From Hyphomonadaceae bacterium (lineage in GTDB: Bacteria; Pseudomonadota; Alphaproteobacteria; Caulobacterales; Aquidulcibacteraceae), in NCBI GenBank assembly GCA_016791365.1, contig JAEUMT010000054.1, positions 1-54,371 on the forward strand: a stretch of DNA of 54,371 bases, read 5' to 3'. Positions within the stretch are counted from its first letter, which is position 1. Each line of letters begins with the position of its first letter. Below, piece by piece: positions 1 through 54,371 of the stretch. The translations under genes were made by a program, and so were the position numbers. The notes beneath the pieces are model-generated. The model ran no database searches. It was not told the origin of the DNA and saw only the letters and a list, made by a program, of their open reading frames with translations.

Positions 1-6
1 CCGGCT

Positions 7-92
7 GGAAGGGTGGCCGAGTGGTTAATGGCAGCAGACTGTAAATCTGCCCGCGCGAGCGTACGCTGGTTCGAATCCAGCCCCTTCCACCA
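7..92 (+). tRNA. tRNA-Tyr (anticodon GUA)
   Basis: A full cloverleaf can be drawn. Acceptor arm GGAAGGG (7-13) pairs with CCCTTCC (82-88), the discriminator is A89 and CCA is encoded at 90-92. The anticodon loop sits in cagactGTAaatctg, which gives GUA for tyrosine. The long variable arm expected of a class II bacterial tRNA-Tyr is present (cccgcgcgagcgtacgc), followed by the TTCGAATCC T-arm. Confidence 0.97.
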
Positions 93-121
93 TCCTACGC
101 TCGCGAAGCGAGAGTAGGATG
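91..121. repeat. palindromic intergenic repeat A
   Basis: CATCCTACGCTCGC (91-104), a gaa loop, then GCGAGAGTAGGATG (108-121) forms an almost perfect hairpin, directly touching the CCA end of tRNA-Tyr. No T-run follows, so it looks like a REP-type palindrome rather than an intrinsic terminator. It could still help define the 3' end of the tRNA transcript. Confidence 0.7.
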
Positions 122-148
122 TCCTCCGAAGCCTTGGCGTAGGAGGAC
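121..148. repeat. palindromic intergenic repeat B
   Basis: GTCCTCC (121-127) and GGAGGAC (142-148) are perfect inverted copies around a 14-base loop. The hairpin follows repeat A with a one-base overlap. Similar CCTCCG...GGAGGA palindromes are common between genes in alphaproteobacteria, which I recall as general knowledge and have not searched. Confidence 0.6.
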
Positions 149-215
149 TAGCGCCTCCCCCGACGCGAACTTCGGATGGCTGACGCCTTCGTCGCGTCTT
201 AGATGAGCAGACATT

Positions 216-1025
216 GTGAGCCGCCCTCCCCACTCAAAGCCGCCGCACGGCGCCCCACCGGTCCAGGCGGATCGTGCGCGACCAATCAATCCGCTGCCGC
301 GGCGCGAGTTTGAGGCAGAGGCCGGCGGACCGTCCTGGATTTGGGGCGTGCATGCCTCGCTCGCGGCGCTGGCAAACCCGGCGCGGCGCGTCGAACGCGT
401 TGTCGCCACGCGCAACGCCGCCTCGCGGCTGCCGGATGGGGTCGAGCCACACATCCTGGAACCGGATGCGATCGATGGCATGTTGCCGCCCGGCGCTGTG
501 CACCAGGGGATAGCGGTTCGTGCGTTTCCGCTTGAGCCGCAGGACCTCGAAGCCATCTGTGGCGCGCCCGACGGACGCAGTGTGCTGGTTCTTGATGGCG
601 TCACCGATCCGCAAAATGTCGGCGCGGCGTTCCGATCCGCCGTGGCGTTCGGCGCGCGCGCCGTTGTGCTGCAGGACCGCAAGTCGCCGCCGTTAACTGG
701 CGTGCTCGCAAAAGCCGCGGCAGGCGCCATTGAACTTGTGCCGCATGTGCGCGTCACCAATCTCGGGCGCGCGGTCGAAACATTGCGTTCGCTTGGCTAC
801 GTCACCATTGCGCTTGAGGGCGAAGCGGAACTCGGCTTGGCCGATGCGCTCGACGGAAAACGTTCGGCGGCCATCGTCGTCGGCGCCGAAGGCAAAGGCC
901 TGCGCCCCGGGGTTGCGGAAGCGTGCGAAAAACGCGCGCGCATACCAATCGCGCCGGCGATCGAGAGCTTGAACGTCTCGGTCGCCGCGGCCATCGCGCT
1001 CTATGAAGCTAAACGCACGCGTTAG
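216..1025 (+). CDS. rlmB: 23S rRNA (guanosine-2'-O)-methyltransferase RlmB, TrmH/SpoU family
   Basis: This is a SAM-dependent ribose methyltransferase of the SpoU class; RlmB methylates G2251 in the peptidyl-transferase region of 23S rRNA. The 269-residue protein has a Pro/Arg-rich N-terminus, then a substrate-binding segment (WIWGVHASLAALANPAR). The knotted SpoU domain follows, with its three motifs: LDGVTDPQNVGAAFRSA, VVGAEGKGL and IPIAPAIESLNVSVAAAIAL. The start is a GTG at 216 with only a weak ribosome site, so an alternative start is possible. The stop at 1023-1025 overlaps the end of the opposing membrane-protein gene. Family membership is clear; the exact target (RlmB or another TrmH paralogue) is inferred. 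Confidence 0.9.
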   Translation: MSRPPHSKPPHGAPPVQADRARPINPLPRREFEAEAGGPSWIWGVHASLAALANPARRVERVVATRNAASRLPDGVEPHILEPDAIDGMLPPGAVHQGIAVRAFPLEPQDLEAICGAPDGRSVLVLDGVTDPQNVGAAFRSAVAFGARAVVLQDRKSPPLTGVLAKAAAGAIELVPHVRVTNLGRAVETLRSLGYVTIALEGEAELGLADALDGKRSAAIVVGAEGKGLRPGVAEACEKRARIPIAPAIESLNVSVAAAIALYEAKRTR

Positions 1026-1360
1026 TGGGCGGCGGCGGACTTTCGGAAGATCAGGCTCTTGATCAGAAAGAAGACGCCGATCGTGATCATGTATCCGAGC
1101 GCAAGAACACCGGCGCGAATCCAAAAATCCTGTTCCATGATCGGCGGCAAGCTGAACGCTTCGCCGCTACCAGCCAGCACCGGCGCCAATTTCTCGATCG
1201 CAATGTGAGCGACAACCGCGAGCACGGCGAAGGGCACCCACTGTTTCCAGCTGCCCATGAAGACCGCCGCGATGAGCGCGATGACGAGATTGCGCCAATC
1301 GCCATTCACGATGCCGAATCCATCACGCATGTAGGCGATTGCCTGATCGACGAATTCCAT
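1022..1360 (-). CDS. small hypothetical membrane protein
   Basis: The product has 112 residues and I do not recognise a named family. Three hydrophobic segments can be seen: about residues 24-38 (LVIALIAAVFMG), 41-57 (VPFAVLAVVAHIAIEKL) and 83-104 (AGVLALGYMITIGVFFLIKSL). It should be an inner-membrane protein with an Arg/Lys/His C-terminus. The gene runs tail-to-tail with rlmB, overlapping it by four bases. Its neighbour on the same strand, the GNAT gene, ends about 80 bases upstream. Confidence 0.7.
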   Translation of the reverse strand: MEFVDQAIAYMRDGFGIVNGDWRNLVIALIAAVFMGSWKQWVPFAVLAVVAHIAIEKLAPVLAGSGEAFSLPPIMEQDFWIRAGVLALGYMITIGVFFLIKSLIFRKSAAAH

Positions 1361-1442
1361 GACGCCCCTCCGCGTTGTCCCAAGCCCTCCCCAGGGCCTC
1401 GGCCAATTGTTAGGCGCCAGTCGGGGTTCCGTCCAGCCGCCT

Positions 1443-1934
1443 TTAGGTCAGTTCGAGCGTCATCAGGACGTCGTCCACCAGGACACCCGCCACTTCGATA
1501 CCGCCTGGGATCGCGCCGGTCTGGCGGAATCCCAGCCGCTCATAGAGTCCGCGCGCGTGCGTGTTGACGCCATTGACCCAAAGGGCGATGCGGCGCGCAC
1601 CGTTGCCCTTCGCGGCCTCGATCGCCGCACGGATGAGCTTGGCGCTGGCGCCGGTCCCGCGCGCGTCAGGATGCACATAGACGGCGTGAACCCAAAACGT
1701 ATGAGCCAGCGAAGGGTATGGCAGCGCATCGATCGTGAGTTTCCCAACAAGACGATCGCCATCGAAAGCGCCCCAAGCGTCGCCGCGCGCCAGCATGGCT
1801 GTGACGTCAGAGTCCGGCCGCGCCGCGTCAGTGGCCGCGACATCGACGAAACCCGTGGGCGACTCGGTCATGCCGAAGCGATGCAAGGCGCGATAGGCGT
1901 CAAGATCGCCGGCATTGAGTTGGCGGATGATCAC
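1443..1934 (-). CDS. GNAT family N-acetyltransferase
   Basis: The 163-residue protein fits a single GNAT fold, transferring an acetyl group from acetyl-CoA to an unknown acceptor. The acetyl-CoA pyrophosphate loop is seen as [18 protein letters not shown], and the C-terminal signature as [17 protein letters not shown]. The start is set at the GTG at 1934 because it overlaps the metG stop as GTGA, a typical translational-coupling junction. A longer reading frame exists, but it would run deep inside metG and begins with an Arg-rich stretch unlike the family. Confidence 0.88.
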
Positions 1935-3649
1935 GCTTCGCCCCCGCCGCCAAAACGGGCGGCGAGCTCGACGACTTGATCGTCTTCGATCTTCTTGAAG
2001 AGTACGTCGGGCGGTGTGAAGGCGTGGCCGCGCGCCAGCAAGTCCCACACGCTTTTGTCATCTGCTTTCGGCCAGCCGCGCTTGTTTTCCGGCACGCCCA
2101 GCGCATCGAGCACGATCTTCGCCGCGTCGGGAATGAAGGGTTGCGCGAGAATAGCAAAGAGCGCCGCGGCATTGAGGCCTGTGCGGACGCCGACCGCGGC
2201 GGCGTCACGATCGGTTTTGAACGCTGTCCACGGCGCGGCAATCTGCAAGTACTCGTTTCCGGCGACCCATATGGCGCGAAGTTCAGCGGCGGCCTTGCGG
2301 TATTCCATTTGATCATGGAATTGCGTCAGCGCCGCGAGGCGTTCAGCGAATTCGGCGTATAGCTTTGCTTCGTGCGGGCCCGGCGCGCCACCCTCTGGAA
2401 CGGCGCTGTCGAACTTCGCCGCAGCGAACCGCGTGACGCGGTTCACGAAGTTGCCGAAGACGTTTGCGAGGTCTGCGTTGATGGTCTGCTGAAACTGCTC
2501 AAGCGTGAAAGCCGCATCCGAACTCTCGGGCGCGTTGGCCATCAAGTACCAGCGCCAATAATCGCTCGGCAAAATATCAAGCGCCTGATCCATGAAGATG
2601 CCGCGCTTGGACGAGGTTGAGAATTTGCCGCCGTACCATGTAACCCAGTTGAACGCCTTCAGGCGATCAACAAGCTTCCACGGCTCCTGGCTGCCCATGA
2701 TCGTCACCGGAAAGCTGACGGTGTGGAACGCGACATTATCCTTGCCCATGAACTGGATGTAGGTGACGTCGTCCGCGCCCTTGTCAGTGCGCCACCAGCG
2801 CTCCCAATCCTTGCCGCCGTTTGCTTCGGCCCATTCGACGGTCGAGCCGATGTACTCAACCGGCGCATCGAACCAGACGTAGAACACCTTGTTTTCAAAA
2901 CCCGGACGTATCTTGCCGTCTTGCGTAATCTTGATCCCCCACGACAGATCGCGGGTGATCGAACGATCAATAAGGCCCTCATCGAGCCATTTATAGGCGA
3001 TCGACCGCGCCAACGGCGGCCAGTCGGTGGCGGCATCGACCCAGGTGCGGATACGGTCCTGCATCTTGGGTTGCTTCAAGAAGAGATGCGCGGTGTCGCG
3101 CGCCTCGACATTGGTTGAGCCGGAAATCTTCGAGCGCGGGTTCTTCAACTCGATCGGATCGAGAAGCGTCCCGCAATTGTCGCACTGATCGCCGCGCGCG
3201 CGCTCGAAACCGCAATTGGGGCATGTGCCTTCAACGTACCGGTCCGGCAGGAAGCGCTTATCGTCGATCGAGTAAATCTGCTTCGAAACACGTTCCTCGA
3301 TCAAACCGTTCTTTTCCAGCACCTCGCAGAAATGCTGCGTGAGCTTGTGGTTCGGCGGATTGGACGAGCGGCCGAAATGGTCAAACGAGAGCTTAAAGCC
3401 GTCGCACGCGTCTTTCTGAATTTGGTATTGCTGCGCGCAATAGGTCGCGACCTCTTGCCCAGCCTCGGCGGCGGCGAGTTCAGCCGGCGTGCCGTGCTCA
3501 TCGGTCGCGCAGATGAACAGCACTTCGTGGCCCTGGAGGCGGCGAAAGCGCGCGTGAATATCCGCCGGCAGCATCGAACCGGCCAAATTGCCAAGGTGTT
3601 TGATGCCGTTGATGTACGGAAGTGCGGACGTGATGAGGTAGCGGGCCAT
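1931..3649 (-). CDS. metG: methionyl-tRNA synthetase
   Basis: This class I synthetase charges tRNA-Met in the cytoplasm. At 572 residues it covers the catalytic and anticodon-binding domains but has no C-terminal EMAP/Arc1p-type tRNA-binding extension. The HIGH-type motif lies in [12 protein letters not shown] near the N-terminus. A zinc knuckle is formed by C143-x2-C146 and C156-x2-C159. The KMSKS equivalent is FSTSSKRG, with the lysine at about residue 348, a variant I associate with alphaproteobacterial enzymes. The ATG at 3649 begins [12 protein letters not shown], as expected. The downstream GNAT gene overlaps by GTGA. Confidence 0.97.
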
Positions 3650-3695
3650 TATAGCCCGCTACCTAAGACGCTTCCTTGGCGCCAGCAAGGCGCGC

Positions 3696-5246
3696 TTACG
3701 CGATGCCCTTAAGTCGGTTGTATGCCGCGCGCATCAAGCCGCTGTAGCGCTCGACTTGACCGGAACCGTTGTAGCCGCGCGCGAAACCTTCCCAATCCTT
3801 GCGGACCAGTTCGTCGGCCAAGTTGTTAGCGCGCACGAACGCCGTGAACGCCTTCAATTGCTGAGACTGGTTCTTCGCCATGTCTGTCACGAACGACTTC
3901 GGATCGGCAAAACCGCAGGCAGCGTGATTGAATCCCATGATCTGGAAGAGACCATAACTCGCCGACGCCACCGCATTTTGCGGATCAAGAGCGTAGGCGA
4001 TTTTCAGCTGATTCCAGCGCTCGTCCTGTGTGCGCGGGTACTTTGAGGCATCCCACGTCGGATACGACACCGTCGGGTGGCTGGCGTCATACATGCGGTT
4101 GGTGCGGCGCGAGAAGATGTGCGGCTCGAACAGGATGATCGGGCGGCCATCGGCGCCGAACGCGCCGGCGCGGCCGCTTTCGACTTCAACGACGGCCTGC
4201 ACGGCTTCGATTTCGCAGCCCAACTGGACCGCCGCCGCTTCATAGTCCTCGCGCGTCAACGCCACGCTGTTCTGCGCCTTGAGTGACGCAAGGTAGCCAT
4301 CGTCGGCCGTGGGCGGCAGCGCCGCGTAAGCGGCGGCCAGCGCGGCGGCGTAACTCGCGGCGTTGGGCCCACCTTCATACTCGCCCGCGAACGTCGCCCA
4401 ATCCCGACGCTGCAATTCATCGGCAAGCCCGGCGCGCGCAACATAAGCTTCGAAAGCCGCCAATTGGCGCACTTCCGATTTCGCCATGTCATCAACGAAC
4501 GCAAACACGTTGGCGTAGCCCGCGGTCGCGAAATAGCGGCCGGGCAACTGAAACGCGCCCCAACTCGTGGCGCCGAGCGCCGCGGCGGGATCGAGCGCAT
4601 AGGCTTCCGCGACCTTAGCCCAACGCGCAGCCTGGTTGCCGCCGACAGGCGCGCGGCTCGTGCTGCTGGAGATCGTCGGATGCGACGCGTCGAAACGATG
4701 ACCCGTGAGCTCGCTGAAATAAAACGGCTCGAACGAGATCAAAATCTTGCCGCTCGAAAATCCCGGTCCCGCGCTCTCGACGCGCAGGATCGCCTTGATG
4801 ACGTTCGCATCGGCGCCAAAGCGCTGCGCGAGCGAAGCGATCTCCGTATCGGGCACGCGCGCGGCGTCCACCGCGCGGAGCGCGCCGAGCGAGAACCCTG
4901 ACGGCGGCGCAGTAACCGGCGGCGGTTCAGATGGCGGCGTCACCGGGGGCGGCGCCGGCGGTGTGACCGGCGGCGGCGCGGGTGGCGTCACAGGCGGAGG
5001 CGCAGGCGGCGTCGCCGGCGGAGGCGCAGGCGGCGTCACCGGCGGAGGCGCAGGCGGCGTCACCGGCGGAGGCGTAGGCGGCGTCACCGGCGGAGGTGCG
5101 GGAGGAGTCGCCGGGGGCGGCGCGGGCGGCGTGCGTGGCGGCGGCGGCGGCGCACGCGGTGGAGGCGGCGGCGGGGGCGGCGAAGTGGGACGCGTGCTCC
5201 CGCGAGTGCCGAAAATTGCGCGGAAAACGGAGTCCCAGAAGCTCAT
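3696..5246 (-). CDS. tandem N-acetylmuramidase-domain (DUF3380) protein with Pro-rich arm
   Basis: The product is a predicted peptidoglycan muramidase of about 516 residues. After a short N-terminus (MSFWDSVFRAIFG), residues of about 20-110 are Pro/Thr-rich with repeated PPPVTPPA octads. Two homologous N-acetylmuramidase domains follow, at about 135-320 and 335-516. Each has its putative catalytic Glu (VESAGPGF, E157; VEVESGRAGAF, E356) and the shared FEP...DASHPT motif. No signal peptide or lipobox is visible, as in phage endolysins. The ATG at 5246 is preferred because GGGG lies six bases upstream; 5252 is an alternative. It could be a domesticated endolysin or part of a lysis system, but no phage genes are nearby. 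Confidence 0.85.
   Translation of the reverse strand: MSFWDSVFRAIFGTRGSTRPTSPPPPPPPPRAPPPPPRTPPAPPPATPPAPPPVTPPTPPPVTPPAPPPVTPPAPPPATPPAPPPVTPPAPPPVTPPAPPPVTPPSEPPPVTAPPSGFSLGALRAVDAARVPDTEIASLAQRFGADANVIKAILRVESAGPGFSSGKILISFEPFYFSELTGHRFDASHPTISSSTSRAPVGGNQAARWAKVAEAYALDPAAALGATSWGAFQLPGRYFATAGYANVFAFVDDMAKSEVRQLAAFEAYVARAGLADELQRRDWATFAGEYEGGPNAASYAAALAAAYAALPPTADDGYLASLKAQNSVALTREDYEAAAVQLGCEIEAVQAVVEVESGRAGAFGADGRPIILFEPHIFSRRTNRMYDASHPTVSYPTWDASKYPRTQDERWNQLKIAYALDPQNAVASASYGLFQIMGFNHAACGFADPKSFVTDMAKNQSQQLKAFTAFVRANNLADELVRKDWEGFARGYNGSGQVERYSGLMRAAYNRLKGIA
4910..5182. repeat. 24-bp tandem repeats coding for Pro-rich octads
   Basis: About nine imperfect copies of a 24-base unit (ggcggcgtcaccggcggagg plus four bases on the + strand) lie in the 5' part of the muramidase gene. 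The unit encodes PPP(V/A)TPPA on the minus strand. The leftward copies are nearly identical and those nearest the gene start have degenerated into a proline run, so copy number probably varies by slippage or unequal recombination. Confidence 0.8.
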
Positions 5247-5407
5247 GCTCATCCCCGAATTTAGTTGTTCAGCCAACACCGCGTTCGGCGGCGTCCCACT
5301 TAGGCAGCGGCCCGCCTTAGCCATTTCTATGGCGGCGGGCAAACCACATGTCGGCGAAGGTCCCGCTTTCGCTGACGATCACAAAGTGGCAAAAGCCCGC
5401 TCCGCGC

Positions 5408-5450
5408 GCCGCGTTAGCTCAGCTGGTAGAGCATCTGATTTGTAATCAGG
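5408..5450 (+). pseudogene. 5' half of a disrupted tRNA-Thr (UGU)
   Basis: The stretch runs from the acceptor strand GCCGCGT through a normal D-arm (TAGCTCAGCTGGTAGAGCA) and the anticodon stem-loop tctgaTTTGTAAtcagg. It then stops matching a tRNA. The following bases (cactactccacagg) have no T-arm or acceptor complement. The missing 3' half lies at 7131-7172. Joined at the shared TTTGTAATCAGG, the halves make a complete 76-base-class tRNA-Thr whose acceptor strands pair perfectly (GCCGCGT with ACGCGGC). Confidence 0.85.
5439..5450. other. putative left attachment core (attL), 12-bp direct repeat
   Basis: TTTGTAATCAGG here is repeated exactly at 7131-7142. It covers the anticodon loop and 3' anticodon stem of the split tRNA-Thr, a usual crossover place for tyrosine recombinases. 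Inside the insert, two GTTTACAG copies lie about 70-95 bases away (5522, 5546) and could be integrase arm sites. Confidence 0.6.
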
Positions 5451-5520
5451 CACTACTCCACAGGCGCGCCAGCCTAGGCCCAAGAAACTCAAGGGAATTT
5501 CCCTGTTGAGACGCATGTGC

Positions 5521-5555
5521 AGTTTACAGAGTTGCCCACAGGCCGGTTTACAGCG
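5521..5555. repeat. arm-type direct repeats, left end
   Basis: AGTTTACAG (5521-5529) and GGTTTACAGCG (5545-5555) are same-orientation copies whose starts are 24 bases apart. The same two sequences recur at 7019-7047 near the other end of the insert, also in this order. The paired arrangement resembles integrase arm-binding sites. Confidence 0.5.
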
Positions 5556-5654
5556 CGAAAGGCCATTTCAAGCGTCTAGCCCCTGATCTTTAGACAGGTG
5601 CTCTGGCACGAAAGTGTTGGCCACCGCTCGCAACGTCGCTAGTGAAAACGCCGC

Positions 5655-5730
5655 GCCGCCTTAGCTCAGTTGGTAGAGCAACGGTTTTGTAAACCGTGGG
5701 TCGGGGGTTCGAGTCCCTCAGGCGGCACCA
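5655..5730 (+). tRNA. tRNA-Thr (anticodon UGU)
   Basis: This is an intact 76-base tRNA. GCCGCCT (5655-5661) pairs with AGGCGGC (5720-5726), the discriminator is A5727 and CCA is encoded at 5728-5730. The anticodon stem-loop acggtTTTGTAAaccgt gives UGU. It lies inside the insert that breaks the other tRNA-Thr(UGU), and its body differs from that gene at many stem positions, so it is not a recent copy of it. Confidence 0.96.
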
Positions 5731-5750
5731 TCCAAAGGGCGGTGCGATCC

Positions 5751-6416
5751 ATGTTTGGAATCGGCAAACCAACCTCGCCGCTATTTGATCGTCTTGTGGC
5801 GACCGACTCTGCCAGTCTTGAAAAGCGCTTTGCGGCGCAAGGACAAGTGCTGCTTCCGGTTGTCATCGCAGGACTTTCGATGGCGTGCGCGGGTGCGTTC
5901 CTCCGAAGTTGCGCACCGCAAATGTCGCGCGTCACGGCATCGATCAAACGTGACTTGCTGGCGTTCGAGGCGCTCGCCTTTGCCGTTTACGCCGTCCGCG
6001 AGTCGTACATCCCTATGGCCGAATGGATCGACTTGGACATTCAAGACGAAGACGACGGCTATGTGGACGAAGAACGCGCTGCTTTGGCTCTGCGTTTCGC
6101 CTATGCCGCCGAGGCGTGCCAAAAATATGCTCAGCAAGACACCGGGTGGGATGCGAGCGCCATTTGGGAAAGTCGCTGGATGACCTACCACGCCGCACCG
6201 AGTATCGGAGGCCAGCAAGGTGCGGTCGAACGCTTCCGGTTCATTCTCATGACTATTGGGAAGGCTCGCGAACCGAAGATCACATACGGCAAGGTTTCGC
6301 TGGACCTTCAAGGTACGCTTGAAGCCATGGCTGCGACGCAAGCCTTTGTTTCAAAAATACCGGCTGCCTACGCCCGCACAATTGAGGCGTACATCGAGAA
6401 CCATGGGGTCACCTGA
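5751..6416 (+). CDS. hypothetical protein, cargo of the tRNA-Thr insert
   Basis: I do not recognise a family in this 221-residue protein. Residues of about 34-53 (VLLPVVIAGLSMACAGAFL) are hydrophobic and might be a buried helix or a single membrane segment. An acidic stretch follows (DLDIQDEDDGYVDEE), then a helical, Ala-rich C-terminal half. The ATG at 5751 is chosen because the tRNA ends at 5730 and aaaggg lies about 11 bases upstream of the ATG. The gene follows the intact tRNA-Thr by 20 bases and sits within the putative element, so transfer with that element is likely. Confidence 0.65.
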   Translation: MFGIGKPTSPLFDRLVATDSASLEKRFAAQGQVLLPVVIAGLSMACAGAFLRSCAPQMSRVTASIKRDLLAFEALAFAVYAVRESYIPMAEWIDLDIQDEDDGYVDEERAALALRFAYAAEACQKYAQQDTGWDASAIWESRWMTYHAAPSIGGQQGAVERFRFILMTIGKAREPKITYGKVSLDLQGTLEAMAATQAFVSKIPAAYARTIEAYIENHGVT

Positions 6417-6495
6417 CTCTCTCTAGGACAAGACCCCTCGCCGCACCGTCGATGTTTGTGCAAATGTTCCGGCTACGAAGTAATGGGGAGCACCG

Positions 6496-6963
6496 ATGCG
6501 CTGCATCCTACTGGCAATTGCCCTAGCAACCATTGCAGCTGTGGCGTTCGCGACGACCGCCCAGGCAGAAGGGAGCGCCCCCTTCTGCACGGTCGATGCC
6601 GCAGGTACGCACTGTCACTACTATGGCATGGACGCGTGTCGTGCGGCGGCAGGCCCGAGCGGCGTCTGTGTCGTCAACCAGCAAAGTCAAAACTCGGATC
6701 GCAGGGGATTCGATTTCACACCGCGCAATGACGTTTTGTCGGAGGCCCAGCGATGGCGGGACGCCGCACCCCCCGCACCCAACTCGTCAACATCGCGCCA
6801 ACAGCGATGGCTCCGCATGTGTGATAAAATGGAGCAGGGTTACTTCACCGATTTGGAATCTATCCGCTCCCGCTTCAACCCACCCATGACGGCAGACGAA
6901 TACGCAGAGGCCGCCGCCCAATTCCGTCGACGCGGCGAATACTGCCGTTCTCTTGCGAGATGA
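6496..6963 (+). CDS. small secreted Cys-containing protein, DUF3551-like
   Basis: The 155-residue protein has a clear signal peptide (MRCILLAIALATIAAVAFATTAQA, cleavage before EGSAPF). The mature N-terminus reads FCTVDAAGTHCHYYGMDAC with a later GVCVVN. This Cys/Tyr/Gly pattern resembles the short DUF3551 proteins of rhizobia, though that match is from memory. The rest is polar and unrecognised, with a late Cys (EYCRSLAR). It is the second gene of the tRNA-Thr insert, 80 bases after the first, and probably acts in the periplasm. Function unknown. Confidence 0.65.
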   Translation: MRCILLAIALATIAAVAFATTAQAEGSAPFCTVDAAGTHCHYYGMDACRAAAGPSGVCVVNQQSQNSDRRGFDFTPRNDVLSEAQRWRDAAPPAPNSSTSRQQRWLRMCDKMEQGYFTDLESIRSRFNPPMTADEYAEAAAQFRRRGEYCRSLAR

Positions 6964-7018
6964 CCACTGTGAATTGCCGCCGTGCTTCGCCGCGTAACGC
7001 CACAGGGGCTAACCAAGC

Positions 7019-7098
7019 AGTTTACAGCCGTTCGGCGGTTTACAGCGTCAAACACGAAAGCGAACGTTTTCAGCGTTCCAAGGCGAGACGGTTTACAA
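7019..7098. repeat. arm-type direct repeats, right end
   Basis: AGTTTACAG (7019-7027) and GGTTTACAGCG (7037-7047) repeat the pair seen at 5521-5555, here 18 bases apart. A third partial copy, ACGGTTTACAAA, lies at about 7087-7098. They are 33-111 bases inside the right-hand core sequence. Confidence 0.5.
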
Positions 7099-7130
7099 AT
7101 CCGCCTTGAAAACAAAGGCGCGGCCCTTGT

Positions 7131-7142
7131 TTTGTAATCAGG
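7131..7142. other. putative right attachment core (attR), 12-bp direct repeat
   Basis: Exact copy of TTTGTAATCAGG from 5439-5450. The bases before it (cggcccttgt) are not tRNA sequence, while the bases after it continue the tRNA-Thr. Confidence 0.6.
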
Positions 7143-7172
7143 GGGTCAGGGGTTCGAGTCCCTTACGCGGCA
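7131..7172 (+). pseudogene. 3' half of the disrupted tRNA-Thr (UGU)
   Basis: The stretch holds the anticodon loop TTTGTAA, the 3' anticodon stem, the variable loop, the T-arm (caggGGTTCGAGTCccttg type) and the acceptor strand ACGCGGC with discriminator A7172. The next three bases are CCG, not CCA. The matching 5' half is at 5408-5450. Confidence 0.85.
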
Positions 7173-7297
7173 CCGGTTTTCTAAGGCGCTGTTTCGCACC
7201 GGCTTTCTTTTCCACCGTCCCGGGCCTGAGACGCTTCGCCCGCTTGCGCGCACGTTCGGCAGGCGGGAATGTCCACCGCACTCTAAGGGGAACTCAC

Positions 7298-7789
7298 ATG
7301 CGCGCTTTGATCGTCGCCGCTTTTTTTGCCCTCTCCGCCTGCGGATCCGCGGATGCGCCGCCGACGCCCAGCGAGCAAGCAGAGACCCCGCCGGCGTCCA
7401 GCGAACAAGTGACGACGGATCCCGCCGCCGAAGAGATGCAGACCAGAATCGCAGCGCTGGCCGCCCCCTACAATCAGGCCAATTACGAAGCTGGCCGCCG
7501 CGCCTTCGCACAATGCCGCTCATGCCATGTCATTCAGGCCGGCGCGCCGCATCGCGTGGGACCAAACCTGCACGGCATTTTTGGACGCGCGATCGGCACG
7601 GCCGACGGCTTTGCCTATTCGCAAGCCGTACAGGACGCCGACTTCGTGTGGGACGCCGATCATCTCGATCATTGGCTGCAGAACCCGCAGACATTCCTGC
7701 CCGGAAACCGCATGGCGTTCGCCGGCGTGCGTGATGAAACGCAGCGCCGCGATCTCATCGCCTACCTGATGGTCGAAGCGCAGCCCTGA
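7298..7789 (+). CDS. lipoprotein class I cytochrome c
   Basis: This is a 163-residue mono-haem cytochrome c, an electron carrier held at the periplasmic face by a lipid anchor. The ATG at 7298 follows a GGGGAA ribosome site and gives a lipoprotein signal (MRALIVAAFFALSACGS; lipobox LSAC). A Pro/Glu/Thr-rich linker leads to the haem site C73-R-S-C76-H77. The distal ligand is probably M139 in PGNRMAFAGV, as in the small cytochrome c2/c550 type. The C-terminal helix reads RRDLIAYLMVEAQP. The redox partner is unknown; no oxidase or dehydrogenase lies beside it. The gene converges with the RND permease gene, with no gap. Confidence 0.92.
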   Translation: MRALIVAAFFALSACGSADAPPTPSEQAETPPASSEQVTTDPAAEEMQTRIAALAAPYNQANYEAGRRAFAQCRSCHVIQAGAPHRVGPNLHGIFGRAIGTADGFAYSQAVQDADFVWDADHLDHWLQNPQTFLPGNRMAFAGVRDETQRRDLIAYLMVEAQP

Positions 7790-10700
7790 CTATTCGGCCG
7801 GACGGGCGACCGCCTGATCGTGCTCATATGCTTCGATTTCCTTGGCGGTCGCTTCGGGTGATTTCGTGAACCGCGCCAAGAGATCGTAGAATACCGGAAC
7901 CACGAAGAGCGTCAGCAACGTCGCGACCAACAATCCGAAGAAGATCACGGTGCCGATGGTGAAGCGGCTCTCGGCGCCTGCACCGTGGCCGAGAATCAGC
8001 GGAATCGCGCCGACAATCGTCGCGACCGACGTCATCAGCACCGGGCGAATGCGCAAATCCGACGCTTCGATAATGGCGTCGCGTATGTTCTTGCCCTCAT
8101 CGCGCAGCTGATTGGCGAACTCAACGATCAAAATGCCGTTCTTCGCCGCCAATGCGATCAAGATAATGAGGCCGATCTCGCTGTAGATATTCAAGGTACC
8201 GTTGAACAAGAAGAGGCCGAATAGCCCCCCTGTCAGCGCCAGCGGCACGGACACCATGATCGTGATCGGGTGGACGAAACTCTCAAATTGCGCGGCAAGC
8301 ACCAGGAACACGACGATGAGCGCGAAAATGAACGCAAACACGATCGCGCCACTTGATTGCTTGAACTGGCGCGCGGCGCCGGTGTAGTCGATCGCAATCG
8401 GCTCATTGCCGATTTCGGTCCGCGCCACGCTTTCCAGTTCATTCAATGCGTCGCCGATCGCGTAATCTCCCGGGATCGACGCGGAGATCGTCACCGCGGC
8501 TTGCCGGTTCATGCGCCTGCGCTCGGCGGAATCGCCCACGGTGTTGAAGGTCACCAAAGTCGAAAGCGGAATAAGCTCGCCGCCGCGCTCCGAGCGCACG
8601 TATTTGTTGCCAAGGTCGGCGATGTTGGAGCGCTCATCGCGCTCAGCTTGCAGGTAAACGTAATATTCCTCGCCACGATCACTGATCGTATTCACGCGCC
8701 GCGCGCCCATGGTGGCTTCAAGCGTGCGGCCGACCGTTTGCACGGACACGCCAAGCGCCGCGGCCCGTTCCCGATCGATATTGACCAGCACCCGCGGTGA
8801 GGTCGGTTGATAATTCATGCGCGGGCGCTGGAAGTTCGGGTTTTCGCGCAACCGGTCCATGATGCGCTCCGACACCGCAGCCAGTTGCTCATAGGTCGAA
8901 CCCAGCAGAACGATAGAGGCCCCGTCAGCGCCGCCGCCACCGCCGCCGCCGCCTTGAAACGGGTTCTGCATGCGTGCGCGGACTGTTGCGCCGGGGATCG
9001 ACGCGAAACGCTGATTGAGCTCGGTTTCAATGTCCGCGCCGCTGCGCTCACGATGCTCCCAGTCGGCAAGGAAAACACGGCCGATGCCGGACGAAAAACG
9101 GTTCGTCCCGGCGTCGCCAAATCCGGGCGCGACAATCATCACACGCTGCGCTTCGCCACTCTCGACGTAGGCCAGAAGAATGTCCTCCACCTGCCCCATG
9201 ACGCGGCTCATGTACTCAAAGCCCGCACCTTCGGGCGCTTGCGCAAAGATCGTGAGGTTGCCGCGATCTTCGGGCGGCGTGAGCTCCGAGGAAAGTTGGG
9301 TGAACAGATAGCCGCCAAGCACAAGCACGCCGGCAAATACCGCGAAGACGAGCGGCTTGGCGTTCATCGCGGCTTCGAGCGAGGCGCGATAGGATGCGCG
9401 CAAGCCGTCGAGAACATGGTCCACGAAGCGTGAAAGCCTGGTGCTGCTCTTCACCGGCTTCATGAGCTTCGAGCACATCATCGGCGACAGCGAAAGCGCC
9501 GCGAACGCCGAAATCACAACGACGCCCGCGATCGTAACGGCCAACTCGACGAACAATCGGCCGACATATCCGCCGACGAACAGGAGCGGCAGGAACACCG
9601 CGACAAGAACCGCGGACGTCGCGACAATCGCGAAGAACACTTGCCGCGAACCGCGCTCGGCCGCCACCAGTGGCGGCTCACCGAGCGTATCGACGCGCCG
9701 CTGCGCATTTTCGAGAACGACAATGGAATCGTCGACAACCAAACCAATGGCGAGAACCAGCGCCAGGAGGGTGAGCAGGTTTATCGAAAATCCGAACAGC
9801 AACAGGATCAGAAACGCGCCAATCAAGCAAACCGGGATCACCGCCGCGGGAATGAAGGCCGCACGCCAGGATCCGAGGAACAGGAAGATGACGAGAACGA
9901 CCAGCACCGTGGATTCCAACAGCGTCTGGCCGACGCGTTGGATGGCCCGGTCGATAAACACGGTTGAATCGTAAGTGATGACGATGTCGGTTCCATCAGG
10001 AAGCGTCGGCCGGATACGCTCAACCTCGTCCTTGACCAGGCGCCCGACATCCAACGCGTTCGACCGCGATTGCCGAACGATGCCAAGACCGACCTGCTCA
10101 ACGCCGTTGCCGCGAAAGAGGCTGCGCCGTTCCTCGGGCTCGATTTCGACGCGCGCTATATCGCCGAGCCGAACCACGGCATCGTCACCGCCCGCGCCGG
10201 CGATTGGCAAACGCTGGAATTGTTCAGGCGTCTCAAACGCCCTTGCGACACGCACCTGGTAGTCGCGTTCCTCGCTCTGGACGTAACCGGCGGGAAGCTC
10301 GATGTTTTGCGATCTGAGGGAATTCTCGACGTCCTGCACCGTGATGCCCCGCGCGGCCATCGCATTGGTGTCGAGCCAAATGCGCAGCGCTCTGCGGAAA
10401 CCGCCCCCGATTTGGACGTTAGCGACGCCGTTCAAGACCGCGAGACGATCAACGACGTAACGATCAGCGTAATCTGTCAGCGCCATGCGATCGAGCGTCG
10501 TCGACTGGAGGCTGAACCAGATAATCGCATCCGCATCCGCGTCCGCTTTACGGATTACGGGCTCATCGATATCGGCCGGCAACTGGCCCCGCGCGCGGCT
10601 GACGGCGTTGCGAACATCGTTGGTTGCATCTTCCAGGTCGCGATCGAGCGTAAACTCAATGTTGATCGACGAGCGCCCATCGCGACTGGTGCCGTTGATC

Positions 10701-10936
10701 ACATCGATGCCATCGATACCGGACAGCTGATCTTCAATGACGCGCGTGATTTGGTTTTCGACCACTTGCGCGGATGCGCCCGGATAGCTCGCGTTCACCG
10801 ACACGACCGGCCGATCAACGTCCGGCAACTCCCGAAGCGGAAGCCGCGTGAACGAGATCAGGCCAAACGCGATAATGATGAGCGAAAACACCGTCGCCAG
10901 CACGGGGCGGCGAACAGAGAGATCAGAAAGCGTCAT
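7790..10936 (-). CDS. RND efflux transporter permease, HAE1/AcrB-like
   Basis: This inner-membrane proton-driven pump exports hydrophobic or amphiphilic compounds through a tripartite complex. The 1048-residue length fits the family. The N-terminal membrane helix reads LSVRRPVLATVFSLIIIAFG, followed by the PN1/PN2 porter domain. Helix 4 carries the proton-relay pair D402-D403 (GLVVDDSIVVLENAQRR). The second half repeats the layout, with K932 in helix 10 (AAKNGILIVEFANQ). A Gly run (GGGGGGGGADGAS) lies in the second porter region. The adaptor gene is immediately upstream, 9 bases away. No outer-membrane TolC-type gene is adjacent. Substrate cannot be read from sequence. Confidence 0.95.
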   Translation of the reverse strand: MTLSDLSVRRPVLATVFSLIIIAFGLISFTRLPLRELPDVDRPVVSVNASYPGASAQVVENQITRVIEDQLSGIDGIDVINGTSRDGRSSINIEFTLDRDLEDATNDVRNAVSRARGQLPADIDEPVIRKADADADAIIWFSLQSTTLDRMALTDYADRYVVDRLAVLNGVANVQIGGGFRRALRIWLDTNAMAARGITVQDVENSLRSQNIELPAGYVQSEERDYQVRVARAFETPEQFQRLPIAGAGGDDAVVRLGDIARVEIEPEERRSLFRGNGVEQVGLGIVRQSRSNALDVGRLVKDEVERIRPTLPDGTDIVITYDSTVFIDRAIQRVGQTLLESTVLVVLVIFLFLGSWRAAFIPAAVIPVCLIGAFLILLLFGFSINLLTLLALVLAIGLVVDDSIVVLENAQRRVDTLGEPPLVAAERGSRQVFFAIVATSAVLVAVFLPLLFVGGYVGRLFVELAVTIAGVVVISAFAALSLSPMMCSKLMKPVKSSTRLSRFVDHVLDGLRASYRASLEAAMNAKPLVFAVFAGVLVLGGYLFTQLSSELTPPEDRGNLTIFAQAPEGAGFEYMSRVMGQVEDILLAYVESGEAQRVMIVAPGFGDAGTNRFSSGIGRVFLADWEHRERSGADIETELNQRFASIPGATVRARMQNPFQGGGGGGGGADGASIVLLGSTYEQLAAVSERIMDRLRENPNFQRPRMNYQPTSPRVLVNIDRERAAALGVSVQTVGRTLEATMGARRVNTISDRGEEYYVYLQAERDERSNIADLGNKYVRSERGGELIPLSTLVTFNTVGDSAERRRMNRQAAVTISASIPGDYAIGDALNELESVARTEIGNEPIAIDYTGAARQFKQSSGAIVFAFIFALIVVFLVLAAQFESFVHPITIMVSVPLALTGGLFGLFLFNGTLNIYSEIGLIILIALAAKNGILIVEFANQLRDEGKNIRDAIIEASDLRIRPVLMTSVATIVGAIPLILGHGAGAESRFTIGTVIFFGLLVATLLTLFVVPVFYDLLARFTKSPEATAKEIEAYEHDQAVARPAE

Positions 10937-10945
10937 GGCGTGCGC

Positions 10946-12112
10946 TTACCGGCCGCGCGGACGAAGCGGGAGTGAGCCCTCGGCAGCCGGCGGCGCGTCG
11001 CCGATTTGAACCGTTTGCCCAGGCCGGACGCTCTGCACCCCCTCAGTGATAACCCGGTCGCCCGGGTTGAGGCCTTCCAGAACCTCGGCCATGCCGCCAG
11101 CGCGTTGCCCTGTGCTGATACGCACAAGCTCCACGGATTGAGCGCCTTCGCGCGTGACGACCCGATATACGTATGCGCCATCAATTTGATCGAGAATGGC
11201 GATCTCAGGGATCGCCAGCGCTTGGCGCGGGTTCGAGCGCACATCGACCGTCATCAACATGCCGGGGCGCAGCGTTCCGTCCGCGTTCGGAAGAATGGCG
11301 CGGACGCGCACGGTGCGCGTCGCCGGATCGATGCGGCTATCTACGCTCGCAATCGAACCGGTGAACGTCTGATCCGGATAAGCGGACGTGCGTGCAACAA
11401 GTTCGACGCCCTGTTGCACACGCGCGATCTGCGTTTCGGTGATCGTGAAATCGAGTTTGATTTGTGACGTGTCGTCCAGCGTGCCGATCTGGTCGCCCGG
11501 CCGCACATACTGCCCAGGGCTCGCAAGGCGAAGCCCGACAATGCCGGCGAACGGCGCGCGAATGGTGCGGTCGGCGATGCGCGAACCGCCAGCATTCAGG
11601 CGCGCCTCAGCCGCTTCGGCGGCGGCGCGCACAGTGTCGAGCCGCGCCTGCGAGGCAAAGCCGCGATCAAACAATTCTTGCGTTCGGCGCAGATCTTCCT
11701 GCGCAGCCTGGTTCGAAGCACGCACTTCGGCGAGATCGGCCGCCTGCTCAACGCTCGACATTTCCACGAGCACTTGTCCGGCGCGAACGCGGTCGCCGCT
11801 CTCAAATCGCAAACGACGGATTGTGTCGGCGACCTTCGGAGTCAGGACGATGCTCTCAAGCGCCTGAGCCGTCCCGATCGCCTGCAACCCATCCGTGAAC
11901 GTGTGCATGCCCGCCGCGACGGCAAGCACCGCCGGCGAGCCGCCACCGCCCGGACCACCTCGTCCACCAGGCCCGGGCGCCGCCGGGGCCGCGCTGTTAT
12001 CTCCACCAAATACCGCATCGGTCGCCGACTTGCCGACGACCACCAGCAGCATCAGTGCAAGACCAGCAACGACGACCGCCGCAAAGCCAAAGCGTCTGAA
12101 GAGCCCCATCAT
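10946..12112 (-). CDS. RND efflux periplasmic adaptor (membrane fusion protein)
   Basis: The 388-residue HlyD/AcrA-type adaptor links the RND pump to an outer-membrane channel. It has an N-terminal membrane anchor (FGFAAVVVAGLALMLLVVVG), a Gly/Pro-rich linker (APGPGGRGGPGGGG), then lipoyl/biotinyl halves flanking an Ala-rich coiled-coil hairpin (ASNQAAQEDLRRTQELFDRG). The beta-barrel and membrane-proximal domains follow (VGLRLASPGQYVRPGDQIG; GLNPGDRVITEGVQSVRPGQ). The ATG at 12112 has AGGAA about 10 bases upstream; an in-frame upstream start looks unlikely. It is the first gene of a two-gene operon with the permease. Confidence 0.93.
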   Translation of the reverse strand: MMGLFRRFGFAAVVVAGLALMLLVVVGKSATDAVFGGDNSAAPAAPGPGGRGGPGGGGSPAVLAVAAGMHTFTDGLQAIGTAQALESIVLTPKVADTIRRLRFESGDRVRAGQVLVEMSSVEQAADLAEVRASNQAAQEDLRRTQELFDRGFASQARLDTVRAAAEAAEARLNAGGSRIADRTIRAPFAGIVGLRLASPGQYVRPGDQIGTLDDTSQIKLDFTITETQIARVQQGVELVARTSAYPDQTFTGSIASVDSRIDPATRTVRVRAILPNADGTLRPGMLMTVDVRSNPRQALAIPEIAILDQIDGAYVYRVVTREGAQSVELVRISTGQRAGGMAEVLEGLNPGDRVITEGVQSVRPGQTVQIGDAPPAAEGSLPLRPRGR

Positions 12113-12187
12113 TCTGTAGTGGTTCCTACACAGCAAGTTTTGCGGATGTGTGACCAACTGAGCGGAAAGTCCACTCCCGCCCCGCGA

Positions 12188-12904
12188 CTAATCGCGCCCG
12201 CGACGCCACAAACCTATCACAAGCGCGGGCTCGAGGTCTTCGCCGTCGAGCCGCGCGCGAACGCCGATCTGCAGGCCCGTACCCTCGTTGTTGAATCTGA
12301 CAAGCGTGAGTTGCGCCCGGACCGTATCGTGCCCCTCCACGGGAGAGTCCAAGAAGACCTGGCCCATGGCGAGCCAGTTCTCGCGGGGGCGGTAACCCGC
12401 GGTCACGTCCAGCCGGCCGCCTTCGCAGCCGCCGCTTAAGGCGCGCGCCGCCGCTTCAACATTGAGGAAAGCGCGGCCTTCATTGAAGGACGAACCGCCG
12501 AGCCAACGGACCTCGGCGCCGCCCTCGCCACAGCCGGCGTCGGGCATCGAAACCCAAAGCGCACCCGCCTGCAGCGCCATGACGTTTTCGTCGGTTCGAT
12601 AGAATACGTGCTTTACGCCCGCTGTCGCTTCGGCGCGCCAGCCCGTGACGAGTTCAGGATTGGTCTCTACCCACGGCGCAAGCACCAGCGACGTATCTTC
12701 GCGAACGGGGGCTTCGTAATACCCCGAGCCCTCATAGGTCACCGTCTCTTCGTGATCGACGAGCGTGCTCGTAAGTATGTTCTGGCCGCCTTCAGGCGCG
12801 ATCCAGGCGCCGGCCGCAGCCGGCGCCGGAGCAAACGCTGCCGCGGCGACTAGGAGTCGTAGCCCGGCAATTGCCTGTCGAGTTTCCGTTTCAGCCCCGG
12901 CCAC
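12188..12904 (-). CDS. hypothetical exported protein, beta-rich
   Basis: The 238-residue product has an N-terminal hydrophobic stretch ending in Ala-rich APAPAAAGA, which fits a signal peptide behind a rather long polar n-region. The mature part has alternating patterns and aromatic endings (LTLVRFNNEGTGLQIGVRARL, ALVIGLW) like an outer-membrane barrel or a surface beta protein. Two Cys (DAGCGEGG, SGGCEGG) may pair. No named family is recognised. The only good start, ATG 12904, lies 55 bases inside the upstream aldolase-like gene, so the two are likely co-translated. It is followed 75 bases later by the RND adaptor gene. Confidence 0.65.
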   Translation of the reverse strand: MAGAETETRQAIAGLRLLVAAAAFAPAPAAAGAWIAPEGGQNILTSTLVDHEETVTYEGSGYYEAPVREDTSLVLAPWVETNPELVTGWRAEATAGVKHVFYRTDENVMALQAGALWVSMPDAGCGEGGAEVRWLGGSSFNEGRAFLNVEAAARALSGGCEGGRLDVTAGYRPRENWLAMGQVFLDSPVEGHDTVRAQLTLVRFNNEGTGLQIGVRARLDGEDLEPALVIGLWRRGRD

Positions 12905-13617
12905 GCCAACCCCGATACCATCCCCATGCCCTTCGCCGGGCCATTACGCGTCTCTTCCTGCGCTTCTTGCGGCGCAATCAGCACGTTTTCACGTCCCGCG
13001 CTCAGCGCGGCCACCTGCTGCGCGCACGCGCGCTCAAGGAAAAAGATGCCGACGAATGCTTCGGACGCCGATGAACCAACGGCAAGCGTGCCGTGATTGC
13101 GAAGCAGCATGAGCTTTTTGTCGCCGATGTCTTTCACCAGCCGTTCGCGCTCATCGAGATTGAGCGCAACGCCTTCGTAGCCGTGATAAGCAAGGTTCGG
13201 GATCATCAGCAGCGCGTTTTGCGTAAGCGGCAGCAAACCTTCCTTCTGCGCCGAAACGCCAACACCGCTGTCGGTGTGCAAATGAATGACGCACAGGGCG
13301 TCTTCGCGCGCGCCGTGGATCGCAGAATGGATCGTGAAGCCCGCCGGATTGATATAGTAAGGCGTCGGCGAGACGATATTGCCGTCGAGATCGACCTTCA
13401 CGAGCGACGACGCCGTGATCTCCTCGAAGAAGAGCCCATACGGATTGATCAGGAAGTGGTGATCTGGGCCCGGCACGCGCATGGAAATGTGCGTGAAGAT
13501 CATGTCGTCCCAACCGTGTAGAGCGACCAACCGATAGAGCGCGGCGCAATCGACGCGCGCCTGCCATTCCTCGGCGCTTACTCGGCCCTTCAATGATGTT
13601 CCGGCGTCATCGGCCAT
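12850..13617 (-). CDS. class II aldolase/adducin family protein
   Basis: This 255-residue cytoplasmic protein carries the class II aldolase/adducin fold. Zinc-ligand histidines can be seen in VIHLHTDSG and LLRNHGTLAVG, and the start of the fold in HGWDDMIFTHISMRVPGPDHHFLINPYGLFFEEIT. Metal-dependent aldolases such as fuculose-1-phosphate aldolase and non-enzymatic adducin-like proteins share this fold, and the substrate is unknown. The fold normally spans about 210-250 residues, so this is full length. The downstream hypothetical gene starts within its last 55 bases. Confidence 0.9.
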   Translation of the reverse strand: MADDAGTSLKGRVSAEEWQARVDCAALYRLVALHGWDDMIFTHISMRVPGPDHHFLINPYGLFFEEITASSLVKVDLDGNIVSPTPYYINPAGFTIHSAIHGAREDALCVIHLHTDSGVGVSAQKEGLLPLTQNALLMIPNLAYHGYEGVALNLDERERLVKDIGDKKLMLLRNHGTLAVGSSASEAFVGIFFLERACAQQVAALSAGRENVLIAPQEAQEETRNGPAKGMGMVSGLAWPGLKRKLDRQLPGYDS

Positions 13618-13697
13618 CGGTCGCGCTCCGCTCGTGACTGTGTTAGGAAAACACTAGGCCCGCCGGGGCCATATGCAAAGGCCGTCCCGACCTCCCC

Positions 13698-14450
13698 ATG
13701 AAGCTCTCGTTCTCAGCCAGCGCCCGTCCGGAGGCGCAAGAAGCTTTGCGGCGCCTGCGCCATGTCTATGGGGAAGCCGCCGACGATGCTGACGTCATCG
13801 TCGCGCTCGGCGGCGACGGTCACATGCTGGAAACGCTGCGCCGCCGGCTGAAAGACAAAAAGCCGGTCTATGGGATGCACCGCGGCACTGTCGGCTTTCT
13901 CATGAACGAGTTTGGCGAAGACGATCTTCCCGCCCGGGTTCAGAGGGCCGAGCCTATTCGCGTGCGCCCCCTGGTGGCGCGCTGCGAGACCGCGGCGGGG
14001 ATCGTTGAGGAACGAGCGTTCAACGAAGTATCGCTGTTCCGGCAAACCGCGCAAACGGCAAAGCTCCGGATATGCATCGACGGCGCGGAGCGTCTGCCGG
14101 AGCTGTCTTGCGATGGCCTCATGGTCGCGACGCCCGCGGGATCAACCGCCTACAACTTCTCGGCCCACGGCCCGATCCTGCCGATCAACTCGCGCCTCCT
14201 GGCGCTGACCCCGATTAGCGCGTTTCGTCCCCGGCGATGGCGTGGCGCCCTGCTGCCGCACCGGGCACTCGTCCGCATTGAGGTGTTGGAAGCCGATCGC
14301 CGGCCGGTCAGCGCCACCGCCGACAACGTCGAGACACGCAACGTGACGGCCGTCGAAGTCCGCGAAGACAGCGCCGCCGCCCTGACATTGCTCTTCGATC
14401 CGGGCCATGCCCTGGACGAACGCATCGTCAGAGAGCAGTTCGTCACCTGA
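13698..14450 (+). CDS. nadK: NAD kinase
   Basis: The enzyme phosphorylates NAD+ at the 2' position to make NADP+. The 250-residue length is typical of the short alphaproteobacterial form. The diphosphate-binding GGDG motif is at residues 38-41 (VIVALGGDGHMLETLRR). The second conserved block is DGLMVATPAGSTAYNFSAHGPILP, with the NE...motif in RAFNEVSLFRQ. It is transcribed alone or with the HPt gene 56 bases downstream. The aldolase-like gene is divergent, with an 80-base shared intergenic region. Confidence 0.95.
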   Translation: MKLSFSASARPEAQEALRRLRHVYGEAADDADVIVALGGDGHMLETLRRRLKDKKPVYGMHRGTVGFLMNEFGEDDLPARVQRAEPIRVRPLVARCETAAGIVEERAFNEVSLFRQTAQTAKLRICIDGAERLPELSCDGLMVATPAGSTAYNFSAHGPILPINSRLLALTPISAFRPRRWRGALLPHRALVRIEVLEADRRPVSATADNVETRNVTAVEVREDSAAALTLLFDPGHALDERIVREQFVT

Positions 14451-14506
14451 ATGGGTAACCAAGCGTCAACGCTCTATTCACCCTCCGCGGCCAATCTCTC
14501 CGCGCC

Positions 14507-15001
14507 ATGTCAAAGCCCAAAGTCGAATTGATCAATCCGCGCGACACCGGTCTGCGCACGTTCGAAATGAAGAAACCCATCTTTGACAACGGCGCCGTCG
14601 CCCGCGCCGACCAGGCGCTCGAAGCGATGGGTGACGAACTGCAAGTCTGGCTGGATGCGGATATCGAGCGCCTGCAGGCCGCCCGCCTGCGCGCGGATGC
14701 GGCCCAATGGACACCGCTCGCGCAGGAAGACGTTCACGCCATCGCGCATGACCTTAAGGGCCTCGGCGCGACCTACGGTTCGCTGCTGGCGACGCAGATC
14801 GCCGCCTCGCTGTGCCGCCTCATCGAGACCGACGCCGGCAAAGCCCTGGCCCATCGCGACCCATCGCTGGCTCGCGCGCACATCGACGCGCTGCGCGCCT
14901 CGGTTCGCGACAGCATCAACTCGACCGAAAACAAAATCGGCCGGGCCGTCTTGCTGGCCTTGGAAGCGCGCGTAGCCGATCTGGGCGTCGCTCCGCGCTG
15001 A
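14507..15001 (+). CDS. histidine phosphotransfer (HPt) domain protein
   Basis: The 164-residue protein is predicted to be a helical HPt carrier in a phosphorelay. Residues of about 65-135 form the HPt four-helix part. The phosphorylatable histidine is H81 in AIAHDLKGLGATYG, matching the HxLKGxxxxxG box. The N-terminus (MSKPKVELINPRDTGLRTFEMKKPIFDN) is conserved-looking and not part of the domain. It has no kinase or receiver domain of its own and no cognate kinase beside it. Its partners are unknown; a cell-cycle or motility phosphorelay would be a guess. Confidence 0.8.
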   Translation: MSKPKVELINPRDTGLRTFEMKKPIFDNGAVARADQALEAMGDELQVWLDADIERLQAARLRADAAQWTPLAQEDVHAIAHDLKGLGATYGSLLATQIAASLCRLIETDAGKALAHRDPSLARAHIDALRASVRDSINSTENKIGRAVLLALEARVADLGVAPR

Positions 15002-15070
15002 GTACTAACGTCAGTTTTACCGTGTTCGTCCGCCCGGTTTTAACCGTCACGTGCGATAAGCGCGGGTTCA

Positions 15071-15736
15071 ATGAACGTGATCCCGTTCCGTCCACGGCCG
15101 CAGCCACAAGCCGAGCCGCTCGCCTTCGCGATCGGCGCGCGCGTCGATCTGCGCGTGGGCGCGATTGCGTCGGGCGTCGTCCGGGCCATTGGCGAGCCCG
15201 AGGACGCTTTTGCATACTCAAATCTCGCGCGCCTCGTTCGCGGCGCCCGCATGGCGTGGCTGGAGCGCGGCGCGCAAGCAACGCTGACGCTCGCGGTGCC
15301 GGCCAGCATCCAGAACGTCCTTGAAGCAGATATGCTGAGCGAGGCGGTCATTGAGGCGGGCTGCACGCGCCGCACGCTGAATTTCCAACTGAACGAGCGC
15401 GAACTCGTCGCCGCGGGGGTCGCTCTCGCGGAGAACCTGCGGGCACGCGGCTGGAATATCGCGCTCCGTGGCGATCCCGACTGCCCGCTTCCGTTCGGAG
15501 CACGCGCGCGCAACCTCTACTCCGAGCTTGTTGTTCAAGCGCCAGCGATCCCTGACCCGTTCCTCGCCATGGACGATGGAGACCGTTCGCCGCTGGGACG
15601 CCGCCTTCTTGCAGCCAAAGCCGCGGGCCTTGTCATCACGGCGGAAACCGTGCTCACGGCCTCGCAGGCCCGGATGCTGGCCATTGCAGGCTTCGACCGT
15701 GGCGGCGGCGCTTTCGCGGAAGCCGGCCTGCGCTAG
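15071..15736 (+). CDS. degenerate EAL-domain-like protein
   Basis: The 221-residue protein follows the outline of an EAL domain but without its catalytic residues. The segment LNFQLNERELVAAGVALAENLRARGWNIAL lines up with the usual LELTESxL...LRxLGvxlALDDFG block, and LLAAKAAGLVITAETVLTASQARML with the late AxxLGIxvVAEGVE block. The EAL signature, the DDFG aspartates and the KID motif are missing (IALRGDPDCP replaces ALDDFG). It probably neither hydrolyses nor binds c-di-GMP in the usual way and may be a protein-interaction scaffold. The match is by eye. Its stop overlaps the convergent DUF2336 gene by 4 bases. Confidence 0.6.
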   Translation: MNVIPFRPRPQPQAEPLAFAIGARVDLRVGAIASGVVRAIGEPEDAFAYSNLARLVRGARMAWLERGAQATLTLAVPASIQNVLEADMLSEAVIEAGCTRRTLNFQLNERELVAAGVALAENLRARGWNIALRGDPDCPLPFGARARNLYSELVVQAPAIPDPFLAMDDGDRSPLGRRLLAAKAAGLVITAETVLTASQARMLAIAGFDRGGGAFAEAGLR

Positions 15737-16872
15737 ATCGCGACGCGCTCTATCTGCAGCGCGGAGGCGTCGAGCTTCTCCAAGAGATAATCGAGATCAT
15801 CCTTGGGCACCGACTGGAAGAGCGTCAGCGTCCGCTCCAGCATGCGCTTGCGGAACGTGATCCGGTCGCGCGCGACGCCTTCACGCTCGATTGAGTGATA
15901 GACATCAATCGCCGCGCGGAAAGACGGAAACAGACGCGGCGGCATGCCGGCGCGGTCGAACGCCGCCTTGAGACCCAGCGGCCCGCTATCATGCATCAGC
16001 AACCACATGCGCTGGTGCGAAATGCCGCCAAGCTCCGCCATGGCGTACTCGACAAAATCGATCTGCCCCAGGCACAAGCCGCGCATCAGCAAGGACGGCG
16101 TCAGGCGTCCGTTTAGATTCAGTTGCTGCACGAACTTCGGCAGGTCGCGCTGACGGCCTGCCTGCTCGACAATATCCAAAGTCGCGCGTTCGCGCGCGCC
16201 CATCGCAAGATCAATGGCGATCTGCGGCGGCAGCTCATGATTGTTCACCAGGTGGTCGAAGAGTTCGCCCGTCACCATTGAAACGAGCTTCTCGGTCAAG
16301 CTGACCGGCAGCTCTTCCCGATAGACCATCGCCGTCGTGATCGAGGACAATCCTTCAAAACGCGTCAGCGCGGTATCAAGACCTTCCTCGTCAAATATCG
16401 CATTGTCATTCGCCAAGGCGCGCTCGACTGCTTCGGATACGGCATAGGACGACAGCGCGCCGGTCACCGTCGTGGTAAGCGTTTCGCGGCTGGCGACGGC
16501 GACCTGCTTGTTCGGCGGGCACGCGCGAACGATCGCGACGAGATCGGCATCCGTCAGCGACGGCGAATTCATGATCACCGGCAAGGCGATGGAGTCGACG
16601 TCGCGCGACAATTTGTTGGCGATATCGCGCGGCAGCTTTGGCGAATTCTTAAGAGCAATGGCGAGCGCCCGACGCACGAGCACGGCGGCGTCCTGCGCCA
16701 TGATCGCGATGATGCCTTCGGCGTGCGTCCGTTCCTCTGGGGAAAGGTCGCCCTCCTCGATGCAGCGGCAAATCTTGTGCGCGGCGTGCGCGCGCTCGTC
16801 CTCGCTCGGCCCCTTGATCAGGGACCGGATGTCGCTATCGGTGAGATTGGCGCGCATCGTGACGATAGACAT
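15733..16872 (-). CDS. DUF2336 domain-containing protein
   Basis: The 379-residue soluble, helical protein belongs to the DUF2336 family, found mainly in alphaproteobacteria. Recognisable parts are the N-terminal repeat-like helices (SDIRSLIKGPSEDERAHAAHKICRCI), the block LPVIMNSPSLTDADLVAIV, and GLCLGQIDFVEYAMAELGGIS near residue 280. HEAT-like helical repeats are likely. No enzyme activity is established. The ATG at 16872 (MSIVTMRANLTD) is preferred because it has a GGAG about 12 bases upstream; an ATG 42 bases further out has none. The family is often near motility or cell-cycle genes, but not here. Confidence 0.88.
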   Translation of the reverse strand: MSIVTMRANLTDSDIRSLIKGPSEDERAHAAHKICRCIEEGDLSPEERTHAEGIIAIMAQDAAVLVRRALAIALKNSPKLPRDIANKLSRDVDSIALPVIMNSPSLTDADLVAIVRACPPNKQVAVASRETLTTTVTGALSSYAVSEAVERALANDNAIFDEEGLDTALTRFEGLSSITTAMVYREELPVSLTEKLVSMVTGELFDHLVNNHELPPQIAIDLAMGARERATLDIVEQAGRQRDLPKFVQQLNLNGRLTPSLLMRGLCLGQIDFVEYAMAELGGISHQRMWLLMHDSGPLGLKAAFDRAGMPPRLFPSFRAAIDVYHSIEREGVARDRITFRKRMLERTLTLFQSVPKDDLDYLLEKLDASALQIERVAI

Positions 16873-16988
16873 GTGGCGCTCACGCTCCAAGGCAGGCGGC
16901 GACTCCCGCCGCACCCGTTGGGACCAACCTCGTTTGCGTCCCTTAACGAAGCCTTGATTGCGAACATTGCGAGGAAGGAACGGCCGTC

Positions 16989-18182
16989 ATGCTCGAAGGA
17001 CTGAAGATCATCGAGATGGCGACATATGTCGCCGCCCCCGGCGCCGGAGGCATCATGGCCGACTGGGGCGCGGACGTGATCAAGGTCGAGCCCCCCGGAG
17101 GCGACCCCATCCGGATGTTCTTCTCATCGCTCGGCGTCGAAGAGGAGATGAACCCCGTTTTCGACATGGACAATCGCGGCAAGCGCGGAATCATCCTCGA
17201 CACGTCGAAGCCAGAAGGCCGCGACGCGTTGTTGCGGCTGATCGACAGCGCGGACATTTTCCTCACCAACGTCCGCCCCGGCGGCCTCGCCCGCGCGGGG
17301 CTCGATCCGGACACGGTGATGAAGCGCTGCCCCAAACTCATCTACACAACACTCACCGGATACGGCCTCGAGGGCCCGGACGCCGACCGGCCCGGCATGG
17401 ACCAAGCCGCATTCTGGGCGCGCTCTGGCCTCGCGGCGATGTTTCGCCCCAAGGGCGGCGATCCCGTCATGCTGCGCACGGCTTTTGGCGATCACGTCGC
17501 ATCACTCGCGATCGTCAGCGCTGTCATGGCTGCCGTCTATGAGCGCCAACAAACCGGCAAAGGCCGGCTCATCGACGCGTCTCTGCTGCGCGCCGCGCAC
17601 TACGCAGGATCGAGCGATCTTGCCATTCAACACACACGAGGCCGCATCGCGTCGAACCGGCCAAGGCAGAACGCGCCGAACCCGCTCATCAACTATTTCC
17701 AAACCGGCGGCGGGCGCTGGATCAGCCTGCTTCAGCGTCAGGGCGAGAAAGACTGGCCGAAGCTCGCGCGCGCCTTGAAGATAGAGCATCTCGTCAGCGA
17801 TCCGCGCTTTGCCAACGGTCGCGCACGCCGCGAGAACGGCGCCGAATTGGTGCCTCTACTCGACCAGGCGTTCGCCGCGCGCGCGTTCGATGACATCGCC
17901 GCGGCGCTCGACGCCGAAGAGATGATCTGGGCGCCGGTGCTCACCGCCGGCGAAGCAATCGCCGATCCACAGGCGATCGCCGCTGGTTGCGTCGTGCAAA
18001 CACCAAGGCACGGCGGCGGCATGATGAACGCACCGGCCGGCCCCGTGCGCTTTCCTGGCGCCGACGACGGGCCCAAGGGTCCCTCGCCCCGCGCGGGCGA
18101 ACATACACGGGCGGTGCTGAGTGAGGCAGGCTACAGCGCCGCCGAGATCGAGGCGCTCTACGCAAGCGGCGCGGCCGCCTGA
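16989..18182 (+). CDS. CaiB/BaiF family III CoA-transferase
   Basis: The 397-residue enzyme moves CoA between carboxylic acids through an aspartyl-CoA thioester. The N-terminal Rossmann-like half is typical (LKIIEMATYVAAPGAGGIMADWGADVIKVEPPGGDPIR). The catalytic Asp is probably D138 in RPGMDQAAFWARSGL. The linker and small domain follow (LINYFQTGGGRWISLLQRQGEKDWPKLARAL). The start ATG has aggaagg seven to ten bases upstream. Family III enzymes act on carnitine, oxalate, mesaconate, bile-acid or racemase (AMACR) substrates, and the particular one here cannot be told. No acyl-CoA gene lies directly next to it. Confidence 0.92.
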   Translation: MLEGLKIIEMATYVAAPGAGGIMADWGADVIKVEPPGGDPIRMFFSSLGVEEEMNPVFDMDNRGKRGIILDTSKPEGRDALLRLIDSADIFLTNVRPGGLARAGLDPDTVMKRCPKLIYTTLTGYGLEGPDADRPGMDQAAFWARSGLAAMFRPKGGDPVMLRTAFGDHVASLAIVSAVMAAVYERQQTGKGRLIDASLLRAAHYAGSSDLAIQHTRGRIASNRPRQNAPNPLINYFQTGGGRWISLLQRQGEKDWPKLARALKIEHLVSDPRFANGRARRENGAELVPLLDQAFAARAFDDIAAALDAEEMIWAPVLTAGEAIADPQAIAAGCVVQTPRHGGGMMNAPAGPVRFPGADDGPKGPSPRAGEHTRAVLSEAGYSAAEIEALYASGAAA

Positions 18183-18231
18183 AATAAAGCCGCAACAGTG
18201 CGTCCCTAGCGTTCCGCGGGGAGGAGTTCGC

Positions 18232-19656
18232 ATGCGCTGGATTTTGGCGTTGCTCGTCGCCGCGTGCGCGGGCGCCGGATCTCTCGATCCATCAACGATG
18301 GACGACGCCACCTTCGACCGCGAATTGGCGGCGCGGTTTCAGTACGACCCGCCAGCGGCGCCCGTTGAAATCGAGGATCAGCGCGCAGGGCAAATTGCCG
18401 ACGCGGAATACCTCTCTCGATTTCCCGAGTTCGACCGCGCGTATTCGCGCGGCGCCCGCATCCGGGCTGAACACATGTTGACGAGCCTGCGCGCCGAGGC
18501 CGGCGATTTGAGCCACGAACAATTTGTGCTGCGCGTCGCCGAGATTGCCGGCCTCGCGGACAACGCTCACACATCGATCGGCGAGAACGCCTTCAAGAAA
18601 AATACGCCGCGCCTTCCGCTTCGCACCTACCAATTCGCGGACGGACTGCACGTTGTGTGGGCGTCACCGCCGCTCTCCGACCTTCTCGGTGCGCGTGTCG
18701 ACGCCATCGACGGCCACAGCATTGCAGACATCCACGCGCGCACGCGCCGCTATGCCGGCGGCACGGACGCCCATCGTCAGCGCATGCTGGGGCCGATGCT
18801 TGAATCGCCCGCACTGCTACAGGTCGCTGGTCTCGCCGAAACGCGCGACGCACTCACACTGCAAGGTGTTCTCGCTAACGGCGCGCCATTCGAACGCCGC
18901 GTCAACGCAGAGAACCGGGATCGATCGGCGTGGATATCGAGTTCACAGCGTCAGCTGTTCCCAGTTTGGGAAGACGCACCGATGCAAAGTCTCGTGCAAG
19001 ACGGCGACACATTGCCAATCTATCTCCAACATCGGTCGCAATTGTTTTCACTTGAGGCAGCGCCCGAGGGCGGGCTTTACGCGGGCATCGGTCATACCGG
19101 CGACACCGATGATCTGCCGATCGCCACCTTCCTCAACCGCGTCCTTACGCGCGTGCGCGCTGAGCATCCGGCTTACATGATCATAGATCTGCGCATGAAT
19201 GGCGGCGGCGACTATACCACGGCCTATTCGTTCGCCCGCGAACTGCCGGCGGCTATGAACGGCGCGCCGATCTATCTGTTCACCTCTTCGTGGACGTTCT
19301 CCGCCGCGATCACCACCGCCGCGGCGCTGAAAGATGCCGGCGGCGATCAAGTCATCATCGTCGGCGAGCCCGTGGGCGATCGCCTCGACTTCTGGGCAGA
19401 AGGCGGCACGTTCATTCTGCCGAACGCGTTTCTCCAGGTTCACTATGCGAGCGGGCGCCACGTGTACGATGGCCCCTGCCGCGACAGGGCCACATGTTTT
19501 TGGCTCAATGAGCGCTACCCAGTGCGCGTGCGCACATTAGCGCCTGACATTGCAGCGCCGCTCACGTTCGCGGCGTACCGGGCGCTGCGCGATCCGGCCA
19601 TGGATGCGGTTCTCGCGAATGAGGCTAGACGCCGTTCGCCCGATTATAGGCGCTGA
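18232..19656 (+). CDS. S41-like peptidase, putative lipoprotein
   Basis: This 474-residue exported protein resembles the peptidase S41 (tail-specific/CtpA-like) fold. The start is ATG 18232 behind a GGGGAGGAG ribosome site. The first residues form a short lipoprotein signal (RWILALLVAACAG; lipobox VAAC). The catalytic-domain features are YMIIDLRMNGGGD (strand and Gly turn) and FTSSWTFSAAITTAAAL, in which S357 is the likely nucleophile, then VIIVGEPVGDRLDFW. The usual GxxTxGK lysine is not evident, so activity is uncertain. There is no clear PDZ domain. The end overlaps the convergent transglycosylase gene by 32 bases. It follows the CoA-transferase by 49 bases. Confidence 0.75.
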   Translation: MRWILALLVAACAGAGSLDPSTMDDATFDRELAARFQYDPPAAPVEIEDQRAGQIADAEYLSRFPEFDRAYSRGARIRAEHMLTSLRAEAGDLSHEQFVLRVAEIAGLADNAHTSIGENAFKKNTPRLPLRTYQFADGLHVVWASPPLSDLLGARVDAIDGHSIADIHARTRRYAGGTDAHRQRMLGPMLESPALLQVAGLAETRDALTLQGVLANGAPFERRVNAENRDRSAWISSSQRQLFPVWEDAPMQSLVQDGDTLPIYLQHRSQLFSLEAAPEGGLYAGIGHTGDTDDLPIATFLNRVLTRVRAEHPAYMIIDLRMNGGGDYTTAYSFARELPAAMNGAPIYLFTSSWTFSAAITTAAALKDAGGDQVIIVGEPVGDRLDFWAEGGTFILPNAFLQVHYASGRHVYDGPCRDRATCFWLNERYPVRVRTLAPDIAAPLTFAAYRALRDPAMDAVLANEARRRSPDYRR

Positions 19657-20416
19657 GCGCTTCAAGCGGACTGCGCTGTTGGGTCTGCTCATCCTCGGCG
19701 CCACTGCGCAGCAACGGAAGCAGCGCGAACGCAAACAGAGCCTGCGCGAGCGCGGGCGACATCGTCTCGCCGTCGCGGCCATACTCAAGACGACCGGCGC
19801 CGACGCCGGCCTGTTGGAGTGCATCCATGCTGGCGTCCGCATCGAGTTGCAGGCGATCCAACAATCCCTGCGCGCTACGTGGCTGACCACTTGCGTAGAA
19901 TAGACCGCGATTGGCGGCCGCCTCACGCGGAAACAACGCCGCGGCGCTCGGCGCACCCTGCTGCGCCGCTTCGATCAACCGAAGCGCGCCGCCCGGGCCC
20001 ATCACATGCGCCGCGTAAAGTTCGCCAGCCGTCGGCGGGCGCCCAAGCCGTGCTTCCATCGTCGTTGCATTTTCGCGCGCCAACTCAGCCGCCATTCGCG
20101 CGGAGATTTCCGGATCGCTGCGCAACGCCAGAATATCGCGGCGGGTTTCAGCGTTTGCGCCATTTCGCAACGCCGCGGCTTCGGCGCTTAGGCCATGATC
20201 AGCCCCGTGCCGGCGGACCATGTCGAGCCATGTGCCTTCGATAAACTGAAACAGACCAGTCGCGCTCGACGTGCCGGCGCGTGCATTCGGATTGAGAGCA
20301 CTTTCGCGGCGCGCCGTTTCAACAAGCAGCGAAAAGTTCACGCCTGTCGCATCCGCTGCTCGGCGGATCGCGGCGCGCACGGCGTCCTGCCCGGCTGGCG
20401 CGATCGGACTTGTCAT
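19625..20416 (-). CDS. lytic transglycosylase-like (SLT) protein
   Basis: The 263-residue protein has an N-terminal soluble-lytic-transglycosylase/lysozyme-like domain that should cleave the MurNAc-GlcNAc bond of peptidoglycan. The catalytic Glu is likely E38 in ETARRESALNPNARAGTSSATGLFQFIEGTW, the typical ES...G-FQ pattern. The C-terminal half is Ala-rich and unrecognised. No signal peptide is visible from the ATG at 20416 (MTSPIAPAGQ). The ribosome site ggagg sits only one base before this ATG, so the start is uncertain. Such proteins help flagella, pili or secretion systems through the wall, but no such genes are adjacent. Confidence 0.8.
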   Translation of the reverse strand: MTSPIAPAGQDAVRAAIRRAADATGVNFSLLVETARRESALNPNARAGTSSATGLFQFIEGTWLDMVRRHGADHGLSAEAAALRNGANAETRRDILALRSDPEISARMAAELARENATTMEARLGRPPTAGELYAAHVMGPGGALRLIEAAQQGAPSAAALFPREAAANRGLFYASGQPRSAQGLLDRLQLDADASMDALQQAGVGAGRLEYGRDGETMSPALAQALFAFALLPLLRSGAEDEQTQQRSPLEALSAYNRANGV

Positions 20417-20450
20417 GCCTCCGGGTGGGACGGGTTTGGTAAACGAGAGG

Positions 20451-21143
20451 TTAAGCGGCCCGCCGCCGCACCCAACCCATTCGATACGGAAACAAAATGA
20501 AGCCTGCCAACACGACAATCAGCGCCGTGAAAGATGTGAGGATCAGCAGGCCCGAATTGAAATTCTCATGATCACGCCAATCCATGATGTGCAGCGCCCA
20601 CAGCGCGTCATAGACGCGCCAAAGGTCGGACCGGCGCGCTGTCACGCGCGCGGTGTCGGCCGCGACATACACTGCAAGGCCCTCGCCATCATCGAACGCA
20701 ATCCGCCACGCCGGCAACGGGCCGCGATACTCAGGCGTCTCTTCGGTGACCAAACGCCGTTCGCGAACGCGCGGACTTCCACTTGTGTAAGCTTGCGCGA
20801 TCTGCGCGGCGGCTTCGGCGCTCAAGGGCGACACCACACGCCAGTCGTTGAGATCAATCAGGATCGGACGGCGCTCAGGAAACTCCGCGACCGCCACCGC
20901 GTCGCCCAAAACGTCGCGCTCGTAGGTGACACGCGTCGGCGCCTCGGGCAGCAAAGCGCTCACGTCCCGCACCGGCTCGCTCAAAGGCGCTGCATGCACC
21001 TCTGCAATGCGATGTTCGCTACGCACGCGCTCGATCGGGAAAAGCGAAAAAAAGAGACCGGAGCCGACCCAAAACAGCACCTGCACGCCTACAATGAGCG
21101 CGAGCCACTTGTGCGTCCATGATGCAAAGGCTTGGAGTTTCAT
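20451..21143 (-). CDS. PepSY-associated transmembrane protein
   Basis: The 230-residue membrane protein has one helix at each end: THKWLALIVGVQVLFWVGSGLFFSLF (about 9-34) and SGLLILTSFTALIVVLAGFILFPYRMGW (about 195-222). A periplasmic PepSY-type portion lies between them. The W...H..D..DHENFN segment before the second helix and the N-terminal RWTHKWL-like start match the PepSY_TM group associated with iron-siderophore reduction and uptake. Two residues could ligate haem (H in TH, H in HIMDWRDH). The ATG at 21143 has no strong ribosome site. It is next to the transglycosylase gene on the same strand but probably unrelated in function. Confidence 0.82.
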   Translation of the reverse strand: MKLQAFASWTHKWLALIVGVQVLFWVGSGLFFSLFPIERVRSEHRIAEVHAAPLSEPVRDVSALLPEAPTRVTYERDVLGDAVAVAEFPERRPILIDLNDWRVVSPLSAEAAAQIAQAYTSGSPRVRERRLVTEETPEYRGPLPAWRIAFDDGEGLAVYVAADTARVTARRSDLWRVYDALWALHIMDWRDHENFNSGLLILTSFTALIVVLAGFILFPYRMGWVRRRAA

Positions 21144-21248
21144 GGCAGGCACCATCGAGCCACAACCCGCCGCGTCAATGCGACGAAATTCGCTCCCACC
21201 CGACACCGGTCTCCAACCCAAGTCCGCTTCAAACGCCTCTAAAGCGAA

Positions 21249-22421
21249 CTAGTAGCTCTTCGGCAGACCAAGCACGCGTTCGGCAATGAAGTTCAGGATC
21301 ATCTCGCGGCTGACTGGCGCGATCCGCGCGATCATGGCCTCGCGGAAATAGCGCTCAACAAAGTACTCCTTCGCGTAGCCCATGCCGCCATGCGCTAGCA
21401 CGGACGACTCGCACGCGCGGAATCCGGCTTCGGCGCCGAGATACTTTGCAGCATTGGCCTCGGCCCCGCACTCTTTGCCCGCATCGTAAAGCGCCGCCGC
21501 CTTGAAGGTCAGCAAATTGGACGCTTCCAGCTCCGCCCACGCTTTCGCGAGCGGATGTTGGATTCCCTGGTTCTGACCAATCGGGCGTCCAAACACGACC
21601 CGTTCTTTCGCGTATTGCGCCGCACGCCGCAAAGCAGCGCGTCCCAGACCAATTGCTTCGGCCGCGAACAACACGCGCTCAGGATTGAGGCCGGACAGCA
21701 AAATCTTGAAGCCGGCGCCCTCTTCGCCAATCAACTCCGCATTGGAGACTTCAAGATCCTCGATGAACAGCGTGTTGCACTCGACAGCCTTGCGGCCCAT
21801 TTTCGGGATCGGTTGCGCTTCAATGTGTTTGCGGTCGAAGTCGGCATAGAATAACGACAGCCCTTCCGTCGGGCGCTTCACCTGGTCCTTCGGCGTCGTG
21901 CGCGCGATGATCAGAATCTTGTTCGCGCGCTGCGCATTCGTCGTCCAAATCTTGCGGCCATTGATCCGGTAGCCGTCATTGGTGCGCTCGGCCCGCGTTT
22001 CGAGACTGGACGTGTCGAGGCCGGAATTTGGCTCCGTCACGGCAAAGCATGCCTTGTCCGTGCCGTTGATCGCCGGCGGCAGGAAGCGTTGCTGCTGCTC
22101 CGGCGTGCCGAATTTCACGATCGGCATCAGACCAAAGATATTTAGGTGGATCGCGCTCGCGCCGGAGAAGCCTGCGCCAGAAGCGGCGACGGTTTGCATC
22201 ATCAACGCCGCTTCGGTGAGGCCCAGCCCCGCGCCGCCGACGCTCTCTGGCATCGCGACGCCAAGCCAACCGCCATCGGCGATATCGTTCACGAACGCGC
22301 TGGGGAATTCGCCGCTATTGTCGACGTTGAGCCAGTAATGATCATCGTACTTGGCGCAGATTTCTTCGACCGCGTGTTTGATCGCGGCTTGCTCTTCAGT
22401 GAGTTCGAGGGCGAACGTCAT
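21249..22421 (-). CDS. acyl-CoA dehydrogenase
   Basis: This FAD enzyme introduces the alpha-beta double bond into an acyl-CoA and passes electrons to ETF. The 390-residue protein has the N-terminal helical domain, the middle beta domain (CFAVTEPNSGLDTSS, GRKIWTTNAQRANK) and the C-terminal domain (KERVVFGRPIGQNQGIQHPLAKAW, LAHGGMGYAKEYFVERYFREAM). The residue matching the catalytic Glu of medium-chain enzymes is Pro (RIAPVSREM). A Glu in LNPERVLFAAEAIGLG sits where isovaleryl-CoA and long-chain enzymes keep theirs, so that subtype fits. The ATG overlaps the upstream FAD-oxidoreductase stop as ATGA. Confidence 0.93.
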   Translation of the reverse strand: MTFALELTEEQAAIKHAVEEICAKYDDHYWLNVDNSGEFPSAFVNDIADGGWLGVAMPESVGGAGLGLTEAALMMQTVAASGAGFSGASAIHLNIFGLMPIVKFGTPEQQQRFLPPAINGTDKACFAVTEPNSGLDTSSLETRAERTNDGYRINGRKIWTTNAQRANKILIIARTTPKDQVKRPTEGLSLFYADFDRKHIEAQPIPKMGRKAVECNTLFIEDLEVSNAELIGEEGAGFKILLSGLNPERVLFAAEAIGLGRAALRRAAQYAKERVVFGRPIGQNQGIQHPLAKAWAELEASNLLTFKAAALYDAGKECGAEANAAKYLGAEAGFRACESSVLAHGGMGYAKEYFVERYFREAMIARIAPVSREMILNFIAERVLGLPKSY

Positions 22422-23488
22422 GGGGTCTCAAATCTCTCAGGCGACAGCGCAGCCCAGCCGGGCTGAATCTCGTTGCCGAACACATACGCGGTTATGATCT
22501 CGGCGGTAATAGGCGCCATAAGCCAGCCGTCGCGCGAATGGCCGGCAGCCAACAGAACGCCGTCGCCCGTTGGGCCAATCATCGGCCAGCCATCGGGAGA
22601 CATTGGCCGAATGCCGGCCCAAGCGCGTTCCGTGAGCTTGATCTCGCCAGGCAGGAGCTGTTCAGCGGCACGGTGAAGTTCGGCCAACTTGGCGCGATCC
22701 ACCTTCCGGTCAAACCGGTCATATTCGAGCGTCGCACCAAGCACGACATCTTCACGCCGCTGCGCCAGGTAGAAATTGCCGGCCCGAAGGTTCGGGCCGA
22801 GCGGCCGTTCGATTTCCACTTCGGCAAGCATGCCCTTGCCTGCGCGCAGGCGCCGTAATCCGGGCGCGGCGCTCATGATCTTGTCGGTCGCCCACGCGCC
22901 AGGCGCCAGCACCACCGCATCCGCTTCAAAGACACGGCCGTCATGAGCAGTGACGCTTGTTGGCGTCAGTTCCATCACATCCGTGTCGTAGGCCCGAAGC
23001 ACGCCCAAAGCATGCGCCTGCATCGCCAGGCCAGTCAGCATGCGGAGCGGATCGAGCGTGCCTTCTGCTTCAACGAAAAGCGCGTGATTCACTCTCGCGC
23101 GAAATCCGGTGCGCTTGCGAAACTCGCCTGCGGACAGCGACTGCGCCTTCTTGCCCAAGCGCGCGGCGTTCAGTGCAAACGCGGCCGCATCATCGGCGGA
23201 GGAGCGCACCACGAGCGCACCATCGAACCGGACGGCGTCAAACCACTCGGCGCCTTCGCGCATCGCGCGCCAAAGATCGAATGATTCCAGCGCCACGCCT
23301 TCGTGCGGGCTTGCCGCGTCACCCACCGGCGCCAGCATCCCGGCTGCCGCGGCAGAGGCGATCGGCGCGTAGTATGTCGGGTGTTCTGGTCCGCTATCGA
23401 GCATCCACACCCGCGCACCGCCTTTTCGCAGCCGCACAGCGCAGAACAATCCGATAGCGCCACCGCCAACAACGATGACATCCTTCAT
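22418..23488 (-). CDS. FAD-dependent oxidoreductase, DAO/glycine-oxidase (ThiO)-like
   Basis: The 356-residue flavoprotein oxidises an amine or amino acid. The N-terminal dinucleotide motif is VIVVGGGAIGLFCAVRLRKGGARVWMLD. The C-terminal block RPMSPDGWPMIGPTGDGVLLAAGHSRDGWLMAP is typical of the DAO family, and most like ThiO/glycine oxidase. No thiamine-synthesis genes are adjacent, so ThiO proper is doubtful. The ATG at 23488 is chosen for its position just before the FAD motif, with GGGAGA about 11 bases upstream. Its TGA overlaps the start of the acyl-CoA dehydrogenase gene, suggesting co-translation. Confidence 0.9.
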   Translation of the reverse strand: MKDVIVVGGGAIGLFCAVRLRKGGARVWMLDSGPEHPTYYAPIASAAAAGMLAPVGDAASPHEGVALESFDLWRAMREGAEWFDAVRFDGALVVRSSADDAAAFALNAARLGKKAQSLSAGEFRKRTGFRARVNHALFVEAEGTLDPLRMLTGLAMQAHALGVLRAYDTDVMELTPTSVTAHDGRVFEADAVVLAPGAWATDKIMSAAPGLRRLRAGKGMLAEVEIERPLGPNLRAGNFYLAQRREDVVLGATLEYDRFDRKVDRAKLAELHRAAEQLLPGEIKLTERAWAGIRPMSPDGWPMIGPTGDGVLLAAGHSRDGWLMAPITAEIITAYVFGNEIQPGWAALSPERFETP

Positions 23489-23553
23489 GTCTGGCGATGT
23501 CTCCCGAAAAGGCGCCAAGCGCAAGGCGGCGCGACGGCACGCCGCGCGGCGCC

Positions 23554-24192
23554 TTAGGCCTTCTTCGATTTCGAGGAGGATTTCACCGCCGCAGCGACCG
23601 CTTCAACGCCCGCCACCAACAATGCTTGCGCCGATACCGGACGCCCTACCGCGGCGGAGAGACTCTTCGCCGCTGCTTCGATCCGCTTCCACGCGGCCGC
23701 GTCCACTTGAATCTGCTTTGTGCCAGCCGCCTTCTTTGGCTTTCGCGTAGAGCTTTTCCTGGCGCTCACCGCGCGCACCGCTTTCGTCATGCGGTCAACG
23801 TGCGCCCGATCCTTATCCTTCTCCACTTCGGGCAAGCGCGCATAAGCCTTGAACAGCGCCTTCGGCTGCGCCTTGTCATTCTTGTTTCGCTGCATCCAAC
23901 GTTCGTGGACATAGTTCGACGCCGCTTCACGGTCTCCGGGAAACTGCAATACGGCGTCATAGGCATCGTAGGCCGCAAGCTTATTGTCGGCCTTCGCGCG
24001 GGCGTCGAGGCTTGCCCATGGTTTATTTATATCAACCATGACGCCGCCACGCAGGCGAAGGCGCGGCTTGCCACGCTGCTCCGGATTGGTTTCGAGCAAC
24101 GTCTTGCGCCACGCGTTGTGTGAACGCGAGGCAAAGTAATCAACCGCCGCTTCCCGCACAGGATCGGCTTTTCTTTTGGCGGATCGGGCCAT
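23554..24192 (-). CDS. Lys-rich protein with RyR-like segment
   Basis: No firm family is recognised in this 212-residue basic protein. The middle reads WMQRNKNDKAQPKALFKAYARLPEVEKDKDRAHVDRM. This resembles the RyR-type pattern (W...HP.L..Y..L...EK.KDR) found in ryanodine receptors and some bacterial proteins, which is a weak resemblance seen by eye. The linker SARKSSTRKPKKAAG is Lys/Arg-rich, as is the tail KSSSKSKKA, and could bind nucleic acid or a membrane surface. It is the last gene of a run with the patatin gene, 50 bases upstream on the same strand. Confidence 0.65.
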   Translation of the reverse strand: MARSAKRKADPVREAAVDYFASRSHNAWRKTLLETNPEQRGKPRLRLRGGVMVDINKPWASLDARAKADNKLAAYDAYDAVLQFPGDREAASNYVHERWMQRNKNDKAQPKALFKAYARLPEVEKDKDRAHVDRMTKAVRAVSARKSSTRKPKKAAGTKQIQVDAAAWKRIEAAAKSLSAAVGRPVSAQALLVAGVEAVAAAVKSSSKSKKA

Positions 24193-24242
24193 GCCGCCAA
24201 TCTAGCAGCAAGTCTTTATTAAAGCGCAAATCGCTTCGCCGA

Positions 24243-25472
24243 TCAGGCGCCTCGCCATTCCGGCAAGTCGAACTTCGGATCCGGATATGTGGCGTCCACG
24301 AACGTCTTGCCCGCCGCCTGTCCGACTTCAAGCAACAGATCGAGATTCGCACTCTTGCCGTTATCCATCTGATCCAGCGCCTCGAGCGTCAACGCGTCGA
24401 GTTCGCGGCCCAGCAAGCGCTCAATCGGCGTCATCGGCGGCACAGGATCGCCGCGCCGCACCTTTGGCTTTGTGTCGAGCACAACATCGATGCGCTGATA
24501 GTCCAGCAGCGGAACGCCGCTGATGCATGTGCCGCGCATGTCGCCGATTTCCGAATTTACATGCCAGGGACGCTTCGGCTCCGAGAGAGCCTGCAGCATC
24601 ATGATGCCCTGCACCTGCGTGTCATACACCATAGCCCGAAGCGCATGCACGCCGCGCAGCCCCGGCGGCAGACCCTGAAAGCTCTTGCCGTCGACGCCCG
24701 GCCGGCGCGCGCCGGTGCCGCACGAGGTCATCATCAGATTGTCGGCGCCGGGCTTCCAGCCAAACTTATACGAGGGCTCAAGCGCGAGCATGAGCAATTG
24801 CATGCTCGGATTGTTGTTCGCGCTTACCGCGCCATCAACGAAATATCCCTTTTGAATTGGCCGGCGATGTTCGTCGAACTCAATGTCGATGGTGATTTCG
24901 TCAAAGAATGTCGGCGCGGCCGCACTCGCGAGCACGAGATCGGTCAAGCGATAACGCTTGTTCGGAAAGATGTTGCTGTCCGCGGGCGGATCGTAAAAAA
25001 TCCCGAGCGGATGATTGGTGACCACCCAAGCCGAGCCCGTATCGATGCGCTTGGCATGGATCGCGAGCCCGGTCTTCAGCTCCTCCGACCCGATCGTCTT
25101 GGTCGACAGCACCGAATGCAGCGCGCGCCGCAATTTCTTTGAGTCGAACTTCGATTGCAGGAAGACGCCGTCGCCAGCGTTCTTTCCAAACACTTCAGGC
25201 CCCAGCCTCTGATAGAGCGCGATCATCTCATCGACGCTGAGGCCAAGCGCCAAACCTGATGCGATGATGGCGCCGGTCGACGTGCCGCCGATCAGATCGT
25301 AATAGTCAGATAACCGGAAACCGGGAGAACCATGAGCACGTGCGCGGAGCTCATCCTCCAACGCCTTCAGCATGCCGAGTGTCAGAAGTCCCTTCACACC
25401 GCCGCCATCGAGCGCCAACACGCGCTTTGGGCCGGTATCAGGCGAAAGGTGCTCGAATAAGGTCTTAGACAT
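24243..25472 (-). CDS. patatin-like phospholipase
   Basis: The 409-residue protein is a Ser-Asp dyad lipid acyl hydrolase. The oxyanion loop is DGGGVKG (residues 22-28), the nucleophile elbow is GGTSTG with S65, and the catalytic Asp is D213 in FVDGAVSANNNP. All three blocks are intact. There is no signal peptide or membrane helix, so it should act on the inner face of the membrane. The length and DGGGVKG/GTSTG style resemble CapV-type effectors as well as ordinary housekeeping patatins. No cyclic-nucleotide synthase is nearby. It is preceded 36 bases upstream by the FolC-like gene and followed by the RyR-like gene. Confidence 0.92.
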   Translation of the reverse strand: MSKTLFEHLSPDTGPKRVLALDGGGVKGLLTLGMLKALEDELRARAHGSPGFRLSDYYDLIGGTSTGAIIASGLALGLSVDEMIALYQRLGPEVFGKNAGDGVFLQSKFDSKKLRRALHSVLSTKTIGSEELKTGLAIHAKRIDTGSAWVVTNHPLGIFYDPPADSNIFPNKRYRLTDLVLASAAAPTFFDEITIDIEFDEHRRPIQKGYFVDGAVSANNNPSMQLLMLALEPSYKFGWKPGADNLMMTSCGTGARRPGVDGKSFQGLPPGLRGVHALRAMVYDTQVQGIMMLQALSEPKRPWHVNSEIGDMRGTCISGVPLLDYQRIDVVLDTKPKVRRGDPVPPMTPIERLLGRELDALTLEALDQMDNGKSANLDLLLEVGQAAGKTFVDATYPDPKFDLPEWRGA

Positions 25473-25508
25473 GGGTCCCCGCGCAGCCGTTTTAGACGCG
25501 CGGGCGCG

Positions 25509-26735
25509 TCAAAAGAAGACCAACGTTGCCGGATCACGGCCCAAATGCACGGCTTTGAACTCTGCGGCGAGGAATAATCCACCGGCCACGTAGGTTGCGC
25601 CGCCCTTTGCTTTCTGCATCGCAAGCGCGCGTGCATCGGAAATCGACTCGGCTATGGCAATTTCCGCACCCGGGTTGGCCTTTCGCGCGTGCATTGCGAT
25701 GCTGGCGGCTGACGCGCCCTTGTGTTGCGCGGCAGCGCAAATGATCGTTCCAAAAGCCGGCGCAAGCTGATCGATGATTGCGCTGGCGTCTTTGTCGGTC
25801 GACACCCCGCACACCAGCACGGCCTCGCGCGCCGCACGCATCGCCTCGAACCCCGTCAATGCGGCGCGGACGGCGACTGGCGTATGTCCAACATCGATGA
25901 CGATCAGCGGATCGTCACTCAAGACTTCGAGCCTCCCCGCCCATCGGATTGATTGCATTCCGGCGTCGACTTGCGCCTCGCTCAGCGGCGCCAATGCGCG
26001 CGCCAAACTCAAAGCCAGCGCCGCGTTGGCGCGTTGATGCTCACCGGCCAATGCGATCGAGCGATCAAGCGGCTCGATATAATCAGCCTTGATGTCGTGG
26101 CCGGCGCAGTAACCGTCGATCGCCTGACGAACCACGGAGCGTTCTGGCGCGGCGCCGGCGCCGACAAACAACCGGCCGCCACGCGGCGCGGCCATAACCT
26201 TCTCGATTGCGATCGCCTCCAATGTTTCGCCCAGGAGCGACGTGTGCTCAAAATCCAGCGCCGTAAGCGCGACATGTTTCGCTTCGACAAGCTTCACAGG
26301 ATCAAGACGGCCGCCGATGCCGGCCTCCCAGATCGTGTGCGCGCAATTGCGCGCCGCGAACCAATCGGCGGCAATCAGGAAAAGGAACTCGAACCCGCCT
26401 ATCGCGGACGCGACGCCGCAGGCATCAATGGCGCCCGCCACGCGTTTCCAGTGGCGCCTGAGTTCGGCATCGGAAATGTCTTCATCGCCGATGCGAAAAC
26501 GCTCGTTCAGCGCGAAAAGATGCGGCGACGTGAAGAGGCCAACACCGCCGCCCGCTTGCCGAAGCAGCGAGGCGCACATCGCCGCTGTTGACCCCTTGCC
26601 GTTCGAGCCAACGATCACCGCGCCGCTCTCGCCAAAGGCGCGAAGATCAACGCCCAGTTCTGCAGCGACGCCCGCGCAGCGCGCCAATCCCGGCCCATCG
26701 CCAAACTTCGGATACGGAACGCGCCAGACGTTCAT
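25509..26735 (-). CDS. FolC-like Mur ligase
   Basis: The 408-residue ATP-dependent amide ligase has the folylpolyglutamate synthase layout. The P-loop GSNGKGST is at residues 43-50, with FTSPHLFALNERFRIGDEDIS, EAGIGGRLDPVKLV and ALDFEHTSLLGETLEAIAIEK in order. The C-terminal domain has WAGRLEV and DVGHTP where FolC has DGAHNP. That altered motif and the pairing with an ATP-grasp gene argue against a plain folate role. The ATG overlaps the ATP-grasp stop as ATGA. Together the pair covers the ATP-grasp and Mur-ligase modules of cyanophycin synthetase. The substrate is unknown. Confidence 0.88.
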   Translation of the reverse strand: MNVWRVPYPKFGDGPGLARCAGVAAELGVDLRAFGESGAVIVGSNGKGSTAAMCASLLRQAGGGVGLFTSPHLFALNERFRIGDEDISDAELRRHWKRVAGAIDACGVASAIGGFEFLFLIAADWFAARNCAHTIWEAGIGGRLDPVKLVEAKHVALTALDFEHTSLLGETLEAIAIEKVMAAPRGGRLFVGAGAAPERSVVRQAIDGYCAGHDIKADYIEPLDRSIALAGEHQRANAALALSLARALAPLSEAQVDAGMQSIRWAGRLEVLSDDPLIVIDVGHTPVAVRAALTGFEAMRAAREAVLVCGVSTDKDASAIIDQLAPAFGTIICAAAQHKGASAASIAMHARKANPGAEIAIAESISDARALAMQKAKGGATYVAGGLFLAAEFKAVHLGRDPATLVFF

Positions 26736-27691
26736 CGAAGAGCAGCATCAAAATTTGCGCGCCATATTTCGACGATCAAATCCCAGCGATCAGCGTCCTC
26801 CAAAGTCGCGATCATCGGATTGGAATTGACCTCAATCACCGAATAGCCATCGCCCAGATCAAACAGATCAACGGCAGCGAGTGAAAGACCGATGGCGCGC
26901 GCCGCATCGATCGCCAAGGCGCCCATCGCGTCAGGCGCGCCGTCGCGCAAGCCAGAGACGCCGCCGCCAGCGGCGCGATTTGCCGGACCTTCAAGAACGA
27001 TCTCCTGCCGCGCAAAAGGTATCTCCGTCGCCGAAATCAAATGGCCCTCCGCGTCGCGGCCACGCGCCTTTAACGCCGGTGCCCCGGCATCACGCGGCAC
27101 AACGCTCACCAGCTCCTGCAAGGTTCGCTGACCGTCGCCAATCACGGAAGTCGGCGTCTTTTGGTAGGAAAACAGCGCCCGCTCGTTGAGCACGAACACG
27201 CGAAATTCAGGCGCACGCACAAATGGCTGCACCAGAATCGCAAAGTGCTCAGCCGAGACACGGCTGAGATAGTCATCGAACGCGTCCGCGTTTTCGATGA
27301 CCTCGGCGTAGAGCCCATTCGACGCCGACAGCGGTTTGCAGAACAGCGGATAGACCGCCGTCGCCGCGCAACGCCTCGCGTCTTCCGGCTCACGCCCGGG
27401 CGAACGCATCTGCGACCAGCGCTTGGTCACAAAAAACATCTCGCCCGGAAGAACCGGCACATTGGCCTGTCTCAGCACCTGCGCGCAAAAAGCCTTGTCG
27501 CGCGCGATGGAGGCGCTTCGCGCATCGTTCAGCGCGTATGGCGTGCCGGCGCCCGCCGCGAACGTCGCCACGCGCGTCCCGTCGCGCACCTCAAAGAGAT
27601 AGCCGTCGACGCCATCAAGCGAGCGAAATGCATAACCGCACGCCTCGGCGGCGCGCCGCGCGTAGCGCGCCTGGGCGCTCAGCAAATGCAT
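26732..27691 (-). CDS. CphA-like ATP-grasp ligase
   Basis: The 319-residue ATP-grasp protein should form an amide bond through an acyl-phosphate. The block ARDKAFCAQVLRQANVPVLPG, the Lys strand YPLFCKPLSASNG, and the run FVRAPEFRVFVLNERALFSYQK followed by VIGDGQRTLQEL read like the ATP-grasp part of cyanophycin synthetase. The Mg-binding end is VIEVNSNP. ATG 27691 (MHLLSAQARYA) is used because upstream in-frame starts would fall inside tRNA-His. Its stop overlaps the FolC-like gene by ATGA. It appears to open a four-gene run. A RimK-type ligase is the alternative reading. Confidence 0.85.
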   Translation of the reverse strand: MHLLSAQARYARRAAEACGYAFRSLDGVDGYLFEVRDGTRVATFAAGAGTPYALNDARSASIARDKAFCAQVLRQANVPVLPGEMFFVTKRWSQMRSPGREPEDARRCAATAVYPLFCKPLSASNGLYAEVIENADAFDDYLSRVSAEHFAILVQPFVRAPEFRVFVLNERALFSYQKTPTSVIGDGQRTLQELVSVVPRDAGAPALKARGRDAEGHLISATEIPFARQEIVLEGPANRAAGGGVSGLRDGAPDAMGALAIDAARAIGLSLAAVDLFDLGDGYSVIEVNSNPMIATLEDADRWDLIVEIWRANFDAALR

Positions 27692-27724
27692 TGGCTGGAG
27701 AGGTGACGCGCCATCTATTGGCAA

Positions 27725-27801
27725 TGGTACCGCCTCCCGGGCTCGAACCGGGGACACCTGGTTCCACAAACCAGTGCTCTAACCAACTGAGCTAAGGCGG
27801 C
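27725..27801 (-). tRNA. tRNA-His (anticodon GUG)
   Basis: Read on the minus strand, GCCGCCT pairs with AGGCGGT (G1-U72 wobble), the discriminator is A73 and CCA is encoded at 27727-27725. The anticodon loop TTGTGGA gives GUG. The A73/U72 end, in place of C73, matches the known alphaproteobacterial departure from the usual G-1:C73 identity. A G is nonetheless encoded at position -1 (27802). Confidence 0.95.
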
Positions 27802-27877
27802 CTATTGCTCGGGGCGCGGAACCTAGCGCCACGCCCTGGCCGAAGCAAGGCGGGGCCAGGTCCCTGATTTCAGAAGC

Positions 27878-28687
27878 TTAGACCGGACCCCAACCCTGTT
27901 CATTGATGTAGTTGCGAATGCGCTGAATGCGATTGTCCGGATTCGGGTGGGTCGACAGAAACTCCGGCGGACGTGAACCGCCGCCCTGTTCCATGCGCTG
28001 CCAGAACGGGATCGCCTGGCGCGGATCATAACCGGCGGTGTGCATGTAGCGGATGCCGAGAATGTCGGCTTCCGACTCTTGTTCGCGGGAAAACGGCAGG
28101 CTGATGCCCACTTGCGCGCCCAAACCGAGAGCGGCCGCCGCGAGATCGCTGTTGGTCGCGGCGCCTGCGACCTGCACCACGGTTTGCGTTGCGACTTCAC
28201 GGCTATAGCGCTCGGCTGCATGGCGGCCCGTGACGTGGCCGGTTTCGTGACCGAGAACCGTTGCGATCCAATCGTCGCGTTCGCTGATTTCATAAAGGCC
28301 ACGGTAAAATCCGACCTGTCCGCCTGGCAGCACGAATGCGTTTTTCTGCGGACTATCGAACAAAACGAATTCCCAGCTTTGGTTGCCGCGGCCGGCTGCT
28401 TGCACGACGCGGGTGCCGACAGTTTCGAGGCGGCGTTGCGCGGCGGCGTTGCGCCAAGCCGGCGTCTGCGCCCGCACTTGTTGCCACGATTGCAGGGAGG
28501 CCTGCACGAGTTGCGCGTCATCGACGATGATGAACTGATTGCGTCCGGTTTCGGGATTTGTGGTGGTCTCGCAGCCGGCGAGCGCAGCCGCCGCAACACC
28601 CGCGGCCGCACCTTTCAGCAGCCCGCGGCGGTCGAGGTAACGCAGCGAGGAATGGACCGAATCCGTCCCGCAGAATTGTTGGCACAT
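27878..28687 (-). CDS. M48 family metalloprotease, Tat-type lipoprotein
   Basis: The 269-residue zinc protease probably acts in the periplasm, possibly in outer-membrane protein quality control as BepA/LoiP do. The N-terminus has a twin-arginine signal (DRRGLLKGAAAGVAAAALAG) ending in the lipobox LAGC, so folded export followed by lipidation is likely. The zinc motif is HETGH (VLGHETGHVTGRHAAERYSRE). The third ligand is likely the Glu in REQESEADILGIRYM. The end has the STHPNPDNRIQRI block seen in the family. The start is ATG 28687. It stands alone, 77 bases from tRNA-His. Confidence 0.93.
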   Translation of the reverse strand: MCQQFCGTDSVHSSLRYLDRRGLLKGAAAGVAAAALAGCETTTNPETGRNQFIIVDDAQLVQASLQSWQQVRAQTPAWRNAAAQRRLETVGTRVVQAAGRGNQSWEFVLFDSPQKNAFVLPGGQVGFYRGLYEISERDDWIATVLGHETGHVTGRHAAERYSREVATQTVVQVAGAATNSDLAAAALGLGAQVGISLPFSREQESEADILGIRYMHTAGYDPRQAIPFWQRMEQGGGSRPPEFLSTHPNPDNRIQRIRNYINEQGWGPV

Positions 28688-28867
28688 GGTTGGATATCCT
28701 CCTCGGGCGCTCTGGCCGGCTAGTGGGGCTATTCTCTGCCGCCGGGCGTCGGAGGCAAGCGCGTTTCGCCTCCGATCAGGGCGCTCAAACCTCGACGTGG
28801 ACAGGCCGGGGCCGCCCCGCTATAGACCCACGCTCCGAAAGACGGCCCCCCGGGGCCGACACCGGTC

Positions 28868-28943
28868 GCCTGGGTAGCTCAGTCGGTAGAGCAGCGGATT
28901 GAAAATCCGCGTGTCGCTGGTTCGATTCCGGCCCCAGGCACCA
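28868..28943 (+). tRNA. tRNA-Phe (anticodon GAA)
   Basis: GCCTGGG (28868-28874) pairs with CCCAGGC (28933-28939); the discriminator is A28940 and CCA is encoded at 28941-28943. The anticodon stem-loop cggatTGAAAatccg gives GAA. A short T-run follows at once (ccattttttg), which could end the transcript. Confidence 0.96.
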
Positions 28944-28981
28944 TTTTTTGTTTTAAATCAAAAATTTAGCCTGCCTCTTCG

Positions 28982-29329
28982 TCACTTGAGCAATGGTTCG
29001 AGGGTCTTTCGAAACGGCTCCGCCGCCGCCTCGATCTTGGACTGCATGGCGCGAAACACCTGTAGCGCTTCGCGGCCTTGCTCGGTCACCACCGCACCGC
29101 CGCCACGGGCGCCGCCGGTCGCGGCCTCGACCAACGGTTTGCGAAACGCCGTGTTCATCACATCGACCAAGTGCCATGCGCGGCTGTAGCTCATCTTCAT
29201 GCGCTTCGCGGCCGCCGAGATGGAGCCGGTTTCGGCGATGAGTTCGAGCAGGTCGGCCTTACCCGGCCCCATCGCCCGCTCGCCGCGTGCGATCACTCTC
29301 GGTTTGATCTCGATCTTCGCCTTGGTCAT
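28982..29329 (-). CDS. modE: ModE-like molybdate-responsive regulator (DNA-binding domain only)
   Basis: The 115-residue protein has the LysR/ModE-type winged helix: GKADLLELIAETGSISAAAKRMKMSYSRAWHLVDVMN, with the ModE-typical GGARGGGAVVTEQGREAL wing. It lacks the C-terminal Mop (TOBE) molybdate-binding domains of E. coli ModE, so it senses molybdate indirectly or by another surface. ATG 29329 is used, 8 bases after the modC stop. Being last in the mod operon, it probably regulates its own transcription through the inverted repeat upstream of modA. Confidence 0.88.
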   Translation of the reverse strand: MTKAKIEIKPRVIARGERAMGPGKADLLELIAETGSISAAAKRMKMSYSRAWHLVDVMNTAFRKPLVEAATGGARGGGAVVTEQGREALQVFRAMQSKIEAAAEPFRKTLEPLLK

Positions 29330-29337
29330 GGCCTGCC

Positions 29338-30324
29338 TCAGAGCGCGTGCGCTTTGACGATAGCCCAAACCTTGACCCCGGGTGCAAGCGCAAGTTCTTC
29401 GGCCGCTGCTTGTGTCACCCGCGCACGCAGGACGCCGGCGGCGCCGGCAAGTCGCACCATAACCGAGCCCGACGCTTCAGCATCGACCGCCACAACGTTC
29501 ACTTCCCAGATGTGACGCGCTGACAGGCCCACAGGCGCAACGTTCGCAAGCAGAACGTGATCTGCCCGCACCCACGCCTGAGCCGCACCCTTGGGACTCG
29601 TCATGGTCACGGGCGCACCCTGATCACTCGGATCGAGCAGCGCCTGAAAGTCCGATCGGTTGGCTACCTCGGCGACCGGACCAGAGGCGACGACGCGCCC
29701 ATTGTCCAGTGCGATCATTTGCGCCGCCAACGCCGCCACATCGTCGATCTGGTGAGTGACGACAAGCATGGGCAGGCCGAAGCGATCATGCATTTCACGC
29801 AGCACCTCGAGGAAGGCGCGACGACGCGGTCCATCGAGAGCAGAAAACGGCTCGTCAAGAAGCAGCAGATCAGGCGCCGAAAGCAAAGCGCGGGCGAGCG
29901 CCACGCGACTCTTCTCGCCACCTGAGAGGTTTCGGATGGAGCGATCCAGCAGCATCTGGATGTCAAAATAGGTAGCGGCTTCCTGTGGAGTGACGACCGA
30001 TTTCGTGGCCCGCCGCGCCGCGAAGTCCAAATTGCCGCGCACCGTCAGGTGAGGAAACAGACGCGCATCCTGGAAGACAAGACCAACGCCACGTTGATGC
30101 GGCCTCACATGCAGTTTGCGATCGACGTCGTCGAGAATGCGCCCTTTGACTTCAACTCGGCCAATTCCGGCGCCGAGCAGCCCGGCAAGCGCTGCAAGCA
30201 ACATCGACTTGCCGGCGCCCGAGGGGCCGAACACCGCGGTTACGCCATCAGGCAAGGCAAAGCTCGCGCGCAACGAAAACGCACGACGCCGCACCTGCAA
30301 ATCCGCAACGAGGCCCGCCGTCAT
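29338..30324 (-). CDS. modC: molybdate ABC transporter ATP-binding protein
   Basis: ModC powers molybdate import across the inner membrane. The 328-residue protein has Walker A GPSGAGKS at residues 33-40, signature LSGGEKSRVALARALL and Walker B LLLLDEPFSALD, with the switch His in VTHQIDD. The C-terminal part (about 260-328, SARHIWEVNVVAVDAEASG) is a TOBE/Mop molybdate-binding domain, which distinguishes ModC from other ABC ATPases. The ATG overlaps the modB stop as ATGA. It is followed 8 bases later by modE. Confidence 0.95.
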   Translation of the reverse strand: MTAGLVADLQVRRRAFSLRASFALPDGVTAVFGPSGAGKSMLLAALAGLLGAGIGRVEVKGRILDDVDRKLHVRPHQRGVGLVFQDARLFPHLTVRGNLDFAARRATKSVVTPQEAATYFDIQMLLDRSIRNLSGGEKSRVALARALLSAPDLLLLDEPFSALDGPRRRAFLEVLREMHDRFGLPMLVVTHQIDDVAALAAQMIALDNGRVVASGPVAEVANRSDFQALLDPSDQGAPVTMTSPKGAAQAWVRADHVLLANVAPVGLSARHIWEVNVVAVDAEASGSVMVRLAGAAGVLRARVTQAAAEELALAPGVKVWAIVKAHAL

Positions 30325-31007
30325 TGCTCAAGCCTCTTGCGGGACCATGCCTGCAACGCTTCGGCCGCGGCGAGGCCCGTTATGGCGAGCACAAAGGACA
30401 ACCCAGCCAACCGCAGCGCTTGCTCTTCTCCGTCCGGCATTTGAAGCGCCGCATAGATCGCCAGAGGCAGCGTCTGCGTTTCTCCGGGCACGTTCGACGC
30501 GAAGGTGATGACCGCGCCGAATTCACCAAGACCCGCGGCGAATGCCGTCACCGCTCCCGCCAGCACTCCCGGCGCCGCCAATGGCAAGGCGACAGTGAGG
30601 AAGCGATCAACGGGACCGGCGCCGAGCACAGCCGCTGCCTCAAAAAGACGCCGGTCTGTCGCTTCGAACGCCATGCGTATGGCGCGGACCGTCAGCGGGA
30701 AGGTCATCACCGCGGTTGCAAGCGAAGCGCCTTCCGCCGTGAACGCCAGATGCACGCCGAACACATTCTCCAGCCACGCGCCGATCGGGCCTCTGCGTCC
30801 AAGCAGCAGCAGCATGAGGAAACCGATCAACACGGGCGGGAGCACCAAAGGCAGGTGCGCCAATCCGTCGAGCAGCATCTTGCCGGGGAATGCGCGGCGA
30901 GACAGCAGGTAGGCGAACGCGATCGCGATCGGCAGCGACCAAACCACGGCGCGCGAAGCGACGCCGAAACTCGTCACCAACACGGACCATTCGTTCGCGC
31001 TCAGCAT
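30321..31007 (-). CDS. modB: molybdate ABC transporter permease
   Basis: ModB forms the inner-membrane channel of the molybdate importer. The 228-residue protein has five to six membrane segments, such as AVVWSLPIAIAFAYLLSRR and LVLPPVLIGFLMLLLLG. The EAA loop that contacts ModC reads EAAAVLGAGPVDRFLTVALPLAAPGVLAG. The late segment VTAFAAGLGEFGAVITFASNVPGETQTLPLAIY is highly typical of ModB. Its stop overlaps modC, and the porin gene ends 34 bases upstream. Confidence 0.95.
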   Translation of the reverse strand: MLSANEWSVLVTSFGVASRAVVWSLPIAIAFAYLLSRRAFPGKMLLDGLAHLPLVLPPVLIGFLMLLLLGRRGPIGAWLENVFGVHLAFTAEGASLATAVMTFPLTVRAIRMAFEATDRRLFEAAAVLGAGPVDRFLTVALPLAAPGVLAGAVTAFAAGLGEFGAVITFASNVPGETQTLPLAIYAALQMPDGEEQALRLAGLSFVLAITGLAAAEALQAWSRKRLEQ

Positions 31008-31041
31008 GCGCGCGCATCAGTCCGACATGAAACGATGACAG

Positions 31042-32529
31042 CTACCATTCCTGCTGCACCCTCAGTGCGACGATATCCGCGGTCGCGCCTTCCTGAGCGC
31101 CGGGACCAGGAAATGTGTTGGTCTCATTGTCGGCGTCGGCGCGGACATAGTTCAACATCATACGGAAGTACGGATTCCAGTACCAGTTGAGCCCCAGCGT
31201 GTAATTGGTCTCTTCGCCGCCGCGGACGCCGTGAAGCGCAGCGCCGGCGCCGACGTTCTCGGCGCTGTTGAGGTCCAGTGTGCTCCACCGCGCCGCGAGT
31301 TCCCACGCACCCCAACCGCCTTGCCCCGGGTCGAAGGGCGAGGCCGGCGCGAACCGCGTGAACACACCCGTGCGCGGATCATAGACACGGCTCTCGCCGG
31401 TCAGAAACCAGTTGGCCCCGGCATAGGCGCCAGAGAATTGCAGATCCGGGCGTCCGGCGAGCTGGCTCACATCCATCCGCGCCCATTCGGCCTGGAAGCC
31501 GAACGGTCCGCGAAACGCCGCCGCTTCGGCCGCCACGAGCTGCACCGTGTCAGCGAAGCTCAAATTGCCGGTGTCGACGAGTCGCGCCGCATCCACCGTG
31601 GACTCAGGCTGGGCGCGAATCCGCAGCTGGCTAACGATCGGGTCGGACGTCGTCGCGCGACCTGTCGCGACCTCTCGCCAGTATCCGGAGACGCCCAGAT
31701 GAAGCAGCGCGTCCGGCCCAACGATGGGGGCAATCGTGAAACGTCCGTTCACGCCGTAGCCCTCCTCGGTGGGAAGCGCGACGCCGTTATTGTTCACGTC
31801 GTCGCCATAGAGCCCCAGCGTCCCGGACCATTGTGGCCCGCCCGTTGAAACGCGCACGCCAATATAACGCGTTCCGGGCGCGGTGATCATCGAGGTCAAC
31901 ATTGATCCTTCGACGAAGGTCTGCGCGTTGCTGCGATCGCTGAATGACGCTTCAAGGCCAGTCAGCGGCTTGATGTTGCCGACCGTGACCGCGAGAGGAC
32001 GCCAGCCATTGTACTGAACATAAAGATCGCGCGCCGCAGAGGCGACCGTGCCCGAGGCGGCAAGATCAAACTCGGCTTGATAGGCAAAATCGTTGAAGGC
32101 GACGCCTTGCACGCCGATGCGCGCGCGCTTGATCTCCGTGCCGCCGTTCAGCGCGGGCGAGGTTGGGCCGTCGCCTTCCGACTCGGCTGAACTGAACGTC
32201 GCCTGCACGGCGCCGATCAGGTTGAACGAGTTGCGGCCGTTTGGCCCCTCCAGCCGTGGGCCTGGATTGGCGAGGTTGACGCGCCCGTTTTCCGTCTGCG
32301 TCTCCACACGATCGACACGGCTTGAAAGGATGGCGCTCATTTCCTGCAATTGTTCTTGGAGTGCGTCGATCTCCGCCTGCTGGGTCTCGATCTGCTGAGC
32401 TTGCGTCCGCATCTGTTGTGCGAGCGTGGGCGCCTCATTTGTCGGGATGGTTTCCTGTGCTGCGGCGGTGGCGGGAATACCCGCCAGCAAACCAACCGAC
32501 AGCAGAGCCTGGCCGATGCGACTTCTCAT
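31042..32529 (-). CDS. outer-membrane porin, OprO/OprP-like, in the mod operon
   Basis: The 495-residue protein has a signal peptide (MRSRIGQALLSVGLLAGIPATAAA, cleaved before QE). A coiled-coil stretch with repeated Gln/Glu heptads follows (LAQQMRTQAQQIETQQAEIDAL), then a beta barrel that starts at about residue 85 and ends in an aromatic residue (RVQQEW). It resembles the phosphate-selective OprO/OprP group. The gene lies between modA and modB in the same direction, so it may admit molybdate through the outer membrane; that role is inferred. The ATG at 32529 has GGGGGA six bases upstream; an ATG at 32547 overlaps the modA stop (ATGA) and is the alternative start. Confidence 0.85.
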   Translation of the reverse strand: MRSRIGQALLSVGLLAGIPATAAAQETIPTNEAPTLAQQMRTQAQQIETQQAEIDALQEQLQEMSAILSSRVDRVETQTENGRVNLANPGPRLEGPNGRNSFNLIGAVQATFSSAESEGDGPTSPALNGGTEIKRARIGVQGVAFNDFAYQAEFDLAASGTVASAARDLYVQYNGWRPLAVTVGNIKPLTGLEASFSDRSNAQTFVEGSMLTSMITAPGTRYIGVRVSTGGPQWSGTLGLYGDDVNNNGVALPTEEGYGVNGRFTIAPIVGPDALLHLGVSGYWREVATGRATTSDPIVSQLRIRAQPESTVDAARLVDTGNLSFADTVQLVAAEAAAFRGPFGFQAEWARMDVSQLAGRPDLQFSGAYAGANWFLTGESRVYDPRTGVFTRFAPASPFDPGQGGWGAWELAARWSTLDLNSAENVGAGAALHGVRGGEETNYTLGLNWYWNPYFRMMLNYVRADADNETNTFPGPGAQEGATADIVALRVQQEW

Positions 32530-32543
32530 TTGTGTCCCCCGTG

Positions 32544-33314
32544 TCATTGCAGGATGAAGCCGAGCCGGCTGAACGTTGCGTCGCCAGCGCCCGATTGCAG
32601 GAATGCCGCGAAGGCGCTTGCTTCCGCCGCTCGTCCACCACGGACGACCGCCATCGGATAGGAGATGCGCGGATAGCTGACGGCGGGAAATTCGCCGACG
32701 ATGGTGACGCGACTGCTGGCGCGTGCATCGGTCAGATAGACGACGCCCGCCGCCGCTTCACCGAGTTCGACGAAACGCAGCGCCGCACGAACGTTTTCGG
32801 CGCGAACCACGTCACCTTGAACCGCACTCCACACGCCCAGACTCTGCAAGGCCGCACGGCCATATCGGCCGGCGGGCACACTGTCGGGATCGGCCATCGC
32901 CAGCCGGCGTCCATTCAGCGCGCGGTGAAGATCGAAGCCATGGCGAATCTGGAGCCGTAACGGCTCATCGATCGGCGCGATCAGGACGAGCCGGTTTGAC
33001 AGAAAACTCACGCGCGATCTGGCGTCGATGAGGCGCCGCTCCGCCAGATAATCCATCCATGGCTCATCCGCCGAAATGTAGAGATCAGCGTTGGCGCCCT
33101 GGTCAATCTGGCGGGCAAGCACGGAACTGGCCGCGAAGTTGAAAACGGGCCGCGGATGGCCGGCCGATGCGTAAGCATCGCCGAGTTCGTTTAAAGCGTC
33201 CGTGAGACTCGCCGCCGCGAACACCCTGATGGATCGCTCTTGCGATTGCGCCCAGGCCGTGGGCGCAAGAAAAACCAGCGCCAACAGCGCCAGCACAATC
33301 CGCCGAAAGTTCAT
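32544..33314 (-). CDS. modA: molybdate ABC transporter substrate-binding protein
   Basis: ModA is the periplasmic binding protein for molybdate or tungstate. The 256-residue precursor has a signal peptide (MNFRRIVLALLALVFLAPTAWA, cleavage before QSQ). Family motifs are RVFAAASLTDALNEL near the start, FNFAASSVLARQIDQGANADLYISAD, then MADPDSVPAGRYGRAALQSLG and the late AAGVVYLTDA. The start ATG has no strong ribosome site close by. It opens the operon modA-porin-modB-modC-modE. A perfect 7-bp inverted repeat lies 11 bases upstream of the ATG, with an FNR-type box further out. Confidence 0.96.
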   Translation of the reverse strand: MNFRRIVLALLALVFLAPTAWAQSQERSIRVFAAASLTDALNELGDAYASAGHPRPVFNFAASSVLARQIDQGANADLYISADEPWMDYLAERRLIDARSRVSFLSNRLVLIAPIDEPLRLQIRHGFDLHRALNGRRLAMADPDSVPAGRYGRAALQSLGVWSAVQGDVVRAENVRAALRFVELGEAAAGVVYLTDARASSRVTIVGEFPAVSYPRISYPMAVVRGGRAAEASAFAAFLQSGAGDATFSRLGFILQ

Positions 33315-33324
33315 CCGAAATCCC

Positions 33325-33348
33325 CGTTATATCGGCGCGACTATAACG
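33325..33348. promoter_or_regulatory. putative Mo-box (ModE operator) upstream of modA
   Basis: CGTTATA (33325-33331) and TATAACG (33342-33348) are a perfect inverted repeat around 10 bases. The arms match the CGTTATAT...ATATAACG style of known Mo-boxes. It lies 11 bases before the modA ATG, in a position where bound ModE would block transcription when molybdate is plentiful. Confidence 0.75.
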
Positions 33349-33367
33349 AGGGGTTCGCCTGCCTCAT

Positions 33368-33381
33368 TTGATTGATGTCAA
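33368..33381. promoter_or_regulatory. putative FNR/FixK-type binding box upstream of modA
   Basis: TTGAT-tgat-GTCAA fits the FNR/FixK/Anr consensus TTGAY-N4-RTCAA at every defined base. It lies 54-67 bases upstream of the modA ATG and just outside the Mo-box, which would suit activation under low oxygen. It is also 26 bases beyond the kdpE stop. One 14-base match can arise by chance. Confidence 0.5.
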
Positions 33382-33406
33382 TCCGTCTCCTTCTGCAAAT
33401 CGCGGC

Positions 33407-34093
33407 TCAACCCAACCTGTAGCCGAACCCCGGCTCCGCGATGATCAGGCGCGGCGCTTGCGCATCATCGCCAATGCGCTCGCGCACCTGACCAACATAA
33501 ACACGCAGATAGCGGATGTCGGCGTCAGGCGATCCCCACACCGCCTCCAACAATCGCTCGTGCGGGACCGGCTTGCCGGCGTGCTGCGCCAACTCCGCGA
33601 GCAAATCGAACTCCTTGCGCGAAAGCTTCACCCTTGCACCGCCCCGCTGCACCGTTCGCTGCGCGAGATCGATCTCTAAATCGTCCACTCTAACCACGGG
33701 CTCGACGCCTCGTATCTGGACGCCGTGGCGCAACGCGGAACGCATGCGCGCCAAGAGCTCAGCCACGCCGAAGGGCTTGGTGACATAATCGTCAGCGCCC
33801 GCATCAAGCGCCTGAACCTTAGACGCCTCGTCGTTCCGTGCGGTGAGCACTATGATTGGTGTTAAGTCCCCTATCGCACGGCGCTCGGCGAGCAATGTCA
33901 TGCCGTCTTGATCCGGGAGACCCAAGTCGAGCACCACGAGGTCGGCGCTGGTTTCATTTAAACGATCACGCGCGGACGTGACGCTGCCGGCTTCCCACAC
34001 AGCATAGCCCTCAGCCTTGAACGTGGCCGCGAGCGTCGTTCGCAACGGTTTGTCGTCCTCAACGATCAGTATCCGTTGCGCGTCATTTGTCAT
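33407..34093 (-). CDS. kdpE: two-component response regulator KdpE
   Basis: KdpE activates kdp transcription when potassium is low or osmotic stress is high. The 228-residue protein has a receiver domain (VEDDKPLRTTL) with phosphorylation site D56 in VLDLGLPDQDGM and the conserved Lys in YVTKPFGVAELLARM. The C-terminal winged helix (about 130-226) is of the OmpR type (VKLSRKEFDLLAELAQHAGKPVPHERLLEAVWG). The ATG overlaps the kdpD stop as ATGA, so kinase and regulator are made together. It ends the kdp operon; modA starts 92 bases further on the same strand. Confidence 0.96.
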   Translation of the reverse strand: MTNDAQRILIVEDDKPLRTTLAATFKAEGYAVWEAGSVTSARDRLNETSADLVVLDLGLPDQDGMTLLAERRAIGDLTPIIVLTARNDEASKVQALDAGADDYVTKPFGVAELLARMRSALRHGVQIRGVEPVVRVDDLEIDLAQRTVQRGGARVKLSRKEFDLLAELAQHAGKPVPHERLLEAVWGSPDADIRYLRVYVGQVRERIGDDAQAPRLIIAEPGFGYRLG

Positions 34094-36771
34094 GTTTCAG
34101 AGTCCGCGAGTGGCAGGCGCATACTCACCACCGCGCCCGCGCGATCAGTGCGGTTGGCCGCTCCGGTCGAGCCGCCTTGCGCTTCGACAAACCCCTTTGC
34201 GATAGCCAGGCCAAGCCCTGTCCCCGGCGGGCGGCCGTCACCCTCGACACCGCGCGCGAACTTATCAAACAGGTTGGGCATCGACTCCGGCGAAAATCCC
34301 GCGCCTTCATCAAGCACTTCAATAACGACGCTCGAATCCTGACGAAAAGCCCGGATCAACACCACCGAGCCCTCAGGGGAATACTTCGCGGCGTTCTCCA
34401 GGACATTGCCGATCGCCGCTTCGATCAGCGTCGGATCAACAAGCACTTGTGGCAGACCAACGGAAACGTCCCGCGAAATCACCTTGTTGTGAAGCACGCC
34501 GCGCATGCGATCCAGGGCATTTTCCACCAAATCGGCCACCTCCGCCGGTTGGCGCTTCACCTGCACCGCGCCGGCGTCGATCCTGCTCATGTCGAGCAGG
34601 TTCTCAATAAAACGCGTCAGCCTTCCAACTTCGGTTCGCGCGGTTTCAAGCAACTCGCTTTGCGTAGTGCGATCATGTTTGTCGCCAAATTTTTGCAGGC
34701 TCTCTATCACGGTGCGAATAGTCGAAAGTGGTGTCCGCAGATCGTGCGATACCGACGCGAGCAAAGTGCCTTTGAGCCGCTCCCCCTCCGCTTCGACGCG
34801 CGCATCCGCTGCTTCGCGTTGATAACGCGAACGATCCAGGGCGACGCCCGCTTGAGCTGAAACCAAATCGAGGACCCGCCGCTGATCCGGATCGAGACGC
34901 GGCGCATCGTCCAGCGGACTGATGCCGATGACGCCGACAAAACCATGCTCGCCCGGGATGGGCACGAAGAGCCAACGGGCGCCGTGCAATGTGTCCGAAC
35001 CGCGCCCGGCTTCACGGCGATTTGCAAACGCCCACTTGGCAGCCGCCAAATCGTCGGCGCCAAGCAACTCCGGACCCGGCGCCTCGCCTATCATTTCCAG
35101 TTCGCCGTCGCGCGCCGCGAGCACAACAACGCGGGCAAAGAGCAACCGGCTGGCTGTCACGGCGGTGCTCGCGGCAATCTCGCCTTCGGCCTCCATTCCG
35201 ACCAAGCCGCGTGCAAAGCCTTCCAAATCGGACGCCCGCCGCGCCTGGCGCCGCGCGATCAACGTTTGCGCCCGCACGCGCGCGGAAACGCCGCTCACCG
35301 CCAGCCCAATCGCTATGAAGAAGATGAAAGCGTAAATGTTGGACGGCGTAGCAATGGTGAATGTGTAGAGAGGCGGGATCAACAGGAAATTGTACGTGAG
35401 CGCGGACGCCACCGCCGAGAAAATCGAAATCGCCATGCCATAGCGCAACGCCGACGCGATGATCGCCAGCACGAAGACCAGCGAGATATTTGGCAACTCC
35501 ACGCCAATCCACTGATCGAGCGCAACCGCGAACACCGCCGCCAGCGCGACGAACACGCTTGCACCGACATATCCGCCAGCGCTGCCTAACGACGGAGGAC
35601 GGAATGCGTCGCCGATCAGCGTGCTGGTCTTGCTCTCATCGCGCGGGCAAATTTCAATTGCGATGTCGCCGGAGTTTCGGACGAGCCGACGGATCAACGA
35701 GCCCCGGATCAGCTCAAACCAAAGCGGACGCGCGGCTGCGCCGACAACGATATGAGTGACGTTCTGCTCACGCGCGTGCGCGAGGATCTCGGCGGCGGGA
35801 TCATCGCCCGTCAGGGACCTGGTCGTGGCGCCGAGTTCCTCCGCAACCCGGAAGGCTTCAAGCAAGGCAGCCCGCGCCGGCTTCGATGCGCGCTCCGATT
35901 CCGGGGTGGCGACGTTCACTACTTCCCAGGGCGCGTGGAGCCTATCGGCCAAACGCTTTGCGCGGCGCACAACCGTCAGCGAACCTAATGTTGCATCCAC
36001 GCATGCCAGCACCCGGTCGGTGGCTTCCCACGGCCCCGCGATGCCATGCTCGGCCATATGGGCGCGCATGGCGTCCTCCACGCGGTCCGCGGCACGCCGG
36101 AGCGCCAGTTCGCGCAGCGCCGTGATATTGCCGGCGGTGAAAAAGTTCGCGAGCGCGCGCTGCGCCACCTCCGCCGGATACACCTTCCCGTCCCGCAGCC
36201 TTTGTTGCAGCTCCTCGGGCGTAATATCGACGACCTCAATTTCGTCGGCGATGTCCAGGACGCTATCGGGCACGGTTTCACGAACCTGGACCTGGGTGAT
36301 CTTGGCGACGATGTCGTTCGCGCTCTCCAGGTGCTGCACGTTCATCGTCGAAAACACGTCGATGCCGGCCGCTAGAAGGTCTCGAACATCCATCCACCGC
36401 TTTGGATGACTTACGCCTTCCGCGTTCGTATGCGCCAGCTCGTCAACCAGCACCAGTTTTGGCTTTCGCTTCAGAATCGCGTCGAGATCCATCTCCTTCA
36501 ATGTCTGCCCACGGTAGGAAATCTGACGGCGCGGGATAAGCTCAAGACCATGGAGCAGCTGCCGCGTCTCGTCGCGGCCATGATGCTCAATGACCCCCAC
36601 GACGACATCGACGCCTTCGCGTTTGCGATTGTGCGCTTCGATCAGCATCTCATACGTCTTGCCGACACCTGGCGCCGCGCCAAGAAAAACCTTCAAGCGC
36701 CCTCGCCCTTCCTTCGCCACTAACTTGAGAAGGGCGTCAGGCGACGGACGGGTTTGATCGGAATTTGGCAT
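34090..36771 (-). CDS. kdpD: sensor histidine kinase KdpD
   Basis: KdpD senses low potassium and phosphorylates KdpE. The 893-residue protein has the KdpD N-terminal domain with Walker A GAAPGVGKT (about 32-40), and a Usp-like domain (about 250-370; VACVDATLGSLTVVRRAKR-like strand). Four membrane helices follow (YVGASVFVALAAVFAVAL, LVFVLAIIASALRYG and so on), then a GAF-like region. The dimerisation domain has H676 (SVSHDLRTPLSTIR) and the ATPase domain has DEGAGFSP and GTGLGLAIAKGF. The start is 3 bases after the kdpC stop. No key residue is missing. Confidence 0.97.
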   Translation of the reverse strand: MPNSDQTRPSPDALLKLVAKEGRGRLKVFLGAAPGVGKTYEMLIEAHNRKREGVDVVVGVIEHHGRDETRQLLHGLELIPRRQISYRGQTLKEMDLDAILKRKPKLVLVDELAHTNAEGVSHPKRWMDVRDLLAAGIDVFSTMNVQHLESANDIVAKITQVQVRETVPDSVLDIADEIEVVDITPEELQQRLRDGKVYPAEVAQRALANFFTAGNITALRELALRRAADRVEDAMRAHMAEHGIAGPWEATDRVLACVDATLGSLTVVRRAKRLADRLHAPWEVVNVATPESERASKPARAALLEAFRVAEELGATTRSLTGDDPAAEILAHAREQNVTHIVVGAAARPLWFELIRGSLIRRLVRNSGDIAIEICPRDESKTSTLIGDAFRPPSLGSAGGYVGASVFVALAAVFAVALDQWIGVELPNISLVFVLAIIASALRYGMAISIFSAVASALTYNFLLIPPLYTFTIATPSNIYAFIFFIAIGLAVSGVSARVRAQTLIARRQARRASDLEGFARGLVGMEAEGEIAASTAVTASRLLFARVVVLAARDGELEMIGEAPGPELLGADDLAAAKWAFANRREAGRGSDTLHGARWLFVPIPGEHGFVGVIGISPLDDAPRLDPDQRRVLDLVSAQAGVALDRSRYQREAADARVEAEGERLKGTLLASVSHDLRTPLSTIRTVIESLQKFGDKHDRTTQSELLETARTEVGRLTRFIENLLDMSRIDAGAVQVKRQPAEVADLVENALDRMRGVLHNKVISRDVSVGLPQVLVDPTLIEAAIGNVLENAAKYSPEGSVVLIRAFRQDSSVVIEVLDEGAGFSPESMPNLFDKFARGVEGDGRPPGTGLGLAIAKGFVEAQGGSTGAANRTDRAGAVVSMRLPLADSET

Positions 36772-36774
36772 GTC

Positions 36775-37347
36775 TTATGGAGTGGATTGACTTAACTGAT
36801 CTAACGCAAGGTTCAGACGAAGCACATTCACAACCGGTTCGCCTAAGAACCCAAGCAGCGGCGCTTCTGTGTGGGAGGCCACCAACGCCGCAACCTGCTC
36901 CTCGGCGAGTCCACGCGCCGCCGCGACCCGCGCGACCTGCACGCGCGCGGCCGCCGGCGAGATATGCGGATCGAGGCCGGAGCCGGACGCGGTTGCGAGA
37001 TCGGCCGGGATGGCGCCCTCGACACCCGCTTCCCGCAGACGCGTGACATCTCCCTGCACGCGCTCAACGAGCGCTCGCGATGTCGGGCCCAAGTTAGCGC
37101 CCGACGAGGCGCTGGCGTTGTAGCCGTCGCCAGCCGCCGACGGACGCGGCCAAAAATACCGCGGCTGCGTGAAGGCCTGCCCGATCAAGGCCGAGCCGAC
37201 CACACGGCCATCCCGCTCAATCAGGCTCCCGTTCGCCTGCGACGGAAAGACAGCCTGGGCGATCCCGGTGATCGCGAGCGGATAGCCAACCCCGAACAAC
37301 AGCGTGAACAACGCGATAAGAACAAGCGCGGGACGAAGATAAGACAT
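36775..37347 (-). CDS. kdpC: potassium-transporting ATPase subunit C
   Basis: KdpC stabilises the KdpFABC complex and supports ATP binding by KdpB. The 190-residue protein has one N-terminal membrane helix ([25 protein letters not shown]). A periplasmic domain follows, with the typical [21 protein letters not shown] and [22 protein letters not shown] motifs and the C-terminal [10 protein letters not shown]. It lies 11 bases after kdpB and 3 bases before kdpD. Confidence 0.96.
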
Positions 37348-37358
37348 CAGATTGATCC

Positions 37359-39410
37359 TTAAGCCAACCCGATCGCCGACACGGCGAGATCGATGAGTTT
37401 GATTCCGACGAAGGGAACGACGAGGCCGCCGAGCCCGTAAATCACAAGGTTGCGCGCCAAAAGCTGTCCCGCGGGCGCCGGGCGATAAGGAACGCCGCGT
37501 AGCGCAAGCGGGATCAAAGCGACAATGATCAGCGCGTTGAAGATAATCGCTGACAGGATCGCGCTGTGCGGGCTTGAAAGACCCATCACGTTCAGACCTG
37601 CGATCTGGGGATAGATCACGGCGAACATCGCGGGGATGATGGCGAAGTATTTCGCCACATCGTTGGACACAGAGAACGTCGTCAACGCGCCGCGCGTCAT
37701 CAGCAATTGCTTGCCGATGCCGACAATCTCGATGAGCTTTGTCGGATCGCTGTCGAGATCGACCATGTTGCCTGCTTCGCGCGCGGCCACGGTGCCAGTT
37801 TGCATCGCCACCCCGACGTCCGCCTGCGCCAAGGCAGGCGCATCATTGGTGCCGTCGCCGCACATGGCGATGAGCCGACCCTTGGCCTGCTCGCTGCGAA
37901 TGAGTTCGAGCTTCTTTTCCGGCGTCGCTTGCGCCAGGAAATCATCGACGCCCGCCTCCGCCGCGATCGCCGCTGCCGTCAACGGATTGTCGCCGGTGAT
38001 CATCACCGTGCGGATGCCCATCTGGCGTAGTTCCGCAAAGCGCTCCTTGACGCCGCCTTTTACAATGTCTTTCAGATAAACGACGCCGAGCGCGCGGCCA
38101 TCGCGCGCGACCGCGATCGGCGTGCCGCCAGCCTTGCCGATCCGATCCGCGATTTGCTGCAAGTCCGGCGGCGAAGACCAGCCGGCGGCGTTGGACTGCC
38201 TGAGATAGTCGATCACGGCATCAACCGCCCCTTTGCGGATTTTTGAGCCGTTCCAATCGGCCCCACTCATACGCGTCTGCGCGGTGAACGGAATGAACCG
38301 GGCCTTGTGTTCGGTCGGATCGCTGGGGCGAAGGCCGTGGCGCTCTTTGGCCAGTACGACAATCGAGCGTCCTTCGGGCGTTTCGTCAGCAAGACTTGCG
38401 AGTTGCGCGGCTTCCGCCAGTTCCTGCTCGCTCACGCCCGGCAGCGGATGAAATTCGGTCGCTTGACGATTGCCGAGCGTGATCGTGCCCGTCTTGTCGA
38501 GCAGCAACACATCGACGTCGCCCGCCGCCTCAACCGCACGCCCCGACATCGCCAGCACATTGAAGCGCACGAGACGGTTCATGCCCGCGACCCCAATCGC
38601 TGACACCAGGCCCGCAATTGTCGTCGGGATGAGCGCGACGAGAAGCGCGACAAGGGCGATGCCTTCCGCGGCGCCGTTCGCGTACCCCGCAAACGGCGGG
38701 ATTGCGCCCACCGCCACCAAAAACACCAGTGAAAGCGCGGCGAGCAAGATCGCCAACGCAATCTCGTTCGGTGTCTTCCGCCGGTCGGCGCCTTCGACAA
38801 GCGCAATCATGCGATCCAGGAAGGAAGACCCGCGTTCGGCCGTGATCCGCACCACGATCCGGTCGGAGAGCACGCGCGTGCCGCCCGTAACGGCGGATCG
38901 ATCGCCGCCGGATTCACGAATAACCGGCGCGCTCTCGCCGGTGATGGCGCTCTCATCGACGGTAGCGACGCCTTCGATCACTTCGCCGTCGCCGGGAATG
39001 ACATCGCCCGGCTCGCACAGCACCAGATCGCCTATCTTCAATTGCGGCGCGGGCAAGTTTTGCACCTCGCCGGATCGCTGATCGACCAGGCGCTTCGCCA
39101 CTGTCTCGGTCTGCGTCTTACGCAAACTCGCCGCCTGGGCCTTGCCGCGCCCTTCGGCGACCGCTTCGGCGAGATTGGCGAACAACACTGTCAGCCATAG
39201 CCAAAGCGTAATCTGTCCGGAGAACAGCGCGCCCTCGCCGTCCATGAGATCACGGACAAAAAACACTGTCGCCAGCAGCGCCGCCACGGCCGTGACGAAG
39301 ATAACCGGGTTTCGCGCCAGCCAACGCGGATCGAGTTTCTTGAATGCGTCGCCGATGGCGGGCGCAATGATCGACCAGGAGAAGACGGAAGGAGCTGCTT
39401 TGTGAGCCAT
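37359..39410 (-). CDS. kdpB: potassium-transporting P-type ATPase subunit B
   Basis: KdpB hydrolyses ATP to drive potassium uptake through KdpA. The 683-residue protein has the actuator motif TGES ([19 protein letters not shown]), the phosphorylated Asp D305 in [13 protein letters not shown], the ATP-binding region and the hinge [21 protein letters not shown]. Membrane helices flank these at both ends. The ATG at 39410 ([12 protein letters not shown]) is preferred because GAGG lies nine bases upstream; the ATG at 39416 and a TTG overlapping the kdpA stop are alternatives. All catalytic motifs are intact. Confidence 0.97.
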
Positions 39411-39421
39411 TGTCATCGGCC

Positions 39422-41143
39422 TCAATAAAGTTCGCCGCGAAGCATCGCGAAATGTTCGGCAATCGGGCCAAGCGTGAGCGCCGGAAAGAACGTCAGACCG
39501 CCCATGATCAAGATCACGCCCACCAACAGACCGATGAAGAGCGGGCCATGTGTGGGGAAAGTGCCGCTCGATGCAGGCGTCTTGGGCTTCGCCGCGAGCG
39601 AGCCCGCAACCGCCAACATCGGCACGATCATCGCGAAGCGCCCGATCAGCATCGCGAGGCCAAGCGTGACATTCCAGAACGGCGTGTTGGCGGTAAGGCC
39701 CGCGAACGCCGACCCGTTGTTCGCGCCCGCAGACGAGTACGCGTAAAGAATTTCGGAAAACCCGTGCGGTCCCGCATCATTCGGCCCGCCGCCCAACGCG
39801 CCGCGCCATTCGGGCATCGCGCTCGCGAGCGCCGTAAAGCCAAGGATCGCAAACGGCACGACCAAAAGCCCCAGCATCGTGAGCTTCATGTCTCGCGCCT
39901 CGATCTTCTTGCCGAGATATTCCGGCGTGCGTCCGACCATGAGACCAGCCACGAAGATCGCCAGGATAATATAAAGCAAAATGCCGTATAGACCCGCGCC
40001 AACACCGCCGACGATGACCTCGCCAAGCTGCATGTTGAAGAGCGTGATAAATCCGCCAAGCGGCATCAGACTGTCGTGCATGGCGTTCACAGCACCGCAC
40101 GACGCCGCCGTCGTCACCACCGCGAAGAGCGCCGACGACAGGATGCCGAACCGAACCTCCTTGCCCTCCATGTTTCCACCGGCGGCGTCGAGACCGGCGG
40201 TGACCAGCGCGTGGTTCGCTTGCGCCTCCGCCCAATAGGTTACGCCAACGCCAACAAGGAACAGCGCGCCCATGGCGCCAAGGATCGCCCAGCCCTGACG
40301 CTCATCGCCGACCATACGGCCGAGCACGTTTGTCAGCGCAGCGCCTATCGCGAAGATGGACACCATTTGAAGGAAGTTTGAGAGTGCTGTCGGGTTCTCG
40401 AACGGATGCGCGGCGTTGGCGTTGAAAAAGCCGCCGCCGTTTGTGCCGAGCATCTTGATCGCAATCTGACTGGCGACCGGACCGAGCGCCAGCGTTTGCT
40501 CGCCGCCCTCCAGAGTTGCTGCAGTCGCGCTTGCGTCCAGCGTTTGCGGAATGCCCTGCCAAACAAGGAAGAGCGCGAAGACGATCGAGATCGGCAGGAG
40601 CACGTAGAGATTAGCGCGCGTGAGATCGACCCAGAAGTTGCCAAGGGCGTCCGCGCGCGAGCGCGCAAAGGCGCGGATGAATGCTACCGCCAGCGCAATC
40701 CCAGTGCCCGCTGATACGAAGTTCTGGACAGTGAGGCCTGCCATCTGGCTGAAATGACTTAGCGTCGTCTCGCCGCCATAGCTCTGCCAGTTGGTATTTG
40801 TGACGAACGACACTGCCGTGTTGAAAGCAAGGTGATCGCTCATCGGCGCGAAGCCCTGCGGATTCAGCGGTAGAACATGTTGTAGCCGCAAGATCGCGTA
40901 CAGCAGCACAAAGCCCGCCGCATTGAACGCGAGCATCGCGAGCGCGTAACCCTTCCAACTCTGCTCTTCCTTCGCCTTGACGCCGCCCAGCCAATAGAGA
41001 GCGTTTTCGAGCGGACGCAGAACCGGCGTCAGGAGCACACGCTCACCGCTGAACAGGCGAGTCATGTAGCCGCCCAGCGGACGCACAAGCAACGCGATCA
41101 CCGCGACGAAGAGAGCGACTTGAAGCCAACCAAGGATCGTCAT
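39422..41143 (-). CDS. kdpA: potassium-transporting ATPase subunit A
   Basis: KdpA is the channel-like potassium-binding subunit, related to Trk/Ktr transporters. The 573-residue protein has about ten membrane helices and four selectivity-filter loops: [22 protein letters not shown], a third around [18 protein letters not shown], and [14 protein letters not shown]. All four glycine loops look intact. The ATG at 41143 follows the kdpF stop by 10 bases; the downstream kdpB reading frame begins at the kdpA stop. Length is normal for the family. Confidence 0.97.
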
Positions 41144-41153
41144 TGCCGCGCCC

Positions 41154-41243
41154 TCAAAACTTCTCGGGGCGAAGCATCGCCAAGAGCAAATAAATCAACA
41201 CAACAACGCCGGCGATGGCGCATAGAGCGTAGTCCAATCCCAT
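41154..41243 (-). CDS. kdpF: potassium-transporting ATPase subunit F
   Basis: A 29-residue single-helix peptide starts at ATG 41243: [12 protein letters not shown], then the hydrophobic [12 protein letters not shown], then the charged end RPEKF. This is the classic KdpF layout of one membrane helix followed by a short RPE-type tail just before kdpA, where it stabilises the KdpABC complex. Its ATG overlaps the preceding small gene's stop by one base (TGATG). GGGAGGGCG lies just upstream and is a good ribosome site. Confidence 0.9.
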
Positions 41244-41326
41244 CACGCCCTCCCGCAAGCGAGCACATAGAGCGCAAGCAGAGCGAAACTGCCGATGCCC
41301 AAACCAATGAAAATCACGTCGGTCAT
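41243..41326 (-). CDS. 27-residue membrane peptide upstream of kdpF
   Basis: The peptide starts at ATG 41326 behind a strong AGAGGAAACG ribosome site. It reads MTDVIFIGLGIG, then SFALLALYVLACGRA, and so is almost entirely one membrane helix with a short Cys-Gly-Arg tail. The stop overlaps the kdpF ATG (TGATG), implying coupled translation. Short ORFs with an FALLALY...C-type ending occur before kdpF in some proteobacteria, as far as I recall. A role as a second small Kdp subunit is an inference. Confidence 0.7.
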   Translation of the reverse strand: MTDVIFIGLGIGSFALLALYVLACGRA

Positions 41327-41339
41327 TTGACGTTTCCTC

Positions 41340-41471
41340 TCAGAGCGGCGCGATGCCGAGGCGCGTGAACGCCCAATCCAAACCAACCGCCATCGCGGAA
41401 ACCAGGCAGACTCCGACGACACCGCCCAGCATGGAAATTGCGAACCGGCGCACCTTTGCCAACTTGCTCAC
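41340..41471 (-). CDS. 43-residue single-helix peptide at the head of the kdp operon
   Basis: The start is GTG 41471, overlapping the preceding small gene's stop as GTGA. The peptide has a basic N-terminus (SKLAKVRRFAIS) and one hydrophobic segment (MLGGVVGVCLVSAMAVGLDWAF), then TRLGIAPL. The Lys/Arg-rich start places its N-terminus in the cytoplasm. Its stop TGA runs straight into the ribosome site of the 27-residue ORF. No family is recognised. Evidence is position, coupling and composition only. Confidence 0.55.
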   Translation of the reverse strand: MSKLAKVRRFAISMLGGVVGVCLVSAMAVGLDWAFTRLGIAPL

Positions 41472-41596
41472 AGCGCGCGTTTGATTGGGGGCGCGACGCG
41501 ATCATCAGCGCGGCGGATGCCGCCCTGCGCGAGCGCCGGCGTCGCCAGCAAGAAGCCGGCCCCGAACAGAATGGGCCCAAACGTCTTCATCCACAT
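41468..41596 (-). CDS. 42-residue exported peptide, first gene of the kdp operon
   Basis: The ATG at 41596 has GGGAG about nine bases upstream. The first 23 residues form a convincing signal peptide (MWMKTFGPILFGAGFLLATP, then ALA), cleaved before Q24. The mature peptide would be only 19 residues, QGGIRRADDRVAPPIKRAL, basic and Pro-containing. Its TGA overlaps the GTG of the next small ORF as GTGA. No known family is recognised. It could be a periplasmic partner of KdpC or a sensor peptide; that is speculation. Confidence 0.55.
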   Translation of the reverse strand: MWMKTFGPILFGAGFLLATPALAQGGIRRADDRVAPPIKRAL

Positions 41597-41752
41597 GCCT
41601 AAGCTCCCTCATCGCAGCCTGGAGGTGGAGCCGGTCGGCATAGGAAATCGATACGAGTCGCGACGATTTCGGGCCCGCATCCGGCATCACGGGTCGTTAA
41701 ACCGGATTCCCGCGGCCATAGTCCTGCTCCGATTTTCGACCAGGGTGCGGCC

Positions 41753-42382
41753 ATGATCAGATTTCCCAGCCGCCGGGCCGTCGCCGCAGGGAGCCTTGCG
41801 CTCGGCTTCACCACTATCGCCAACGCCCACGCGCAGAGCGCCGGCGCCGATAGCATGAGCATCGGATCGCCAAGCGCCCCGCTTCACCTGGCGGAATATG
41901 CGTCGCCCGCCTGCTCGCACTGCGCGCACTTCCACGCGACGAATTGGGCCACGCTCAAAACAAATTACATCGACACCGGCCGCGTTCGGCTGACGCTGCA
42001 TGAAATGCTCACGGCGCCGCCGGCGGTCGCCTTCGCGATGTTTCAGCTCGCGCGCTGCGCCAATGCTGACGGGCCGGAATACTTCAGGCGTCTTGGCATT
42101 CTGTTCGAGCGCCAGGCCACGATTCTTTCGTCGCCCACACTTGGCGCAGCGGTCGCCGCGCTCGTCTCCGCCGGCGCGGAGTGGGGCTTGAGCGAGGCGC
42201 AGGTCATGACCGGCCTCAACGACAACGCCGGCCGCGAACGCATTCTTCGCGCAATCGACGAGGCGGAAGCGCAAGGCGTGACATCAACGCCGACTTTCTT
42301 CCTCAACGGCCGCCGCCTCGAAAACAACTTCCAGCTACCGGACATCCTTACCCGCACGCTCGACGCCGCAGCGAGCCGCTAG
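41753..42382 (+). CDS. DsbA-like thiol-disulfide protein
   Basis: The 209-residue thioredoxin-fold protein should work in the periplasm. A signal with a twin-arginine look precedes cleavage at about residue 28 (SRRAVAAGSLALGFTTIANAHA). The redox motif is C54-S-H-C57 (EYASPACSHCAHFHA), and the cis-Pro loop is GVTSTPTFFLNGRRL. The helical insertion between them is of the DsbA/DsbG type (DUF/thioredoxin_4). It could make or isomerise disulphides. It is divergent from the kdp operon, sharing a 156-base intergenic region, and is followed 9 bases on by the end of the opposing AsmA gene. Confidence 0.9.
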   Translation: MIRFPSRRAVAAGSLALGFTTIANAHAQSAGADSMSIGSPSAPLHLAEYASPACSHCAHFHATNWATLKTNYIDTGRVRLTLHEMLTAPPAVAFAMFQLARCANADGPEYFRRLGILFERQATILSSPTLGAAVAALVSAGAEWGLSEAQVMTGLNDNAGRERILRAIDEAEAQGVTSTPTFFLNGRRLENNFQLPDILTRTLDAAASR

Positions 42383-42391
42383 GTCGCCAGG

Positions 42392-44350
42392 TCATTGCGC
42401 GCGCGCGGACGCCCGCGAAGCGGCCTCCACTTGCGCGACACGCGGCGTAAGCTCCGCCAAAGCGCGGCCGCTAATATCATGCGTATAGGTGAACGCGCCG
42501 AACGGCCCACGCGCCGCGAACGGCACGACCACCCCACCACGCGGCGAACGCGGCGCCAACCGCGCGTCGAGCCGCCGGTTTGGCAAATCGATGATAGCAA
42601 GCCCGGGAATACGCAGATCCGTGGTGTTCATCGACAGCGAATCCGAAGCCAATACGCCGTCAGCAATCGCGAAAGTCGCGGACAGGCCCTGGAACGGCGT
42701 TTGAGCCTCCGGCGCAATCAACTCGCCGCGCAAGGCGTTGCGGATCGTTGTGGCGACGCCGCCCATATCGACGCCGTGCAAAATCCCCGTGACGACTTCG
42801 ATGTGAGCGTAGCCATCTGCGCTGTTGATCATCTCGCTCTGCGTTCGCCCCTGAACGCGTACGTTCAGCGAAAGTTCAGCGCGCCCCTCGATGCCGGCGT
42901 AGTTGATGGCGTCCGTCAGGAAACGTCGCGCCTCCAGATTGCTGAACGCCAGGTCCTGAGTCATGCGGGTTACAGGCTCACGCGCGTCGATCTCAAACCG
43001 CCCGCGGCCGGAACCACCGTACAGCGACACGTTGTGGACGGTCGCCGCCATGTATCCGTCGTTTAAAACGAGGTTGAGACGGCTCGCTTCCACGCGCATG
43101 TGCTGGATCAGCACCGCATGGGTGACCAGTTCGAGATCAGCGTTGAACGCCTTCAACCCCGAAAAATCGATCGGCGTTTCGCTCGGCGCTTGACGCACGT
43201 CAACGGCGCGCGGCGCGGCCTCGACAGTGGCGATCTCGGCGGTTGCCTGCGGCGGCTGGGCGGCGTCCGGCATGGCGGCGGCGACTTCCGCTTGACCCTC
43301 CGTCGGCGGTGGCGGCGCCTGGCCGGAAATGTAGGGGTTTAAGTCAAAATCAAAGAGTTCAAGACGCCCGCTGAGGTACGGCTTTTCGCGGAGCTCTGAG
43401 AGCACGAAGTCACCACGTCCGCGCACCTGATCGACCGCAAAACCCGCGTTCGAGAAGGTATATGCGCCGCCGCCAATGGTGAGACGGCCAGTGACGGCAA
43501 ATTGCTCAAGGCCAACGGCATTCTGCAGCGGCGTGCCGGTCCACGACGCAAGCTGACGCAAGCTCGGCCCCGACGCCCGCACAGTCCCCGCAAGTTCGCC
43601 GGACGTCGCAACGGTTTGGCCGCGAAATTCTGCGGTCAACAATTCACTTTGAATATTCAAGACAAGCTGCGTGAGTTCACCACGCGCCGCGGCGCCTGGT
43701 CGCGCAATGCTCGCGTCGATTTCAACTTCGCGATCATTGTAGCGGACCGTTCCTTGCGCGCGCATCGGTTCATTGAGGCTTGTCAGCGCCGTTGTGATGT
43801 CAGCTTCGCCAACAACCCAACCCGCGCCTTGGCGCGCATCGAAGAAGCTCACTTCGCCATCATTGATGCGAACACTGCGCAGGCTGGTGCGCGCCACGTC
43901 GACCGGAGTTTCCGACGGCGGCGTTGTCGTTGGCGGCGGCGTTGTGCTTGCGCGCGGCCGCAACAACCAGTTAGGCTGGCCGTTCGCGTCCACCTCCAAC
44001 GCCACGCGCGGCCGCTGGAACACCAGGCGGCGAACGTTTACCTGACGATCCAGCAACGGCCGCAATTCGACGCCGATATCGATCTCGTCCGCTGCGATGA
44101 ATGACGGCGCGCGTCCATTCTCAACATTGGCGAGCGTCACGTCTTGAGCTTTCAGACCAAGCACCGGCCAGTAGCTGACGCCGACAGGGCCATTGATCGT
44201 AAGATCGCGGCCGGTCGCGGCTTCCACGTTGCGCTCGATTTCGCCGCGGACGTCGAGACGCAGAACAAGATACGTCAGCACGCCGGCGCCCAGGAGCACC
44301 ACCGTCACCAGGCTGCCGGCCGCCAGCAGCGCCACGCGCTTCCAACTCAT
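42392..44350 (-). CDS. AsmA family protein
   Basis: The 652-residue protein has an N-terminal membrane anchor (RVALLAAGSLVTVVLLGAGVLTYLVL) and a long periplasmic beta-rich body. This AsmA/TamB-like class shapes lipid traffic and outer-membrane assembly. The N-terminal block is typical (NVEAATGRDLTINGPVGVSYWPVLGLKAQDVTLAN). The C-terminal AsmA_2 part reads GYAHIEVVTGILHGVDMGGVATTIRNAL, then TFAIADGVLASDSLSMNTTDLRIPGLAIIDL. The middle has Pro/Thr-rich and Pro-rich linkers (TTPPPTTTPPSETP; APPPPTEGQAEV). ATG 44350 is preferred, eight bases after GGGGAAAA. It diverges from the CobW gene. Confidence 0.92.
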   Translation of the reverse strand: MSWKRVALLAAGSLVTVVLLGAGVLTYLVLRLDVRGEIERNVEAATGRDLTINGPVGVSYWPVLGLKAQDVTLANVENGRAPSFIAADEIDIGVELRPLLDRQVNVRRLVFQRPRVALEVDANGQPNWLLRPRASTTPPPTTTPPSETPVDVARTSLRSVRINDGEVSFFDARQGAGWVVGEADITTALTSLNEPMRAQGTVRYNDREVEIDASIARPGAAARGELTQLVLNIQSELLTAEFRGQTVATSGELAGTVRASGPSLRQLASWTGTPLQNAVGLEQFAVTGRLTIGGGAYTFSNAGFAVDQVRGRGDFVLSELREKPYLSGRLELFDFDLNPYISGQAPPPPTEGQAEVAAAMPDAAQPPQATAEIATVEAAPRAVDVRQAPSETPIDFSGLKAFNADLELVTHAVLIQHMRVEASRLNLVLNDGYMAATVHNVSLYGGSGRGRFEIDAREPVTRMTQDLAFSNLEARRFLTDAINYAGIEGRAELSLNVRVQGRTQSEMINSADGYAHIEVVTGILHGVDMGGVATTIRNALRGELIAPEAQTPFQGLSATFAIADGVLASDSLSMNTTDLRIPGLAIIDLPNRRLDARLAPRSPRGGVVVPFAARGPFGAFTYTHDISGRALAELTPRVAQVEAASRASARAQ

Positions 44351-44420
44351 GCGGTTTTCCCCACCGTTTGGCCGCACCCTAGCGGCTAGCGAAACGGGCC
44401 GAAATAGCTATCTAGGGGCC

Positions 44421-45482
44421 ATGACCCAGCCAGTTCCAGTTACCGTGCTCACAGGCTTCCTGGGCGCGGGCAAGACCACCCTGTTGAATCGCATCCTGAC
44501 CGAACAACACGGCAAAAAGTACGCCGTCATTGTGAACGAGTTCGGCGAAATCGGGATCGATAACGACCTCATCGTGGATGCCGACGAGGAGGTGTTCGAA
44601 ATGAACAATGGCTGCGTCTGCTGCACCGTGCGCGGCGACCTCATCCGCATCATTGAAGGTTTGATGAAGCGCCCAAGTGTAAAGAATGGGGGCGGCTTCG
44701 ACGCCATTCTTGTGGAAACCACCGGACTGGCGAAACCCGCGCCTGTCGCGCAGACCTTCTTTGTCGATGCAGATGTGCGCGCGAAGACAAAGCTCGACGC
44801 CATCGTCACCGTCGTGGATGCGAAGCACGTGCTCGATCAGCTGAAGAACAATGAGGAAGCGGGAGAGCAGATCGCCTTCGCGGACGTCATTCTGCTGAAC
44901 AAGGTCGATCTCGTCTCCGCTGACGAACTCGCCGCTGTTGAGCGCGCGATCCGCCAGGTGAACTCAACGGCCCGTCTCCACAAGATGCAGCGCGGCGACA
45001 TTGCGCTGGATAGCATCATGGGTCTCGGCGCTTTCGATCTCGATCGCGTCACCGAAATCGATCCGCACTTCCTGCCGGATCACGATTGCGACGACACCTG
45101 CGCGCACCATGATCACGATCACGACCACCATGACCACGATCATCATCACCACCATCATGATCACAGCCACGACCACGTCTCGGCCAGCGGCATCATCAGC
45201 GTTTCACTCTCGACCGAAAAGCTCATCAACCCCGAAAAATTGCTGCCGTGGCTGAGCGATCTTACCCAAGCGCGCGGCCCCGACATCCTGCGCCTCAAAG
45301 GCATCTTCGCCTTCCCGGATGAACCCAAGCGCTTCGTCGTCCAAGGCGTTCACATGATCGTCGAAGGCGATACGCAGCGTGATTGGAAAGAGGGCGAAAA
45401 GCGGGTCTCGCGCCTCGTCTTTATCGGCAAGAACCTCGATCGCGCCGAACTGGAAACCGCCTTCGAAGCGTGCGCGGCGTGA
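44421..45482 (+). CDS. CobW/ZNG1 family metallochaperone GTPase
   Basis: The 353-residue G3E GTPase is likely to deliver zinc (or cobalt) to client proteins. The P-loop is GFLGAGKTTLLN (residues 11-22), and the metal site CVCC is at 65-68 in EMNNGCVCCTVRGD. Switch and base motifs are VETTGLAKPAP and LNKVDLV. A histidine-rich loop (about 220-253) alternates His and Asp and should buffer metal. The C-terminal CobW_C domain follows (LLPWLSDLTQARGPDILRLKGIF). The start has AGGGG upstream. The TGA overlaps the WD40 gene's GTG as GTGA. No zinc-regulator box is obvious upstream. Confidence 0.93.
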   Translation: MTQPVPVTVLTGFLGAGKTTLLNRILTEQHGKKYAVIVNEFGEIGIDNDLIVDADEEVFEMNNGCVCCTVRGDLIRIIEGLMKRPSVKNGGGFDAILVETTGLAKPAPVAQTFFVDADVRAKTKLDAIVTVVDAKHVLDQLKNNEEAGEQIAFADVILLNKVDLVSADELAAVERAIRQVNSTARLHKMQRGDIALDSIMGLGAFDLDRVTEIDPHFLPDHDCDDTCAHHDHDHDHHDHDHHHHHHDHSHDHVSASGIISVSLSTEKLINPEKLLPWLSDLTQARGPDILRLKGIFAFPDEPKRFVVQGVHMIVEGDTQRDWKEGEKRVSRLVFIGKNLDRAELETAFEACAA

Positions 45483-46471
45483 CGGCGCAAGTGTATGAAA
45501 ACGGCCGCCGCCTCGCGATCGGCGCGGGCGCCACATCAGTCCATTGGATCGGCGGCGAAGCGCTCTTCGCGCTGAGCGACGGCAGCGTGCTCGCGGCAGC
45601 GCGGGAAGGCGACATCCGCCGCATCGCCGCGCACGACGGCGTCATTCTCAGCGCGGCGCTCCATCCGGACGGCAGGCGCCTCGTCACCGGCGGCGACGAC
45701 GGCGCCATCAAATCCATTCATCCGGGCGGCGAAATCACCACGCTCGGAGAAGTCCGCAAATGGGTCGATCACCTCGTCGCAAACGCGGCCTCCGGCGTGA
45801 TTGTCGCTGGCGTCGGCAAGGACGCGATCGTTTTCAAGGGCGACAAAGAATCCCATCGCTTTGCGCATCCGTCGACCATCGGCGGCCTCGCTCTCGACGG
45901 CAAAGGCCGGCGTCTCGCCGTCAGCCATTATGGCGGCGTCACCATGCGCCTCGTGCTCGCGGCGGACGACAAAGGCAACGCGCTCAAATGGGCGGGCTCA
46001 CACCTTGCAGTAACGCAATCGCCCGAGGGCGAATACGTCATCACCGGAATGCAGGAAAACGCGCTGCACGGCTGGCGCCTCCCGGAAAAAACCGATTTGC
46101 GCATGGATGGCTATCCCACCAAAACGCGCAGCTTCTCCTGGGACAAACGCGGTCGCTGGCTCGCGACATCCGGCGCCAACTCAGCGATCGTGTGGCCGTT
46201 CGTCGGCAAACTGGGACCACAAGGCAAACCGCCCATGCAGCCTGGCGAACGCGAGGCGCTCGTCACCGTCGTAGCATTTCATCCGACGGAAGAGGTATTG
46301 GCGATCGGCTATGCCGATGGCGCGGCGCTCATTGTGCGCCTCGCCGATCAGATGGGCATGGAACTCGAAGAACCTGGCGAAGGCGCCGTCAGCGCACTCG
46401 CATGGTCGCCTGATGGCAAACAGATCGCACTCGCCGACGAGGCCGGCCGCGGCGCGATTATCAACGTTTAA
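45479..46471 (+). CDS. WD40 repeat protein coupled to the CobW gene
   Basis: The 330-residue protein is a single beta-propeller of WD40-type repeats. Recognisable blades include ILSAALHPDGRRLVTGGDDGAIKSI, VTVVAFHPTEEVLAIGYADGAALIVRL and VSALAWSPDGKQIALADEAGRGAIINV. No signal peptide is present. The start is GTG 45479 (MTAQVYENGRRLAIG), overlapping the CobW stop; a longer frame reaches back into the CobW gene and is not used. The coupling suggests that the propeller is a partner or scaffold for the metallochaperone. Confidence 0.9.
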   Translation: MTAQVYENGRRLAIGAGATSVHWIGGEALFALSDGSVLAAAREGDIRRIAAHDGVILSAALHPDGRRLVTGGDDGAIKSIHPGGEITTLGEVRKWVDHLVANAASGVIVAGVGKDAIVFKGDKESHRFAHPSTIGGLALDGKGRRLAVSHYGGVTMRLVLAADDKGNALKWAGSHLAVTQSPEGEYVITGMQENALHGWRLPEKTDLRMDGYPTKTRSFSWDKRGRWLATSGANSAIVWPFVGKLGPQGKPPMQPGEREALVTVVAFHPTEEVLAIGYADGAALIVRLADQMGMELEEPGEGAVSALAWSPDGKQIALADEAGRGAIINV

Positions 46472-47448
46472 GCGCGCGTCGGGCGCTGTGCTTGCGCCGT
46501 CAGCACCTGATCCATCACGCCGAACACGCCTGATATTTCATCTACGATGCGCCGCGCCCGCGCCGGATCGACGAGCGGCTTAAAAAGATCGCCCGGCTCA
46601 AACAAATTGCCGCCCTCAACCGCAACCAGACAATCGCCGCCCTCGAACGCGCATCGAAGACGCTTGCCATGGAGCTTGGTCTCCAACTCCAGCAACCGCT
46701 CCATCATGACCGGATGCAAAAGGTAGCGCGCTTCGACCTGATCCGTGCCCCAAATTTCAAATGCCCGCTCCAATCGCGCATCGACCAGGCGCACCCGCTC
46801 CAGCTTCCTGCCAGCCGCATCGCCGCCACCGAATACGTTGAAGACCCCCGCATCGCGCCGCACGATCGTGACACCCAGGAACTCGCGCGGGAAATGCATG
46901 CGAACGAGCTGACCGCGAAACACCGTCGTGTAGCGCGTTCGGCCCTTGCTATCCGTACGGCGCTGCTCGAGATGCCCTTCATAGAGTTCGAACGCCGACC
47001 CTTTGTAAGCGCCCTCAAACAAGTCTTCGAAACGCGATCGCGAAAAACCCGGCACGAGGTTCATCGATTGCAATCGATCGAACGCCGGCGGCGTGAAGCC
47101 CGAAATCGTGAAGGTCGCGCCCATCGCCTCCGCTATCGCCGAACAATATTGATGCTTCAGCGTTTGGCCCACTTTTGCCAACGGTTGATACGCGAACAGC
47201 CACACGAACACACCGGCCATCAAGAGCAAGACCGCCGCGATATCGAACTGGCGCCAGATCAGGAAACCACCGAAAGCGATGGCAGCTGCAACGCCGCCGC
47301 CGATGAGCAAACGCTGCTTGAACTTCGCGACCGCGCCCAATCGATCATTCTCATTGGCGGCAAAGCAGGGCTCGATGCGCTCCTTGTAGAGCCGATCGAA
47401 CGCGGCGTCGTCCAGGCGCCCGAGGTCGATGGCTTGCGGATCGCTCAC
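46468..47448 (-). CDS. DUF3137 domain-containing membrane protein
   Basis: The 326-residue protein belongs to the DUF3137 family of unknown function. Two adjacent membrane helices (LLIGGGVAAAIAFGGFLIW and IAAVLLLMAGVFVWLFAYQP, about 47-89) make a hairpin. A cytoplasmic beta-rich domain follows, with GFSRSRFEDLFEGAYKGSAFELYEGHLEQ and the C-terminal LRCAFEGGDCLVAVEGGNLFEPG. The start is GTG 47448, overlapping the epimerase stop as GTGA. It ends convergently with the WD40 gene, with a 4-base overlap. Confidence 0.85.
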   Translation of the reverse strand: MSDPQAIDLGRLDDAAFDRLYKERIEPCFAANENDRLGAVAKFKQRLLIGGGVAAAIAFGGFLIWRQFDIAAVLLLMAGVFVWLFAYQPLAKVGQTLKHQYCSAIAEAMGATFTISGFTPPAFDRLQSMNLVPGFSRSRFEDLFEGAYKGSAFELYEGHLEQRRTDSKGRTRYTTVFRGQLVRMHFPREFLGVTIVRRDAGVFNVFGGGDAAGRKLERVRLVDARLERAFEIWGTDQVEARYLLHPVMMERLLELETKLHGKRLRCAFEGGDCLVAVEGGNLFEPGDLFKPLVDPARARRIVDEISGVFGVMDQVLTAQAQRPTRA

Positions 47449-48410
47449 GCCTTGAGCGCCCTAAGTTGCTTCAACCCGTCTTCCACGGAAATCACCGGCG
47501 CATAGCCCAACTCGCGCCGCGCTTTCGCATCAATCAGCACACTATCGCGCGACATGATCATCGCGCCGAAGCGCGTTAAGGGCTCGCCTTTGAGATTGAA
47601 CGCGCGCCAAGCGCCTTCCATCACGCCCGCCAGCGTATCGGCAACCCAAGAGGGCACGCTTTTATCCGGCAAGGTGATTCCGCGCGTCGCGGCAATGCCG
47701 GAGATCATCTCCTTCATCGTGCGCACGCCGTCATCAAGGACGAAATATGCCTGCCCGCCATTGCCCTCGGTCAGCGCGAGTTCAATGGCATGCACGAGAT
47801 TGGCGATGTGCGTCGTCGATGTCTTGGCCTGCCCGTTATTGATCCACATCCACTGACCGGTCTTGGTCATATGTTCGATTGTTGGCAGCAACGTCGTATC
47901 GCCTGGTCCCCAGATGAAGCGCGGCCGCAGGATGATGGTTTGAAATGCGGGCGCGTTGGCCTGCTCAACCAGTTCTTCGGCCCGCGCCTTGGTCCACGAA
48001 TACGGATAGGGCGAATTCGGCGCGCGCGGGTAGGTTTCGTCCACGCCGCGCAGGTGCTGACCGCGCCACAGCACGCTCTCCGTACTGATATGGATGAAGC
48101 GCTCGGCGCCCGCTTCGCGCGACGCCTTCAGCACGCGATCCGTGCCGTCGATATTGAAACGCTTCCACGCCTCAACCGGCCCCCATTGCTCCACAAAGGC
48201 GGCGCAATGAACGATCGCCTCGGCATCGCCGATATGCGCCGCCGTCACATCTTCCAGATCGCAGCGCACCGGTGTGGCGCCCAGCGCTCTGATCTTTGCG
48301 TCCGACTTTTCCGAGCGCGACATGGCGCGCACGTCATGGCCCTGCGCGGCAAATTGGGTGATCGCCGCGCCGCCAACAAACCCCGAGCCGCCGGTTACAA
48401 AGATCCGCAT
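47445..48410 (-). CDS. NAD(P)-dependent epimerase/dehydratase (extended SDR)
   Basis: The 321-residue extended short-chain dehydrogenase binds NAD(P) at MRIFVTGGSGFVGGAAI. The catalytic pair is YxxxK in PYSWTKARAEEL. The block IILRPRFIWGPGDTTLLP is typical of the NAD-dependent epimerase/3-beta-hydroxysteroid dehydrogenase group. The substrate is a sugar nucleotide or sterol-like compound, and cannot be decided from sequence. ATG 48410 begins the Rossmann strand; the reading frame extends upstream through the palindrome at 48423-48490 and is not used. It is translationally coupled to the DUF3137 gene. Confidence 0.9.
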   Translation of the reverse strand: MRIFVTGGSGFVGGAAITQFAAQGHDVRAMSRSEKSDAKIRALGATPVRCDLEDVTAAHIGDAEAIVHCAAFVEQWGPVEAWKRFNIDGTDRVLKASREAGAERFIHISTESVLWRGQHLRGVDETYPRAPNSPYPYSWTKARAEELVEQANAPAFQTIILRPRFIWGPGDTTLLPTIEHMTKTGQWMWINNGQAKTSTTHIANLVHAIELALTEGNGGQAYFVLDDGVRTMKEMISGIAATRGITLPDKSVPSWVADTLAGVMEGAWRAFNLKGEPLTRFGAMIMSRDSVLIDAKARRELGYAPVISVEDGLKQLRALKA

Positions 48411-48422
48411 CAGCGCATCCCC

Positions 48423-48490
48423 AATATGGACCGCCGGCGTCCCGCCGGCCAGCAGCGGCGTTTGCCGGCGGGACGCCGGTGGTCCATATT
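48423..48490. repeat. long near-perfect palindrome between valS and the epimerase gene
   Basis: AATATGGACC followed by gccggcgtcccgccggc (48423-48449) is inverted at 48464-48490 with one mismatch in 27 bases. The loop is 14 bases. It fills the 85-base gap after the valS stop. It could stop transcription by its strength but has no adjacent T-run, so a REP-type element is more likely. Confidence 0.75.
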
Positions 48491-48495
48491 TCTTC

Positions 48496-51225
<2,730 letters not shown>

Positions 51226-51295
51226 TCCCCAGCCTATAGCAGGGCAAAGGCAGGGCGCGCGAGATGCGATCTCGCAACCGCACAATGCAATCTCC

Positions 51296-51397
51296 GTCAT
51301 CCTAGGGACTCGCGCAGCGAGAGCCCGGGATCCAGGGGCAAACGATGCGGCCGTGGCTCTGGATCCCGGGCTCTCGCTGCGTGCGCCCCAGGATGAC
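51296..51397. repeat. palindromic repeat between popZ and valS
   Basis: GTCATCCTAGGGACTCGCGC and the following agcgagagcccgggatccag (51296-51335) are inverted at about 51359-51397 (CTGGATCCCGGG to CCAGGATGAC) with a few mismatches. The spacer is about 23 bases. Together the arms make a hairpin of roughly 40 pairs. It looks like a dispersed REP-type element. It sits 71 bases upstream of the valS start. Confidence 0.7.
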
Positions 51398-51414
51398 TGA
51401 GACACACAAAGCAA

Positions 51415-51440
51415 AGCGCCCCGGCTTTCACCGGGGCGCT
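51415..51440 (-). terminator. intrinsic terminator after popZ
   Basis: AGCGCCCCGG (51415-51424), loop cttTCA, CCGGGGCGCT (51431-51440) is a perfect 10-bp GC-rich stem. Read on the minus strand it is followed by TTTGCTTTG, fitting termination of popZ. The + side is also T-rich (TCTTTGTTCTTTTG), so it could work both ways. Confidence 0.75.
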
Positions 51441-51463
51441 TCTTTGTTCTTTTGCCTATTCGC

Positions 51464-51976
51464 TTAGCGCGACATGCGCGCGATGCGTTCGAGTTCCGCC
51501 TCGACGCGGGCTTCCACAATCGCGGCCAGATTCTGATCCAGCCATTCCTTCAACATCGGCTTCAACAATTCACGCACGACGCCTTCGACCGTCTGACCAG
51601 CGGTATCCGCAATACGCAGCGAACCGGCGAGGCGGGCCAGCGACCCCGCGGCCGCCGTTGTCGTCGGCTTCGAGAGAATGGTGTCAATCGCCGGCTCGGC
51701 AACGACGTGGCGCGGCTGCGGGGCGGTGACGACTTCAGGCACGTAGGTTTCCTTTTCGGCTACGGCCTCTTCGACCGCTTCGAATACAATGTCGTCATCC
51801 GGCGTCGGCGCAGCGACGTGTTGAACCGGCGCCGGCGCTGGCGGCGGCGCGTCGGTTTGCGTGAGATCGAGCACAGGCGCAGCATTCGGCGTCTGCTCTT
51901 CTTCGGAAATGATCCGGCGGATGGACGCCAAAATCTCTTCCATTGAAGGTTCGGCCTGTTGGTCTTGAAGCGCCAT
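51464..51976 (-). CDS. popZ: polar organizing protein PopZ (DUF2497)
   Basis: PopZ self-assembles at cell poles and tethers chromosome-partition and signalling proteins in Caulobacter. The 170-residue protein has the two conserved ends. The N-terminal helix is PSMEEILASIRRIISEEE, the hub for partners. The C-terminal oligomerisation helices are TVEGVVRELLKPMLKEWLDQ, NLAAIVEARVEAELERIARMSR. Between them is an acidic, Pro-rich disordered linker (PPPAPAPVQHVAAPTPDDD), a little shorter than in Caulobacter crescentus. The ATG at 51976 (MALQDQQAEPS) is preferred over an upstream in-frame start. The valS neighbour supports the call. Confidence 0.93.
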   Translation of the reverse strand: MALQDQQAEPSMEEILASIRRIISEEEQTPNAAPVLDLTQTDAPPPAPAPVQHVAAPTPDDDIVFEAVEEAVAEKETYVPEVVTAPQPRHVVAEPAIDTILSKPTTTAAAGSLARLAGSLRIADTAGQTVEGVVRELLKPMLKEWLDQNLAAIVEARVEAELERIARMSR

Positions 51977-52169
51977 TTCCAGCCCCGCGGAATTTTCGCA
52001 AACGAGTCGCTTGCGTCTCAAAGGTTATTGACCAAGGCGATTCGGGTCCACCTGAGCGTAGCTGTTCCTGCACACGCACAGGCGACTCGCATCGCCCTCT
52101 TGTGCGCATGCTGTCCGCGATGAAATAAGGGATCGTTAATGTGCGCTCCGGCGCGACATTGTTGCGTTT

Positions 52170-52814
52170 TCAGAACGCGAAGCTCGGCGGCTTTGAAAGT
52201 CCCGGCACGACGGGCGGCGCCGCGTCGAACGCCGAACGGTACGCCGTCGTATCCGCCGAGCGCGTGTAAATTCGCGCCGAGCCCGCGGCGCCCTGGCGCA
52301 CAATCACGCCGAGACGTCCGCCTGGGGCCAGTTGCTTCAACCAAGCGTCAGGCACGATCTCGGCGGAGCCGTTGAGCAGGATGACATCGTAGGGCGCTTC
52401 ATCAGCCCATCCATCAATCGCGGCGGTCGAGACAGTCTTCGCGTTCGCAACGCCGACCGATTCCAAAGCAGCCTGCGCCGCAAACGAGAGATCCGGATCG
52501 AGCGTGACGACATCCTTGCAGCATGCCGCCAGCACCGCCGCGCCGTAGCCGGTCGCGCCCGCAATCTCGAGCGCCCGATCGCCGGACTTCGGCGCCAGCT
52601 CCATGATCAGCTTCGCCAGGTCGCGCGGACGCATCAAAGTGCGGCCATCCGCAACTTCCACTTCGAGATCGCCGTAAGCGATCGTGCGTTTGGCCGCCGG
52701 CACGAAGCGCTCGCGCGGCAGCGTCCGCATGGCATGGAGGATCCGCGGGTCGGTCACGTCGCTCGGACGAACCTGACTTTCGACCATGAAGTCGCGGGCG
52801 CGGGCGAAATCCAT
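52170..52814 (-). CDS. protein-L-isoaspartate O-methyltransferase-like protein
   Basis: The 214-residue SAM-dependent methyltransferase resembles PCMT, which repairs isoaspartyl residues. The start block is FARARDFMVESQVRPSDVTDPRILHAMRTLPRERFVP, and the SAM motif I is ALEIAGATGYGAAVLA (about residues 83-98), where PCMT usually has LEIGTGSGY. The later LKQLAPGGRLGVIVR is motif III. The Gly-to-Ala change in motif I and the missing N-terminal Gly-rich SIS-type loop make repair activity less certain. ATG 52814 has GGAG six bases upstream; an adjacent TTG is a less likely start. Confidence 0.85.
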   Translation of the reverse strand: MDFARARDFMVESQVRPSDVTDPRILHAMRTLPRERFVPAAKRTIAYGDLEVEVADGRTLMRPRDLAKLIMELAPKSGDRALEIAGATGYGAAVLAACCKDVVTLDPDLSFAAQAALESVGVANAKTVSTAAIDGWADEAPYDVILLNGSAEIVPDAWLKQLAPGGRLGVIVRQGAAGSARIYTRSADTTAYRSAFDAAPPVVPGLSKPPSFAF

Positions 52815-52878
52815 CAACAGCTCCAGTTTGCGCCCCGGTTAAGCCGGTGCGAGGTCAGGGGCAAGTGCGTCGCGTCGC

Positions 52879-52951
52879 CCTTCGACAGGCTCAGGGTGAC
52901 GCGATTTCATGGGCCGGCTGCCCGACGGCGTCAGCCTGAGCCTGTCGAAGG
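52879..52951. repeat. inverted copies of the CCTTCGACAGGCTCAGG repeat
   Basis: CCTTCGACAGGCTCAGG (52879-52895) and its exact reverse complement (52935-52951) face each other across 39 bases. This 17-base core is widespread between genes in many alphaproteobacteria, as general knowledge. It lies in the 152-base gap between the Pcm-like and extensin-like genes. Confidence 0.75.
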
Positions 52952-52966
52952 CGGCGCCCGGCTCAA

Positions 52967-53686
52967 TCAGCGGCACATGTCGTCGCGGCCGAGGTCGAAA
53001 TGCAGGTGGTCGCGGTGGGCGCGGTTGTAGTCCGGCGAGAGGACGGCCCGAAAATAGTCGCAAGCCCCATCCCGGACATCGCGGAGGAACAGGCGGTCGC
53101 GCTGATTGCCCCGCCAGCCTTCGGCGACCGTGACCATCCGGCCATTGGCGAGTGTGAAGCCCTTGATGTCCACCGCGTTGGCGTGTGCGTGTTCGCTCAG
53201 CCGCCGATCCCTCCGGCCAGCGATGCGACGGCATTGATACGAAGGCGCGGCCAGCTCGATACGGGCAATATCTTGTCCATAGCGACGCTGCGCGGCGGGA
53301 CGCGCAATATCACGCTCCCACATGACCAAGGCCGCAGCCGCGGCGCAGCTGCTCGCCACAGGCGCCGAGTACGCATGAACGGATTGGCTAAGTTCGACGG
53401 CGTTTCGATAGCCGCATCCATTCGCGCCCGCTTCATCGGGAATAGGCTCGGTCTGAAAGCCCGCACCCGCAATGGCGGCGCGGCACGCCGGCACATCGGT
53501 GGCGAAGTCGGCGATGCGGGACGCACGCAGCGCTTCCGGCATCAGGTCGGCCTCTTCAGGCGGCGGCGAGCCAATCAGCAGCATCAGCATGATCAGCGCC
53601 AGCCCGGCCAAAGCCGACGCCGCCCAGATGCGGGCGCGTTCGTGCTCTGCCTTCGACGGCGGTTTGAGGATGCCTAAAATGCGCAT
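52967..53686 (-). CDS. extensin-like domain protein
   Basis: The 239-residue protein has an N-terminal membrane anchor (WAASALAGLALIMLMLLIG) and a periplasmic extensin-like C-terminal domain, a fold related to zinc D,D-peptidases. Candidate metal or active-site residues are SEHAHANAVDI and RAHRDHLHFD, both typical. Several Cys (DVPACRAA, ANGCGY, SSCAA, SYQCRR, DGACDY, DDMCR) suggest disulphides. A cell-wall role is likely from fold, but no substrate is known for most members. The start is ATG 53686. Confidence 0.88.
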   Translation of the reverse strand: MRILGILKPPSKAEHERARIWAASALAGLALIMLMLLIGSPPPEEADLMPEALRASRIADFATDVPACRAAIAGAGFQTEPIPDEAGANGCGYRNAVELSQSVHAYSAPVASSCAAAAALVMWERDIARPAAQRRYGQDIARIELAAPSYQCRRIAGRRDRRLSEHAHANAVDIKGFTLANGRMVTVAEGWRGNQRDRLFLRDVRDGACDYFRAVLSPDYNRAHRDHLHFDLGRDDMCR

Positions 53687-53766
53687 TGAGGAATTGAGCG
53701 CCTTGACCGATTCCGGTCGGGACGCCTAGGAGTGCCGCCCCGTCGCGGTCATATAGCGGCGGCTGA

Positions 53767-53840
53767 GGCCTCGTGGCGGAGTGGTGACGCAGAGGACTGC
53801 AAATCCTTGCACCCCGGTTCGATTCCGGGCGAGGCCTCCA
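53767..53840 (+). tRNA. tRNA-Cys (anticodon GCA)
   Basis: GGCCTCG (53767-53773) pairs with CGAGGCC (53830-53836). The discriminator is U53837, a tRNA-Cys identity element, and CCA is encoded at 53838-53840. The stem-loop aggacTGCAAAtcctt gives GCA. Only one base separates the acceptor and D stems, and the D loop is small (gtggtgac), as in other tRNA-Cys. Confidence 0.96.
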
Positions 53841-53985
53841 ACCCTTCTCCACAGATAAATCCCCTACGCATCAACGCTTTCGCAGGCTTCGTTAGCCGGC
53901 GTTTGCCAATTAACGCGTTCTTTACCTGTTAAGATCATATTCGCCTTGTCTTCCCTTGGAGACACCCCACCATACCCAACGCCTT

Positions 53986-54014
53986 CGAGGGCCCCGCAAG
54001 GGGCCCTCGTTTTC
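53986..54014 (+). terminator. intrinsic terminator downstream of tRNA-Cys
   Basis: CGAGGGCCCC (53986-53995), loop gcaa, GGGGCCCTCG (54000-54009), then TTTTCCTTT. It is a perfect 10-bp stem with a T-run in the + direction. It could end the tRNA-Cys transcript, or a separate short RNA starting after about 53900. The 145 bases before it hold no convincing ORF. Confidence 0.8.
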
Positions 54015-54110
54015 CTTTGCGACCCCTGCAGCTCAGCGCAATCGGGACTTTTCCCCTGGCGCCGAACTTGATAGAGACCCCGCTCGCTGCTTTGGCGGCG
54101 ACGAAGATGT

Positions 54111-54185
54111 TCCTCGGTAGCTCAGTGGTAGAGCAATCGACTGTTAATCGATTGGTCGTAGGTTCGAATCCTACCCGGGGAGCCA
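54111..54185 (+). tRNA. tRNA-Asn (anticodon GUU)
   Basis: TCCTCGG (54111-54117) pairs with CCGGGGA (54175-54181) with one G-U pair; discriminator G54182 and CCA at 54183-54185. The stem-loop tcgacTGTTAAtcgat gives GUU for asparagine. The T-arm is TAGGTTCGAATCCTA. Confidence 0.96.
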
Positions 54186-54233
54186 TTCTTCTTTCTTCAT
54201 TGGTTGGTTGGATTTTTTGTCTCAGCCCGCAGC

Positions 54234-54253
54234 CTCACGGCCGCGGGCTTTTG
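54234..54253 (+). terminator. intrinsic terminator after tRNA-Asn
   Basis: AGCCCGC (54234-54240), a short inner stretch, GCGGGCT (54243-54249 region) followed by TTTTGTTTG. The inner stretch agcctcacgg/ccg adds further pairing, so the stem is imperfect. It lies about 50 bases after the CCA of tRNA-Asn in the right orientation. Confidence 0.6.
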
Positions 54254-54265
54254 TTTGTCCGCCAC

Positions 54266-54371
54266 TCAGGGGCCCGCAGGCGCGCCGCCGCGCCGTGCGG
54301 CGGCGAAACCGGCCAACGCCGCCCGCCAAGCCTCGCCCGCACCGGCTTCGCTCTCAACCGCGCTCGCATAC
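54266..54371 (-). CDS. C-terminal end of an unidentified protein (partial)
   Basis: An open frame enters the right edge on the minus strand and ends at TGA (54268-54266). The last 34 residues include SAVESEAGAGEAWRAALAGF and AAARRGGAPAGP. The composition and codon use look like the surrounding coding DNA, and the gene converges with tRNA-Asn and its terminator. Too little is present to name a family. Confidence 0.4.
   Translation of the reverse strand, partial: YASAVESEAGAGEAWRAALAGFAAARRGGAPAGP

Follow-up and report, generated by a model that had tools for sequence, protein, structure and literature searches.

The window analyzed here, the whole stretch of 54,371 nucleotides of contig JAEUMT010000054.1 from a Hyphomonadaceae bacterium (assembly GCA_016791365.1), contains the two ends of one tRNA-Thr(UGU) gene separated by an insert. 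This raises the question of what kind of DNA broke the gene and how the cell can do without it. An original prediction had proposed an integrative element that inserted in the anticodon loop and supplies a replacement tRNA-Thr(UGU).

A host tRNA-Thr(UGU) gene is split in its anticodon loop

The features of the locus, all on the + strand, are:

5408 to 5450, +, 5' half of the host tRNA-Thr(UGU) gene, ending with the core (matches intact genes of relatives)
5439 to 5450, +, attL, left copy of the 12-bp core TTTGTAATCAGG (direct repeat)
5451 to 5654, +, left end of the insert between core and tRNA, one arm of the putative attachment site
5522 to 5553, +, left direct-repeat pair GTTTACAG, arm-site-like, starting 83 and 107 nt from the core start (motif search)
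5655 to 5730, +, replacement tRNA-Thr(UGU), complete, with encoded CCA (ARAGORN, Rfam)
5751 to 6416, +, ORF1, 221 aa, with a below-cut-off resemblance to DUF3693 (Pfam, E 0.05)
6496 to 6963, +, ORF2, 155 aa, weakly DUF3551-like (Pfam, 25.6 bits, cut-off 26.5)
7020 to 7045, +, right direct-repeat pair GTTTACAG, starting 111 and 93 nt before the core (motif search)
7131 to 7142, +, attR, right copy of the core TTTGTAATCAGG (direct repeat)
7131 to 7174, +, displaced 3' half of the host tRNA-Thr(UGU) gene (matches intact genes of relatives)

The two halves lie about 1.69 kb apart, as had been predicted, and when joined in silico they match the intact tRNA-Thr of three relatives (G024, G043, and G045) at 99% over 75/75 nt. 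The same 12 bases were indeed found at each junction. The repeat begins precisely at the 7-nt anticodon loop and comprises this entire loop and five bases of the 3' stem. Its copies, spaced 1,692 bp from start to start, are the only two in the 3.46-Mb assembly, and the insert measures 1,692 bp when one core copy is counted. Neither junction rebuilds the host tRNA, again as predicted, and both are incomplete: identity ends directly after the core, and the next 30 bases show no resemblance to a tRNA. The window species is represented by one genome, from whose assembly the junctions were read.

The uninterrupted gene that the original prediction expected in relatives was found in G045 and G024. 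In both, the left flank (3601 to 5450) is contiguous with the right flank (7128 to 10991 in G045 and 7128 to 10972 in G024) without an insert. The flanks are thus contiguous around an intact tRNA-Thr gene, indicating that the split arose by insertion in the lineage of the window. G043 has the same intact gene, adjoining an island.

The insert carries the only tRNA-Thr(UGU) gene found in the assembly

The complete tRNA-Thr(UGU) of different sequence that the insert had been predicted to carry is called by both ARAGORN and Rfam (74.2 bits). It folds and scores well, starts 205 bp beyond the left core and runs in the same direction as the host gene. The draft assembly (65 contigs, 99.47% complete, 2% estimated contamination) yielded 46 tRNA-like matches with Rfam. 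ARAGORN called 44 of these, leaving C41:86760-86902 and C42:17981-18052 (at a contig end) uncalled. The tRNA-Thr genes of this genome read UGU (5655-5730 only), CGU, and GGU. No second tRNA-Thr(UGU) was found among the 46 matches (two of them uncalled by ARAGORN) of this 99.47%-complete assembly, in line with the predicted replacement, and within these matches the disrupted gene is the only native gene of its kind. By standard pairing rules a UGU tRNA is needed for reading ACA, which accounts for 103 of the 796 threonine codons in 41 long ORFs of the window.

Some minor observations concern tRNA genes in this and related assemblies. The uncalled match on C41 (L104) is 143 nt long, scores 44.9 bits and lies among several tRNA-like pieces. 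The tRNA-Tyr at the start of the window (7-92) also ends contig C14 (6-91), so that the assembly breaks at a shared end. Redundancy of tRNA-Thr(UGU) occurs in the family, as G070 has two complete genes (C31 and C81; L169 and L168), and G021 shows two full-length matches (C57 and C36).

The insert is bounded by paired repeats and has no recognisable integrase

Tyrosine-integrase attachment sites consist of a core plus arm-type sites toward the element ends. The GTTTACAG pairs, which have the same orientation at the left and right ends, give the insert this layout, and a further GTTTACA is present at 7091 near its right end. This supports a tyrosine-integrase attachment site in which the repeats would be bound as arms. 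Matches to the pair pattern are confined to 5522 and 7020: it matched one of 61 relatives and one of 385 class genomes, in each case the genome of the window itself, and a reversed control pattern matched one of 61 and two of 385. No other element with GTTTACAG arms was found in the 61 relatives, the 385-genome class sample or viral contigs. A stricter arm-pair pattern gave no match in viral contigs and three in genome contigs (Spirosoma, Ca. Kaiserbacteria, and Lachnospiraceae), which were taken as chance matches in unrelated organisms.

Between the arms lie only the tRNA, ORF1 and ORF2. Neither the ORFs of the insert nor a six-frame Pfam search revealed an integrase, a trace of one or a transposase; phage families gave only weak sub-threshold matches in the insert and none above cut-off. 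The sole hint of phage ancestry is the resemblance of ORF1 to the DUF3693 'phage related protein' family, which is below cut-off (E 0.05). No relative of ORF1 was found among relatives, the class sample, plasmids, phages, viral contigs and genome contigs, and its single-sequence fold had a mean pLDDT of 36 and was not usable. ORF2 gave weak matches in four of 384 other class genomes, the best (E 3e-9 over 42 residues) in G361. With no other match to ORF1, there was no second copy of the insert in these searches, and no relative of the insert ends was found either. A crude scan of 5250-7300 gave no match to a sigma-70-like promoter. The GC content of the insert (58.2%) is under that of every one of 264 sliding stretches of the window, which fits a foreign origin.

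A hairpin at 7102-7123, GCCTTGAAAACAAAGGCGCG, recurs exactly in several congeners. At four places (G000:C49, G043:C1, G024:C113, and G021:C128) it lies 69-76 bp beyond the end of a tyrosine-recombinase domain; it is perhaps a conserved terminator.

Other elements use the same anticodon loop

Among 29 other genomes of the genus, 24 have a tRNA-Thr(UGU) with the TTTGTAATCAGG core and one (G006) has a tRNA-Thr(UGU) with a different stem; none was seen in G003, G012, G015, and G044, which are 57-82% complete. In G043 a 32.6-kb island occupies the tRNA-Thr(UGU); the gene is rebuilt, its 3' half is displaced, and an integrase domain lies about 0.9 kb inside the displaced-half end. In G031, from another family of the order, a 1.5-kb insert at the same core has rebuilt the gene, with 45/45 bases repeated; PF00589 had no match in this insert and no listed ORF was recognised as an integrase. 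A displaced 3' half is also present in G011, where the 5' boundary agrees to within one base. The anticodon loop of tRNA-Thr(UGU) is therefore a repeatedly used target.

In the inserts of the window, G043 and G031, a direct-repeat pair marks either end, and the distances to the core are comparable: +83 to +117 on one side (in G031 also +177) and -90 to -149 on the other (in the window also -40). The motif of the repeats differs per insert, and each is missing from the end zones of the other two. The small insert of G031 (C3, L077, 9640-11216) encloses a 190-aa ORF and is bordered on either side by TGTGACCCC repeats. On the same contig a 514-aa ORF, serine-recombinase-like by eye, ends within the displaced 3' half.

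Proposed origin of the insert

Taken together, it is highly probable that the insert is a small, likely decayed integrative element that entered the anticodon loop of tRNA-Thr(UGU) without restoring the gene, and that the cell now relies on the tRNA of the element. An integrase, now absent, would have joined the element to the loop by tyrosine-integrase-type recombination at the 12-bp core. The attachment site of the element would share the core alone with the host gene, so that the tRNA would be broken at both junctions and rebuilt at neither. Cells would have survived because the complete tRNA-Thr(UGU) of the element took over, and this gene would be expressed and essential. A larger element would then have shrunk, losing its integrase and keeping the attachment arms, the indispensable tRNA and two small genes. 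Such an element could shed its other genes; the tRNA could go only by precise exit, and what remains might still be mobilised in trans. The element model of the original prediction is supported by the empty sites and the arm-site-like architecture. Its further suggestion that loss of the element would be costly applies to imprecise loss, whereas precise excision by recombination between the two cores would rebuild the native gene.

The most serious alternative, which we nevertheless regard as unlikely, is that the insert is a satellite: intact, minimal and non-autonomous, it would depend for integration and excision on a trans-acting integrase encoded elsewhere. An arm, the tRNA, two open ORFs and a second arm follow each other compactly, and both ends are complete; this would suit such an element, as would the similar-sized integrase-less element with paired end repeats in the same tRNA of G031. 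However, the 61 relatives, the 385 class genomes and viral contigs yielded no helper that shares the arm motif, and a satellite sits less well with an insert that has no second copy and an ORF1 that has no other match. We consider a decayed remainder about twice as likely as a satellite moved in trans.

The element might also have restored the host tRNA at first with a full 3' half that was later lost, the second tRNA taking over afterwards. The elements of G043 and G031 do restore the gene, and the loss would be harmless once a second tRNA was aboard. Considering that identity stops directly after the core, that the following 30 bases are not tRNA-like and that the arm spacing (+83 and +107) still resembles that of intact sites, we consider this sequence of events improbable. 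Transposon insertion with a 12-bp target duplication would account for the direct repeat and the empty site but is very improbable, as the insert ends have no I11-type terminal inverted repeats (none were found there), no transposase is among the Pfam matches, and the position is the anticodon loop used by other elements. An assembly artefact, conceivable in a draft of 65 contigs with 2% estimated contamination, is hardly credible, since flanks and gene order match relatives on both sides, the insert shows a coherent attachment-site layout, and a 12-bp repeat, being shorter than the usual assembly k-mers, is unlikely to cause a mis-join.

The replacement tRNA is identical to the resident tRNA-Thr(UGU) of a congener

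Compared to the form in G022, which has the usual stem, the replacement tRNA differs at seven of 76 positions (16, 27, 29, 31, 39, 41, and 43). Positions 27, 29, 31, 39, 41, and 43 make up three complete anticodon-stem pairs, all of which are still paired; the loop and all remaining positions are the same. The core sites of an integrase of this family are expected at the stem arms flanking the 7-bp loop, and changes at these positions would spoil the attachment site and spare the tRNA. The altered stem thus probably keeps the tRNA of the element from serving as an attachment site itself. The usual stem is found in 24 genomes of the genus and in the family genomes G047, G052, G070 (two genes), G082, and G083.

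Similar stems occur in tRNA-Thr(UGU) of distant alphaproteobacteria (G177, 92%; G299, 91%), and a foreign origin of the stem is possible. A source in another order, considered on account of these resident-like genes, was set aside for the immediate origin of the tRNA, because the tRNA-Thr(UGU) of the congener G006, a genome outside the 385-genome class sample, is identical to that of the element over 76/76 nt. In G006 this tRNA is at the syntenic native locus, with native neighbours and no insert. Identity to the window extends only a few bases past the tRNA. A search of the 56 kb surrounding it gave no GTTTACAG pair, so the locus bears no direct trace of the element.

A tree of three neighbouring proteins, covering 24 of 30 labels (29 fetched ones and the window), was used for its shallow groupings, as its deep nodes are weak (28-50). 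G011, G041, G047, G070b, G082, and G083 were left out because their stretches cover too little of these proteins. The closest grouping of G006 is with G007 and G022 (support 87), both of which have the usual stem, and the stem change in G006 is therefore most simply a derived one. The window pairs with G043 (95), and G004, G045, and G024 join them in one clade (97-100), so that the identical tRNAs are found in separate parts of the genus. Either the tRNA of the element came from a G006-like cell, or that of G006 came from such an element, or gene conversion took place. That identity is confined to the tRNA fits an exchange inside this gene, whichever side was the donor, and hosts and elements may trade tRNA alleles.

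As the same tRNA is resident in G006, the replacement tRNA probably works, and its presence there suggests that it can alone serve a cell of the genus (G006 is 83% complete). A more far-reaching reading, which we put forward tentatively and hold to be unlikely, is that integrative elements renew tRNA genes of the genus with a functional, integrase-proof version of a congeneric tRNA-Thr, its stem rewritten at three of five pairs, which has become resident in G006 and closes the site to new integration. The tRNA of G006 would then stem either from gene conversion or from an element that collapsed when tRNA copies recombined with each other, and the split locus in the window would show such a replacement caught halfway. 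The window and G006 together offer a direct way to test tRNA gene swapping between bacterial species, and whether changed anticodon stems shield tRNA genes from integrases.

Comparison with known systems

The original prediction had called the replacement an unusual way to pay for a broken gene. Such a payment is seen here, and two earlier reports describe the same kind of strategy (PMC10865867, by Guerrero-Bustamante and Hatfull, 2024; PMC11476347). The first of these describes tRNA-dependent lysogeny, shown experimentally in actinobacteriophages and proposed for the Lactobacillus prophage Lj965, with cores of 8-17 bp (its Table 2). Shared with our locus are a short core in a host tRNA (here 12 bp) that is reconstructed at neither junction, an element-borne tRNA of the same isotype, paired arm-type sites (here candidate ones), and a broken gene that is the host's only one of its isotype (here UGU, within the 46 matches). 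The lysogeny cases are whole temperate phages with a tyrosine integrase, whereas our insert is 1.69 kb long, resides in an alphaproteobacterium and contains neither recognised phage genes nor a recognised integrase. Also, the need for the tRNA was proven there by experiment, whereas here it is a prediction from sequence.

In islands and prophages of Sinorhizobium meliloti, tRNA genes broken by integration are replaced by an isoacceptor of the element that resembles genes of other alphaproteobacteria (2024, PMC11476347). As far as that report could be consulted, the elements are 3.2-89 kb in size, with an integrase in all site-specifically integrated ones; a later paper, in its accessible part, found no such features in phiLM21-like prophages (PMC12429752). 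The alphaproteobacterial host and the replacement of an inactivated tRNA by an isoacceptor of the element are common to both cases. Our insert differs in its 1.69 kb and its lack of a recognisable integrase, and the consulted text of that report describes no counterpart to the identical tRNA resident in the congener G006.

A cis-mobilizable element (CIME), described as an ICE or IME derivative that has kept its attachment sites and misses its integration genes (PMC5704250), resembles the insert in having attL and attR, here putative in function, and no integration or transfer genes. For the insert, neither ORF1 nor the ends led to a relative that would point to an ICE or IME ancestry, and a replacement tRNA is outside the CIME definition as given in the accessible text. 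Ordinary tRNA-targeting islands (Islander, PMC4383910), such as those in G043 and G031, share the tRNA, the crossover position and the paired end repeats; unlike the window insert, they bring along the 3' part and rebuild the gene. Among the listed titles and abstract openings of open-licence papers, we found no description of an integrase-less tRNA-replacing element or of a congener with the tRNA of an element as a resident gene. The logic of tRNA replacement is thus already known; new are the size of 1.69 kb, the lack of a recognisable integrase, the stem-altered tRNA and its resident twin in G006. With this locus, replacement of a tRNA by an integrated element is seen beyond recognisable phages and within 1.7 kb, which illustrates how far such an element may shrink if imprecise loss of its tRNA is not an option.

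Further tRNA-Thr(UGU) fragments in the genus

Several other candidate fragments were discarded. Tandem-looking tRNA pieces in G042 adjoin Ns and were set aside, G070:C81 was rejected as a lone 5' half as it is a complete second gene, and several of ten displaced core copies (e.g., G024:C16, G008:C2, G002:C91, and G028:C22) are chance-like 12-mers outside tRNA genes and were left unused. At G010:C12:106942, G014:C5:694930, and G021:C8:1929 (L081, L082, and L084), the tRNA-Thr anticodon arm is represented by about 25-30 bases outside any tRNA gene, possibly as a remnant of an attachment site; the G010 stretch has an integrase domain at a distance of about 0.1 kb. Finally, the tRNA-Thr(UGU) genes of the genus have a few distinct versions of the T-arm half and a nearly fixed anticodon stem, and the T-arm variation looks as if restoring islands had exchanged 3' halves.
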